From: Kiritimatiellia bacterium
GTDB taxonomy: Bacteria > Verrucomicrobiota > Kiritimatiellia > JAAZAB01
Assembly: GCA_028715905.1 (NCBI GenBank)
Contig: JAQUQV010000010.1
Location: 1-52,378 of the forward strand
Length of the DNA: 52,378 nt
Direction of reading: 5' to 3'
In this document: positions 1 through 52,378 of the stretch, one piece after another
How positions within the stretch are numbered: position 1 is the first letter of the stretch
How the letters are laid out: the number at the start of each line of letters is the position of its first letter
Position numbers and translations under genes: made by a program
Notes under the pieces: generated by a model
Seen by the model: only the letters and a program-made list of their open reading frames with translations
What the model was told of the DNA's origin: nothing
The model's database searches: none

Positions 1-1071
1 TGTCCGGGAAACGCCGATGAACGTCCTTCAATGCGGCCAGCGCTTTATCATCTTGGCCCTTATTTTGATAGATCATAAAGCCCGCCATAATTGCCCGTGG
101 CCAGGTCGGAGTATTCCGGTACTCCTGTCTGAATTTATTAAAATAATTGAGCGCTTCGCCGTAATTCTGTTCCGTCATTACCATACAGTTTCCCAGCATA
201 AAGTCAAGATATACCCCTCCGCCGCCCCAGCAGGATCATAAAGAATTTCCAGACAGTAATCGGCTTTCGCCTCTATCATTTCGCCCCGATACAAGCCAAA
301 TTCGTTATCCGTAATGAATCTATCCGTTTCCCGGCCGGCCTTCTCTGCCGCCGCCTTGTCCAGCGGCACTTTCCGCTGTTCATTGAGACAATATAGGGCA
401 TACCCGTAAAACCGGACAGCTTGTTCATACCGTTGCATGGTCATAAGCAGATCGCCGCCGCATTCACAGACCAATACCCGTGCTAATTCTTCAAGCTTCG
501 GCCCCAGGTAATTGATCTGGTCCAAGGCCGTCTCGTATTCCTTCAATGCCAAATGCGCTCTTGTCGCCTCCACGGCACAGTCCGCCGTAACACGGTCAAT
601 TATCCATTCCTCCGCAGGCGGGAAGGAGGCAAATAAACGTTGCGGCTCTGAACGTTCAGGCTGTTTGGATTTGACTGGTTTCCCTTTTTGTGCTTTTTCC
701 TTTTGTTCCGCTTCGGCTTGAGCCGTTTTCCACTGCCGCGCTTTGTCCTCCCCGACCAATACCGGCGCAACCAGCGTGAGGGTCGCCAGCGGATTTTGTT
801 CCATTATGTTCTGGTAACGCGCCAGGATCGCAAGCCAGCGCGTGCGTGCCGCGGATATTGCTTCGGCCAGAAAATATTCGCAGGCTTTGAAATCATTTTT
901 GCTGAATGTTCCGTCCGCCATTTTGCGGATGTGGCGGAACATCAATTCTTCGCGGAGACAGGCTTCTTCCGCTTCGTTGGATGGATTGCCGGCAATGGCT
1001 GGCAGGCAGGAGGTAAGGCACAAGCAGAAAGCAATGGTGACGTTAATACTTAATTTAGAGGCACGATACAT
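1..1071 (-). CDS. Exported TPR-like protein, partial and frameshifted
   Basis: Function unknown. The readable frame starts at 1071 with a signal sequence whose LTSC (residues 19-22) fits a lipobox, so it may be a lipoprotein. The middle is helix-rich with a lysine/glutamate/proline-rich linker near residues 120-145. The frame stops at 178, but another frame continues from about 214 to the window edge with convincing protein (for example YLDFMLGNCMVM, then NYGEALNYFNKF and DDKALAALKDVHRRFPD), which reads like tetratricopeptide helices. Adding one base in the C4 run at 214-217 (or at 225-228) joins the two frames. This is either a real frameshift mutation or a sequence error. The gene lies downstream of two other exported unknowns on the same strand. 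The 3' end is outside the window. Confidence 0.6.
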
Positions 1072-1180
1072 TTAAGGTATAAGTATGTCTTGGGATGCGT
1101 TTGATATTTTATTCGTTACTGGCATGAGAAGATACTGTATGACTTTATCAGAGTTGTTTGTATCTGCTACGGCATTTTAA

Positions 1181-1837
1181 CTACTTGGATAATTTTTTCA
1201 GCATTCTGCTCTTTGTTTCCTCGTTCATCTTGTAGGTGTCCATTATTTTTTGAAGCTCATCAATCGCCTCAGGTGGTTGTGAGTATACTTCCACCAGGAA
1301 ACATTCCAGTTTGTAAGATATGTCCTCTTCCAGCTTGCGAAGACGATACTGAAAATTATGCTCGTCTATTTTTTTCTTGTTTTCTGCAAGGGCTTTTTCA
1401 TATTCTTTACGGAGTTCAGGTTCTTTTATCGATTCGGGGGCTACCCCTGATGGATATGAACCCGGAGCAGAAATGTTTCTCTGGGGAGAAGAGGTAAAAT
1501 CAAAGTTCTTATCGATTTCTTTCTCTACTGCCTCATGTAATTTAAACCAAAGCTCCGCCTGAATCCTGCGTGCGTTTGGCCATTCCGTGAGCCATTCATC
1601 GACGTTTAGTTTATCAAGTTTCCGCAGGCTGGTCAGGCTGCCGATTATTTGTTCAATGATTTGAACGTCTTTCTCTTTATGAAATCTAACCAAATTGCTA
1701 TCAATTTCTTTTGCCTTAATTTCCACGGTTTTCATTGTGAGTCTCTCTGTGTTTTTTTGATTTTCTGCATCTTCTGCTAAGCTTATGGAAACCAAAGAAA
1801 TAAAAACTGAAAGGCAAACAGTTATAATGATTTTCAT
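1181..1837 (-). CDS. Exported hypothetical protein, charged and helical
   Basis: I do not recognise this 218-residue protein. The start at 1837 is preferred over the upstream in-frame codon at 1882 because it gives a clean signal peptide (MKIIITVCLSVFISLVSISL, then cleavage near AED) and has a strong AGAGGAGGGG ribosome binding site just upstream. The mature part is rich in Lys and Glu and probably helical or coiled-coil, with a proline/glycine/serine linker around residues 125-140. It is the middle gene of three exported proteins on this strand and begins 23 bases after the end of the Ig-like gene, so co-transcription is likely. No catalytic motif is visible. Confidence 0.6.
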   Translation of the reverse strand: MKIIITVCLSVFISLVSISLAEDAENQKNTERLTMKTVEIKAKEIDSNLVRFHKEKDVQIIEQIIGSLTSLRKLDKLNVDEWLTEWPNARRIQAELWFKLHEAVEKEIDKNFDFTSSPQRNISAPGSYPSGVAPESIKEPELRKEYEKALAENKKKIDEHNFQYRLRKLEEDISYKLECFLVEVYSQPPEAIDELQKIMDTYKMNEETKSRMLKKLSK

Positions 1838-1859
1838 TTTCCCCTCCTCTCGCGTTTTT

Positions 1860-2957
1860 TTAATATCCAGACGTTGGATCATCAGCGTTTTTACTTACCG
1901 AAAATCCGCCTTTACTTATTGTAATTTTACCGGTGTCGTCTGCTTCTTGGTAATGTGTTACGGTCTTGAAAACTTTCGCATTTCCACTTCCGACCCGGAA
2001 CTCCCATGGTATTGGCCATGTGAATGTGCCGTATGAAAAGGGTGGCTCTCGACTATCGCTTTGCACAGTATCCACGAAGTCATCCTTGTTGGGCTTTGTT
2101 TCTGTACCGGCAATAACTTTTCCCCAGTCACCAATAGGATGAATAGCACCATTCAAATCGCTGTAGAACCCATTTCCTATCCCCACGCATGACTGTTCTC
2201 TCATCTCAATATTGATGAAGGAAACATCATTTGGCGTTATATATGCTCGGCCTTTGAATCCAGCAGATGCTGTTCCGTTTATGTGCCAGTTTGTTGTTCC
2301 GGGTTCTCGTTCCATCTCTATTCCACTTGGCTCAACTACTGAGAAATTAGCGGTGTATGTTTTGCCCTTATATGCAGCCGTGACGGACGCACCGGAAGCT
2401 CTTTCATGCGCAGTGAATTTGGTTGAACTGCCAGACGATGGATATATTGATCCATCCCCTGTTAATGACCATGTAACTTGGCTTCCTGTTGCGCCTTCAA
2501 GTGTTAGAGTAACTTTTTCTCCAACACCGAGTTTTTTTCTTGTGCGGTCGACAGGGATTGTAGCGTCGGTTATCGTCTCCAGCTTAACAACCTCCGCCTC
2601 CGTATCCATTTTCCAGGTTAATGCCCGGCCCGCGTTTGTCCCCGGATAGGTATATTCGCCGCTGAAACGACCAATGTGCTGGGCCGCAAAATCCGGCGGT
2701 ACAGTCCCGTTCCAGCTTGCCGGCCCGCCCACCCAGATAAATCCGCCGGGTTGATCGCAAGCGCCTTTTGTCACAATCGCATTGTCCCCCTTCGCGTTTT
2801 TAGGCGGTGTAACCGTGAAATCAACATGATCGCCGGGTTGCAATATCCCAAAATTCGCGCTCTGGGTATAATCCCAGGCAAAGACACGCTCGGGCAGACC
2901 ATGCCAACCCAGCATAAATGCCAGTAAAACAACATATAGTTTTGCTTGATGCATCAT
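1860..2957 (-). CDS. Exported protein with bacterial Ig-like domain
   Basis: A 365-residue protein with an N-terminal signal peptide (cleavage probably after VFA, residue 27). Residues about 135-212 look like a bacterial Ig-like (BIG) fold: a GVGEKVTLTL strand, a VTWSL core strand and a final YTANFSVVEP strand. The C-terminal third (GRAYITPNDVSF onward, residues about 240-365) is a separate region I do not recognise. The first ATG (2957) follows AGGAGA by six bases; the second ATG is the next codon. It is the first of three exported unknowns transcribed together. A surface or periplasmic structural role is plausible but is an inference. Confidence 0.6.
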   Translation of the reverse strand: MMHQAKLYVVLLAFMLGWHGLPERVFAWDYTQSANFGILQPGDHVDFTVTPPKNAKGDNAIVTKGACDQPGGFIWVGGPASWNGTVPPDFAAQHIGRFSGEYTYPGTNAGRALTWKMDTEAEVVKLETITDATIPVDRTRKKLGVGEKVTLTLEGATGSQVTWSLTGDGSIYPSSGSSTKFTAHERASGASVTAAYKGKTYTANFSVVEPSGIEMEREPGTTNWHINGTASAGFKGRAYITPNDVSFINIEMREQSCVGIGNGFYSDLNGAIHPIGDWGKVIAGTETKPNKDDFVDTVQSDSREPPFSYGTFTWPIPWEFRVGSGNAKVFKTVTHYQEADDTGKITISKGGFSVSKNADDPTSGY

Positions 2958-3058
2958 GTTTCTTCTCCTGAATCCGAGGCGGGATTACGCTATGGGCGGG
3001 ATTAAAAAATACGCTGCAGAATCCTGTTTATCAGACCAAAAAACAAAAACTTAAACAA

Positions 3059-4312
3059 CTATTTGTCGCTCAGGACCGCGATGCCCGGCAATTCCTTTCC
3101 TTCCAGGAATTCCAGGCTGGCGCCGCCGCCGGTGCTGATATGGCTCATTTTATCCGCCAGGCCGCTTTTGTTGACCGCGCTGACGCTGTCGCCTCCGCCG
3201 ATGATGCTGACGCAGCCGCGGTTGGCGGCGATGGCGCGGGCGACGGCGAAAGTGCCGTCTTCAAACGGGGCCATTTCAAAACAGCCCATGGGCCCGTTCC
3301 AGACGATGGTCTTCGCGTTTTTGATCGCGGCCGCGAAAAGCTGGGCGGTTTTGGGGCCGATATCCAGCGCCATCCAGCCTTCCTCAATGCCGTTTTCATC
3401 CGCGACCCTGGTGTTGGCGTCGGCGCTGAAGGCGTCGGCGATAATATTGTCAACCGGCAGGAGCAGTTGCACGCCCTTTTGGGCGGCTTGGGCAAGGACG
3501 TCCCGGGCCAGGTCAACCTTGTCGCTTTCCACGAGGGATTTGCCGACCGGCAGGTTTTTCGCGCGGTAAAAAGTATAGGCCATGCCGCCGCCGATCAGCA
3601 GGGCGTCAACCTTGTCCAGGAGATTGGTAAGGACATTGATTTTGTCGCTGATTTTGGCGCCGCCGATGATGGCCGCGTAAGGCTTGGCCGGGTTGGAGGT
3701 GGCTTTGCTCAAGTATTCAATTTCCCTCTCCATCAGGAAACCGGCGGCGCGTTCCCGGAAAGATTCCGCCACCCCCACGATGGAGGCATGCGCCCGGTGC
3801 GCCGTGCCGAAGGCGTCGTTGACGTATACGTTTCCGAACTGCGCCAGTTGGCCGGCAAAGACCTTCTGCTTCTTTTTCATTTCAGCCTTGGCCGCTTTTT
3901 TCTCCTCGTCCGAAGCGGTTTTTGGCAGGTCGGGTTTTCCCTCTTCTTCCGGATGAAACCTGAGGTTTTCCAGTAAAAGCACTTCGCCCGGTTTCAGAGA
4001 CCGGGCCATTGCCTCGGCCTCCGGACCGATGCAGTCCGGCGCGAACCCGACGGGTTTGCCGAGGATTTCGGCCAGCCGTTCGGCGGCGGGTTTCAGGCTG
4101 AATTTCACATCCGGCTTGCCGGTCGGCCGGCCGAGATGACTCATGAGCACCAGAGAGGAACCCTGGTCAAGGACGTATTGAATGGTCGGAAGCGCGGCGC
4201 GGATGCGGGTGTCATCGGATACCCTGCCGTTTTCCAGCGGCACGTTAAAATCCACGCGCATGAGAACGCGCTTGTTTTTCAGGTCAACGTCGCGGACGGT
4301 TTTTTTGTTCAT
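3059..4312 (-). CDS. pgk: Phosphoglycerate kinase
   Basis: Converts 1,3-bisphosphoglycerate and ADP to 3-phosphoglycerate and ATP in glycolysis. The 417-residue reading has the family landmarks: RVDFNVPL near the N terminus, SHLGRP, the [14 protein letters not shown] stretch, GGAKISDK, and the nucleotide-binding GGGDSVSAV near the C terminus. The start at 4312 is chosen because homology begins there; the open frame extends to 4432 but that part lies in a palindromic repeat. A Lys/Glu-rich insertion of about 20 residues follows the [10 protein letters not shown] stretch. The ribosome binding site is weak. It lies downstream of gap on the same strand, 156 bases away, as in many glycolytic operons. 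Confidence 0.96.
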
Positions 4313-4348
4313 GTGTATGAATTCCAAAAATATGCTCAAACGTTCCGT

Positions 4349-4423
4349 TGTAGGAGCCGAACCCGCGTTCGGCGATGTATGCTTTGCCGTCCGGAATCGC
4401 CGCATAGGGATGCGGCTCCTACA
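4349..4423. repeat. Palindromic intergenic repeat, copy A
   Basis: The ends are exact inverted repeats (TGTAGGAGCCG at 4349-4359, its complement at 4413-4423), with an inner GGCGAT/ATCGCC pair at 4371-4376 and 4396-4401. It lies in the gap-pgk spacer and would fold in the transcript. The left arm (4350-4377) matches 46936-46963 at 26 of 28 positions, so it is a dispersed element. Confidence 0.75.
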
Positions 4424-4468
4424 TGGATCCAATATAATTGCCGCCTTTGGCGACCTGATTAAATGTGT

Positions 4469-5625
<1,157 letters not shown>

Positions 5626-5659
5626 TAATTAAAATTGTTTTTTTCATGAATTTCGCAAA

Positions 5660-5688
5660 TTGACAATTCAAAAGACGGTTCATATACT
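5660..5688 (+). promoter_or_regulatory. Near-consensus sigma-70 promoter for the GH42 gene
   Basis: TTGACA (5660-5665) and TATACT (5683-5688) are 17 bases apart. The expected start point, near 5695, is only about seven bases before the ATG at 5702, so the message would be almost leaderless. This also argues against translation from the in-frame TTG at 5660, which is the -35 box itself. Confidence 0.7.
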
Positions 5689-5701
5689 GCGGGGACAAAA
5701 C

Positions 5702-7837
5702 ATGCAGATCGGAGTTCAATATTACCGTCCGCCGTTTCCTGATGCGCGTTACTGGGAAGACGATCTGAAAAAGATCCGCGCGGCCGGATTCAACACTCTG
5801 CAGTTATGGGTGCTCTGGAGTTGGGTTGAGGCCCGGCCGGGGCGTTTTGATTTTTCCGACTATGACCGGCTGGTGGAGTTGGCCGGCAAAAACAACCTGA
5901 AAGTGGTTTTAAGCGCGATTGCCGAAGTTCAGCCCCTTTGGATTCACCGCGAGATTCCCGGCTCGGAAATGCTCAATCACCTCGGCCAGAAAGTCGTTTC
6001 CGCCAACCGGGTTGAATGCCATTTCGGCATCACACCGGGCGGATGTTTTGATCATCCGGTCGTGTGGGAAAGGATGCAGCTGTTTTTCCGGGAGGTGGCC
6101 GGGCGTTACAAGACTGCCCGGAATTTGTACGGATGGGACGTTTGGAATGAACTGCGCTGGAACGTGCAGGCGCAGGGGCTCGTGTGTTTCTGCGAACATA
6201 CCTTGAGGTTTTTCCGGGAGTGGCTGCGCGAAAAATACGACGGATTGGAGGGATTGAACCGGGCCTGGCAGAGGCGTTACGTCAACTGGGAGGACGTTTC
6301 CCCCGGGTGGCTGCCAAACCGGCCTTTCACGGAGACCATGGCATTCCAGCATTTCCTTACCTTGCGCGCCAGCGAGCATGGCCGGAAAAGATATGAAACC
6401 ATAAAAACGGTTGATCCGGATCATCCCGTCACTGTGCACGGCGGCGCTCCCAGTCCGTATTATTGCGGGACGGATCCGTTCAATATTATTGATCCCCAGA
6501 TTCTTACTCCGCTGGACCGCGGCAATGACTGGGATCTGGCTTCCTGCCTGGACGGCATCGGGTGTTCCAGTTTCCCGAAATGGGGCCGGGAAGATCTGGC
6601 CGACTATATCGTGCGCATGAACACGATCCGGTCGGCGGCCGGAAAGAAAAGACTCTGGCTGAGCGAATTGCAGGGCGGCCGCGCCGCGCAGGGGTTTTCT
6701 CAGCAGGATCCGGTCGGCGCGGTGGAGCAGCAGCACTGGCTCTGGAACGGCATCGCGGCCGGCGCGGAAGCCGTTCTTTTCTGGTGCTGGAGGGACGAGG
6801 TTTTTACCACCGAGGCGGGCGGCTTTGGAATTTCCGGTTTTGACGGCCACGCCGCGGAACGTCTGGCGGCTTTCAAGGCCACCGCGGGCGTCCTGTCAAA
6901 ATACAGGGGCATTCTGGACAAATACCGGCCCGGCCGCGCCGAGGTGGGGATATTTTTCAGCCCGCAGTCGGCCTATCTGCACTGGTGCCACAACGGAAAA
7001 AGCGCGGTTTATTTGAAAGCGCTGCTGGGATACGGCAAGGCGCTGGCCAGGGCGAACATTCCCTTTGAGATGATTGAAGAGGAACATCTGGATGAATTGC
7101 GGCGGCTGAAAATTCTCTTTATGCCGCGCGCCCTGGTGGTTGATGAAAAGACCGGCGCAAAACTGCGCGCTTATATTGCCGGTGGCGGCACATTGGCGGT
7201 GGAATCGGAATGCGGCGCCTTTGATTCGCGCGGCCTTTACCGTTATCCCGGAGACCGCTTCCTGGATAAATGCGGCGCGCGGGAAATCGGCCGCCGTTCA
7301 ACGGACGGGGATGTTTTCCGGTTCCGGGTTGTTGTCCGCGGCCGGCGCTTTGACTTGACCGGATCGCAGTGGGCGACGCCGTGGCAACTGGACCGCGGTA
7401 AAATAAAAATATGGGCCAAACATGGCCGGGAAATCCTGGCCGGCGAAACGGTGTTCGGCAAAGGCAGGATAGTCCTGCTCGGAACATATCTGGGAGAAAC
7501 GTATTTGAAAAAACGAGCCCGCGGGTTTGAGGATTTTTTAAAGATGGTTTGCGCGCGCGCCGGGTTTGTTCGGAACGCGGAGATTTTTGCCGGCCGCGGG
7601 GCGGATGTTTATCTGCGCGCGGGAAAAAGCGGCGGCCGGCGCGTGTTTTTTGTTTTCTGCGAATCCGGGTGCAAAACGGCGGCGCTTGAAGTCTCCGGGG
7701 ATTATTTGCGCGCCCGGGAACTGAAGGACATGATTTCGGGCCGGACGGCGAAAGGAGCGCGGGCGGGTAGCAAAAACAGCCGGACGTTCAAATTCGTGAT
7801 TCCGAAGGAAAGAATGCTGGCGTTGGTGGAAGAATAA
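5702..7837 (+). CDS. Beta-galactosidase-like glycoside hydrolase, GH42 type
   Basis: A 711-residue enzyme predicted to hydrolyse beta-galactosides or related glycosides. The N-terminal (beta/alpha)8 domain begins directly with YYRPPFPDARYW. The acid/base is likely Glu150 in WDVWNE and the nucleophile likely Glu322 in LWLSELQGG, both typical spacings for GH42. Residues about 415-600 fit the GATase-like second domain of the family, and a short beta domain follows. No signal peptide is visible, so it is probably cytoplasmic. The start at 5702 is preferred because the promoter overlaps the upstream TTG. It stands alone, with no sugar transporter or regulator beside it, so the natural substrate cannot be inferred. 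Confidence 0.85.
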   Translation: MQIGVQYYRPPFPDARYWEDDLKKIRAAGFNTLQLWVLWSWVEARPGRFDFSDYDRLVELAGKNNLKVVLSAIAEVQPLWIHREIPGSEMLNHLGQKVVSANRVECHFGITPGGCFDHPVVWERMQLFFREVAGRYKTARNLYGWDVWNELRWNVQAQGLVCFCEHTLRFFREWLREKYDGLEGLNRAWQRRYVNWEDVSPGWLPNRPFTETMAFQHFLTLRASEHGRKRYETIKTVDPDHPVTVHGGAPSPYYCGTDPFNIIDPQILTPLDRGNDWDLASCLDGIGCSSFPKWGREDLADYIVRMNTIRSAAGKKRLWLSELQGGRAAQGFSQQDPVGAVEQQHWLWNGIAAGAEAVLFWCWRDEVFTTEAGGFGISGFDGHAAERLAAFKATAGVLSKYRGILDKYRPGRAEVGIFFSPQSAYLHWCHNGKSAVYLKALLGYGKALARANIPFEMIEEEHLDELRRLKILFMPRALVVDEKTGAKLRAYIAGGGTLAVESECGAFDSRGLYRYPGDRFLDKCGAREIGRRSTDGDVFRFRVVVRGRRFDLTGSQWATPWQLDRGKIKIWAKHGREILAGETVFGKGRIVLLGTYLGETYLKKRARGFEDFLKMVCARAGFVRNAEIFAGRGADVYLRAGKSGGRRVFFVFCESGCKTAALEVSGDYLRARELKDMISGRTAKGARAGSKNSRTFKFVIPKERMLALVEE

Positions 7838-7900
7838 AGCTTATGTTAATTTTGCACGCAAAGCGCGCGTTTATATGCTTTTAAGTGCTATGCGCAACTT

Positions 7901-8368
7901 TTAAAACAGGTTTTCCCGTTCGCCGGCGCTATTCAATTCAATTGTTACCGGACCGTCGTTGAAAATTTCCACCGTCATTTTTGCCTGGAATACCCCGCTG
8001 GCGACCTTGTCGTCGCCGAGGATGCGCCGCAGCGCGGCGAGATAACATTCGTACAAACGTTCCGCCTCGCCGGGCGGCGCGGCCATCATAAAGCTGGGGC
8101 GGTTGCCCTTGCGGGTGTCGGCGTGCAGGGTAAACTGGGATACGACCAGCGCGGCGCCTCCGGTGTCCATGATGGAAAGATTCATGCGGCCGCGCTCGTC
8201 GGGGAAAATGCGCAGGGCGGATGTTTTTTCCGCGAGGTGTTTCGCGTCATTTTCCGTGTCGCCCTGCCTGACGCCGAGGAAAACGACGAATCCCGGGCCG
8301 ATTTCTCCGGCCGGTTTTCCGTCCAGGAGGACCCGGCCCCGGGCGGCGCGCTGGATCAGTGCTTTCAT
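7901..8368 (-). CDS. dtd: D-aminoacyl-tRNA deacylase
   Basis: Removes D-amino acids wrongly attached to tRNA. The 155-residue product starts MKALIQRA as in the family and carries both signature segments: SQFTLHADTRKGNRPSF and, near the C terminus, NDGPVTIEL (the Gly-cisPro region). I chose 8368 by homology; an in-frame ATG at 8383 sits right after AAAAAAGGT and is an alternative. The gene is convergent with the GH42 gene, 63 bases apart, and divergent from the tRNA-Thr/tuf unit. Confidence 0.92.
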   Translation of the reverse strand: MKALIQRAARGRVLLDGKPAGEIGPGFVVFLGVRQGDTENDAKHLAEKTSALRIFPDERGRMNLSIMDTGGAALVVSQFTLHADTRKGNRPSFMMAAPPGEAERLYECYLAALRRILGDDKVASGVFQAKMTVEIFNDGPVTIELNSAGERENLF

Positions 8369-8439
8369 GCCGGGGGCGAGCATACCTTTTTTGTTTCTAG
8401 CCGTCAAATTATGCGGCAAAAAATAATTTAAAAAAGTTA

Positions 8440-8468
8440 TTGACATCCTGCGGTTATTTGTTAGAAAT
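8440..8468 (+). promoter_or_regulatory. Probable promoter of the tRNA-Thr/tuf unit
   Basis: A perfect TTGACA at 8440-8445 is followed after 16-17 bases by a weak -10 (TAGAAA, 8462-8467). A 10-bp perfect inverted repeat overlaps the -10. The leader to the tRNA would be about 160 bases. Confidence 0.45.
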
Positions 8469-8474
8469 AACCGC
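8450..8474. repeat. Perfect inverted repeat over the tuf-unit promoter
   Basis: GCGGTTATTT (8450-8459) is repeated in inverse at 8465-8474 around the loop GTTAG. Its place between the -35 box and the expected start point fits an operator. It is not followed by a T run, so it is not an ordinary terminator. Confidence 0.5.
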
Positions 8475-8636
8475 TCATTTATAAAAGGGTCGCGTCATGC
8501 GGGAACAGCCCCGGGCGGCCGGTTACGCACAATGCCTCATATTAAAACTGCTTTCAGCGTGAAATAAACGTTGAAAGGAGGGTGGGGTTTGTTTTTATTT
8601 TTACGGAGGATGTGCGGCTGAGTTTTTTTAAAATTT

Positions 8637-8709
8637 GCCCACGTAGCTCAGTTGGAAGAGCACATCCTTGGTAAGGATGAGGTCAACGGTTCGATTCCGT
8701 TCGTGGGCT
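8637..8709 (+). tRNA. tRNA-Thr (anticodon GGU)
   Basis: A full cloverleaf: acceptor GCCCACG/CGTGGGC, D-arm GCTCAGTTGGAAGAGC, anticodon stem CATCC/GGATG with loop TTGGTAA (anticodon GGT), and a TTCGATT T-loop. CCA is not encoded. It precedes tuf, as in many bacteria where tRNA and tuf are co-transcribed. Confidence 0.96.
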
Positions 8710-8766
8710 TGGGCGCAAATTCTGCCGCCGCCGGCATGAAACGAATAAGCGAAGGAGGAAAGAGAT

Positions 8767-9975
8767 ATGGCAAAAGAAAAATTTGAGCGGACAAAGCCGC
8801 ACGTTAATGTAGGCACGATCGGTCACGTTGATCATGGCAAGACGACTTTGACGGCGGCGATGACCAAGGTTCAGTCCTTGAAGGGCATGAGCGACTATGT
8901 GCCCTACGACCAGGTGGCAAAAGCTTCCGAATCGCAGGGCCGCCGCGACCCGACCAAGATTCTGACGATTGCGACGTCCCACGTTGAGTATTCAACCGAC
9001 AAACGGCATTATGCCCATGTGGATTGCCCGGGCCACGCCGATTATGTCAAAAACATGATCACCGGCGCGGCGCAGATGGACGGCGCTATTCTGGTGGTCA
9101 GCGCTGCGGACGGTCCGATGCCCCAGACGCGCGAACACATTCTGCTGGCCCGCCAGGTGGGCGTGCCCGCGATTGTCGTTTTCCTCAACAAGGTTGACCT
9201 GGTTGACGACCCGGAACTGCTGGACCTGGTAGAAATGGAAATCCGCGACCTGTTGACAAGCTATCAGTTCCCCGGCGATAAAATTCCGATTATCCGCGGC
9301 AGTGCCATCAAGGCCTTGAGCGCGACGAAAGCGGACGACCCGGCCGCCAAGTGCATCCTTGACCTTATGGACGCGCTGGACAGCTACATTCAGGAGCCCG
9401 TGCGTATCATTGACCAGGCTTTCCTGATGCCGATTGAGGACGTCTTCTCAATTGAAGGCCGCGGCACGGTCGTAACCGGAAGAATTGAGCGCGGCGTGAT
9501 CAAGGTCGCGGACGAGGTTGAAATCGTCGGCTTGCGGGATACCCAGAAAACAGTTGTTACCGGTGTGGAAATGTTCCGCAAACTGCTGGATCAGGGCCAG
9601 GCCGGCGACAATGTCGGCTGCCTCCTGAGGAGCACGAAAAAAGAAGACGTGCAGCGCGGCCAGGTTCTGGCCAAACCCGGTTCCATTACGCCGCATACTC
9701 ATTTCAAGGGACAGGTCTATGTGCTGGCGAAGGATGAGGGCGGGCGCCATACCGCGTTTTTCAACGGTTATCGTCCGCAATTTTATTTCCGCACCACCGA
9801 TGTGACGGGCTCGGTAACCTTGCCCGCCAATGTTGAAATGGTTATGCCGGGCGACAACGTGGAAGTGGAAGTCAAACTGATTGTTCCGATTGCCATGGAA
9901 AAGGGCGTCCGGTTTGCGATCCGGGAAGGCGGACGGACGGTGGGCGCCGGCCAGGTGACCGAAATTATCGCGTAA
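8767..9975 (+). CDS. tuf: Elongation factor Tu
   Basis: Delivers aminoacyl-tRNA to the ribosome as a GTP complex. The 402-residue product has the P-loop GHVDHGKT (residues 19-26), DCPGHADY with the catalytic His90, NKVD, the [13 protein letters not shown] turn of domain 2 and a normal domain 3. A GGAGG site lies ahead of the ATG. The odd part is switch I: where most EF-Tu read ARGITI, this one reads TKILTI (residues 63-68). The Mg-coordinating Thr is kept at 67 but Arg-Gly is lost. From memory this resembles verrucomicrobial EF-Tu. It is the only tuf in the window and sits upstream of secE, not after fusA. Confidence 0.98.
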
Positions 9976-10158
9976 AAACAAACTCCGTTCCGTATAACTT
10001 CCGCCGCCGGGGCTAATGGAGAGCGGCAAAAAGGAGCGCCGCTCGCGGCCGGGTTTGTCCGGCGCAATTTTGCGTATGTCCGTCTCATTTCAGGCGGCAT
10101 CGCAAGGCGTTTTGTCCGGGACGGAAAGACGGTGAACCTGATATCCTGATTCAATACT

Positions 10159-10311
10159 ATGCCAAGAGAAATCATTACCCTGGCGTGCAGTGAATGCAAA
10201 CGGCGCAATTATACGACGACCAAGGATAAGAAGCGGACGCCCGACAGGTTGGAGTTGAAAAAATATTGTCCTTTTGAGCGCAAGCATACCGTTCACCGTG
10301 AAATCCGTTGA
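10159..10311 (+). CDS. rpmG: 50S ribosomal protein L33
   Basis: A 50-residue protein of the large subunit, matching L33 throughout (start [18 protein letters not shown], then [13 protein letters not shown] and KHTVHREIR). It lies between tuf and tRNA-Trp/secE, the usual place for rpmG. The zinc-ribbon form of L33 uses two Cys pairs; here the first pair (Cys10, Cys13) and Cys37 are present but the fourth position is Glu40. Either a neighbouring His (His43) completes the site or zinc is bound weakly or not at all. No strong ribosome binding site is visible. Confidence 0.94.
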
Positions 10312-10423
10312 AGAGCGAGGCGGCGGGGAAACATTTTGACATTGTATTTTGCGCCGGGCAAGCGGGACGGCATGCGCGTGTCCGATGTCTGAAGCAGGAC
10401 GTCCGGCGTCCGGGTTGTGGAAT

Positions 10424-10496
10424 AGGCCAGTAGCTCAATTGGCAGAGTACCGGTCTCCAAAACCGGGTGTTGTGGGTTCGAGTCCCCCCTGGCCTG
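10424..10496 (+). tRNA. tRNA-Trp (anticodon CCA)
   Basis: Acceptor AGGCCAG/CTGGCCT, D-arm GCTCAATTGGCAGAGT, anticodon stem CCGGT/ACCGG with loop CTCCAAA (anticodon CCA), T-loop TTCGAGT. One T-stem pair (T473/C487 by last digits) is mismatched. CCA is not encoded. Its place just before secE-nusG is classical. Confidence 0.95.
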
Positions 10497-10571
10497 CCCC
10501 GTGGACGCCGCCGAATGGCGGCGGCTTGTGATTGCGCGGCGGCCAATAGCGGTGGTGACCGGGAGGCGCGT

Positions 10572-10775
10572 ATGGCGATGAATATTCCGGGAATATTTGA
10601 CAAATTTGCAAGTTTTATCGGCGAAGTCGGCGTTGAACTCAGAAAATCGGCGTGGCCAACCCGGCAAGAGCTGGTTGAATCCACCGTGGTGGTCGTTGTC
10701 TCGGTTGTCATGCTGGCGGTTTTTGTCGGCATCTGCGACCTGATTCTTATGCGGCTGTTGAAACTGATCATTTGA
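10572..10775 (+). CDS. secE: Preprotein translocase subunit SecE
   Basis: The small essential subunit of the SecYEG channel. The 67-residue product is the short, single-span form: a conserved amphipathic segment (VELRKSAWPTRQELVEST, residues about 21-38) followed by one hydrophobic helix of about 25 residues. GGGAGG lies five bases ahead of the ATG at 10572; a second in-frame ATG at 10578 is possible. It lies directly after tRNA-Trp and 29 bases before nusG. SecY is encoded about 24 kb downstream in the spc cluster. Confidence 0.94.
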   Translation: MAMNIPGIFDKFASFIGEVGVELRKSAWPTRQELVESTVVVVVSVVMLAVFVGICDLILMRLLKLII

Positions 10776-10804
10776 ACCCGACCGCAATTTCCAGGAAACG
10801 CACA

Positions 10805-11353
10805 ATGGAAAAACAATGGTTTGTCATTCATACGTTGACCGGGAAGGAAAACAAAGTCAGGGAAAGCCTGTTGCGCCGGATCAAAATTGAGGAAATGGGC
10901 GATCTGGTCGGCGAGGTAACGATTCCTGCCGAAAAGGTTTCGGAGGTGAAAAAGGGCAAAAAAAGCACGCTGACGAGGATGTTTTATCCCGGTTACGTTC
11001 TGATTGAGATTGTCTTGTATGACGATAAAGGCAAGATCAATGAAAAATCCTGGTATTTCGTGAACGACACTCCCGGCGTTATCGGGTTTATCGGCGGCTC
11101 CCGCCCCGTTCCTCTGCAGTCGCGGGAAGTGGAATCAATTCTGTATCAGATTGAAGACAAGAAGGAAAAAGTCAAACCCAAGGTTGTTTTTGAGCCGGGC
11201 GAAACGGTGAAAATCACCGACGGCCCCTTCCTTAATTTCAACGGGATTGTTGAGGAAGTGGATCCGGACAAGGGCAAGTTAAAGGTCTTTGTTTCAATTT
11301 TCGGGCGCACCGCTCCGGTTGAACTGGAATACTGGCAGGTGGAACGGGTTTGA
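10805..11353 (+). CDS. nusG: Transcription termination/antitermination factor NusG
   Basis: Binds the RNA polymerase clamp and links it to Rho or the ribosome. The 182-residue product has the NGN domain (start MEKQWFVIHTLTGKENKV, with MFYPGYVLIEI) and a C-terminal KOW domain (FEPGETVKITDGPF, then GIVEEVDPDKGKLKV). The start at 10805 has AGGAAA upstream; the longer open frame overlaps secE and is not homologous. The length is typical. Confidence 0.96.
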   Translation: MEKQWFVIHTLTGKENKVRESLLRRIKIEEMGDLVGEVTIPAEKVSEVKKGKKSTLTRMFYPGYVLIEIVLYDDKGKINEKSWYFVNDTPGVIGFIGGSRPVPLQSREVESILYQIEDKKEKVKPKVVFEPGETVKITDGPFLNFNGIVEEVDPDKGKLKVFVSIFGRTAPVELEYWQVERV

Positions 11354-11431
11354 TTAATTTTGAAGGGGCAGTGATTTTAAGAGTAGCCACAAAGAGGCGC
11401 AGAGTTTTTTTTGTGGCAAAAAAATAGTTTT

Positions 11432-11520
11432 AATGCATAGGAATTTCAATGTTGTCTATTTTTTGTAGGGGCTTCGCTCGTCGAAGCCCTCTGAAGGGGC
11501 GCGACAAGCACGCCCCCTAC
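11432..11520. repeat. Dispersed composite repeat, copy C
   Basis: AATGCATAGGAATTTCAA (11432-11449) recurs exactly at 46889-46906. It is followed here by a palindromic unit (11464-11520) that begins GTAGGGGC and ends with the complement GCCCCCTAC, with an inner GGGCTTCG/CGAAGCCC stem. The whole lies in the nusG-rplK spacer, so it is transcribed within the operon. Confidence 0.65.
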
Positions 11521-11538
11521 ATGCGAAAAATAACAGTT

Positions 11539-11557
11539 GCCGCCTTTTGGCGGCTTA
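11539..11557 (+). promoter_or_regulatory. Hairpin in the rplK leader
   Basis: GCCGCC-TTTT-GGCGGC (11539-11554) is a perfect 6-bp stem followed by a short T/A-rich stretch. It could be a weak terminator/attenuator or a protein-binding stem ahead of rplK. Which of these applies cannot be told from sequence. Confidence 0.4.
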
Positions 11558-11592
11558 ATTTAAGTTTAACATTTATTTTTGAGGTATAAAAA

Positions 11593-12102
11593 ATGGCGAA
11601 GAAAGTAACGGCGGTCATCAAACTGCAGATTCCGGCCGGGCAGGCCAATCCGGCGCCGCCGGTCGGCCCCGCGCTCGGCCAGCAGGGCGTCAATATCATG
11701 GGCTTCTGCAAGGAATTCAATGCCGCCACCCAGGCCAAGGCCGGCATGATTCTGCCGGTGGTCATCACCGTCTATCAGGATAAAACTTTTTCGTTTGTGA
11801 CGAAAAGCCCTCCGGCGGCAATTCTCATAAAACAGGCCGCCGGACTGGCCAAAGGCTCCGGTGTGCCCAACCGCGACAAGGTCGGCAAGATTACTTCGGC
11901 CCAGGTGATGGAAATCGTAAAAACAAAACTGCCGGACTTGAACACGGCCGACGCGAAACGCGCGGCCCGCCAGATTGAAGGCACGGCCCGCAGTATGGGC
12001 GTGGATGTGGTGGAAAAACTGGAGGAAGCGCAGAAGCCAGAAAGCAGCAGTCAGGCGAAAGTGGAAACAGAAAAAACAAAAACAGTAAGCGCGAAATCTT
12101 AA
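11593..12102 (+). CDS. rplK: 50S ribosomal protein L11
   Basis: L11 of the GTPase-associated centre. The N-terminal part (residues 1-140) matches the family, including [20 protein letters not shown] and [10 protein letters not shown] at the end of the RNA-binding domain. The family is usually near 141 residues; this one is 169 because of a charged, low-complexity C-terminal tail ([20 protein letters not shown] region). GAGGT lies upstream of the ATG. First of the rplKAJL genes, four bases before rplA. Confidence 0.97.
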
Positions 12103-12106
12103 GTTC

Positions 12107-12805
12107 ATGAAAGAGCACGGAAAAAAATACCGCAGTCTGAAAAGCAAGGTTGAGCAGAAACAGTACGCGCTGGGCGAGGCGATCGCGTTCATCAAGGAGA
12201 ACCCGGCCGCAAAATTTGATGAAACCCTGGATATCGCCTTTCGGCTCGGACTTGATTTTAAGAAATCCGAGCTGACGGTGCGCGGCCTGGTGAGTTTGCC
12301 GCACGGCACCGGCAAAAGCGTGAAAGTGCTGGTTTTTGCGTCCGGATCAGCGGCCGAGGCCGCGCGCGCGGCCGGCGCCGACTTTGTCGGCTTTGAGGAC
12401 ATGATTGCGAAAATCCAGGGCGGGTGGCTGGATTTTGACGTGGCGGTCGCCACGGTGGACGCGATGAAGGATGTGCGCAAACTCGGCAAATTTCTTGGCC
12501 CGCGCGGGCTGATGCCGAACCCGAAGACCGGCACGATCACCGACGACGTGGCCGCGGCGGTGAAACAATGCAAGGCGGGGCGGGTTGAATTCCGCATGGA
12601 CCGCCACGGCAACATCATGGTGCCTTTCGGCAAACGTTCCTTTGACGCGCAAAAGCTTGAGGAGAACGCCCGGGCGGTCGTTGGCGCGGTCGTGGCCGCG
12701 CGGCCTGCCGCCGCCAAGGGCATCTTCATAAAGCGCTGCGTGGTCAGTTCAACAATGGGCGTCGGCCTGCCCATACAGCCGCGCGAATTTTCCGCGGCGG
12801 AATAA
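12107..12805 (+). CDS. rplA: 50S ribosomal protein L1
   Basis: Forms the L1 stalk that moves with the exiting tRNA, and in many bacteria represses its own operon. The 232-residue product shows the standard segments: KFDETLDIAFRLGLD, the RGLVSLPHGTGK loop, FLGPRGLMPNPKTGT and the C-terminal SSTMGVGLPI. The start ATG is four bases after the rplK stop, consistent with translational coupling. Length and motif order are normal. No separate L1 operator could be identified in the leader. Confidence 0.97.
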   Translation: MKEHGKKYRSLKSKVEQKQYALGEAIAFIKENPAAKFDETLDIAFRLGLDFKKSELTVRGLVSLPHGTGKSVKVLVFASGSAAEAARAAGADFVGFEDMIAKIQGGWLDFDVAVATVDAMKDVRKLGKFLGPRGLMPNPKTGTITDDVAAAVKQCKAGRVEFRMDRHGNIMVPFGKRSFDAQKLEENARAVVGAVVAARPAAAKGIFIKRCVVSSTMGVGLPIQPREFSAAE

Positions 12806-12818
12806 GAAAGGTTTTTTT

Positions 12819-13346
12819 ATGAGACCGGACAAAATCGCAATGGTGAATGAAATCCGCTCCTGGGTGACGGGGGCCTCGTATTTGATTTTAACCAACTACA
12901 AGGGGATGAAGGTCGGCCAGATCAAGGAGTTGCGCCTGCGCCTCGCAAAACAGAATTCCGCGTTTCACGTGGTCAAGAATAATTTTTTCATGAAAGCCGT
13001 TGCCGATATGCCGGGGATGAAGATGGCCGAACCGCCTGATATTCCCCTGGCCATTGTCTTCGGATCAGGCGACGGCATTTCCATCGCCAAGCTGATTGAC
13101 GATTTTGCGCAGGAACATAAAGTGGCGGCGATCGCGGGCGGTTTTCTGGATGGCCGCCGGTTCTCGGCGGCGGAGTTCGCGCAATTGGTCAAGCTGCCTT
13201 CAAAACTTGAGCTGCTTGGCATGCTTGCCGGCGGATTGGCCGCGCCGGTCCGCGGCCTGGTGTCCGTTATGCGCCAGAAAATGGCCAGCGTGGTGTATGC
13301 CCTGCGGGCGGTTCAGGAGTTAAAGAGTAAATCCAGTAATAAATAG
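12819..13346 (+). CDS. rplJ: 50S ribosomal protein L10
   Basis: The base of the L7/L12 stalk. The 175-residue product has the N-terminal RNA-binding domain ([31 protein letters not shown]) and the C-terminal helix for L7/L12 dimers ([20 protein letters not shown]). AAAGG lies ahead of the ATG. It starts only 13 bases after rplA, so the long rplJ leader that carries the L10 autoregulatory site in enterobacteria is absent here. Confidence 0.96.
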
Positions 13347-13356
13347 GAGATCAGTC

Positions 13357-13800
13357 ATGGCAGATGAAGTTAAAACAGAAAACGTGCAAACACAGGCGAA
13401 CGCTTCCGATGTTAAACTTGAAGGGAAGATGAAGGAATTCATTGACTGGGTTGAAACCATCAGCGTTCTTGAATTATCCCAGCTGGTGAAGGCGTTGGAA
13501 CAGCGTTTTGGAGTGTCGGCCGCCGCGCCGATGATGGCGGTTGCCGGCGTTGCCGGCGGCGGAGCGGGCGGCAAAACCGAAGAGGCGAAAACCGAGTTTA
13601 CCGTTGTGCTGGCGAGCGCGGGCGCGCAGAAAATACAGGTGATCAAGGAAGTCCGCGCGATTACCGGCCTGGGGCTGAAAGAATCAAAAGACCTTGTTGA
13701 AGGCGCGCCGAAGCCGGTTAAAGATGGGGTTTCCAAGGAGGACGCCGCCAAAATCAAGGAAAAACTGGAAGCCGTCGGCGCAAAGGTTGAGATTAAGTAA
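13357..13800 (+). CDS. rplL: 50S ribosomal protein L7/L12
   Basis: The flexible stalk protein that recruits translation GTPases. The 147-residue product has the dimerisation domain ([22 protein letters not shown]), an Ala/Gly/Met-rich hinge (about residues 55-72) and the conserved C-terminal domain ([21 protein letters not shown] through [20 protein letters not shown]). It is about 20 residues longer than usual at the N terminus (a Glu/Asn/Gln-rich stretch before MKEFIDW). AGGAGA precedes the ATG, so the extended start is likely real. Confidence 0.97.
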
Positions 13801-14102
13801 TTTTCAGGGGTATTGCGCCGGATATGTTAAAAACCGCCGCAAATGCAGGGAAGATCGCTTCCCGCCGCGCGGCTGGATGTGGGTGTTTTTTTTAGAGTCA
13901 GCGCTTTTTGCGCGCGCCGCGGCGGAGACTGCCGTAAAAACGTTTCAGTTGCGCGCGGGCAACTTGAACCTGAAATGGAAAGGCGCGCGTTAGAGTTTGA
14001 AGCTCGGAAAAATTCGGCCGCTTGCGGCCGGCGGCCCGCAAGCCGTCCATGAACCTGCAGACGAGAATCTGACAACCTGGTGGTAGCGCAAAGGATATTC
14101 AT
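13801..14102 (+). other. rplL-rpoB spacer, 302 bases
   Basis: No credible gene. It holds GC-rich self-complementary segments, the clearest being GCTTGCGG/CCGCAAGC, an 8-bp stem between about 14023 and 14046, with GGCCGC/GCGGCC overlapping it. In many bacteria this spacer carries an attenuator or RNase III site lowering rpoBC relative to rplJL. That role is possible here but unproven. Confidence 0.4.
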
Positions 14103-17876
<3,774 letters not shown>

Positions 17877-17963
17877 TGTTCGGCCGCGAAGGCATGCGTT
17901 TCGGAAAGTTTTTTAAATTTATTTCTGTCTTTGTTTCATGGCGGAAACTTCAGAGGAGGCAAG

Positions 17964-20900
17964 GTGGAGACAACAGGTTTTCAAAAAAGCCCGGAAGAAG
18001 TAAAGCAGGTTGATTTTGACTCCGTGGGCATCGGGCTGGCGTCCCCGGAATCTATCCGTTCTTGGAGTTTCGGCGAGGTCAAGAATCCCGAGACCATCAA
18101 CTACCGCACTTACAAGCCGGAACGCGGCGGACTTTTCTGTGAAAGAATTTTCGGCCCCCAGCGCGACTGGGAATGCAGCTGCGGAAAATACAAGCGCATC
18201 AAACATAAGGGTGTGGTCTGCGACCGTTGCGGCGTTGAGGTTACGGTTTCCAGGGTGCGGCGCGAGCGCATGGGCCACATAGAGCTGGCCGTGCCCGTGG
18301 CGCACATCTGGTTCAGCAAAAGCATGCCCAGCCGCATCGGCCTGATCATGGACCTTACCGCCCGCGCCCTGGAGCGTATTCTTTATTACGAGGATTATAT
18401 CGTCATTGATCCCGGCAACACTCCCCTCAAGGAAAAACAGATTCTCATGCAGGAGGAATATCGCGAGGCCGTCGCCAAGTACGGCGATAATTTCACGGTC
18501 AAAATGGGCGCGGAAGCGATCCGCGATCTGATGAAGAAGCTTGACCTGAATGAGATAATGCGCAGCCTGGAAAATCAGATGGAACATTCGCGCAGCCAGC
18601 AGACCCGCAAGAAACTCGCGAAGCGGATGAAATTGATTGAGGGCTTGCGGGCCAATAACATGCGCCCGGAGTGGGTGATTATAGAAGTTTTGCCGGTAAT
18701 CCCTCCGGACCTCCGTCCGCTCGTTCCGCTGGAGGGGGGGCGTTTCGCCACCTCCGACCTCAATGACCTTTACCGGCGGGTGATCAACCGCAACAACCGT
18801 CTGAAGAACCTGCTCATGCTGAAAACGCCGGAAGTGATCATCCGCAATGAAAAGCGCATGCTCCAGGAAGCGGTGGATGCCCTGCTGGATAACGGCCGCC
18901 ACGGCCGTCCCGTGGTGGGAACCGGCAACCGTCCCCTCAAGTCGCTCAGCGATATGCTCAAGGGCAAGCAGGGGCGGTTTCGCCAGAATTTGCTCGGCAA
19001 GCGGGTTGACTATTCGGGGCGCTCCGTGATCGTGGTCGGCCCCGAACTGCAGTTGCGGCAATGCGGAATTCCCAAACGCATGGCGCTGGTTCTTTTTGAG
19101 CCGTTTATCATCCGCCGCCTGAAGGAAAAAGGCATTGTGCATACCGTGCGCAGCGCTAAAAAACTGATTGAAACCCAGAGCGACGTGGTCTGGGACGCCC
19201 TGGATGAAGTCATTAAAGGCAAGACGGTGATGCTGAACCGCGCCCCGACCCTGCACCGGCTCAGTATTCAGTCGTTTGAGCCGGTGCTCATTGAGGGCGA
19301 TGCCATCCAGATTCATCCCCTGGTCTGCGCCGCCTTTAACGCCGACTTTGACGGCGACCAGATGGCGGTGCACGTTCCGCTCTCAACCGAGGCCCAGCTT
19401 GAGTCTTACCTGCTGATGATGTCAACGAACAACCTTTTTTCACCCTCCAGCGGCAAGCCGATCACCACTCCCACCCAGGATATCGCGCTGGGCATTTATT
19501 ACATGACCCTCGGTCCGAATTTTTCCAAGGGCGAATCTTTCCCCGCGCAGAGCGGCGGCAAAGTCAATCATCTGCCGATCTTTGCCGATGCGGCCGACGT
19601 CCAATTCGCCTATGATCTCGGGAAGGTCAAGGTGCATACGCCCATCCGCCTGCGCAATCCCGATTACCTGAACAAGACCGTTTACGGAAAATCGGACCAG
19701 CGGGTCATCACCACCACGGTCGGCCGGGTGTTCTTTAACCGAATCTTTCCCCATATGATCGGTTTCATCAACGATACCGTGGTCAAAAAACTGCTCAACG
19801 CGATTATCGGGAAATGTTACCATCTGGCCGGGCGCGCGGAAACGGTCCGCCTCCTGGACGACCTCAAGAAAATCGGGTTTCACTACGCCACGCTGGCCGG
19901 CGTTTCCATCGGTCTTGACGACATGATCGCCCCGGAAAACAAGAAGCCGATCGTCGCCGAGGCGCGCCGCCAGGTCAAGGAAGTGGACAAGCAGTACGAG
20001 CGCGGAATCATAACCGAAGGCGAACGGTACAACAAGATCATTGACATCTGGACCAGAGCGACCGATGAAACCGCCGCCACGATGCTGGGCGAAATGCAGC
20101 GCATGCAGTTTACCGGCAACCCCAACCCGCTTTTCATGATGGTGGATTCCGGCGCGCGCGGCAGCCGGCAGCAGATCCGGCAGCTGGCGAGCATGCGCGG
20201 ACTGATGGCCAAACCTTCCGGCGAGATTATTGAACGCCCGATCGTTTCAAACTTCCGGGAAGGATTGAGCGTGCATGAATATTTCATCAGCACCCACGGC
20301 GCCCGCAAGGGGCTGGCCGATACCGCCCTGAAAACGGCCGATGCCGGCTACCTGACCCGCAAGCTGGTGGACGTTTCCCAGGACGTGATCATTACCGAGC
20401 ACGACTGCAACACCCTCAACGGCATCCGCGTTTCAGCCATTACCGGCGTGGTGGATATACCGATCAGCAAGCGGATCGTCGGCCGCACCGTTCTGGACGA
20501 TATCCGCAATCCGCTGACAAACGAGCTGATCATCGCCGCCGGCCAGGATATCAGCGAGACGGAAGCCGAGCTGATTGAAAAATGCGACATTGATTCAATC
20601 AAAATCAGAAGCGTGCTGACCTGCGAGGCGAAGCGCGGCGTGTGCGCCAAATGTTACGGGCGCGATTTGACCACCGATCACCTGGTTGAACTTGGGACGG
20701 CGGTCGGCATTATCGCGGCCCAGTCCATCGGCGAGCCGGGCACCCAGCTGACCATGCGCACCTTCCATATCGGCGGCGCGGCCAGTTCCAAAGCGGGTCA
20801 GAACGAAATCAGGGCGAAAAACGAAGGCATTATCGGTTTTGAGGACGCGCGGATGGTCAAGGACGCGCAGGGCAATAACATCGTTCTCAACAAACACTGT

Positions 20901-22094
20901 TCGGCCGTTGTCCGCGCCCCGGACGGGCGCGAGCTTGAGCGCCATCTGCTGATGGTCGGGTCAATTATTTCCCTGAATGAAGGCGACAAGGTGGCCAGAG
21001 GCCAGGTGTTTGTGCGCTGGGAACCGCACAGCGTTCCGATCATTGCCGAACACGGCGGAGTTGTCCAGTTCCGCGATTTTGTTGAAAACGTTTCCATGAA
21101 GGTGGAAGTTGACGAAATCACCGGTTTCAAGCGCATCCTGATCCTTGATTACCACGAAGAGCTCCATCCGCAGATACTGGTCAAGGATCAGAAAACACAT
21201 GCGGCTCTGGCAACATACAGCATACCCGCCGGCGCGTATGTTTTTGTCGCCAACGGCGGCATAGTCACGCCCGGCACTGTTTTGGCCAAAACCCCGCGCA
21301 AGGAAGCCAAAACAAAGGATATTACCGGCGGGTTGCCGCGGGTCGCCGAATTGTTTGAGGCGCGCCATCCGAAAGACGCCGCGGAAATATCAAAAATCGC
21401 CGGTATCGTGGAGTTCGGCGGCATTCAGAAGGGCTCCAGAAAAATCATCGTCAAGGATATCGCAACCGGCTCCGCGGAGGAACATATTATTCCGCTCGGC
21501 AAACATATCATCGTGTTCAGCGGCGATCATGTGGAAAAAGGCGAGCCTTTGACCGAGGGGCCGATTGTGCCGCAGGAAATCCTTGAAGTCTGCGGGCCGC
21601 AGGAACTGCAGGAATATCTGGTGAACGAAATCCAGGAGGTCTACCGCCTGCAGGGTGTGGAAATCAACGACAAGCATATTGAAGTCATAGTCCGCCAGAT
21701 GCTGAAAAAAGTCAGAATCACGAATTGCGGCGATACCGAGTTTTTATGGAACGAACTGGTTGACAAGAAACATTTCCATGAAGTCAACCGCCAGGCCATG
21801 CTGGAGGGCAAACACCCGGCGGAGGCCGCGCCGGCCATCCTCGGCGTAACCAAGGCCTCCATTGAAACGGAAAGTTTCATCTCGGCCGCTTCTTTCCAGG
21901 ATACGACCCGCGTGCTTACGACCGCCGCCACGCTCGGTAAAATTGACAAGCTCTACGGGTTCAAGGAGAACGTGATCATGGGCCATCTCATTCCGGCCGG
22001 AGTGGGTTTCCCCTCCAACAGAAAAATCAAGCTGATTGCCATCGGAAAAACCGACGCGCCCGAAACGACGGCGGAAGATAAAGATGAAAAGTGA
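17964..22094 (+). CDS. rpoC: DNA-directed RNA polymerase subunit beta'
   Basis: The 1376-residue catalytic subunit. It has the N-terminal zinc finger ([19 protein letters not shown]), the catalytic [12 protein letters not shown] at residues about 459-470, the trigger-loop region ([15 protein letters not shown]), and the second zinc site ([13 protein letters not shown]). I chose the GTG at 17964 because GAGGAGG lies four to five bases upstream and the homology starts just after. The open frame extends to a TTG at 17931, whose extra residues look spurious. It is followed by rpsL after 92 bases. Confidence 0.97.
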
Positions 22095-22186
22095 AAAAAA
22101 ATATTATTTGTTGTGGTAATTTCAGGAGAAACTGATATAAATCTCGCCTTTAAGCGCGACGGGAAAAAAATACGAAGGAATGTTTT

Positions 22187-22570
22187 ATGCCGACTATTAA
22201 CCAGCTTGTTCGTTGCGGTCGCAGAAAGGTCAGGTATCGCAGCAAATCGCCGGCCCTTTTCAAGTGCCCGCAGCGCCGCGGAGTTTGCATCGCGGTGCGC
22301 GTGCTGACGCCCAAGAAGCCGAACTCCGCCCTGCGGAAGGTCGCCCGTGTGCGCCTGACGAACGGCGAGGAAGTTACGGCTTACATTCCCGGGGTCGGTC
22401 ATAATCTGCAGGAACACAGTATTGTTCTGGTGCGCGGCGGCCGCGTCAAAGATTTGTCGGGCGTTCGTTATCATATTGTCCGTGGAACGCTGGATGCCTC
22501 CGGCGTGGAAGGCCGGAAACGCGGACGCTCGCAGTATGGCACCAAAAGGCCGAAGGCCGGCGGGCAATAA
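22187..22570 (+). CDS. rpsL: 30S ribosomal protein S12
   Basis: A decoding-centre protein. The 127-residue product is normal in length, with [14 protein letters not shown] holding Lys43 and RVKDL holding Lys88 and Asp89 (the site methylthiolated by RimO in some bacteria). Just after it, position 91 is Ser where nearly all S12 proteins I know have Pro (Pro90 in E. coli numbering without Met). Changes at that Pro are known to alter streptomycin response in model species. AAGGA precedes the ATG. First gene of the str cluster. Confidence 0.97.
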
Positions 22571-22579
22571 TGGAGAAAT

Positions 22580-23050
22580 ATGGCGCGAAGACGTAAAGCA
22601 AAAAAACGCGAGATCACGCCGGACCTGAATTACAACAGTCCGCTGGTCGGCAGGTTGATCAAGGGCATCATGCGCTGCGGCAAGCAGTCCACGGCCGCGC
22701 AGATTGTTTACGGCGTCCTGGATCAGATTAAAGAGCAGACCAAGGAGGACCCCTTGGAAGCGTTGATGCGGGCCGTTGATAACATCAAGCCGAAGGTTGA
22801 GGTTAAATCGCGCCGCGTAGGCGGCGCCACTTATCAGGTTCCCGTCGAGGTAAGCGGCGACCGCCAGTTGTCGCTGGCTTTGCGCTGGCTGATCCAGTAT
22901 TCCAATGCCCGCAAGGGCGTTCCGATGCGCAAGGCGCTCGCCCTTGAAATCATGGATGCTTTTAAAAACCAGGGGAATGCCATCAAGAAAAGGGATGATA
23001 CCCATAAAATGGCCCAGGCCAACAAGGCGTTTGCTCATTATAAATGGTAA
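22580..23050 (+). CDS. rpsG: 30S ribosomal protein S7
   Basis: The 156-residue assembly protein of the small-subunit head. Recognised from the N-terminal DLNYNSPLVGRLIKGIMRCGK, the VEVKSRRVGGATYQVPVEV beta hairpin and the C-terminal KRDDTHKMAQANKAFAHYKW. GGAG lies ahead of the ATG. It follows rpsL after nine bases and precedes fusA by three, the classical str order. In E. coli S7 binds the mRNA between rpsL and rpsG to regulate the operon; the nine-base spacer leaves little room for that here. Confidence 0.97.
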   Translation: MARRRKAKKREITPDLNYNSPLVGRLIKGIMRCGKQSTAAQIVYGVLDQIKEQTKEDPLEALMRAVDNIKPKVEVKSRRVGGATYQVPVEVSGDRQLSLALRWLIQYSNARKGVPMRKALALEIMDAFKNQGNAIKKRDDTHKMAQANKAFAHYKW

Positions 23051-23053
23051 TTT

Positions 23054-25192
23054 ATGGTGGTTCTGTTGGACAATTTGAAGAAAAACGATGTGCTGTCAAA
23101 TGACGGGGCGGCGCGCGAAGCCCGGGAAAGGATGAACCCCCTGGCGGACGTGCGCAATTTCGGGATTATTGCGCACATTGATGCCGGCAAAACCACTTTG
23201 ACCGAGAGGATTTTGTACTACGCCGGCCGGCTCCATAAAATGGGCGAGGTGCACGAGGGCACCGCCAAGATGGACTGGATGATTCAGGAACAGGAGCGGG
23301 GCATCACGATCACATCGGCCGCCACCACCTGCTTCTGGCAAAAACGCCAGGTCAATATTATTGACACTCCCGGGCACGTTGATTTTACCGCGGAGGTGGA
23401 GCGCTCCCTGCGCGTATTGGACGGAGCCGTGGCGGTTTTCTGCGCCGTGGGCGGCGTCCAGCCCCAGTCGGAGACCGTCTGGCGGCAGGCCGACCGTTAC
23501 CATGTTCCCCGCATAGCTTTTATCAACAAAATGGACCGGGTCGGCGCGGATTTTGAGCGGGTCGTGCATGAAATCAAAACCCGCCTGCGCGCGCCCGCCG
23601 TTGCGCTTCATATGCCTTATGGCCGGGAAGACCAATTCAAAGGACTCATTGACTTGTTCTCCATGCGGGCTTTGATTTTTGACGAGAACACTCTCGGTTC
23701 CGTGATGGAGACCGTCGCCATTCCCCCCGAAATGGCCGGCCGGGCCGAGGAAGCGCGCGCGCGCTTGGTTGAGGCGGTTGCCGAAGTTGACGAAACAGTC
23801 TTGGCGGCTTTTCTGGAAAGTCCGGACGTTGCCCCCGAAATTCTCAAGGCCGGGCTGCGCCGGGCCGTGATTGCCGGGCGTCTCGTGCCGGTTTTGTGCG
23901 GGACCGCTTTGCGCAACAAGGGCATCCAGCCGGCGCTGGACGCGGTCGTTGATTACCTGCCGTCCCCGTTGGATATCCCTCCCGTCCGCGGGTTCCATCC
24001 CAAAACCGAGGAGCCGCTCGTCCGGGAAACCGGCGATTTCCAGCCGCCGGCCGCTCTGGCCTTCAAGGTTATGCACAGCTCTTACATGGGAAAGATGATT
24101 TTCGTCCGGCTTTACAGCGGCACGCTTAAAAAAGGACAGAACGTTTACAATCCGCGGACGAACAAACGCGAAAAAATTTCCCGCCTTTTGCGGATGCACG
24201 CCGATGAATACCAGGATATTGACGCGCTTTACTCCGGCGATATCGGCGTGATTACCGGTCTGAAAACTGCCACCACGGGCGATACGCTCTGCGTTGAAAA
24301 CAAGCCCATCAGCCTTGAGCGCATCCGTTTCCCGGAGCCGGTGGTTTCCATGGCGATTGAGCCGAAAACCAAGGCCGACCGGGATCAGCTGTCCGAGGCG
24401 CTGTCCTCCCTGGCCGACGAAGACCCCACTTTCCGCGTTTCCGTCAATCCGGACACCGGCCAGACTCTCGTCAGTGGGATGGGCGAATTACACCTGGAGA
24501 TCATAAAGAACCGCATCTGGCATGAATATCGGGTGCAGGCCAACGCCGGCCAGCCGATAGTGGCTTATCGCGAAAGCATTCGGAAGACGGCCTCCGCGAA
24601 TTTTATCTTTGACCGCGAAATCGGCGGCAAACGGCAGTTTGCCTCGCTGACGCTCGCGGTCGCCCCGGGCGCGAGGGACGGCGGCGCGGCCGTGGTTTTT
24701 AAAGTCAAGCCCGACCGCTTGCCGCTGATTTACCGGGACGGAGCGGAAAGCGGGATCAATGACGCCATGGTAACGGGCGTCCTCGGGCATTATCCCATGA
24801 TTGATCTTAGAGTTGAAGTGGTTGACGCCTCTTTTGATCCCCATGATTCCAGCGAGACCGCTTTCCGGACCGCCGCGGTCATGGCTTTCCGCGAGGCGGC
24901 GAAGCGCGCCGCCCCGGTCCTCCTTGAGCCGATTATGGCGCTTGAAATCACAACGCCGGATGAATATATTGGCGATGTTCTCGGGGATCTCAACGCGCGC
25001 CGCGGCAAAATAGCGAGCGTGGTCAGCCGGCCGCCGGCGCAGATAATCAACGCCAGCGTGCCCCTCATGGAGCTTTTTGGATATACGACCACTTTGCGGT
25101 CGCTTACGCGGGGCCGTGGCAGTCATACCATGGAGCCGATCGCGTTTGAAGTTGTCCCCGAACAGGTTCAGGAAAAGGTTTTAAGCCGGTAA
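23054..25192 (+). CDS. fusA: Elongation factor G
   Basis: Drives ribosomal translocation. G domain motifs are [27 protein letters not shown] and NKMDR; domains II-V follow, with [10 protein letters not shown] in domain III. The open product is 712 residues. An in-frame ATG at 23132 ([12 protein letters not shown]) matches where most EF-G start, so the first 26 residues may be extra; the ATG at 23054, three bases after the rpsG stop, suggests coupling. Sequence such as HLEIIKNRI and VAYRESIRK recalls the mitochondrial-like EF-G1 of spirochaetes, planctomycetes and deltaproteobacteria. That subtype is tentative. No tuf follows it. Confidence 0.95.
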
Positions 25193-25198
25193 ATTGAA

Positions 25199-25507
25199 AT
25201 GGAAAATCAGCGTATACGAATAAAATTAACGTCTTATGATTTCCGGGCGCTGGATCAATCGGCCGGAGAAATTGTTGAGACGGCCAAAAGAACCGGCGCC
25301 AGAGTTGCGGGTCCGATGCCGCTTCCGACCCGGATCTCAAAATACTGCGTCAATCGCAGTCCGCATGCCGACAAGAAGTCCATGGAACAGTTTGAAATCA
25401 GAACACACAAGCGCCTTCTGGACATTATCAATCCGACCGCCAAAACGGTGGACGAATTGAAAAAACTGAATCTGCCGGCGGGTGTGGATATCTCCATTAA
25501 AATATGA
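25199..25507 (+). CDS. rpsJ: 30S ribosomal protein S10
   Basis: The 102-residue S10, also the NusE partner in antitermination. Recognised by [17 protein letters not shown] at the start, [24 protein letters not shown] with FEIRTHKRL in the middle, and [11 protein letters not shown] at the end. It lies six bases after fusA, so the str and S10 clusters are fused without the usual intervening tuf. No strong Shine-Dalgarno sequence is seen, suggesting coupling to fusA. Confidence 0.97.
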
Positions 25508-25514
25508 GTTTGCC

Positions 25515-26147
25515 ATGCAGGGATTAATAGGAAAAAAAATAGGGATGACCAGCGTCTTTGACAAGGAAGGCCGCCAGATTCCCGTCACGATTTTGGAGTG
25601 CGGGCCGTGTGTCGTTTTGCGGCATAAAAAACGGGAGACGGATGGTTACGAGGCGGTCCAGCTGGGATATGCCGATGTAAAGGAAAAAGATATCTCCCGG
25701 CCGGAAGCCGGTTTTTTCCGCAAATCGGGAATTACGCCAAAAAAATACTGCCGGGAATTCGACTGTGAAAAGAACGACAGTCTGAAAGTCGGCGACGTGA
25801 TTACCGTAAAACTTTTTGAAGGAGTCGGTTATGTGGATGTCAGCGGCGAGACCAAGGGCAAGGGATTTCAGGGCGTCATCCGCCGCCATCACATGAGCGG
25901 CGGCGTCATGACCCATGGCGGGCATTCCAAGCGCCGGGTCGGCTCGGTCGGCTGCCGCGAATTGCCCGGGCGGATTCACAAGGGAAAAAGAATGCCGGGG
26001 CATCTGGGGCACGTCCATATCACGCAGCAGAATCTGAAGGTTATTCAGGTGCGCCCCGAAGAAAACGTGATGCTTGTGAGCGGGGCCGTCCCCGGTCCGC
26101 GGGGCGCCGTTCTAACCATGGAAAAATCGCGCAAAAAGGGACAATGA
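25515..26147 (+). CDS. rplC: 50S ribosomal protein L3
   Basis: The 210-residue assembly initiator of the large subunit. [19 protein letters not shown] marks the true start at 25515, seven bases after rpsJ; an in-frame codon at 25482 lies inside rpsJ and is discarded. The long loop near the peptidyl-transferase centre ([20 protein letters not shown] onward) is clear. The stop overlaps the rplD start (ATGA). Confidence 0.96.
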
Positions 26148-26794
26148 GTAAAACGCCTATATTGGATCTTCAGGGCGGCCGCATCGGTGAATATGATTTT
26201 CCCGACGAGCTGCTGGTTTTGAACCGCGGCGGCCAGGCGGTGCACGAGGTGATCGTTGCCCACCGCGCCGGATTGCGGGCGGGAACAGCTTCCACCCTGA
26301 ATAAGGGCCTTGTTGCCGGAAGCAATCGCAAGCCTTGGCGGCAGAAGGGGCTCGGCCGGGCCCGCGCCGGCTATCGGCAGTCTCCGGTCTGGCGCGGCGG
26401 CGGGGTTGTCTTCGGTCCCAAACCGCGTTCCTATGCCAAGACCGTTCCGAAAGGCGTGGCCGCGCTCGCTTTCAGCCGCGTCGTCAGCGAAAAGGTGGCC
26501 GGCGGCGGAGTGAAAGTGTTGAACGATTTGAAATTGACGGAGGGCAAATCCCGTGAAATCGCCGCCCTGCTTAAGCAGTTGGATGTCAAGGGGCGCGTCC
26601 TGATTGTGGTCGCGAAGCTTGACGAAAACCTGAAGCGCGCCGCGCGCAATATCGGCCGCGTTGTGCTTTCCCCCGCCGGCGATGTCAGCACTTACCAGCT
26701 GATGCTTTGCCCGACCATGCTGATTACGCGGGACGCCGCCGATATTCTGCTCAACCGGCTCCGTAAAATAACCGGGAAGGAAGGGCAATCATGA
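26144..26794 (+). CDS. rplD: 50S ribosomal protein L4
   Basis: The 216-residue L4, an early assembly protein whose loop lines the exit tunnel and which represses the S10 operon in some bacteria. Conserved loop residues appear as SNRKPWRQKGLGRARAG followed by SPVWRGGGVVFGPKPRSY. The C-terminal part ends with ITRDAADILLNRL. It overlaps rplC and rplW by four bases at each end (ATGA), indicating coupled translation. Confidence 0.97.
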   Translation: MSKTPILDLQGGRIGEYDFPDELLVLNRGGQAVHEVIVAHRAGLRAGTASTLNKGLVAGSNRKPWRQKGLGRARAGYRQSPVWRGGGVVFGPKPRSYAKTVPKGVAALAFSRVVSEKVAGGGVKVLNDLKLTEGKSREIAALLKQLDVKGRVLIVVAKLDENLKRAARNIGRVVLSPAGDVSTYQLMLCPTMLITRDAADILLNRLRKITGKEGQS

Positions 26795-27075
26795 AATCGC
26801 CGCATGTCATCCTGCAGACTTTGCGTTTGTCCGAAAAGGGATCGCGGGAAATTGAAAAACATAATTGTTATTTCTTCAAGGTTGACCCCGCCGCCAACAA
26901 GCTGGAAATCAAAAGGGCGGTGGAGGAGATTTTCAAGGTGCATGTGGCCGGGGTGAACACGATGAACTGCCGCGGGAAAAAAAAGAGAGAAAGAAGCATG
27001 AAATACGGCCGCACGTCGTCATATAAAAAGGCAATGGTAACCCTGCGGAAGGGCGAGAAAATTGAAATTGCGTAA
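26791..27075 (+). CDS. rplW: 50S ribosomal protein L23
   Basis: The 94-residue exit-site protein that docks trigger factor and SRP. Recognised by [20 protein letters not shown], then [24 protein letters not shown] and a basic loop before [15 protein letters not shown]. The glutamate in the VEEIF segment corresponds to the trigger-factor contact. It overlaps rplD by four bases and ends eight bases before rplB. Confidence 0.96.
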
Positions 27076-27083
27076 AGGACGTT

Positions 27084-27905
27084 ATGACTCTTAAAGTTTA
27101 CAGACCGGTAACTCCCTCGCAGCGTTTCCGGGCGGTTGTGGCCGCCGAAGGGATGGCGAAATCCGGGCCGGAAAAAAGACTGCTGTCGCCCCGGAAAGCG
27201 CGGGCGGGCCGCAATTTTTCGGGCAGGGTAACAATCCGCCACCGCGGCGGCGGCGTCCGGCGTCATGACCGCATTATTGATTTTAAGCGCGGCAAGTTTA
27301 ATGTCGTCGCCCGGGTGGCGGCTATTGAATACGATCCCGGCCGGTCGGCGCGGATAGCCTTGTTGTGTTACGCGGACGGCGAAAAAAGATACATTCTCGC
27401 TCCGCTCGGACTTGCGGTGGGGGCGCGGGTGCTTTCCGGCGCTTCGGCCGAACCGGCGGTCGGCAACATGCTTCCGCTGGAAAAAATTCCGCTCGGACTC
27501 ACCATTCACAATATTGAACTGGAGCCCGGCAAAGGCGGCCAGCTTGTCCGCGGGGCCGGAATGGGCGCGGTTTTAATGGCGCGGGAGGGGAATTACGCGC
27601 ATGTGAAACTGCCGTCGGGCGAAATTCGCATGATTAATGTGAAATGTATGGCAACCATCGGCCAGGTCGGCAATCTGGAGCATGAAACCGTCAGTTACGG
27701 CAAGGCGGGCGCGGCCCGCTGGCGCGGAATCAGGCCGACGGTGCGCGGCCGCGCCATGAATCCCATTGATCACCCCCTGGGCGGCGGCGAAGGAAAGGCG
27801 ACCGGCGGCCATCCGCGTTCGCCCTGGGGCCAGTATGCTAAAGGCGCAAAAACCAGAAATGTGCGCAGCCGGTCAAGCCGGTTCATTGTATCACGGAGAA
27901 AATAA
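27084..27905 (+). CDS. rplB: 50S ribosomal protein L2
   Basis: The 273-residue universal L2. The start reads [14 protein letters not shown], the RNA-binding core includes [17 protein letters not shown], and the highly conserved C-terminal loop GVAMNPVDHPHGGGEG appears as [19 protein letters not shown]. The usual His after DHP is Leu here (DHPLGGGEG); the catalysis-linked His of the DHP triplet itself is kept. AAGGAC precedes the ATG. Confidence 0.97.
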
Positions 27906-27907
27906 CC

Positions 27908-28192
27908 ATGGCGCGTTCGCTTAAAAAAGGACCTTATGTTGAGGCAAGTTTGCTGGCCAAAGTTGAGCGTTTGAACCGTTCCGGCGAAAAACGTCCGATC
28001 AAGACATGGTCGCGCCGTTCCATGATCATCCCCGATTTTATCGGGCACACTTTTGCCGTGCACAACGGCAAAACGCATATTTCCGTTTTCGTGACGGAAA
28101 ACATGGTCGGCCACCGGCTCGGCGAGTTTTCTCCGACCCGTATTTTCAAGAAACACGGCATGCATACCGAGAAAACCCAGGAAAAGACCTGA
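27908..28192 (+). CDS. rpsS: 30S ribosomal protein S19
   Basis: The 94-residue head protein that contacts S13. It shows [44 protein letters not shown] and the C-terminal [17 protein letters not shown]. It starts two bases after the rplB stop and shares one base with rplV (TGATG). Length is normal. Confidence 0.97.
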
Positions 28193-28539
28193 TGAAAATA
28201 AGCGCTTCCGCAAGGTTCGTGAGGATTTCGCCTTCCAAGGTAAGGCCGTTCGCGCGCCTTTTGAAGGGCAAGTCCCTTAAAGAGGCCTCGGCCGCCGCCC
28301 GTTTCAGCCCGCAGAAAGGCGCCTTTTTCGTGGGGAAACTGTTGAAGTCAATGGCGGCCAACCTGGCCGTCAAGGAATTAAACGGCAATAATTTTTATGT
28401 TGAAAAGGTGGCGATAGAGCAGGGGCCGACCGCCAAACGTTTTTGGCCGAGGTCGCGGGGCATGGCCCAGCCGATTGCCAAGCGGACGTGTCATATCAGG
28501 GTAGTTTTGTCAGATGTAAAAGGAAGCGGAAAGGAGTAA
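28192..28539 (+). CDS. rplV: 50S ribosomal protein L22
   Basis: The 115-residue tunnel protein. The true start is the ATG at 28192, one base overlapping the rpsS stop; the open frame extends back into rpsS but is not homologous. Landmarks: [27 protein letters not shown], and the tunnel hairpin ([21 protein letters not shown]) followed by CHIRVVLSD. The C-terminal tail is short. Confidence 0.96.
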
Positions 28540-28541
28540 CT

Positions 28542-29207
28542 TTGGGCCAGAAAGTAAATCCGATCGGACTGCGCGTAACCGTCAATAAAAACTGGCGGTC
28601 CAGGTGGTTTGCCGACAAACGGCAATTCGGCGACTTGTTCCACGAGGATATTAAAATCAGGGAACTGATTAAAAAGCGACTGCAGAACGGGGCCGTGCCG
28701 GAAGTCATGATTGAAAGATACGCGAACCGCGTGCGCGCCACCATCTTTACCGCCCGGCCGGGCATCGTGATCGGGCACAAGGGGCAGGATGTTGAGAAAC
28801 TCCGCGCGGAACTGGCAAAACTTTCGGGTAAGGAAATTTACCTGGAAATAAAGGAAATCCGCGACGCGGATTTGAACGCCCAACTGGTGGCGGAAAATAT
28901 CGCCGTGCAGCTTGAACGCCGGGTGTCTTTCCGGCGGGCCATGAAAAAGGCGATCAAAACCGCCATGGACCTTAAGGCGCTCGGCATTAAAGTATTGGTT
29001 TCGGGCCGGCTGGGCGGGGCGGAACTGGCGCGGCGGGAGAGTTACAAGGAAGGCAAGGTGCCCCTGCATACCTTGCGCGCCAATATTGATTACGGTTTTG
29101 CCGAAGCGCATACTGTGGCCGGCAAGGTCGGAATCAAAGTGTGGATCTGCCGTCCGCCGGAAGAAAATAATGTGAAAAGCGAGGTGCGCCGTGCCGGAAA
29201 TGCCTAG
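28542..29207 (+). CDS. rpsC: 30S ribosomal protein S3 (TTG start)
   Basis: The 221-residue mRNA-entry protein with a KH domain ([20 protein letters not shown]) and the C-terminal S3 domain ([19 protein letters not shown], then [10 protein letters not shown]). The family begins [11 protein letters not shown]; here [10 protein letters not shown] follows a TTG at 28542 with AAGGAG five bases upstream, so TTG is the start. The open frame to 28443 lies inside rplV and is not homologous. Confidence 0.95.
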
Positions 29208-29613
29208 CAGAGTAAAGTACCGCAAAGTTCAGCGGGGAAGCATGAAGGGCTATGCCACCTCCGGCAATGCGCTGGCGTTCGGCCAGTACGGCTTGCAGGC
29301 GCTGGACCGTTCCTGGGTAAAGGCCACCCAGATTGAGGCCTGCCGCGTTTCCATCAACAGGCATTTGAACCGGAAGGGCAAGGTGTGGGTGCGTATTTTC
29401 CCCGACAAGCCCATCAGTAAAAAACCGCTGGAGACAAGAATGGGCCGCGGCAAGGGCGAGCCGGAGTTCTGGGTGGCGGTCGTTAAAGCCGGCCGCATGT
29501 TGTTTGAAATTGACGGCGTGAGTGAACGCGTGGCGCGCGAATCCATGCGCCTGGCGGCTTCCAAACTGCCGATCAGGACACGTTTTGTTTCGCGCCGCGT
29601 AAGCTACGGTTAA
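29200..29613 (+). CDS. rplP: 50S ribosomal protein L16
   Basis: The 137-residue L16, close to the tRNA elbow in the A and P sites. Core segments: [28 protein letters not shown], and [21 protein letters not shown] with [12 protein letters not shown]. The ATG at 29200 gives the usual length; a GTG at 29191 preceded by GAGG would add three residues and is equally possible. It overlaps the end of rpsC. Confidence 0.95.
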
Positions 29614-29623
29614 TAGTGCAAAA

Positions 29624-29839
29624 ATGAAGACAAAAGAACTGCGCGAGTTGGCAACGGATGAATTGAAACAGTCGTATCAGGAGCGGCTGAAGGAATACTT
29701 TGACCTGCGCAAGGTCAAGGCGACGGGTAAGCTGGATAATCCGTTGCAGCTCAGACAAAAACGCCGCGATATCGCCAGAATAAAAACTCTTTTGAATGAA
29801 CGGACGCGTGAAAGGGCTGGAAGCAATGCCGCAAAATAA
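29624..29839 (+). CDS. rpmC: 50S ribosomal protein L29
   Basis: The 71-residue two-helix protein at the tunnel exit. Recognised from MKTKELRELATDELKQSYQE, FDLRKVKATGKLDNPLQLRQ and RRDIARIKTLLNER. The last residues overlap the start of rpsQ by 14 bases. No good Shine-Dalgarno sequence is seen. Confidence 0.95.
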   Translation: MKTKELRELATDELKQSYQERLKEYFDLRKVKATGKLDNPLQLRQKRRDIARIKTLLNERTRERAGSNAAK

Positions 29840-30188
29840 TCAGAAACGGGGAAAACGCAAGCAGAGAACGGGCGTTGTCATAAGTTGCGAGATGCAGAAG
29901 ACCATCGTCGTCAGGGCCGTGCACCGCGTGCGGCATCCCGTCTACGGCAAGGAGATGAAAATTTCCCAGAAAATGTACGCCCATGACGAAAAGCGCGAGG
30001 CGAAAACCGGCGACAAGGTTTTAATTATGGAAACCAGGCCTTTGAGCAGGCTAAAACGCTGGCGGCTGGTCAGGGTGTTGCAGTCCGGCGCCGTTTTGCC
30101 GCGGCAACGCGGGGCGGAAGCGTCCGGTCCGGAGACCGCGCCGGCCGGCGGCGATCAGAAATCGGAAGTTGAAAACATAAAAACATGA
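29826..30188 (+). CDS. rpsQ: 30S ribosomal protein S17 with C-terminal tail
   Basis: A primary 16S rRNA-binding OB-fold protein. The conserved part is [21 protein letters not shown], then [19 protein letters not shown] and [21 protein letters not shown]. The start at 29826 (MPQNNQKRG) is chosen over the codon at 29796. S17 is usually about 85 residues; this one is 120 because of an Ala/Gly/Glu-rich tail of about 30 residues. It overlaps rplN by four bases. Confidence 0.94.
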
Positions 30189-30550
30189 TTACCGAGGAAA
30201 CAATTCTGAAAGTGGCTGATAATACCGGCGCGCGGACTGCAAAATGCTTCCGCATTCTCGGCCAGAGGAAGCGCTACGCATATATCGGCGATTTAATCAA
30301 GGTGTCAATCCGGGAGGCTCAGCCCGGCGGACTGGTCAAAAAAGGCGAGGTCCGTCTGGCCGTTATTGTCAGAACGCGCAAGCCGATCCGGCGCGCGGAT
30401 GGTTCTCTGCTGCGTTTCGGCGGCAACGCCGTGGTGTTGATTGACGAGGAGTTGAATCCGATCGGAACGCGCATTTTCGGTCCGGTGGCCCGCGAATTGC
30501 GCGAAAAAAAAATGGCCAAGATCATATCCCTGGCCCCGGAAGTGTTATAG
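30185..30550 (+). CDS. rplN: 50S ribosomal protein L14
   Basis: The 121-residue L14, part of the inter-subunit bridge and the binding site of RsfS. Recognised by [20 protein letters not shown], the [20 protein letters not shown] loop and the end [20 protein letters not shown]. It overlaps rpsQ by four bases (ATGA). Length is normal. Confidence 0.97.
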
Positions 30551-30562
30551 GAAAAATATTTT

Positions 30563-30892
30563 ATGCCCGCAAAAGTCCATATTCGCAAAAATGATGTTGT
30601 CCTGGCCCGCGCCGGCGGCGCGGCCGCCGGCAAAAAAACCGGCAAGGTGCTCCAGGTGTTTCCGGGCAAGCGCTGCGCGATCGTGGAGGGACTCAATTTC
30701 GTCCATAAAACACTGCGCAAAAGTCAGGATAATCCGAAAGGCAGTATTATCAGGAAAGAAGCTCCCATTAACCTGGCTAATCTGATGCTTTATTGCCCGC
30801 ATTGCAAAAAAGGGGTCAGAATTAAACGGCAACCGGATGAAAACCGCCGCAAAATCAGGACATGCCGGAAATGCGGCCATAAATTTGATTAG
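30563..30892 (+). CDS. rplX: 50S ribosomal protein L24
   Basis: The 109-residue assembly initiator with an N-terminal KOW domain ([40 protein letters not shown]). The C-terminal part has two CxxC pairs (CPHC and CRKC), suggesting a small zinc ribbon, as in many bacterial L24 proteins. AGGAAA lies ahead of the ATG. Confidence 0.96.
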
Positions 30893-30897
30893 AAATC

Positions 30898-31467
30898 ATG
30901 AGCGCAAGGCTGAAAGAAAAGTATCTGAAGGAAGTCAGGCCGCAGTTGATGAAAGCGCGGGGGTATGCGAACCAGATGCAGGCGCCCCGGCTGGTTAAAA
31001 TCGTGGTCAACATGGGCATTAATTCTTCCGTGGAGAAAGACGCGGTTAAAATGCTGGCGAATGACCTGGCGGCTATCACCGGACAATATCCGGTTCTCTG
31101 CAAGGCGCGCAAGAGCATCGCAAATTTCAAACTGCGCAAAGGAATGCCGGTCGGGGCGAAAGTGACTCTGCGGGGGGAGCGCATGTTTGAGTTTTTTGAC
31201 CGTTTGGTGAACGTCGTTCTGCCCAGAATGCGCGATTTCCGCGGCGTTTCTCCCGATGCTTTTGACGGGCGCGGGAATTACGCGCTGGGCATGCGGGAAC
31301 AAACCGTTTTCCCGGAAATTAATATTGATAAGGTGAAAAAGGCGCAGGGAATGGATATCGTGATTGCGACAACCGCGTTGTCAAACGACGCGGCCCGGGA
31401 TTTGCTGCGTTTGCTGGGCATGCCGTTCGCGGCGCCCAGGAAGGAGAAGCAAGGAGGATTAAATTGA
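30898..31467 (+). CDS. rplE: 50S ribosomal protein L5
   Basis: The 189-residue 5S rRNA-binding protein. Segments seen: [28 protein letters not shown], the [22 protein letters not shown] stretch, and [20 protein letters not shown]. The stop overlaps the TTG start of rpsN. Five bases separate it from rplX. Confidence 0.97.
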
Positions 31468-31649
31468 CAAAAACTTCGTTAATCGTCAAGGCGAGCCGCA
31501 AGCCGAAGTTCCGCGCCAGGGCTTACCGGCGCTGCCGGCGCTGCGGGAGGCCGCGGGCGTTTATGCGTAAATTTCAGCTTTGCCGGATATGTTTCCGGGA
31601 ATTGGCCTCAATCGGCCAGATACCGGGCGTGACTAAATCAAGTTGGTAA
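31464..31649 (+). CDS. rpsN: 30S ribosomal protein S14, zinc type (TTG start)
   Basis: The 61-residue short S14 with an intact four-Cys zinc site (CRRCG and CRICF) and the end [13 protein letters not shown]. The start is TTG at 31464, preceded by a strong AAGGAGGA site and overlapping the rplE stop by four bases. The zinc-type (rpsZ-like) form is common outside proteobacteria. Confidence 0.95.
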
Positions 31650-31655
31650 CTCATC

Positions 31656-32054
31656 ATGAATCAGACCGATCCTATTGCCGATATGCTGACGCGCATCCGC
31701 AACGCGAATTCCGCGCGGGCCCGCACGGTGGAAATGCCGCACTCCAAGATGAAAGGAACCATTGCGCGGATTCTGAAGCGCAACGGTTTCATCCATGATT
31801 TTATCGCCGAAGGCGGCGGACACAACAAGCTGCTGCGTTTGTTTTTAAAATACGGCGAGAACGGCGAACCCGTAATCCGCGGCTTGCGCCGGATCAGCAA
31901 GCCGGGCCTGCGCCGTTATGTCGCCGCCCGGACGGTTAAGTCGGTAAAAAGCGGCACGGGAATAGCCATTATCAGCACCTCCCGGGGCATTCTTACGGAC
32001 AGCGAAGTCCGGGAGCAGAAAGTCGGCGGCGAATGGCTTTGTATCATTTGGTAA
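31656..32054 (+). CDS. rpsH: 30S ribosomal protein S8
   Basis: The 132-residue primary binding protein of the small-subunit platform. It starts DPIADMLTRIRNANSARART and ends with TSRGILTDSEVREQKVGGEWLCIIW, the standard S8 C terminus. Six bases follow the rpsN stop. Length is normal. In E. coli S8 represses the spc operon by binding near rplE; that site was not identified here. Confidence 0.97.
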   Translation: MNQTDPIADMLTRIRNANSARARTVEMPHSKMKGTIARILKRNGFIHDFIAEGGGHNKLLRLFLKYGENGEPVIRGLRRISKPGLRRYVAARTVKSVKSGTGIAIISTSRGILTDSEVREQKVGGEWLCIIW

Positions 32055-32071
32055 CGAACGGAATATTTGTT

Positions 32072-32608
32072 ATGTCAAGAATTGGAAAAAAACCGATAGA
32101 AATTCCCGCGGGAGTTGAAGTTCAACTGCAGGGGCGGGACGTATGCGTCAGCGGCCCGAAGGGCAAGTTGAAAATGAGCCTTCCCGGCGTTTTTGAGGCG
32201 GTCCTCAAAGATAAAACAATCGTCATTTCCCCGAAAGTCAAGGGCGAAAAAATCGGCGCTTTGCACGGGCTTTACCGCAGCCTGGCCGCGAACATTGTCA
32301 AAGGCGTAGCCAGCGGATATTCCAAGTCGCTTGAAATTCAGGGCGTGGGCTTCAAGGCCGCCGTCCAGGGCAGAAAAATCACCTTGAATCTCGGTTTTTC
32401 CCGGCCGGTTGAAATGGCTATTCCCGAAGGAATAGAAATCAAAATGGATGACAACGTCAACCTGACCATCAGCGGCCCGGATAAACAGCGGGTGGGCGAT
32501 TTTGCCGCGCACGTCAAATCTCTCTTCCCGGCCGAGCCCTACAAGGGAAAGGGAATCAGGTTCAAGGGGGAATACGTCCGGCGGAAGGTCGGCAAAACGG
32601 TGGCTTAA
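32072..32608 (+). CDS. rplF: 50S ribosomal protein L6
   Basis: The 178-residue L6 near the sarcin-ricin loop. The true start is the ATG at 32072 (MSRIGKKPIEIPAGVEV); an earlier in-frame codon at 32033 lies in rpsH. The second repeat ends with EPYKGKGIRFKGEYVRRKVG, the family signature. rplR follows after one base. Confidence 0.97.
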   Translation: MSRIGKKPIEIPAGVEVQLQGRDVCVSGPKGKLKMSLPGVFEAVLKDKTIVISPKVKGEKIGALHGLYRSLAANIVKGVASGYSKSLEIQGVGFKAAVQGRKITLNLGFSRPVEMAIPEGIEIKMDDNVNLTISGPDKQRVGDFAAHVKSLFPAEPYKGKGIRFKGEYVRRKVGKTVA

Positions 32609-32609
32609 A

Positions 32610-32963
32610 ATGAAATTAAAGAACAGGCTTGATTATAAACGGCGGCGGCACAACCGTCTGCGGCAGAAGGTGCGGGGGTCCGCGGGCCGTCCGCGGATGA
32701 GCGTTTGCATCAGCAATCGGCATATCTACATTCAGTTCATTGATGACGAGACGGGCAGCACGCTGGCTTCCTTTTCCACGGCGGGCTTGAAAAATGAAAG
32801 CAAGCTCAATGTAGCCGCGGCCGAGGCGGCGGGGCGCAAGGCGGCGGAAATGGCGGCCGGCAAGGGAATCAAACAGGCTGTCTTTGACCGCGGCGGGCTG
32901 GCTTACGCCGGGCGGATCAAGGCGATCGCCGAGGCGGCGCGAAAAACAGGAATAAGGTTATGA
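32610..32963 (+). CDS. rplR: 50S ribosomal protein L18
   Basis: The 117-residue 5S rRNA-binding protein. Start at 32610 by homology ([19 protein letters not shown]), one base after rplF. The C-terminal half has [20 protein letters not shown] and [11 protein letters not shown]. It overlaps rpsE by four bases. The open frame further upstream lies in rplF. Confidence 0.96.
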
Positions 32964-33484
32964 GCGTAAAATTGACGGATCGGGCAGTTGATGATGTTTT
33001 GACCGGCGAGGAACAGCCGGTTACATACGAGGTTGATGAATACGTCCTTTGCATTAAACGATGCACCAAGGTTGTCAAGGGCGGGCGCCGCATGAGCTTT
33101 ACCGCGGTGGTCGTGGTCGGCGACCATAACGGCCGGGTCGGTTACGGCCTTGGCAAGGCCAATGAAGTGGCGGATGCCATCCGGAAGGGCGGCGACTTGG
33201 CGCGCAAGGGCATGTTTGCCGTCAAATTGGAAAAAGGCACCATTCCTCATGAGACAAAGGGCAAATTTTCCGCCTCCGTTGTTCTCCTGAAACCGGCGGC
33301 GCCGGGCACCGGCGTCATTGCCGGCGGCGGCGCGCGCGCCGTTCTCAACCTGGCCGGCATTCATAACATCATTGCCAAGTCGCTCGGCAGCAATGAAAAA
33401 TGGAATGTGGTGCAGGCCACGGTGGCGGCGTTGAAAAATCTCAGGACGAACTCGGAATCGGAACGGCTGCGCCAGTTGCAGTAA
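32960..33484 (+). CDS. rpsE: 30S ribosomal protein S5
   Basis: The 174-residue S5, concerned with accuracy and mRNA entry. It has the double-stranded RNA-binding-like domain ([37 protein letters not shown]) and the C-terminal [19 protein letters not shown] region. It overlaps rplR by four bases. The next gene is rplO; rpmD (L30), usually between them, is absent. Confidence 0.97.
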
Positions 33485-33647
33485 AAGCGTCCCGCGGCGG
33501 AACGCACGGGGTTGGCCCGTCCCTTAAAACACAGGGCAATTTTGCGGAGAAATTTTAACATCAACCGCGAACGACCGTTACATGCTTTGGAGAGCGGCCC
33601 GGAGGCCTCCTGACATGATTTGTTCTGCGGAAAAAACAGGATATAAA

Positions 33648-34112
33648 ATGGCAAGCTTAACTTTACAGTCATTGGCAAATGTCAAAGGCGCCCGGCGCGC
33701 CGGAATGCGGGTCGGCTGCGGGCCGAGCTCCGGCAAGGGCAAAACCTGCGGGCGCGGGCACAAGGGGCAGTACGCGCGTTCGGGGCACAAGCATAAACCC
33801 GCTTTTGAAGGCGGACAGATGCGGCTTATCCGGCGTATTCCGAAAAGAGGGTTTGTGAACGCCTTTAAGCGGCCTTATGCCGTTGTCGCTCTCGCGAGCT
33901 TGGCGCGCTTTGCGGATGGCGCGGAAATTACGCCCGAACTGCTTCGCGCGGAAAACATGCTGAAAGGCGCGCGCAAGAAAGTCAAAATCCTCGGTTCGTC
34001 CCCGCTCAAGCAGAAGCTGATTGTGAAAGCGCACGCGTTTAGCCGGCCGGCCAGGCAGAAGATTGAGGAAGCCGGCGGAAAGTGCGTTTTGCTTGAGGCG
34101 CAGCGCGTTTAA
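33648..34112 (+). CDS. rplO: 50S ribosomal protein L15
   Basis: The 154-residue L15. The start at 33648 (MASLTLQSLANVKGARR) follows AGGAT; the open frame extends upstream to 33582 without homology. The Gly-rich N-terminal region (GKGKTCGRGHKGQYARSG) and the GGQMRLIRRIPKRGF segment identify it. It lies 163 bases after rpsE and 59 before secY. Confidence 0.96.
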   Translation: MASLTLQSLANVKGARRAGMRVGCGPSSGKGKTCGRGHKGQYARSGHKHKPAFEGGQMRLIRRIPKRGFVNAFKRPYAVVALASLARFADGAEITPELLRAENMLKGARKKVKILGSSPLKQKLIVKAHAFSRPARQKIEEAGGKCVLLEAQRV

Positions 34113-34127
34113 TCCGCCCGATGCCCG

Positions 34128-34155
34128 CGGTTCAAAATTGATGAAATTTGAACCG
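34128..34155 (+). promoter_or_regulatory. Hairpin ahead of secY
   Basis: CGGTTCAAA (34128-34136) and its complement TTTGAACCG (34147-34155) form a perfect 9-bp stem with a 10-base loop, ending 16 bases before the secY ATG. No T run follows, so a terminator is unlikely. It may mark an RNA processing or control site. Confidence 0.4.
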
Positions 34156-34171
34156 GAAAGCGAAATGAATT

Positions 34172-35530
34172 ATGTTATCGGCCTTTGTTAATTCCTTTAA
34201 AGTAGAGGAACTGCGCAAGCGGATTCTGTTCACTTTCGGCGTCGTTTTTCTCTGCCGCCTCGTGAGCGTTGTGCCGACGCCCGGCGTGGACGCCACGGAA
34301 CTGCAGAATCTTATTCAGCATATTTCCAATCAGGTCGGCGGCGGCCTGCTCGGCCTCGTGGATCTTTTCAGCGGCGGAGCCATGAGCAATTGCGCGGTCG
34401 GGGCGCTGGGCATCATGCCTTACATCAGCGCCTCAATTATTCTGCAATTGATGACGGCCGTGGTTCCTTCGCTGGAACGGCTGGCCCGCGAAGGCGATGT
34501 GGGGCGGCAGAAAATCACGCAATACACCCGTTACCTGACGGTTATCATCTGCGTCATCCAGGGCTATTTCATGGCGATGGCCCTCCAGAACCCGGCCGCC
34601 ATTTTCGGCCGGGACGTCGGTTCAATCGTCAATATTGATTCCGTTTTCGGTTTCCGCCTCCTGACGGTGCTGACGATGACCACCGGCACCGTCATCCTCA
34701 TGTGGCTGGGCGAACAGATCACCCAGAGCGGCATCGGCAACGGAATATCGTTGATTATCACCATCAACATCATCAGCCGTTTGCCCGGCGCGGTGCAGGC
34801 GGCTTTCCGCATGTTCCGGCCGGTCGGCGGCGGCGAGGCCCAGTTCACGGTCTTTCATCTGGTCGGCCTGCTGATCATGATGTTTCTGGTCATCGCCGGC
34901 ACGATTGCGGTTACCCAGGCTCAGCGGAAAATTCCGATCCAGTATGCCAAGCGCGTCGTGGGCCGCAAGGTTTACGGCGGTCAGAGCACTTATATGCCGC
35001 TGCGGGTAAATTATTCCGGCGTTATGCCGATTATTTTCGCCTCGGCCATACTCATGTTTCCGCAGAAAATACTGGAGATGCTCCCGGGCGAGTTTTTTAA
35101 GCACCTTTCCGTGGCGTTTCATATGGAAAAGCCCCTCTACCTCGTGTTGTACGGCCTGATGATTCTTTTCTTTTCCTATTTCTGGGTGGCGACCGTTTTC
35201 AATCCGGTCCAGATAGCCGACGACTTGAAGAAGGCCGGCGGATACGTTCCCGGCATCCGGCCCGGGACGCCGACCGCGGAATTTCTGGACCGCACCATGA
35301 CGCGCATAACCCTGGCCGGCGCAGTATTTCTTACCATCATCGCCATCATTCCGACCATTATGGCCCGGCAGTTTAATATTCCCTGGATTGTCGCTTCTTT
35401 CTTCGGCGGCACCAGCCTGCTGATTGTCGTGGGCGTCATGCTGGATACCATGCGCCAGATTGAGTCGCACCTCGTCATGCGGCATTACGACGGTTTTCTG
35501 AAAAAAGGCAAATTGCGCGGGAGACGCTGA
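34172..35530 (+). CDS. secY: Preprotein translocase subunit SecY
   Basis: The 452-residue channel subunit of the Sec translocon with about ten hydrophobic helices. It has the N-terminal VEELRKRILFTFGVVFLCRL, the plug region with FSGGAMSNCAVGALGIMPYI, and GNGISLIITINIISRLP. Cytoplasmic loops carry KRVVGRKVYGGQSTYMPLRV. It overlaps adk by one base (TGATG). A hairpin lies just upstream. Normal length. Confidence 0.97.
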   Translation: MLSAFVNSFKVEELRKRILFTFGVVFLCRLVSVVPTPGVDATELQNLIQHISNQVGGGLLGLVDLFSGGAMSNCAVGALGIMPYISASIILQLMTAVVPSLERLAREGDVGRQKITQYTRYLTVIICVIQGYFMAMALQNPAAIFGRDVGSIVNIDSVFGFRLLTVLTMTTGTVILMWLGEQITQSGIGNGISLIITINIISRLPGAVQAAFRMFRPVGGGEAQFTVFHLVGLLIMMFLVIAGTIAVTQAQRKIPIQYAKRVVGRKVYGGQSTYMPLRVNYSGVMPIIFASAILMFPQKILEMLPGEFFKHLSVAFHMEKPLYLVLYGLMILFFSYFWVATVFNPVQIADDLKKAGGYVPGIRPGTPTAEFLDRTMTRITLAGAVFLTIIAIIPTIMARQFNIPWIVASFFGGTSLLIVVGVMLDTMRQIESHLVMRHYDGFLKKGKLRGRR

Positions 35531-36201
35531 TGCCAATTCAAGCCATTATTCTTCTGGGCGCGCCGGGCGCCGGCAAAGGTACCATCGCGGATGACGTCTG
35601 CCGCGAAACGGGCTATATTCATTTTTCCACCGGCGACATGCTGCGCGCGGCGATCAAACAGGGCGCGCCGGTCGGCCGCCAGGCCGAACAATATATAAAT
35701 CGGGGCGCGCTGGTGCCGGACAACCTGATAATAGAGATCGTTATGCAGAGAATAGACAGCGGCGGCGCGGCCAAATATGTCTTTGACGGTTTTCCGCGCA
35801 CGTTGGATCAAGCGCGTTTGCTGGACGCGGAGTTTAAAAAACGCGGGGCGTCTTTGAACCGGGCGATTTTGCTGGAGGTGGCGAAGGAAGTGGTTTTGCA
35901 GCGTTTAACCGGCCGGCGGGTTTGCCGTAATTGCGGGGCGAATTTCCATGTTCATAATATCCCTCCGAAAAAGAGCGGAATCTGCGACCATTGCGGCGGC
36001 GCGCTGGAGCAAAGACCCGACGATATGGAGGCCACCATTCTGCACCGGCTGGAAGTTTTTCAACAGCAGACCGCGGCGCTGATCGCCTATTATAAAAGCC
36101 GCGGCATTCTGGCGCGGGTTGATTCATCGCGGCCGAGGAAGCAGACCGCGGCCGATGTTATGAAGCTGCTGGAGCCGCCGCCGGCAAGCTCCGCGGGCTG
36201 A
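35530..36201 (+). CDS. adk: Adenylate kinase
   Basis: Interconverts ATP + AMP and 2 ADP. The 223-residue product has the P-loop LLGAPGAGKGT (residues 8-18), the AMP-binding STGDMLR and DGFPRTLDQA, and a long-form LID domain with two Cys pairs (CRNC and CDHC) that probably bind zinc structurally. The C terminus is slightly extended with proline and serine. It starts on the last base of the secY stop. Presence here between secY and map is classical. Confidence 0.96.
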   Translation: MPIQAIILLGAPGAGKGTIADDVCRETGYIHFSTGDMLRAAIKQGAPVGRQAEQYINRGALVPDNLIIEIVMQRIDSGGAAKYVFDGFPRTLDQARLLDAEFKKRGASLNRAILLEVAKEVVLQRLTGRRVCRNCGANFHVHNIPPKKSGICDHCGGALEQRPDDMEATILHRLEVFQQQTAALIAYYKSRGILARVDSSRPRKQTAADVMKLLEPPPASSAG

Positions 36202-36215
36202 ACGGTTTTATTGAA

Positions 36216-36962
36216 ATGGCAATTGCAAAGGATTCTTTTAAGTTGCAAAAAATGCGCGCCGCGGGTAAATTGACCGCGCAAATATGCGAACAGATTGCGG
36301 CTTATATCTGCCCCGGCATGACGACCGCGGAAATTGACCGGTTCGCGGCCGGATTGATCAAAAAACATGGAGTGAAAAGCGCTTTTCTGGGTTATCGCGG
36401 CTACCCGGGAAACATCTGCGTTTCAATCAACGAGGAGGTAGTGCACGGCATCCCCGGTCCGCGCCGGGTGCGCATCGGCGATATTGTCAGCCTTGATGTC
36501 GGCGTGGTGGCGGATTCGTTTTACGGCGATATGGCCAGGACGGTCATGATCGGTGTTACTGATCCGGCCGTGATCGGCTTGGTTGAGGCTGCGGAAAAGG
36601 CCCTTTACGCCGGCATCGCCAAGGCGGCGGCCGACAACAGGTTGTCGGATATTTCGCATGCCATAGAAAACTGCGCCGGTGCGGCGGGATTTTCCGTGGT
36701 GCGGCAGTTTGTGGGACACGGCATCGGACAAAGCATGCATGAGGAACCCCAAATCCCGAATTTCGGCCGGCCGGGAAAAGGAATGGTTCTGAAAGAAGGC
36801 ATGACCCTGGCCATAGAACCGATGCTTAACATGGGCCGGCCGGAAGTGGATATTCTGGGCGACGGCTGGACTGCGGTAACGCGCGACCGCAAACCGTCGG
36901 CGCATTTTGAGCATACCGTCGCCGTGGGGCGCGAAAAAGCGGAGATTTTAACTTCTTTATAA
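36216..36962 (+). CDS. map: Methionine aminopeptidase, type I
   Basis: Removes the N-terminal Met from nascent proteins. The 248-residue product keeps the five metal ligands: two Asp in SLDVGVVADSFYGDMARTV, His in GHGIGQSMHEEP, Glu in LAIEPML and Glu in HFEHTVAV. The N terminus is the short type Ia form, without an SH3-like extension. It lies 14 bases after adk. infA, which often comes next, is not here; a promoter and rpmJ follow. Confidence 0.96.
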   Translation: MAIAKDSFKLQKMRAAGKLTAQICEQIAAYICPGMTTAEIDRFAAGLIKKHGVKSAFLGYRGYPGNICVSINEEVVHGIPGPRRVRIGDIVSLDVGVVADSFYGDMARTVMIGVTDPAVIGLVEAAEKALYAGIAKAAADNRLSDISHAIENCAGAAGFSVVRQFVGHGIGQSMHEEPQIPNFGRPGKGMVLKEGMTLAIEPMLNMGRPEVDILGDGWTAVTRDRKPSAHFEHTVAVGREKAEILTSL

Positions 36963-36976
36963 AAATTATCTTTTTG

Positions 36977-37005
36977 TTGACACATTTGGAAAAACATACT
37001 AAATT
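36977..37005 (+). promoter_or_regulatory. Promoter ahead of rpmJ-rpsM-rpsK-rpsD-rpoA
   Basis: TTGACA (36977-36982) is followed after 17 bases by TAAATT (37000-37005) in an AT-rich stretch unlike its surroundings. It would give the alpha cluster its own start about 40 bases before rpmJ. Confidence 0.6.
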
Positions 37006-37050
37006 TTCACTTTTTATTGCCGATCTGTAAAATAGTGCGCCTTGCTTCCG

Positions 37051-37164
37051 ATGAAAGTCAAAAGTTCAGTCAAAAAAATTTGCGAGCGATGCAAGATCAT
37101 CAAACGCCGCGGCATTGTCCATATTGTCTGCAGCAATCCGCGGCACAGACAACGCCAAGGTTAG
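37051..37164 (+). CDS. rpmJ: 50S ribosomal protein L36
   Basis: The 37-residue zinc protein of the large subunit: [20 protein letters not shown] then [14 protein letters not shown]. The zinc ligands Cys11, Cys14, Cys27 and His32 are all present, so this is the zinc-binding form. It begins about 45 bases after the promoter at 36977 and ends 13 bases before rpsM. No clear Shine-Dalgarno sequence. Confidence 0.96.
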
Positions 37165-37177
37165 CCGAGGGTCCTTT

Positions 37178-37582
37178 ATGCCGAAACTAATGGGTATTGA
37201 TATTCCGGGAAAAAAGAAACTAGAGTATTCCTTGTGCTACATTTACGGCATTGGCTTGTCTCGGGCGCAGCAAATTGTCAGGAAAGCCAATATCAATCCG
37301 GACAAGCGGGCGGACCTGCTGACCGGCGAGGAAATAACTAAAATCACCAATATTCTGCAGGACGGCTATGTGCTTGAAGGCGATTTGCGGCGCGAAGTGT
37401 CGCAGAATATCAAGCGCCTCATGAGCGTCGGCTGTTATCGCGGTCTGCGGCACCGCAAGGGGTTGCCGGTTCGCGGCCAGCGCACTCATACGAACGCCAG
37501 GACGCGCAAGGGCCCGCGGAAAACCGTGGGCGTTGTTCGCGGCGAGGCCCGCTCCGTCGCCAAGTCGGATACAAAGGCATGA
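37178..37582 (+). CDS. rpsM: 30S ribosomal protein S13
   Basis: The 134-residue S13, at the subunit interface. The start at 37178 ([19 protein letters not shown]) has GAGG upstream; the open frame to 37115 lies inside rpmJ. Landmarks: [14 protein letters not shown] and the C-terminal [22 protein letters not shown] short tail of about ten residues follows. First of the S13-S11-S4-alpha set. Confidence 0.96.
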
Positions 37583-37667
37583 TCAAATTTTCTTTAGCCG
37601 CCGGCCGCGCGCCGGCGCTTAATTTTGACCGCGGCCCGGCCGCCTTAAAGAAAGCTGATGGTTGAAA

Positions 37668-38240
37668 ATGACGGACAAGAGCGATAATAAAAAGAAAGCG
37701 GACAATAGCGCCGCGCAAAACAAAGACCGCCGGGAACGGGAAGAGAAAAACAAGGCGGCGGTGGAAGACAAGGCCGCCCAGTCCCAGGGCGCTGCCGGCG
37801 AAAGCAAAAGCGCCCCGGCCGATAAGCCCGCCAATGCGGCCGCGGCTGAGGCCGCCAAAACCGCCCGGGCGGCGCGGAGCAAGACCGTGCGGAATGTGCC
37901 CGCCGGAATTGCGCATATTAACGCGACTTTCAACAACACCCATGTTACCATCACGGATTTAAAGGGAGGCGTATTGGCGTGGAGCAGCGCCGGCCGGATG
38001 GGGTTCAAAGGCGCGCGGAAAAGCACCGCGTATGCGGCAACGGTCGTTGCCCAGGAGGCGGCCAGAATGGTGGCGCCGTACCGGATGCAGGAGCTTGAAG
38101 TGCGCGTTCAGGGGCCCGGCTCGGGGCGCGAATCCGCCATTCGCGCTTTTCAGTCCGCCGGATTTGTGATCACGGTTATCAAGGATGTTACTCCCATGCC
38201 GCACAACGGCTGCCGGCCGCGCAAGAGACGCCGGGTTTAA
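37668..38240 (+). CDS. rpsK: 30S ribosomal protein S11 with long N-terminal extension
   Basis: A platform protein next to the mRNA exit. The conserved core starts at about residue 73 ([20 protein letters not shown]) and ends [16 protein letters not shown]. The usual length is about 129 residues; this reading has 190, with some 60 extra N-terminal residues rich in Lys, Ala, Glu and Asp. No good start codon lies closer to the core: the frame has no ATG or GTG between 37668 and the core except GTG codons at about 37761 and 37887, neither with a clear ribosome binding site. The extension is probably disordered. Confidence 0.9.
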
Positions 38241-38301
38241 AATGTAAAAGTTGTTCTGGTTTGTTCGCGCGAAATCTCAAGAAGTTGAAAGGATAATATA
38301 C

Positions 38302-38934
38302 GTGGGAAGATATGCAGGACCAGCTTGCCGTATCTGCCGCCGGGAAATGATGAAACTTTTCCTGAAAGGCGAACGATGCAATATGGCGAAATGCCCGATT
38401 GAAACCGGACGCAAAGTGCCGGGCATGCACGGCGAGAAGAGATCCAAAAAACTGTCGGATTACGGCCGCCAGTTCCGCGAGAAGCAGCGCTTGCGCCGTT
38501 TTTACGGATTACAGGAAAATCAATTCAGGATTTTCTTCCAGAAGGCCGCGCGGCACCGCGGCATAACCGGCGAAACACTGCTGCAAATGCTGGAAATGCG
38601 CCTGGATAACCTGGTTTATCGGGTTGGTTTCGCCCGTTCAAGGCGCGCCGCGCGCCAGCTAGTTCTCCACGGGCACCTGCAAGTCAACGGGAAGAAATCC
38701 GATATCCCCTCAATGATTTTGAAACCGGGAGACTGCCTTGACGTCAAGAACAAGAAAAACAGCCGCGATCTTGCGAAAAAATCATTGGATTCCATGGAAG
38801 GCAAATCGGTTTCGCCGTGGCTGCTGGTTGATCGGGGTAATTTTCATGCCGAAATAACGCATCTTCCCACGCGGGATGAAATTGCCCCTCTCGTGGATGA
38901 ACAGTTGGTGGTTGAATTGTGTTCAAAACGGTGA
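38302..38934 (+). CDS. rpsD: 30S ribosomal protein S4, zinc type (GTG start)
   Basis: The 210-residue primary assembly protein. The start is GTG at 38302 (MGRYAGPACRICRRE), with AAAGGA eight bases upstream. The N-terminal domain has a Cys cluster (CRIC, then CNMAKC) typical of zinc-binding S4. The S4 RNA-binding motif is LDNLVYRVGFARSRRAARQL to VNGKKSDIPS. S4 represses the alpha operon in E. coli; the matching pseudoknot was not identified. Confidence 0.96.
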   Translation: MGRYAGPACRICRREMMKLFLKGERCNMAKCPIETGRKVPGMHGEKRSKKLSDYGRQFREKQRLRRFYGLQENQFRIFFQKAARHRGITGETLLQMLEMRLDNLVYRVGFARSRRAARQLVLHGHLQVNGKKSDIPSMILKPGDCLDVKNKKNSRDLAKKSLDSMEGKSVSPWLLVDRGNFHAEITHLPTRDEIAPLVDEQLVVELCSKR

Positions 38935-39063
38935 GGTCATTGGGAAAAAGCGTTGTTGTGAAAAGAGCGTTGCCGCGCGCCGCGCGCCGGCCCGCAGTAT
39001 GCTCTGCGCCGTGCGGTCTGCGCGATGCGTTCCCTGCTATTACTATACGGAAGGATTAATTGA

Positions 39064-40077
39064 ATGACAGCGATAAAAATTGGAAGATTTGAAATGCCGA
39101 AGATGGTCGTCAAGGAAGAACAGACGGCCACCAGCACTTATGCCAAATTCATTGCCGAGCCGTTTGAATCCGGCTTCGGTTACACCATCGGGAATTCGCT
39201 GCGCCGCGTTCTCCTTTCATCGCTTGAAGGCGCGGCGGTTTCCTCCGTTAAAATCGCGGGCGTTTTTCACGAGTTTTCCGCCCTGCCCAACGTTGTTGAA
39301 GATGTTACCGACGTAATCCTCAATCTTAAAAAAGTCCTTTTCAGGATGTATACGCGTTCTCCGCGCCGGCTCATGATAAAAATGCGCGGCCCGGGCGAAG
39401 TGACGGCCGCCAATATTGAAACCGATCAGCACGTGGAAGTTTTAAATCCCTCGCATTATATCGCCACCCTTGCCGAAGACGCCAAGTTTGAGGCGGAGCT
39501 GGAAATATCGCTCGGCCGCGGTTTTAAAACCGCGGAGTGGAAAAACGAGCATGAACAGGAAATCGGCAGCATTCCCGTGGACTGCGTGTTTTCGCCGGTG
39601 CGGCAGGTCAATTTTGCGGTGGAAAATACGCGCGTGGGCCGCCGCACGGATTACGAAAAACTTATCCTGGAAATATGGACCGACGACCGCATCACGCCGG
39701 ATGACGCCCTGGTCCAGGCCGCCAGCATATCGCGGCATCATTTTGACGTTTTCGTGAATTACGACGAGGATTTGCTGGAGTTTGAACAGAAGGAAAGGAT
39801 CGTTGACCGCGATCAGGATGAATTGCGCAAGAAACTTAACATGAGCGTCAACGAAATAGAACTGAGCGTCCGCGCGGCCAATTGCCTGAATAACGCGAAT
39901 ATTCTTTCGGTCGGCGAACTGGCCCAGAAATCGGAAGCGGATATGCTGAAACACAGGAATTTCGGCAAAAAATCGCTGCAGGAAATCATTGACAAACTGC
40001 GCGAATTGGGTTTGTCGTTAAATATGAAATTTGATCCCGAGTTGCTGGCGGCGGGCTCCTCCGCCGAGCGAGCATGA
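39064..40077 (+). CDS. rpoA: DNA-directed RNA polymerase subunit alpha
   Basis: The 337-residue alpha subunit. The N-terminal dimerisation domain has FIAEPFESGFGYTIGNSLRR and LSSLEGAAV; the C-terminal DNA-binding domain (about residues 260-325) has LSVRAANCLNNANILSVGEL and FGKKSLQEIIDKL. AAGGAT lies ahead of the ATG. A GC-rich spacer of 129 bases separates it from rpsD. Normal length. Confidence 0.97.
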   Translation: MTAIKIGRFEMPKMVVKEEQTATSTYAKFIAEPFESGFGYTIGNSLRRVLLSSLEGAAVSSVKIAGVFHEFSALPNVVEDVTDVILNLKKVLFRMYTRSPRRLMIKMRGPGEVTAANIETDQHVEVLNPSHYIATLAEDAKFEAELEISLGRGFKTAEWKNEHEQEIGSIPVDCVFSPVRQVNFAVENTRVGRRTDYEKLILEIWTDDRITPDDALVQAASISRHHFDVFVNYDEDLLEFEQKERIVDRDQDELRKKLNMSVNEIELSVRAANCLNNANILSVGELAQKSEADMLKHRNFGKKSLQEIIDKLRELGLSLNMKFDPELLAAGSSAERA

Positions 40078-40109
40078 GGGATATTAACGTTTCCAGGAGG
40101 CTGTGCTAA

Positions 40110-40526
40110 ATGCGACATAGAATACAATCAAGCCGCTTCGGCCGGAGTTCTTCCCATCAGAAAACCCTGCTGGCGAGCCTGGTCTGCGCTTTGATCAAAG
40201 AGCGCCGGATTGTTACCACCGCGCGGAAGGCGCAGGTGGCCCGCCGGCTGGCCGAGCGGACCATGACGATGGCCAAGAGCGGCACCCTGGCCGCAAGGCG
40301 CCGCGCTCTACGGGTCCTTCATAACAAGCAGGCGGTTAAAATTCTTTTTGCCGATCTCGCCCCGGTTTATAAAGACCGTTCGGGCGGTTACTGCCGCATG
40401 GTGAAAACCGGTTTGAGACGGGGCGATGCTTCCCCCAAGGCCATACTGGAATGGGTTGGACTGAGCCAGATGGATCGCACGAAAAAGAAGCCGGCGGAAG
40501 AAGAAAAAAAACCGGCCGCCTCCTGA
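40110..40526 (+). CDS. rplQ: 50S ribosomal protein L17
   Basis: The 138-residue L17, last gene of the alpha cluster. The core reads MRHRIQSSRFGRSSSHQKTL, LIKERRIVTTARKAQVAR and GGYCRMVKTGLRRGDASPKA. A Lys/Glu/Ala-rich tail of about 20 residues extends the C terminus (KKKPAEEEKKPAAS). A strong CAGGAGG site precedes the ATG. A pilC-like gene follows 53 bases later. Confidence 0.96.
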   Translation: MRHRIQSSRFGRSSSHQKTLLASLVCALIKERRIVTTARKAQVARRLAERTMTMAKSGTLAARRRALRVLHNKQAVKILFADLAPVYKDRSGGYCRMVKTGLRRGDASPKAILEWVGLSQMDRTKKKPAEEEKKPAAS

Positions 40527-40579
40527 CGGTCCGTTGCCGGCGAAAAAAGCCGGAATTCAATTAAACGGGAGCGTGTCAA

Positions 40580-41854
40580 ATGCCGAAGTTCAAATACGCC
40601 GCAACTGATTCGGCAGGCAATGAAAAAAACGGCATCGTTGAAGCCGTGAACCGCCCCGCCGCCCTGCTCCGGCTCAGGGAAATGGGATTGACGGCGGCGA
40701 CCATCACGGATTTTTCCTCTCCCGCGGCCAAGACCGCCGCCGCGCCTGCTCCCCGTCCGCAAAAATCATCGCTTAATCTTTCTTTCTCGCTCGCCGGTCT
40801 CTTGCCGGTGCGGCTCAGCCGGAAACAATTAATGGTGTTTACGCGCCAGTTGGCGACCATGATTGACGCCGGCGTGCCGCTGTTGCGCGCCCTGCAAATC
40901 ATTCAAAAACAGGAAAAAAACGCGGGCCTCAAACGGATGACCGGGGAATTATGCGAAGCGGTTGAAAGCGGCAGCACCTTTGCCGAAGCGCTGGGGCAGC
41001 ATCCGAAAATATTTGACAAGCTGTTTGTCAACATGGTCAAGGCCGGGGAAATAGGCGGCGTGCTGCAGCTGACCCTGGGCCGTCTGGCGGAATTTATTGA
41101 AAAGGCCGAAAAGATCAAGACCAAGGTCAAGGGCGCCATGATATATCCGGTCGTGGTCTTAACCATGGCGCTCGGCATTCTGGCTTTTCTGCTCATCAAA
41201 ATTGTTCCGAAATTCACGGAAATTTTCAAGGATTTGCTGGGCGGCGCGCCGTTGCCGGCCTTGACGCAGTTTGTCGTTAACGCCAGCGAAAGCCTGATGC
41301 ACCGCGCGCCCGTGGTCATCGGCGTTCTGGCCGGGATCATTGTGGTTTTCAACCTCATCGTCCGGACGAAAATCGGCCGTTACTGGTTTGATGTCGTCAA
41401 GCTGAAAATGCCCGTTGTCGGCTCCCTCGTTTTGCGGGTCGGCATTTCGCGTTTTACCAGAACCCTCGGCACTCTGCTGAATTCGGGCGTCCAGATCCTG
41501 CAGGCGTTGAATATTGTCCGTGATACGGCCGGCAACGAGTTCATTGCCAAGGCCGTGCAGTCCATTCATGACAGCATTAAGGAAGGCGAATCGGTGGCCA
41601 CGCCGCTGGAACAATCGGGCGTGTTCCCCACCATGGTGGTGAGCATGATCGCCGTCGGCGAAGAAACCGGCCGCCTGCCGGATATGCTCGTTAAAATTGC
41701 CGAAACCTATGATACCGAGGTGGACGCGGCGGTTGATGGATTGACCTCGGTCATAGAGCCGATTCTTATTATTTTCCTGGCGTTGATCGTCGGCACAATC
41801 GTCATCGCCATGTTCATGCCCATGATCGGGATTATCCAGACCATGGGGAAATAG
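40580..41854 (+). CDS. Type IV pilus / type II secretion inner-membrane protein (PilC/GspF family)
   Basis: A polytopic platform protein that couples the assembly ATPase to pilin or pseudopilin polymerisation. The 424-residue product has two T2SSF domains (about residues 85-205 and 285-410) with the repeat hallmarks FTRQLATMIDAGVPLLRAL and FTRTLGTLLNSGVQILQAL, and three hydrophobic segments (about 185-207, 232-255, 395-418). The N terminus is of the usual kind, with a proline/alanine linker near residues 50-60. No other pilus or secretion gene is nearby, so its system must be encoded elsewhere. It reads on from rplQ with a 53-base gap and may share its transcript. Confidence 0.9.
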   Translation: MPKFKYAATDSAGNEKNGIVEAVNRPAALLRLREMGLTAATITDFSSPAAKTAAAPAPRPQKSSLNLSFSLAGLLPVRLSRKQLMVFTRQLATMIDAGVPLLRALQIIQKQEKNAGLKRMTGELCEAVESGSTFAEALGQHPKIFDKLFVNMVKAGEIGGVLQLTLGRLAEFIEKAEKIKTKVKGAMIYPVVVLTMALGILAFLLIKIVPKFTEIFKDLLGGAPLPALTQFVVNASESLMHRAPVVIGVLAGIIVVFNLIVRTKIGRYWFDVVKLKMPVVGSLVLRVGISRFTRTLGTLLNSGVQILQALNIVRDTAGNEFIAKAVQSIHDSIKEGESVATPLEQSGVFPTMVVSMIAVGEETGRLPDMLVKIAETYDTEVDAAVDGLTSVIEPILIIFLALIVGTIVIAMFMPMIGIIQTMGK

Positions 41855-41946
41855 CGCGTTTTTTAAACAATTATTTCAGAAATCGGGTTTGCAGGATCAA
41901 CAAAAAACGTCAGAAACTGCCGGCCTCATTTTTTCTCAGACCCGAT

Positions 41947-42504
41947 GTGGTCGCAATCAGCCGGGAACTCCTGGGAAAAGGCCTTTTCACCAGGATAAAC
42001 CGCGGCGCGGTTACCGGGGGCATTATTGTTGAAACGGAGGCTTATGCCGGCCCTCATGACTGCGCTTCGCATGCTTATAATGGCAGAATTTCCAGACGCA
42101 CGGCGGTGATGTACCGCCCGGGGCCGGTGGCGTATGTGTATTTATGTTATGGACTTCATTGGCTCTTTAATGTCATCACCAACATTGAAGGCGTGCCGCA
42201 TGCGGTCCTGATCCGGGCGATTCAGCCGGTTGCGGGGCTTGCCTTGATGCTTAAACGGCGGGGCAAAAACAGGGCCGCGGGTTTGACTTCCGGCCCCGCG
42301 ATGCTCGCCCGGGCCCTGGGCATTTGCGGCCGGCATTCCGGCGTCAGCCTGTTGGGAAACGAAATCTGGCTGGAAGAAGGCCGGCGGGTTTCGCCGGAAA
42401 TGATCTGCGCGGTCCCGCGCATTGGCGTTGACTACGCCGGGAAGGATGCCTTGCGGCCCTGGCGGTTTTATCTGCGCGGCAATCCATGGGTCAGCCGGAA
42501 CTGA
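41947..42504 (+). CDS. 3-methyladenine-DNA glycosylase (AAG/MPG family), start uncertain
   Basis: Excises alkylated purines such as 3-methyladenine. The catalytic segment is GGIIVETEAYAGPHDCASHA, with the glutamate of VETEAY expected to activate water; GPVAYVYLCYGLHWLFNV and TSGPAMLARALGI are also family-like. The first ordinary start in frame is GTG at 41947, but upstream codons still look homologous (LPASFFLRPDV, 41917-41949). No ATG, GTG or TTG exists in that frame from 41863 to 41946. So a CTG (41917) or ATC (41896) start, a lost start codon, or a sequence error is possible. No good ribosome binding site precedes any choice. Confidence 0.88.
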   Translation: MVAISRELLGKGLFTRINRGAVTGGIIVETEAYAGPHDCASHAYNGRISRRTAVMYRPGPVAYVYLCYGLHWLFNVITNIEGVPHAVLIRAIQPVAGLALMLKRRGKNRAAGLTSGPAMLARALGICGRHSGVSLLGNEIWLEEGRRVSPEMICAVPRIGVDYAGKDALRPWRFYLRGNPWVSRN

Positions 42505-42524
42505 ACGGCGGATATAAAATTTAA

Positions 42525-43985
42525 ATGAAAGCTACGTATAGCATGAAAAAACACAATGAACATGCCGCGCCCCGCGAAGCATGCGGACTGTTCGGGGTTT
42601 ATGATGTTCCCCGCGCGACGATGCTTATATATCAGGGGCTTTTTGCGCTCCAGCATCGCGGTCAGGAGGGATGCGGGATTGCCGTCAGCGATGGAGGATG
42701 CGTCCGTTCCAGCAAAGGAATGGGATTGGTTGACTCCGTTCTGACCAGGCATACCTGCGCGGCCCTGCCGGGACACATCGGCATCGGCCATGTCCGCTAT
42801 TCAACCACCGGTTCCAATCTGCCGCAGAACGTCCAGCCGCTGGTCGTTGAATGTTCCGACGGCATATGGGCCATCGCCCATAACGGCAATCTCGTTAATG
42901 CCGGCAGTCTGCGCCGGATGTACCAGGAAGCCGGCGCTATTTTTCAGACAAGCACCGACAGCGAGGTCCTCGTGCATCTGTTGGCCGACCCGATGTTCCG
43001 CAACCGCCCGCGGCGCGTCGCCAGGTCCCTGAACGAATTAAAAGGGGCATTTGCCTTTTTAATTATGACCAGGGATTGCGTCATGGCCGCCCGCGACCCG
43101 TTCGGCTTCAAGCCGCTTTCCATCGGCCGGCTGGGGAAAGGCTATGTTTTTGCCAGCGAAACCTGCGCCTTGAATCAAATCGGGGCCGAATTTATCCGCG
43201 ACGTCCGGCCGGGCGAACTGGTGGTGGCCGATCAGACCGGTCTGAACAGTTTTGCTTTCGCCGATCCCAGTCCGGAAGGGCTCGCCCAATGCGTTTTTGA
43301 ACACGTTTATTTTGCGCGGCCGGACAGCGTCGTTTTCGGGTATAACGTCCACGATATCCGCTGCAAACTGGGTCTGCGTCTCGCCCAGGAGTATCCGGTT
43401 GAGGCCGATGTCGTGATCGCCGTCCCCGACAGCGGCAATTCGGCGGCGCTTGGTTTTGCCCGCGGCAGCGGTATACCGCTGGATTACGGCTTTATCCGCA
43501 ATCACTATATCGGCCGCACTTTTATAATGCCCAAATCCGGACAGCGCGCCGACAGCGTTGATTTGAAGCTGGCGGTGGTGGCCGACGTGGTGCGCGGCAA
43601 GCGCGTTGTCGTCGTGGATGACTCCATTGTCCGCGGAACCACTTCGCGCCGCCGCGTGTCCACCCTGCGTGCCGCGGGGGCGCGCGAAATTCACATGCGC
43701 ATTTCCAGCCCGCCGGCCGCCTTTCCCTGTTTTTTCGGGATTGATTTCGCGACTAAAACCGAATTGATCGCGGCCGGGAAAGATACCGCCGAAATCTGCA
43801 AGTTTATCGGCGCCGACAGTCTGGCTTATCTCAGCCTGGAAGGCCTGATGTCGCCGTTCAAAAACGCGTCTGATTTTTGCGCCTCCTGTTTCTGCGGCAA
43901 ATACAAAATAGATGTGTCGGGCGTGGAGGGAAAAGAGGGGCTTGAAAAGAACTCGTCGGTTTTATCGCTGAATATTCCGGTCTGA
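42525..43985 (+). CDS. purF: Amidophosphoribosyltransferase
   Basis: Makes 5-phosphoribosylamine from PRPP and glutamine, the first step of purine synthesis. The 486-residue product has the glutaminase nucleophile Cys20 in EACGLFGVYD (exposed after propeptide removal), HRGQEGCGI, and the PRPP site VVVVDDSIVRGTT. Cys residues in QCVFEH, FPCFFG and FCASCFCGKY fit the [4Fe-4S] form known from Bacillus subtilis. A second ATG at 42543 would place the nucleophile at residue 14, nearer the common propeptide length. The end overlaps the convergent methyltransferase gene by 24 bases. Confidence 0.95.
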   Translation: MKATYSMKKHNEHAAPREACGLFGVYDVPRATMLIYQGLFALQHRGQEGCGIAVSDGGCVRSSKGMGLVDSVLTRHTCAALPGHIGIGHVRYSTTGSNLPQNVQPLVVECSDGIWAIAHNGNLVNAGSLRRMYQEAGAIFQTSTDSEVLVHLLADPMFRNRPRRVARSLNELKGAFAFLIMTRDCVMAARDPFGFKPLSIGRLGKGYVFASETCALNQIGAEFIRDVRPGELVVADQTGLNSFAFADPSPEGLAQCVFEHVYFARPDSVVFGYNVHDIRCKLGLRLAQEYPVEADVVIAVPDSGNSAALGFARGSGIPLDYGFIRNHYIGRTFIMPKSGQRADSVDLKLAVVADVVRGKRVVVVDDSIVRGTTSRRRVSTLRAAGAREIHMRISSPPAAFPCFFGIDFATKTELIAAGKDTAEICKFIGADSLAYLSLEGLMSPFKNASDFCASCFCGKYKIDVSGVEGKEGLEKNSSVLSLNIPV

Positions 43986-44765
43986 AGCAGGCGGAACATT
44001 TTTTGCCTTCCAGTCCCATAATGCGATTGCCACCGCCGCCGCGGCGTTCAGTGAATCCACTCCCTTTTCAAGCGGAATGGATACGGGCGCGGCTTTGGCC
44101 TTGATCCCGGCCGGAAGCCCGGCGCCCTCCATGCCGGCCACCAGACCGAAAACCGGCGGCCAGATGATATTTGTCAGCGGCCGGCCTCCCATATCCAGCG
44201 CATAAAAGGGGATTTTCGCGGAAAGGGCCGCGATTTCCGAAAGTCCCGGGCCGGATTCCAGCCGCATGCGTAAAAGCGCTCCGGCTGAAGCGCGCACGGC
44301 CCGCGGCAGAAAAGGGCAGGCGGCCTCCCGCAGTAAAACCACGCGGCCGACTCCCAGCCCTGCCGCGGAGCGGATGACGGCCCCGATGTTTTCAGGGTCG
44401 CCGAACGGTATAAAGAGTGAACACCCCTCCGGCCAGGGCGCCGCGGCGTTGAAAAGCGCCATTGCCGGAAGGCGCAATTCAAGCAACGGCCCGGACGTTC
44501 CGAGCAGGTTGAGATCCCTGAATCTTTCTTTTGAAAATATGATTTCTTCCGCGCCGGCCCGGCCGGGCGGCATGTCCGGAGTGCGGATCAAGGCAATGAC
44601 GCTTTGACGATTATCCCTTAAAATTTCCTCCGCAATTTTTTCGCCGCCGGCCAGGAAAACGCCGTTTTCCCTTATGCCCTTTGAGGTTTGCAGGCTGAAC
44701 AATCTTTTAAAAACCGCGTTTGCCCGGCTGGTAATCACAACTTGGCTGTCGTGTTTTGAAATCAT
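43962..44765 (-). CDS. TrmH/SpoU-family RNA 2'-O-methyltransferase
   Basis: A SAM-dependent methyltransferase predicted to act on the 2'-OH of a ribose in rRNA or tRNA. The 267-residue product has the three SPOUT motifs: FGDPENIGAVIRSAAGLGV (about residues 120-138), VFGLVAGMEGAGLP, and VSIPLEKGVDSLNAAAAVAI. The N-terminal 100 residues resemble the substrate-binding domain of RlmB-like enzymes (NAVFKRLFSLQTSKGIRENG). The exact target cannot be told. The stop lies inside purF on the opposite strand. Confidence 0.88.
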   Translation of the reverse strand: MISKHDSQVVITSRANAVFKRLFSLQTSKGIRENGVFLAGGEKIAEEILRDNRQSVIALIRTPDMPPGRAGAEEIIFSKERFRDLNLLGTSGPLLELRLPAMALFNAAAPWPEGCSLFIPFGDPENIGAVIRSAAGLGVGRVVLLREAACPFLPRAVRASAGALLRMRLESGPGLSEIAALSAKIPFYALDMGGRPLTNIIWPPVFGLVAGMEGAGLPAGIKAKAAPVSIPLEKGVDSLNAAAAVAIALWDWKAKNVPPASDRNIQR

Positions 44766-44867
44766 TGCATTTCACGCGGCCCTCCGGCCGCCGTGTTGTT
44801 TTTCCGCATTAAAAGCGCCCTTCCGAGTCCGGTTCGTTTTTTTTTGTTCAAAGCGGAGGTTGCTTGT

Positions 44868-45635
44868 TCAATGTTTTGAAATTCCCGTGTCCCGGGTTGT
44901 CAACCCTGCGGGGGCGCCGGTCTGCTTGATAGCCTCCAGTTCCCGGGCCCGCAGGCAAAGACGGATTTCGGCGGGAGTTCCGGCTTCCCGGAGCTGCAGC
45001 AGAAATGTTTTCTGGCGGCACATCAGGCATAAACGCGCCAGCACGTGCAGGTGCAAACGGTCATTCTGGCAGCAGATCAGGAAAAACAAATCGGTCTCGC
45101 TGCCGTCCGGGGCGCCAAATGGTATCGGGTTGAGCGTTTTTCCGAAAGCAATAAAGGAATCTTCAAACATGTAGGGGGCGTGATGGCGCGGATGCAGAAG
45201 GGCGAATCCATCGGCCAGGGCCGTAGAACACAGCTTTTCCCGCTCTTCCAAACTCTGCAAAAGATCTCTTGCATCAAACACGAGCAGGCTCTTTTCAGCC
45301 AGAATTGTCATGTCGCGCAGCAGGGAGGGCTTGGTTTTAGACGCGAGGTCAAGCCGGATGACAGTTTTCCTGGCCAGTTCGGAAATAATCGCGTGGCTCT
45401 GCAACAGGGCGTCCGTTTTAACGGAAGTCGTTTTGTGATAATCGGACAGTTTTTTTTCGTTCAGCCCGAGGATGCGTCTTGAACCCCAGGCGTCCAGATC
45501 AATTTTGCGGAAAACCAGTCGCGGCCCCTTGTGTTCAAAGGGGATTTCCCCCTGCCGCACGAGTTTTTCAATATCGGCCTGTGGCAGATGCAGATATTCG
45601 GCGGCCTCGTTGAGAGAAAAAGTGCGATGTGGCAC
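44868..45635 (-). CDS. HTH-EIIA fusion: excisionase-like DNA-binding domain plus PTS EIIA(Ntr)-like domain
   Basis: A 255-residue two-domain protein. Residues 1-55 are an excisionase/MerR-like helix-turn-helix (SLNEAAEYLHLPQADIEKLV, then EIPFEHKGPRLVFRKIDLDAW). Residues about 95-235 match EIIA of the fructose/nitrogen PTS class: ADGFALLHPRHHAP holds the likely phospho-acceptor His, followed by PIPFGAPDGSETDLFFLICC and LARLCLMC. The usual PHGR box is altered to LHPR. From memory, Chlamydia ptsN_2 has the same HTH plus EIIA layout. It starts with GTG (45635) after GGGG. No PTS permease lies nearby, so a regulatory role is likely. Confidence 0.82.
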   Translation of the reverse strand: MPHRTFSLNEAAEYLHLPQADIEKLVRQGEIPFEHKGPRLVFRKIDLDAWGSRRILGLNEKKLSDYHKTTSVKTDALLQSHAIISELARKTVIRLDLASKTKPSLLRDMTILAEKSLLVFDARDLLQSLEEREKLCSTALADGFALLHPRHHAPYMFEDSFIAFGKTLNPIPFGAPDGSETDLFFLICCQNDRLHLHVLARLCLMCRQKTFLLQLREAGTPAEIRLCLRARELEAIKQTGAPAGLTTRDTGISKH

Positions 45636-45685
45636 GTATTACCCCGCTTTGACAACCGGAATATCGGAAAACCGACCGGCGCTCT

Positions 45686-46147
45686 TTATTCCGCCTCCGG
45701 TTTGATGGTAAGATTCGGCGCGCGAGCGTTTGTGGCCGGCGGAGCGAACCTGGGCGGCATGGCGGGGATTTCCGGGGCGATGGCCCGCGATTTTTCCTTA
45801 AGCTTTGTCAATTCGCTGTCTTCGGCCAGCAGGGCGTCAATTTTTTCCTGCAGTTCCCGCATTTTTCCCTGCAAGCCCTTTATTTCCGGATTTTTTTCAT
45901 AGAGCTCGTTGATGCGCGCGATTACCTTCCGGTTCATTTCCTCGTATTCCGCCCGGGTCTGCATGTTTTTGCGGATCTGGGCCGGATCAATCGCGGTCGG
46001 CTGGAAAATGTTTTTAACCGGCGGCGGCGCGGGCGCGATGGCCGGCTGGGATGCGCCGGGCTTGTCTTCCGCCGCGCATCCGCAAACCAGGCCGCAGAAA
46101 ATCAAGGCGGCAAGCGGGCTCGTCCTGAGATATGACGTTAAAATCAT
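45686..46147 (-). CDS. Small coiled-coil lipoprotein, unknown function
   Basis: I do not recognise this 153-residue protein. It has a signal peptide with a probable lipobox ending VCGC (Cys24), a proline-rich linker (residues about 33-55), then a charged helical stretch (about 60-120) that looks like a coiled coil, and a proline/alanine-rich tail. A strong GGAGG site precedes the ATG. It is 50 bases upstream of the HTH-EIIA gene on the same strand, so they may be co-transcribed. Confidence 0.75.
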   Translation of the reverse strand: MILTSYLRTSPLAALIFCGLVCGCAAEDKPGASQPAIAPAPPPVKNIFQPTAIDPAQIRKNMQTRAEYEEMNRKVIARINELYEKNPEIKGLQGKMRELQEKIDALLAEDSELTKLKEKSRAIAPEIPAMPPRFAPPATNARAPNLTIKPEAE

Positions 46148-46258
46148 TTTAATGACCTCCGTTATTGTATGGCGTTTGGCATGTGTCTTGTAACGCGGCC
46201 TCTCGTGCGCATCGCCGCGCGGGAAAAGGAGCCCATGCGCGCGCTGCGCCGAGCAGGG

Positions 46259-46332
<74 letters not shown>

Positions 46333-46346
46333 ATCAGAATTGTTTA

Positions 46347-46374
46347 AATTTAGCAAATATCTCTTTTTATGCAA
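46347..46374 (-). promoter_or_regulatory. Probable promoter of tRNA-fMet
   Basis: On the minus strand, TTGCAT (46374-46369) and TAAATT (46352-46347) are 16 bases apart. The start point would fall close to the 5' end of the tRNA. Confidence 0.45.
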
Positions 46375-46428
46375 TAAAAATTTTTCGGCAAAAAATTATG
46401 CATGCGCAAAATTAAGGTAAATATTTAT

Positions 46429-46456
46429 TTGACATTTTCGCAGGCGCAGGCATAAT
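46429..46456 (+). promoter_or_regulatory. Promoter of the 55-residue membrane protein
   Basis: TTGACA (46429-46434) is followed after 16 bases by CATAAT (46451-46456). The start point near 46463 is only about five bases ahead of the ATG at 46468. Confidence 0.6.
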
Positions 46457-46467
46457 ACTTTCGCAAT

Positions 46468-46635
46468 ATGAGTTTTAATCAAATCCTTTCCCCTGAACGC
46501 TGGCGGATGGTCGTAACGGTGTCGGCCGCGATTGCCGTGGCGCTCATGCTGGCGGTGCTCGTTTTCCAAATCATTGAGTTTCAATATTACCGCCAAGCTC
46601 CGTCCGTCTGGCCCGTCGCCGTTCAGGTAAAGTAG
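46468..46635 (+). CDS. Small single-span membrane protein, 55 residues
   Basis: Unrecognised. The frame reads MSFNQILSPERWRMVV, then a hydrophobic helix of about 25 residues (VTVSAAIAVALMLAVLVF region), then an aromatic/proline-rich end (IIEFQYYRQAPSVWP). Support for a real gene comes from the well-placed promoter at 46429-46456 and a strong hairpin terminator at 46702-46740. No ribosome binding site is present, so translation would be leaderless. N-in, C-out topology is likely, since the Arg residues lie before the helix. Confidence 0.6.
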   Translation: MSFNQILSPERWRMVVTVSAAIAVALMLAVLVFQIIEFQYYRQAPSVWPVAVQVK

Positions 46636-46701
46636 GGTTCATGTAGCTCGACCGGACACAATTCATTCTTCCGCTTTTGCCTTATCCTCGGACTGTTAAT
46701 G

Positions 46702-46740
46702 CCCGAATATTGCACGAATTTCGTGCAATATTCGGGTTTT
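46702..46740 (+). terminator. Rho-independent terminator with long stem
   Basis: CCCGAATATTGCACGA (46702-46717) and its exact complement (46721-46736) form a 16-bp stem with loop ATT, followed by TTTT. It would end the transcript of the 55-residue protein. The perfect symmetry means it could also work on the other strand. Confidence 0.75.
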
Positions 46741-46888
46741 ACGAATCGGGCTGAAGAATAAGCGCCGGAAGAATATCCGTTTTCATTCCGGCCATTTCAG
46801 GCAATCCGATGGTGAGTATCTTTTGCCAAAGTTTCACCTTTGACTTTTTTCTTTGATAAAACGTCAGTAGTCAGAGTCGCTCTAAATA

Positions 46889-46963
46889 AATGCATAGGAA
46901 TTTCAAACTTGCCGCAAAAGAGCGCAAAATCGGGGGTAGGAGCCGAACCCCTGTTCGGCGATG
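46889..46963. repeat. Dispersed composite repeat, copy B
   Basis: AATGCATAGGAATTTCAA (46889-46906) is identical to 11432-11449. The downstream arm 46936-46963, starting GTAGGAGCCGAACCC, matches copy A (4350-4377) at 26 of 28 positions. The right palindromic arm seen in copy A is missing, so this is a partial unit. Confidence 0.7.
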
Positions 46964-47358
46964 CATCTCTCTGGTTCCTTGAGTGGATATGTAAGAAAAG
47001 GAAGGATTTTCTCGAGGACTGGTCTAAATATTTTCGGACTCTTGGATCTCGAAAATGATCTGCCAGATGGTTTCGGCGAAGTGGATAAAGCCCCCGATAA
47101 AGGTTCTGGCGCCGATCAATAATCAATGTTCCTTGCCATCCATCTTGAACCGGCCGTAATAAAAATCGCTTCCCGTTCTTTTGAAAATTCTTGCCATAAA
47201 ATCTTCGTTCGTTTAAAGTTTCTATCTGTTTCAGACGACAGCGTGGTATGATAAACAGGGGTTGCAAGTAAAAAGTGTGGCAAAGTGTTGCAAAACAGTG
47301 GCAACGAGAAAAAAAGATTTATCAAAACCGCTTAAAAATGCTGTCATTGTTGATCAAA

Positions 47359-47434
47359 GCCAGCTTAGCTCAGTTGGCAGAGCAGCTGATTTGTAATCAG
47401 CAGGTCGTCGGTTCAAATCCGACAGCTGGCTCCA
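47359..47434 (+). tRNA. tRNA-Thr (anticodon UGU), CCA encoded
   Basis: Acceptor GCCAGCT/AGCTGGC, D-arm GCTCAGTTGGCAGAGC, anticodon stem GCTGA/TCAGC with loop TTTGTAA (anticodon TGT), T-loop TTCAAAT, then an encoded CCA (47432-47434). The other three tRNAs in the window lack encoded CCA. Confidence 0.96.
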
Positions 47435-47438
47435 TTTC

Positions 47439-47472
47439 AGGGCTGTGTTACCACCACGGGTAACACAGCCCT
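47439..47472. repeat. Perfect 14-bp hairpin after tRNA-Thr
   Basis: AGGGCTGTGTTACC (47439-47452) is repeated in inverse at 47459-47472 around ACCACG. No T run follows. It directly abuts the transposase remnant and may be an element end or a processing stem. Confidence 0.55.
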
Positions 47473-47690
47473 GGGGTGGTGGTTACGGCAGACGCCATGC
47501 AGGCCCAGCAAAAAGCGGCGCATTTCGTGGTTCAGGAGAAGGGGGGCGACTACCTCTTCACCCTCAAAGGCAATCAGCCGACGGTTCAAGAAAAAGCCTC
47601 AGCGCTGCTCAGCAGCGCTTTTCCCCCCTCGGGTTCCGCCGCAGGCGCAGACCGTGGAAGGCTTTCCTTTAGAAACAGACGACACGGAAC
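47473..47690 (+). pseudogene. ISAs1-family transposase remnant
   Basis: The frame from 47476 reads VVTADAMQAQQKAAHFVVQE and then KGGDYLFTLKGNQPTVQEKA, which matches the central part of ISAs1/H-repeat DDE transposases (the Asp of TADA is a catalytic residue). Both the N- and C-terminal parts are missing. Near the C6 run around 47625-47630 the family-like reading shifts frame (toward PPQAQTVEGF). It is inactive. It lies just after tRNA-Thr and before the TonB receptor, so insertion beside the tRNA followed by decay is likely. Confidence 0.75.
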
Positions 47691-47910
47691 GTCTTTACTG
47701 CTCCCGAAAATCATCGGCCGGAGTCTGCCCGAAAATGGTCTTGTCCCGCCTTCCGGGCCTGCCCGCAGCGGGCAAAGCCTTCCAAATCTTGCTTCTGTTG
47801 CCCTCTAAACCGCACTCCTCTCGCCTTTTATCACTCTCCGGCTTTCTTGACGCGGCCCTGATGGCTACTTGTTCAGACCTCTGGCCTTTATATTTTTTTT
47901 GCTTGCGTTA

Positions 47911-47935
47911 TATTACGATTTGTGAAATCGTATTA
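47911..47935. promoter_or_regulatory. Candidate metalloregulator operator ahead of the TonB receptor
   Basis: TACGATTT (47914-47921) and its exact complement AAATCGTA (47925-47932) flank GTG, with two further pairs outside one mismatch. The half-site resembles the Zur half-site known from Bacillus subtilis, but with the halves in the opposite order. Given the metal-type ABC genes downstream, control by a Fur-family protein is plausible but unproven. Confidence 0.4.
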
Positions 47936-47937
47936 CC

Positions 47938-47963
47938 GTTTTTTTGCCGACCCGCAAAAAAAC
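47938..47963 (+). promoter_or_regulatory. Second perfect inverted repeat in the TonB receptor leader
   Basis: GTTTTTTTGC (47938-47947) pairs with GCAAAAAAAC (47954-47963) around CGACCC. It ends 35 bases before the receptor ATG. It could be a leader hairpin or a second protein site. Confidence 0.45.
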
Positions 47964-47998
47964 CGCACAAACACAGCAATAAAGGAGAAAACATCGGG

Positions 47999-49963
47999 AT
48001 GAAAAAGCATTGTTTTGCAGGCGGGAATTTTGTTTGCACCGTTCTTCTGGGAGCGCTGGCTCTGGCCGGCTGTCCGCCGGCCGGCCGGGCTCAGTCCAAC
48101 GCGTTCCCCGTCCAGTCCGCCGGGCCGGACACCAATACTTATCTGCGCGTGGATGAAATCGTGGTGCTGGGCACGCGCCTGCAAAACAAAATCAAAAATA
48201 TCACCTCGGCCGTCAGCGTGATTGATCGGGAAAAGATTGACGTTTTAAATGCCGATTATGTCATGGACGCCATATGCGCGGAGCCGAGCGTCTACGTGCG
48301 CCGGGACAACATATACGGCCGTCAGGATACCAGCATCCGCGGCCTGGGATCAAACATGCGCCGCATCCAGACGCTGATTGACGGCCGGCCCGAAAAAATG
48401 TCGCTCTTTGGATGCACGGTGTCCCAAACCCTGCCGCTTGCCAACGTGGAAAGGATTGAAGTCCTGCGCGGTCCGGAATCGGTGCTTTACGGCACGGACG
48501 CCATGGGCGGTGTTATCAACATTATCACCCGCCGCCGGCATGATCCCGGCTTTGAGACGGACGGTTCCATTCAGTACGGCAGTTACGGCTCATTGCGCGG
48601 CGTTGTGCGCCACGGCGGCAAGATAGAAAATTTTGATTATTACGCCGCTTATGACCACAAACAGACCGCCGGTTACCGGCCCAACGGGCAATATGGCGCC
48701 GATTTCGGCTCGCTGCGCCTGGGGCAGGATTTGAGCGATGTCTGGCGGCTGGAAGCGGCCGGGCAGTATTTCGCGGACCTCGGGCACGACCCCGGGCCGG
48801 AGAATGCCCCGTATGTCAATAACGACACCCGGCAATACAAACGCGGTTCCTGGGACGCCAGTCTCTCCGGCAAATGGGACGATTCGCGTTTTTCCGTCAT
48901 GGCTTATCAAACTTTCGGCAATCATAATTTCAACATGCCGAGCATTGATGATTACTGGCATTCCAGGGACTACACGCTCGGCGCCAAGACGGAATATTCA
49001 AGGACAATTTTTGAGGGCGATGAATTGAAATGCGTGCCCACGGTCGGTTACGAATACCAGTATTTGTGGGCGCGGCCGCAGGACGACTGGGTGGAATGGG
49101 CCCGGAAAAACATGCCGGCCAAATATATGAATTTCGGCAGTTGTGTTCAGCAGAACAACGATCTCTATGCCTTCAATGAGATGACCTGGGGGCGCTGGGT
49201 GAACACGCTCGGTGTGCGCGGTCATATTGACAACGTTGACCGCAGCGTTGAGCCGCTGCCGCACATCGGCTTGCTGCGGCACCTGACCGAATCAACCACG
49301 CTCCGCGCCAAGGCTGCCCGCGGGTTCCGCCAGCCGCGTTTCAGCGAATTGTATCTTTACCCGGCCCACAATGAAACCCTGAAGCCGGAGGATATCTGGG
49401 GCTATGACGTCGGTTTGATCCAGACGGTCGGCTCCGTTCTCAGCGTGGAAGTCACGCCGTTTTGCCAGCAGGTGCACAACATGATCCAGATCGTTCCGAA
49501 CCCGACCCCGCCGCCCCAGAGCATTAATCAAAATTCAGGCTCCTTTGACATGCAAGGCGTGGAACTGGCCCTGGAAGCGCGGCCGGTCAAATCCGGGCGT
49601 CTGAACCTTTCCTATACTTATACCGATATTGACGACGCCAAGACCGGCAATCCGTACGCAAACCGCCAGGGTATTCCGGAGCATGAAGTCAGTTTCCTGG
49701 CCGAATACACCGTAAAAAAGCTTCGTCTTTCGGCCGAAGTGCAGTATATTGCCGGTTTATATGACAGCGACATTCTTTCAGGCGGCGCTATCGCGAAAGT
49801 GGCCGATTATTACGTTGTCAATGTCAAGGCGGCTTATCCCGTCGTTAAATACATGGAAATATTCGCCGGCCTTGACAATTTATTTGATAAAACTTACGAA
49901 CAGGTTCCCGGTTATCCGCTGCCGGGCATTACGGGTTATGCGGGCCTGCGTATGCGCATATAG
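47999..49963 (+). CDS. TonB-dependent outer-membrane receptor
   Basis: A 654-residue beta-barrel receptor that brings a chelated nutrient across the outer membrane with energy from TonB. The N-terminal signal sequence ends near GRAQSN; an LAGC (residues 22-25) inside it also resembles a lipobox. A TonB-box-like VDEIVVLGTR precedes the plug domain (NITSAVSVIDREKIDVLNAD, IRGLGSNMRRIQTLIDG, VERIEVLRGPESVLYGTDAMGG). The barrel ends with GYAGLRMRI. AAGGAG lies about 12 bases ahead of the ATG at 47999; the open frame upstream runs into transposase debris. Metal-type ABC importer genes follow, so it probably imports a metal or metal complex. Confidence 0.92.
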   Translation: MKKHCFAGGNFVCTVLLGALALAGCPPAGRAQSNAFPVQSAGPDTNTYLRVDEIVVLGTRLQNKIKNITSAVSVIDREKIDVLNADYVMDAICAEPSVYVRRDNIYGRQDTSIRGLGSNMRRIQTLIDGRPEKMSLFGCTVSQTLPLANVERIEVLRGPESVLYGTDAMGGVINIITRRRHDPGFETDGSIQYGSYGSLRGVVRHGGKIENFDYYAAYDHKQTAGYRPNGQYGADFGSLRLGQDLSDVWRLEAAGQYFADLGHDPGPENAPYVNNDTRQYKRGSWDASLSGKWDDSRFSVMAYQTFGNHNFNMPSIDDYWHSRDYTLGAKTEYSRTIFEGDELKCVPTVGYEYQYLWARPQDDWVEWARKNMPAKYMNFGSCVQQNNDLYAFNEMTWGRWVNTLGVRGHIDNVDRSVEPLPHIGLLRHLTESTTLRAKAARGFRQPRFSELYLYPAHNETLKPEDIWGYDVGLIQTVGSVLSVEVTPFCQQVHNMIQIVPNPTPPPQSINQNSGSFDMQGVELALEARPVKSGRLNLSYTYTDIDDAKTGNPYANRQGIPEHEVSFLAEYTVKKLRLSAEVQYIAGLYDSDILSGGAIAKVADYYVVNVKAAYPVVKYMEIFAGLDNLFDKTYEQVPGYPLPGITGYAGLRMRI

Positions 49964-50087
49964 GCGGCCGGACCGCTGGCCAAAACTTGTCTAGGCGAAG
50001 CCCCTCCGGCGGAGCTTGGGTAGCCGGCCGGCGAATCGTTGTCAATGTTTTCCGCCAGGCGGACAAACTTTTTCGCGAAAGCATGTC

Positions 50088-50915
50088 ATGTTGCAACGGA
50101 AGATCATATTTCTCATTTGGGCGGTTGTTTTTCTGGCGGCGCCTGCGGCCAGGGGGCAAACCAATGCGCCGTCTCCTGTTATCGTCTGCACCACCACGCA
50201 TTTGAGCGCGCTGGTGGAAGCGCTGGCCGGCGGCACGCTGCGGCCGGAAACAATCGTGCCGTGGGGTATGTGCCCGGGACATTTTGAGCTGAAGCGCAGT
50301 GATATAGAAAAAATCAGGCGGGCCGACCTTGTTCTCCGGCATGGTTACGAGCAGTTTCTTTCCGCCTTTGAAAATGATAAATCTTATGCGCCCATAACCG
50401 CCGTTGCCGTGCCCGGCAACTGGATGGTTCCCGCCGTCCAGAAAAAGGCGGCGGAACAGACGGCAAAAATTCTGGCGGAAAGATTCCCGCGGAACGCGGA
50501 AATTATCCGTGCCGGGCTGGCGGCTCATTGCGGGCGTATTGATTCCCTTGAAAAGGAACTGCGCCCGTTTCTGGAAAAAACGCGCAACGTGCCGGTGGTC
50601 TGTTCCGCCATGAGCGCGGATTACGCGGGGTGGGCCGGGCTGATGGTGGCGGCCGAATATAAACGTGACGAGGATTTGTCGTTGCGCAATCTGCAGGAGG
50701 TTATCCAAAAGGCGCGGGATGCGCGCGCGCGGCTGGTAATTGACAACCGCCAGAGCAGCGGCAAGACGGGGCAGACGCTGGCGCGCGAGCTTGATCTGCC
50801 GCTGGCCGTCATCAGTAATTTTCCCGAGCCGGACTCTTCCGGCCGGGCCAGCTATGCGGTTTCCCTGAGAAGCAATGTCATGGCGGTGTGCGATTGCGCT
50901 TGTCCTGAACCGTGA
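50088..50915 (+). CDS. Metal-type ABC importer substrate-binding protein, atypical ligands
   Basis: A 275-residue periplasmic protein with a signal peptide (cleavage near ARGQ, residues 20-24), resembling the ZnuA/TroA family (cluster A-I): CTTTHLSALVEALAGG, CPGHFELKRSDIEKIRRADLVLRHG and a long central helix. The first metal His is likely in PGHFEL. At the second position, where ZnuA/TroA have His (GLHLE), this protein has Glu (GYEQF), and the segment usually carrying the third His reads VVCSAMSADYAGW, with Cys. The C terminus is Cys-rich (CDCACPEP). Metal specificity cannot be assigned. It lies 124 bases after the receptor. Confidence 0.8.
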   Translation: MLQRKIIFLIWAVVFLAAPAARGQTNAPSPVIVCTTTHLSALVEALAGGTLRPETIVPWGMCPGHFELKRSDIEKIRRADLVLRHGYEQFLSAFENDKSYAPITAVAVPGNWMVPAVQKKAAEQTAKILAERFPRNAEIIRAGLAAHCGRIDSLEKELRPFLEKTRNVPVVCSAMSADYAGWAGLMVAAEYKRDEDLSLRNLQEVIQKARDARARLVIDNRQSSGKTGQTLARELDLPLAVISNFPEPDSSGRASYAVSLRSNVMAVCDCACPEP

Positions 50916-50976
50916 CGCGCGAACCGGCTTTGGCCGGCCGTCGCCGGCAAAATTTCATTGCAGAGACGGATTGGTG

Positions 50977-51684
50977 ATGAAGCACTCTCTGAATATTTCC
51001 AATCTCTCCGTTCATTTGGAAGGACGGAGCATATTGCGGAAAATTTCTCTGGATATTGCCGCCGGAGAATTCGCGGTTGTCCTGGGCGACAACGGCGCGG
51101 GCAAGACCACATTGTTGCGCGCCATACTCGGTCTTACCCCAAAAACGTCCGGAATTATTATTCTTTTCGGACGACAGATTTCCTGGCGAAACCGGCGCGC
51201 TTTGCAGCGGCGGATCGGCTATGTGCCCCAGTGGCTGCCCTTTGACGAAACGATGCCGGTCAGCGCGCGCGAGGTGATTGCCATCGGCCGCTGCGCGCGC
51301 ATCGGCGTGGGCCGCCGGCTTGGGGCCGGGGATAGGGGCATCGTGGAAGAGGCGGCTGAAATGGCCGGGGTGGGGCGGCTTCTGGACCGGCCCGTCGGCC
51401 AGCTTTCCGGCGGCGAACGGCAGAAAGTGCAGATTGCGCGCGCCATTTGTCAGGAGCCGGAGCTGCTTTTGCTGGACGAATTTTCAGCCCACCTTTCGGA
51501 ATCGGCCGGGCGGGATTGCCTGCAATTGCTCGGTAAGTTGCACCGTCAAAACCGTTTTACGATCCTGATGGTCACGCATGATATCGCCGGAATTCCCGCC
51601 GAATGCCGGCGCGCAATTGTCCTGGCCGGGGGAACGAAACAATTTGACGGCAGTCTGGGCGATTGGCGGGGTAATCATGATTGA
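50977..51684 (+). CDS. Metal-type ABC importer ATP-binding protein
   Basis: The 235-residue ATPase of the importer, of the ZnuC/MntB kind. Walker A GDNGAGKTT (about residues 36-44), Q-loop YVPQWLPFDETMPVS, signature LSGGERQKVQ, Walker B LLLLDEFS and the H-loop VTHD are all present. The usual DEPT after Walker B is DEFS here. The start at 50977 fits homology; GTG at 50974 and TTG at 50971 are alternatives. It overlaps the permease gene by eight bases. Confidence 0.9.
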   Translation: MKHSLNISNLSVHLEGRSILRKISLDIAAGEFAVVLGDNGAGKTTLLRAILGLTPKTSGIIILFGRQISWRNRRALQRRIGYVPQWLPFDETMPVSAREVIAIGRCARIGVGRRLGAGDRGIVEEAAEMAGVGRLLDRPVGQLSGGERQKVQIARAICQEPELLLLDEFSAHLSESAGRDCLQLLGKLHRQNRFTILMVTHDIAGIPAECRRAIVLAGGTKQFDGSLGDWRGNHD

Positions 51685-52378
51685 GCTTTTCCGCGAGGAA
51701 TATTTCCGGAACGCGCTGGCCGCCTGCGTGTTTGGCGGGGGAAGCATCGCCGTTATCGGTGTTTTCCTGACGTTGATGCAGATTCCCTTCCTGGGAATAT
51801 GCATGTCGCACGCGGCATTTCTCGGGGCCATCACGGGTTTATTGCTCGGTCAATCCCCGCTTGTCTGGGCCATGATCGCATGCGCCCTGGCCGGTTTGGC
51901 GGTAGGCCCCCTCGCGGAACGGGCGCGGGCATCCTCCAACGTGGTTTTAAGCATTATTTTCTCGGCCACCATGGGCCTTTCGCTCATCTTGATGGCCATG
52001 ATTCCCGGCCCGAAAACGGAGGCCCTGAATCTGATGTGGGGCAGTTTGCTCACGGTAACATCCGGACAGGTCGGCATGCTGGGTGCCGTTTTTCTGGGGC
52101 TGGCCTTTTTTTTATGGCTTTTTTACAAGGAAATAATTGCCGTTCTTTTCAACCGCGAGCTGGCTGCGGCCAGCGGAATCCCGGCCGCTTTTGTGTATTA
52201 CGGCATAATCATGCTGGGCGGCCTGACGGTCGGCGCAGCGCTGGACATGATCGGCGGATTGCTGATCTTCGCCCTCCTGGTCAATCCGGCCAACACGGCC
52301 CGTTTGTTGTCGTTCCGTCTGCCGGTGATTTTTCTGCTCTCGGCCCTGCTTGGCATCGGCGCCTGTCTGGCCGGCCTC
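51677..52378 (+). CDS. Metal-type ABC importer permease, partial
   Basis: An integral membrane protein of the ZnuB/MntC family, cut by the window end after 234 residues. Several hydrophobic helices are visible. Family hallmarks are MSHAAFLGAITGLLLG (about residues 43-58), the ASGIPAA segment that faces the ATPase, and MIGGLLIFALLVNPANTARLLS. The ATG at 51677 overlaps the ATPase stop (ATGATTGA), so the two are translationally coupled. It completes a receptor, binding protein, ATPase and permease set. Confidence 0.9.
   Translation, partial: MIELFREEYFRNALAACVFGGGSIAVIGVFLTLMQIPFLGICMSHAAFLGAITGLLLGQSPLVWAMIACALAGLAVGPLAERARASSNVVLSIIFSATMGLSLILMAMIPGPKTEALNLMWGSLLTVTSGQVGMLGAVFLGLAFFLWLFYKEIIAVLFNRELAAASGIPAAFVYYGIIMLGGLTVGAALDMIGGLLIFALLVNPANTARLLSFRLPVIFLLSALLGIGACLAGL

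Follow-up and report, generated by a model that had tools for sequence, protein, structure and literature searches.

An exported gene pair in a Kiritimatiellia bacterium read as a candidate toxin-domain and immunity family

At one end of a contig from a Kiritimatiellia bacterium, three consecutive minus-strand frames each begin with a signal sequence; the question is what they encode and whether they belong together. The window, meaning the whole stretch of DNA analysed, is 52,378 nucleotides long and constitutes contig C10 of a 2.67-Mb genome in 141 contigs (G000); its base 1 is the contig end. The original prediction described three exported proteins, A, B and C, which could not be assigned to families and might form an envelope-associated complex. 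The first two genes are intact and have signal sequences as described; C reads as an open frame that starts with a signal sequence, yet the gene is not intact. A and B are indeed unassignable, as neither belongs to a Pfam or NCBIfam family above the cut-off. They are a real conserved pair in the same order, and the pair is probably a toxin and immunity cassette, which is likelier than an envelope complex. Coordinates are given in Table 1.

Table 1. Features at the left end of the window
Feature	Position	Strand	Description	Basis
Gene A	1860..2957	-	Exported, 365 aa; signal peptide, N-domain, Ig-like domain and CD	ORF, single copy
A, N-domain	2598..2876	-	Residues ~28-120 (~95 aa)	Three genomes of the family, different C-terminus in each
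A, Ig-like domain	2322..2597	-	Residues ~121-212, 'R.R..LGVGE....W' type	Alignment; weak SlpA_N/aBig_2 matches below cut-off
A, C-terminal domain (CD)	1863..2321	-	Residues ~213-365 (~150 aa), candidate toxin domain	Alignment
Gene B	1181..1837	-	Exported all-helical partner, 218 aa, candidate immunity protein	Start codon, alignment, model
Shine-Dalgarno-like site of gene B	1841..1849	-	GAGGAGGGG	Upstream of ATG 1837
Gene C', 5' part	178..1071	-	Putative 5' remnant of an exported TPR gene of ~800 aa; internal deletion at ~361-375	Alignment to relatives
Gene C', later TPR segment	2..217	-	Different frame after second deletion/frameshift at ~193-217	Continues on contig C8
pgk	3059..4432	-	Upstream edge of the insertion	

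The stretch carrying A, B and the remnant C' lies between pgk and, on contig C8, tpiA and secG. The right end of C8 is identical to window bases 1-127, an exact 127-bp overlap of the kind expected for adjoining contigs of an assembly graph, and C8 carries on gene C' before tpiA and secG; the two contigs are therefore neighbours. In seven genomes of the same family, G003 and G005 among them, tpiA comes after pgk across a gap of no more than ~0.7 kb. The A-B-C' stretch is thus an insertion into the conserved order gap-pgk-tpiA-secG. Genes related to this island are found elsewhere in the G003 and G005 genomes, not at pgk-tpiA.

Gene C has relatives only in G003 and G005 among the 10 genomes of the family; both are intact exported TPR proteins (794 and 804 aa), with which C is 60-66% identical. 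By alignment, C' keeps the first ~250 residues, loses ~175, keeps ~60 and loses another ~175. The second loss changes the reading frame; the TPR part therefore resumes in another frame at the very edge of the window, and its final 98 codons are on C8. Gene C is most simply read as a frameshifted remnant, dead in this assembly; misassembly is possible, and decay is the simpler reading because the loss is in two parts. The relatives have plain signal peptides with no conserved lipobox cysteine, and the suggestion that C might be a lipoprotein is not supported. Three family genomes carry either the TPR gene or an A-type N-domain gene, and in each of them the two lie near each other. A proposed homology of this TPR gene with the TPR neighbours at f31 loci (below) was not supported. 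A second and more decayed TPR scrap is present at the start of contig C21 (G000:C21:1-330, L133); a palindrome inserted in it, ACCCGAATATTGC...GCAATATTCGGGT, may be a small repeat element.

Gene A starts with a clear signal sequence and has a modular structure. Its N-domain is found only in G000, G003 and G005 among 334 genomes of the class, with one copy in each, always near the TPR gene. In the window it is joined to the Ig-like domain and CD; in G003 it begins a long protein whose C-terminal domain is alpha/beta hydrolase-like (Abhydrolase_6, E=2e-4, below cut-off), and in G005 it is joined to a domain containing HEQQH. A different exported gene is located downstream of the N-domain protein in each of these genomes. 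The middle of A resembles bacterial Ig-like domains (SlpA_N, PF22796; aBig_2, PF20578), but its scores are weak and below the curated cut-offs; this part serves the cassette as a linker and is no argument for adhesion. CD has a conserved core, P-x-x-V-[SN]-F...E; E254 and D296 (A numbering) are invariant across a 41-row alignment.

The open frame of B spans 1181-1882. The likeliest start is the ATG at 1837, behind the Shine-Dalgarno sequence GAGGAGG, and gives a protein beginning with a signal sequence. This start leaves 22 bases between the stop codon of A and B, essentially the 23 noted originally. B proteins as a whole are very diverse; those of the window type share the motif G(V/M)xPxxIxDPxxRxxYxxA.

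Known families for A and B were rejected after Pfam, NCBIfam and PDB sequence searches returned no confident match. For CD in particular, the sequence searches found no PDB or Pfam relative and no NCBIfam profile match above the curated cut-off, and no enzyme signature can be assigned. Structure prediction, with alignments that took in the window and one Omnitrophota locus, failed for CD (AlphaFold pLDDT 40) and gave a helical model for B (pLDDT 74), for which no PDB fold match was found at E<=0.001. A phage origin of A was likewise rejected, as 50,697 phage records gave no match and nothing came up in two scans of viral contigs. The original prediction had proposed looking for further copies in the genome; none of A or B was found in G000, and both are single-copy.

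A profile of the Ig-like domain and CD matches 28 of 346 genomes of the class. In all, 58 CD genes were collected from Kiritimatiellia, other Verrucomicrobiota, an Opitutaceae plasmid and an Omnitrophota MAG; almost all of these loci come from metagenome assemblies. CD ends a few residues from the protein C-terminus in the collected loci, while the N-terminal parts are otherwise different and exported. A partner, defined as a frame of at least 120 aa on the same strand whose start lies no more than 60 bp downstream, follows 51 of the 58 CD genes and has a hydrophobic N-terminus in 49; the median spacing is a 4-bp overlap and the median partner length is 259 aa. Other neighbouring pairs in the same loci satisfy this definition in 73 cases out of 307. 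The nominal binomial probability of the enrichment is 3e-22; since the loci are related and not independent, this value is indicative only.

The exceptions to simple pairing include a natural fusion of CD to a B-like tail (L019), a transposase gene inside a CD gene, leaving a 70-aa CD tip and an intact B downstream (L018, 5903-7264), and a locus in which CD and B are 86 bp apart (L116). The pair also occurs in other settings. In the Omnitrophota MAG, CD and B are side by side and respectively 60% and 40% identical to those of the window. On the plasmid of Opitutaceae TAV5 (L093, CP007054.1 25756-27704), a CD-B pair with a 4-bp overlap adjoins a DUF6531 (Rhs-type) protein; in the PLSDB gene table this pair is covered only by short minus-strand genes. 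A solitary B gene without A is found in G477, and six loci (L053, L055, L063, L073, L074 and L077) contain tandem arrays of partner genes, some of them with relatives among the partners of other CD genes. In most pairs B is less conserved than CD.

The C-terminal modules are exchangeable on more than one carrier. In family f31 a common N-terminal anchor of ~600 residues without Pfam domains is present in 20 genomes at 1-30 copies each. Proteins with this anchor, for example at L070, L084, L089 and other f31 loci, end in CD, in an HExxH metallopeptidase-like domain, in an alpha/beta hydrolase-like domain or in Rhs repeats; the enzyme assignments of the alternative cassettes are mostly below Pfam cut-offs, and the metallopeptidase-like ends have HExxH and Reprolysin-type matches at or below cut-off. 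Partner families track the type of C-terminus even on different N-termini: among 60 gene/partner pairs, all 131 similarity links between partners (E<1e-4) fall within a C-terminal type and 0 between types. The partner of the hydrolase-like protein of G003, which is carried on the window-type N-domain, is homologous to partners at two f31 loci. A single contig (L089) carries the anchor with CD and B, the same anchor with a metallopeptidase-like end and another partner, and an orphan 74-aa CD fragment with B'.

Some related loci are observations in their own right. Two exported cassette types without annotation are an HExxH metallopeptidase-like domain with a partner of ~280 aa (L181, L182, L185, L187) and an alpha/beta hydrolase-like domain with a partner of ~330 aa (L015, L192, L194). 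G000 also encodes a 2506-aa Rhs/teneurin-like protein with TTR-like, NHL and YD-shell domains (L201 2293-9813, G000:C3); after it come a small gene of membrane type and an Rhs scrap. This is another polymorphic-toxin-like locus in the genome.

Polymorphic toxins and the modules of CDI and Rhs systems exchange a 3' cassette together with its immunity gene, leaving strings of immunity genes and orphan modules (PMC3482391, PMC3150448, PMC5361080). The architecture of A-B is the same: a constant N-terminal carrier (the f31 anchor, or the window N-domain with its three C-termini) bears a variable C-terminal domain with a small cognate gene directly 3' of it; cassettes are exchanged, orphan modules and tandem immunity-like genes are left, and Rhs repeats occur on the same carrier (PMC3482391, PMC3150448). 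A-B is therefore read as a candidate family of toxin domain and immunity protein, not described before, that would act in the envelope. Because the C-terminal half of A and B are swapped for unrelated cassettes, the locus is better regarded as a polymorphic toxin/immunity locus than as a structural complex. There are also differences from known modules: the candidate CD and B match no family in the Pfam and NCBIfam copies searched, the carriers are of Sec-exported type, and the A-B partners are themselves exported, which by prediction implies an envelope target. The CD and B loci encode signal sequences or N-terminal membrane segments; a dedicated apparatus for secretion was not identified next to them, nor was any component of CdiB, T6SS or WXG type noticed. 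In T6SS effector-immunity arrays, successive displacement of effectors leaves older immunity genes in a row (PMC5361080). The rows of partner genes in L055, L063 and L074 are similar, but no T6SS genes were noticed beside CD-B loci and the sequences are unrelated.

It is thus probable that A-B belongs, as a cassette, to a Sec-exported polymorphic toxin system of Kiritimatiellota and relatives, with CD as effector and B as exported immunity protein. A would be the toxin protein, consisting of a signal peptide, an exchangeable N-terminal carrier, an Ig-like spacer and the CD effector. B would be a helical immunity protein, periplasmic or lipid-anchored, which binds its cognate CD and protects the producer; it would be exported because CD acts in the envelope. 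The pairing, gene order, export signals, exchange of cassettes, orphans and arrays, presence in other phyla and insertion at pgk-tpiA are observed; we infer the toxicity of CD, its neutralisation by B, its place of action and its route of delivery. Export of the partners points to the periplasm or membrane as the likely site of action, and this fits the peptidase and lipase-like companion cassettes. The 3' end of A and gene B would be gained and replaced together by recombination, leaving behind orphan cassettes and extra immunity genes. The nearby TPR gene may be an accessory factor, decayed here.

Unlikely, though the strongest of the alternatives, is a role of CD in sorting, anchoring or assembling surface proteins, as a C-terminal domain whose position recalls that of type IX secretion, with B serving as the export chaperone or envelope receptor dedicated to it. 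CD stands last, after an Ig-like domain, in exported proteins that are large and of many different kinds, and almost every copy has an exported helical protein as its partner; its greater conservation would also be compatible with a structural domain whose partner evolves fast. However, a sorting domain should coexist with effectors, whereas CD replaces enzyme domains and brings its own partner. The extreme diversification of B and its occurrence in tandem arrays and alone also argue against sorting, as do the single copy in many genomes and the lack of CD in most class members.

Such organisms are known as polymer degraders, and the alternative cassettes include predicted peptidase and hydrolase domains; A-B might on these grounds be a secreted hydrolase and inhibitor, or a nutrient-acquisition system of enzyme plus regulator, with no antagonistic role. 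This is improbable, as orphan cassettes, partner arrays, partner-only loci and Rhs-linked contexts are unexpected for digestive enzymes.

Slightly less probable still is that an adhesin or envelope complex is built from A, B and the TPR protein: the TPR gene, the N-domain gene and a further small exported gene do occur together in three family genomes, but the TPR gene is broken in the window and has no relative found at other CD-B loci, and the N-domain protein has a different C-terminus and partner in both relatives. What survives of the three-protein complex is the A-B pair, which recurs together and travels without the TPR gene beyond those three genomes. Intact copies of all three genes are not conserved together; the TPR gene is found only in the three genomes with N-domain proteins, and does not accompany A-B outside one family.

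The families of A and B are undescribed in the libraries searched, and no literature on polymorphic toxins in Kiritimatiellota or the PVC superphylum was found. The larger claim, that CD-B founds a toxin/immunity class not described before, acting in the envelope by a new mechanism, with undescribed Sec-exported carriers (up to 30 copies in some Kiritimatiellia genomes) and exchange across phyla as a unit, is tentative and somewhat less likely true than false. The CD-B, metallopeptidase and hydrolase cassettes, and the carriers which swap them, are testable toxin/immunity candidates. Reading A-B as one such cassette would explain a set of exported proteins that are otherwise unannotated, and the finding suggests that antagonism or kin discrimination is a trait of Kiritimatiellota.
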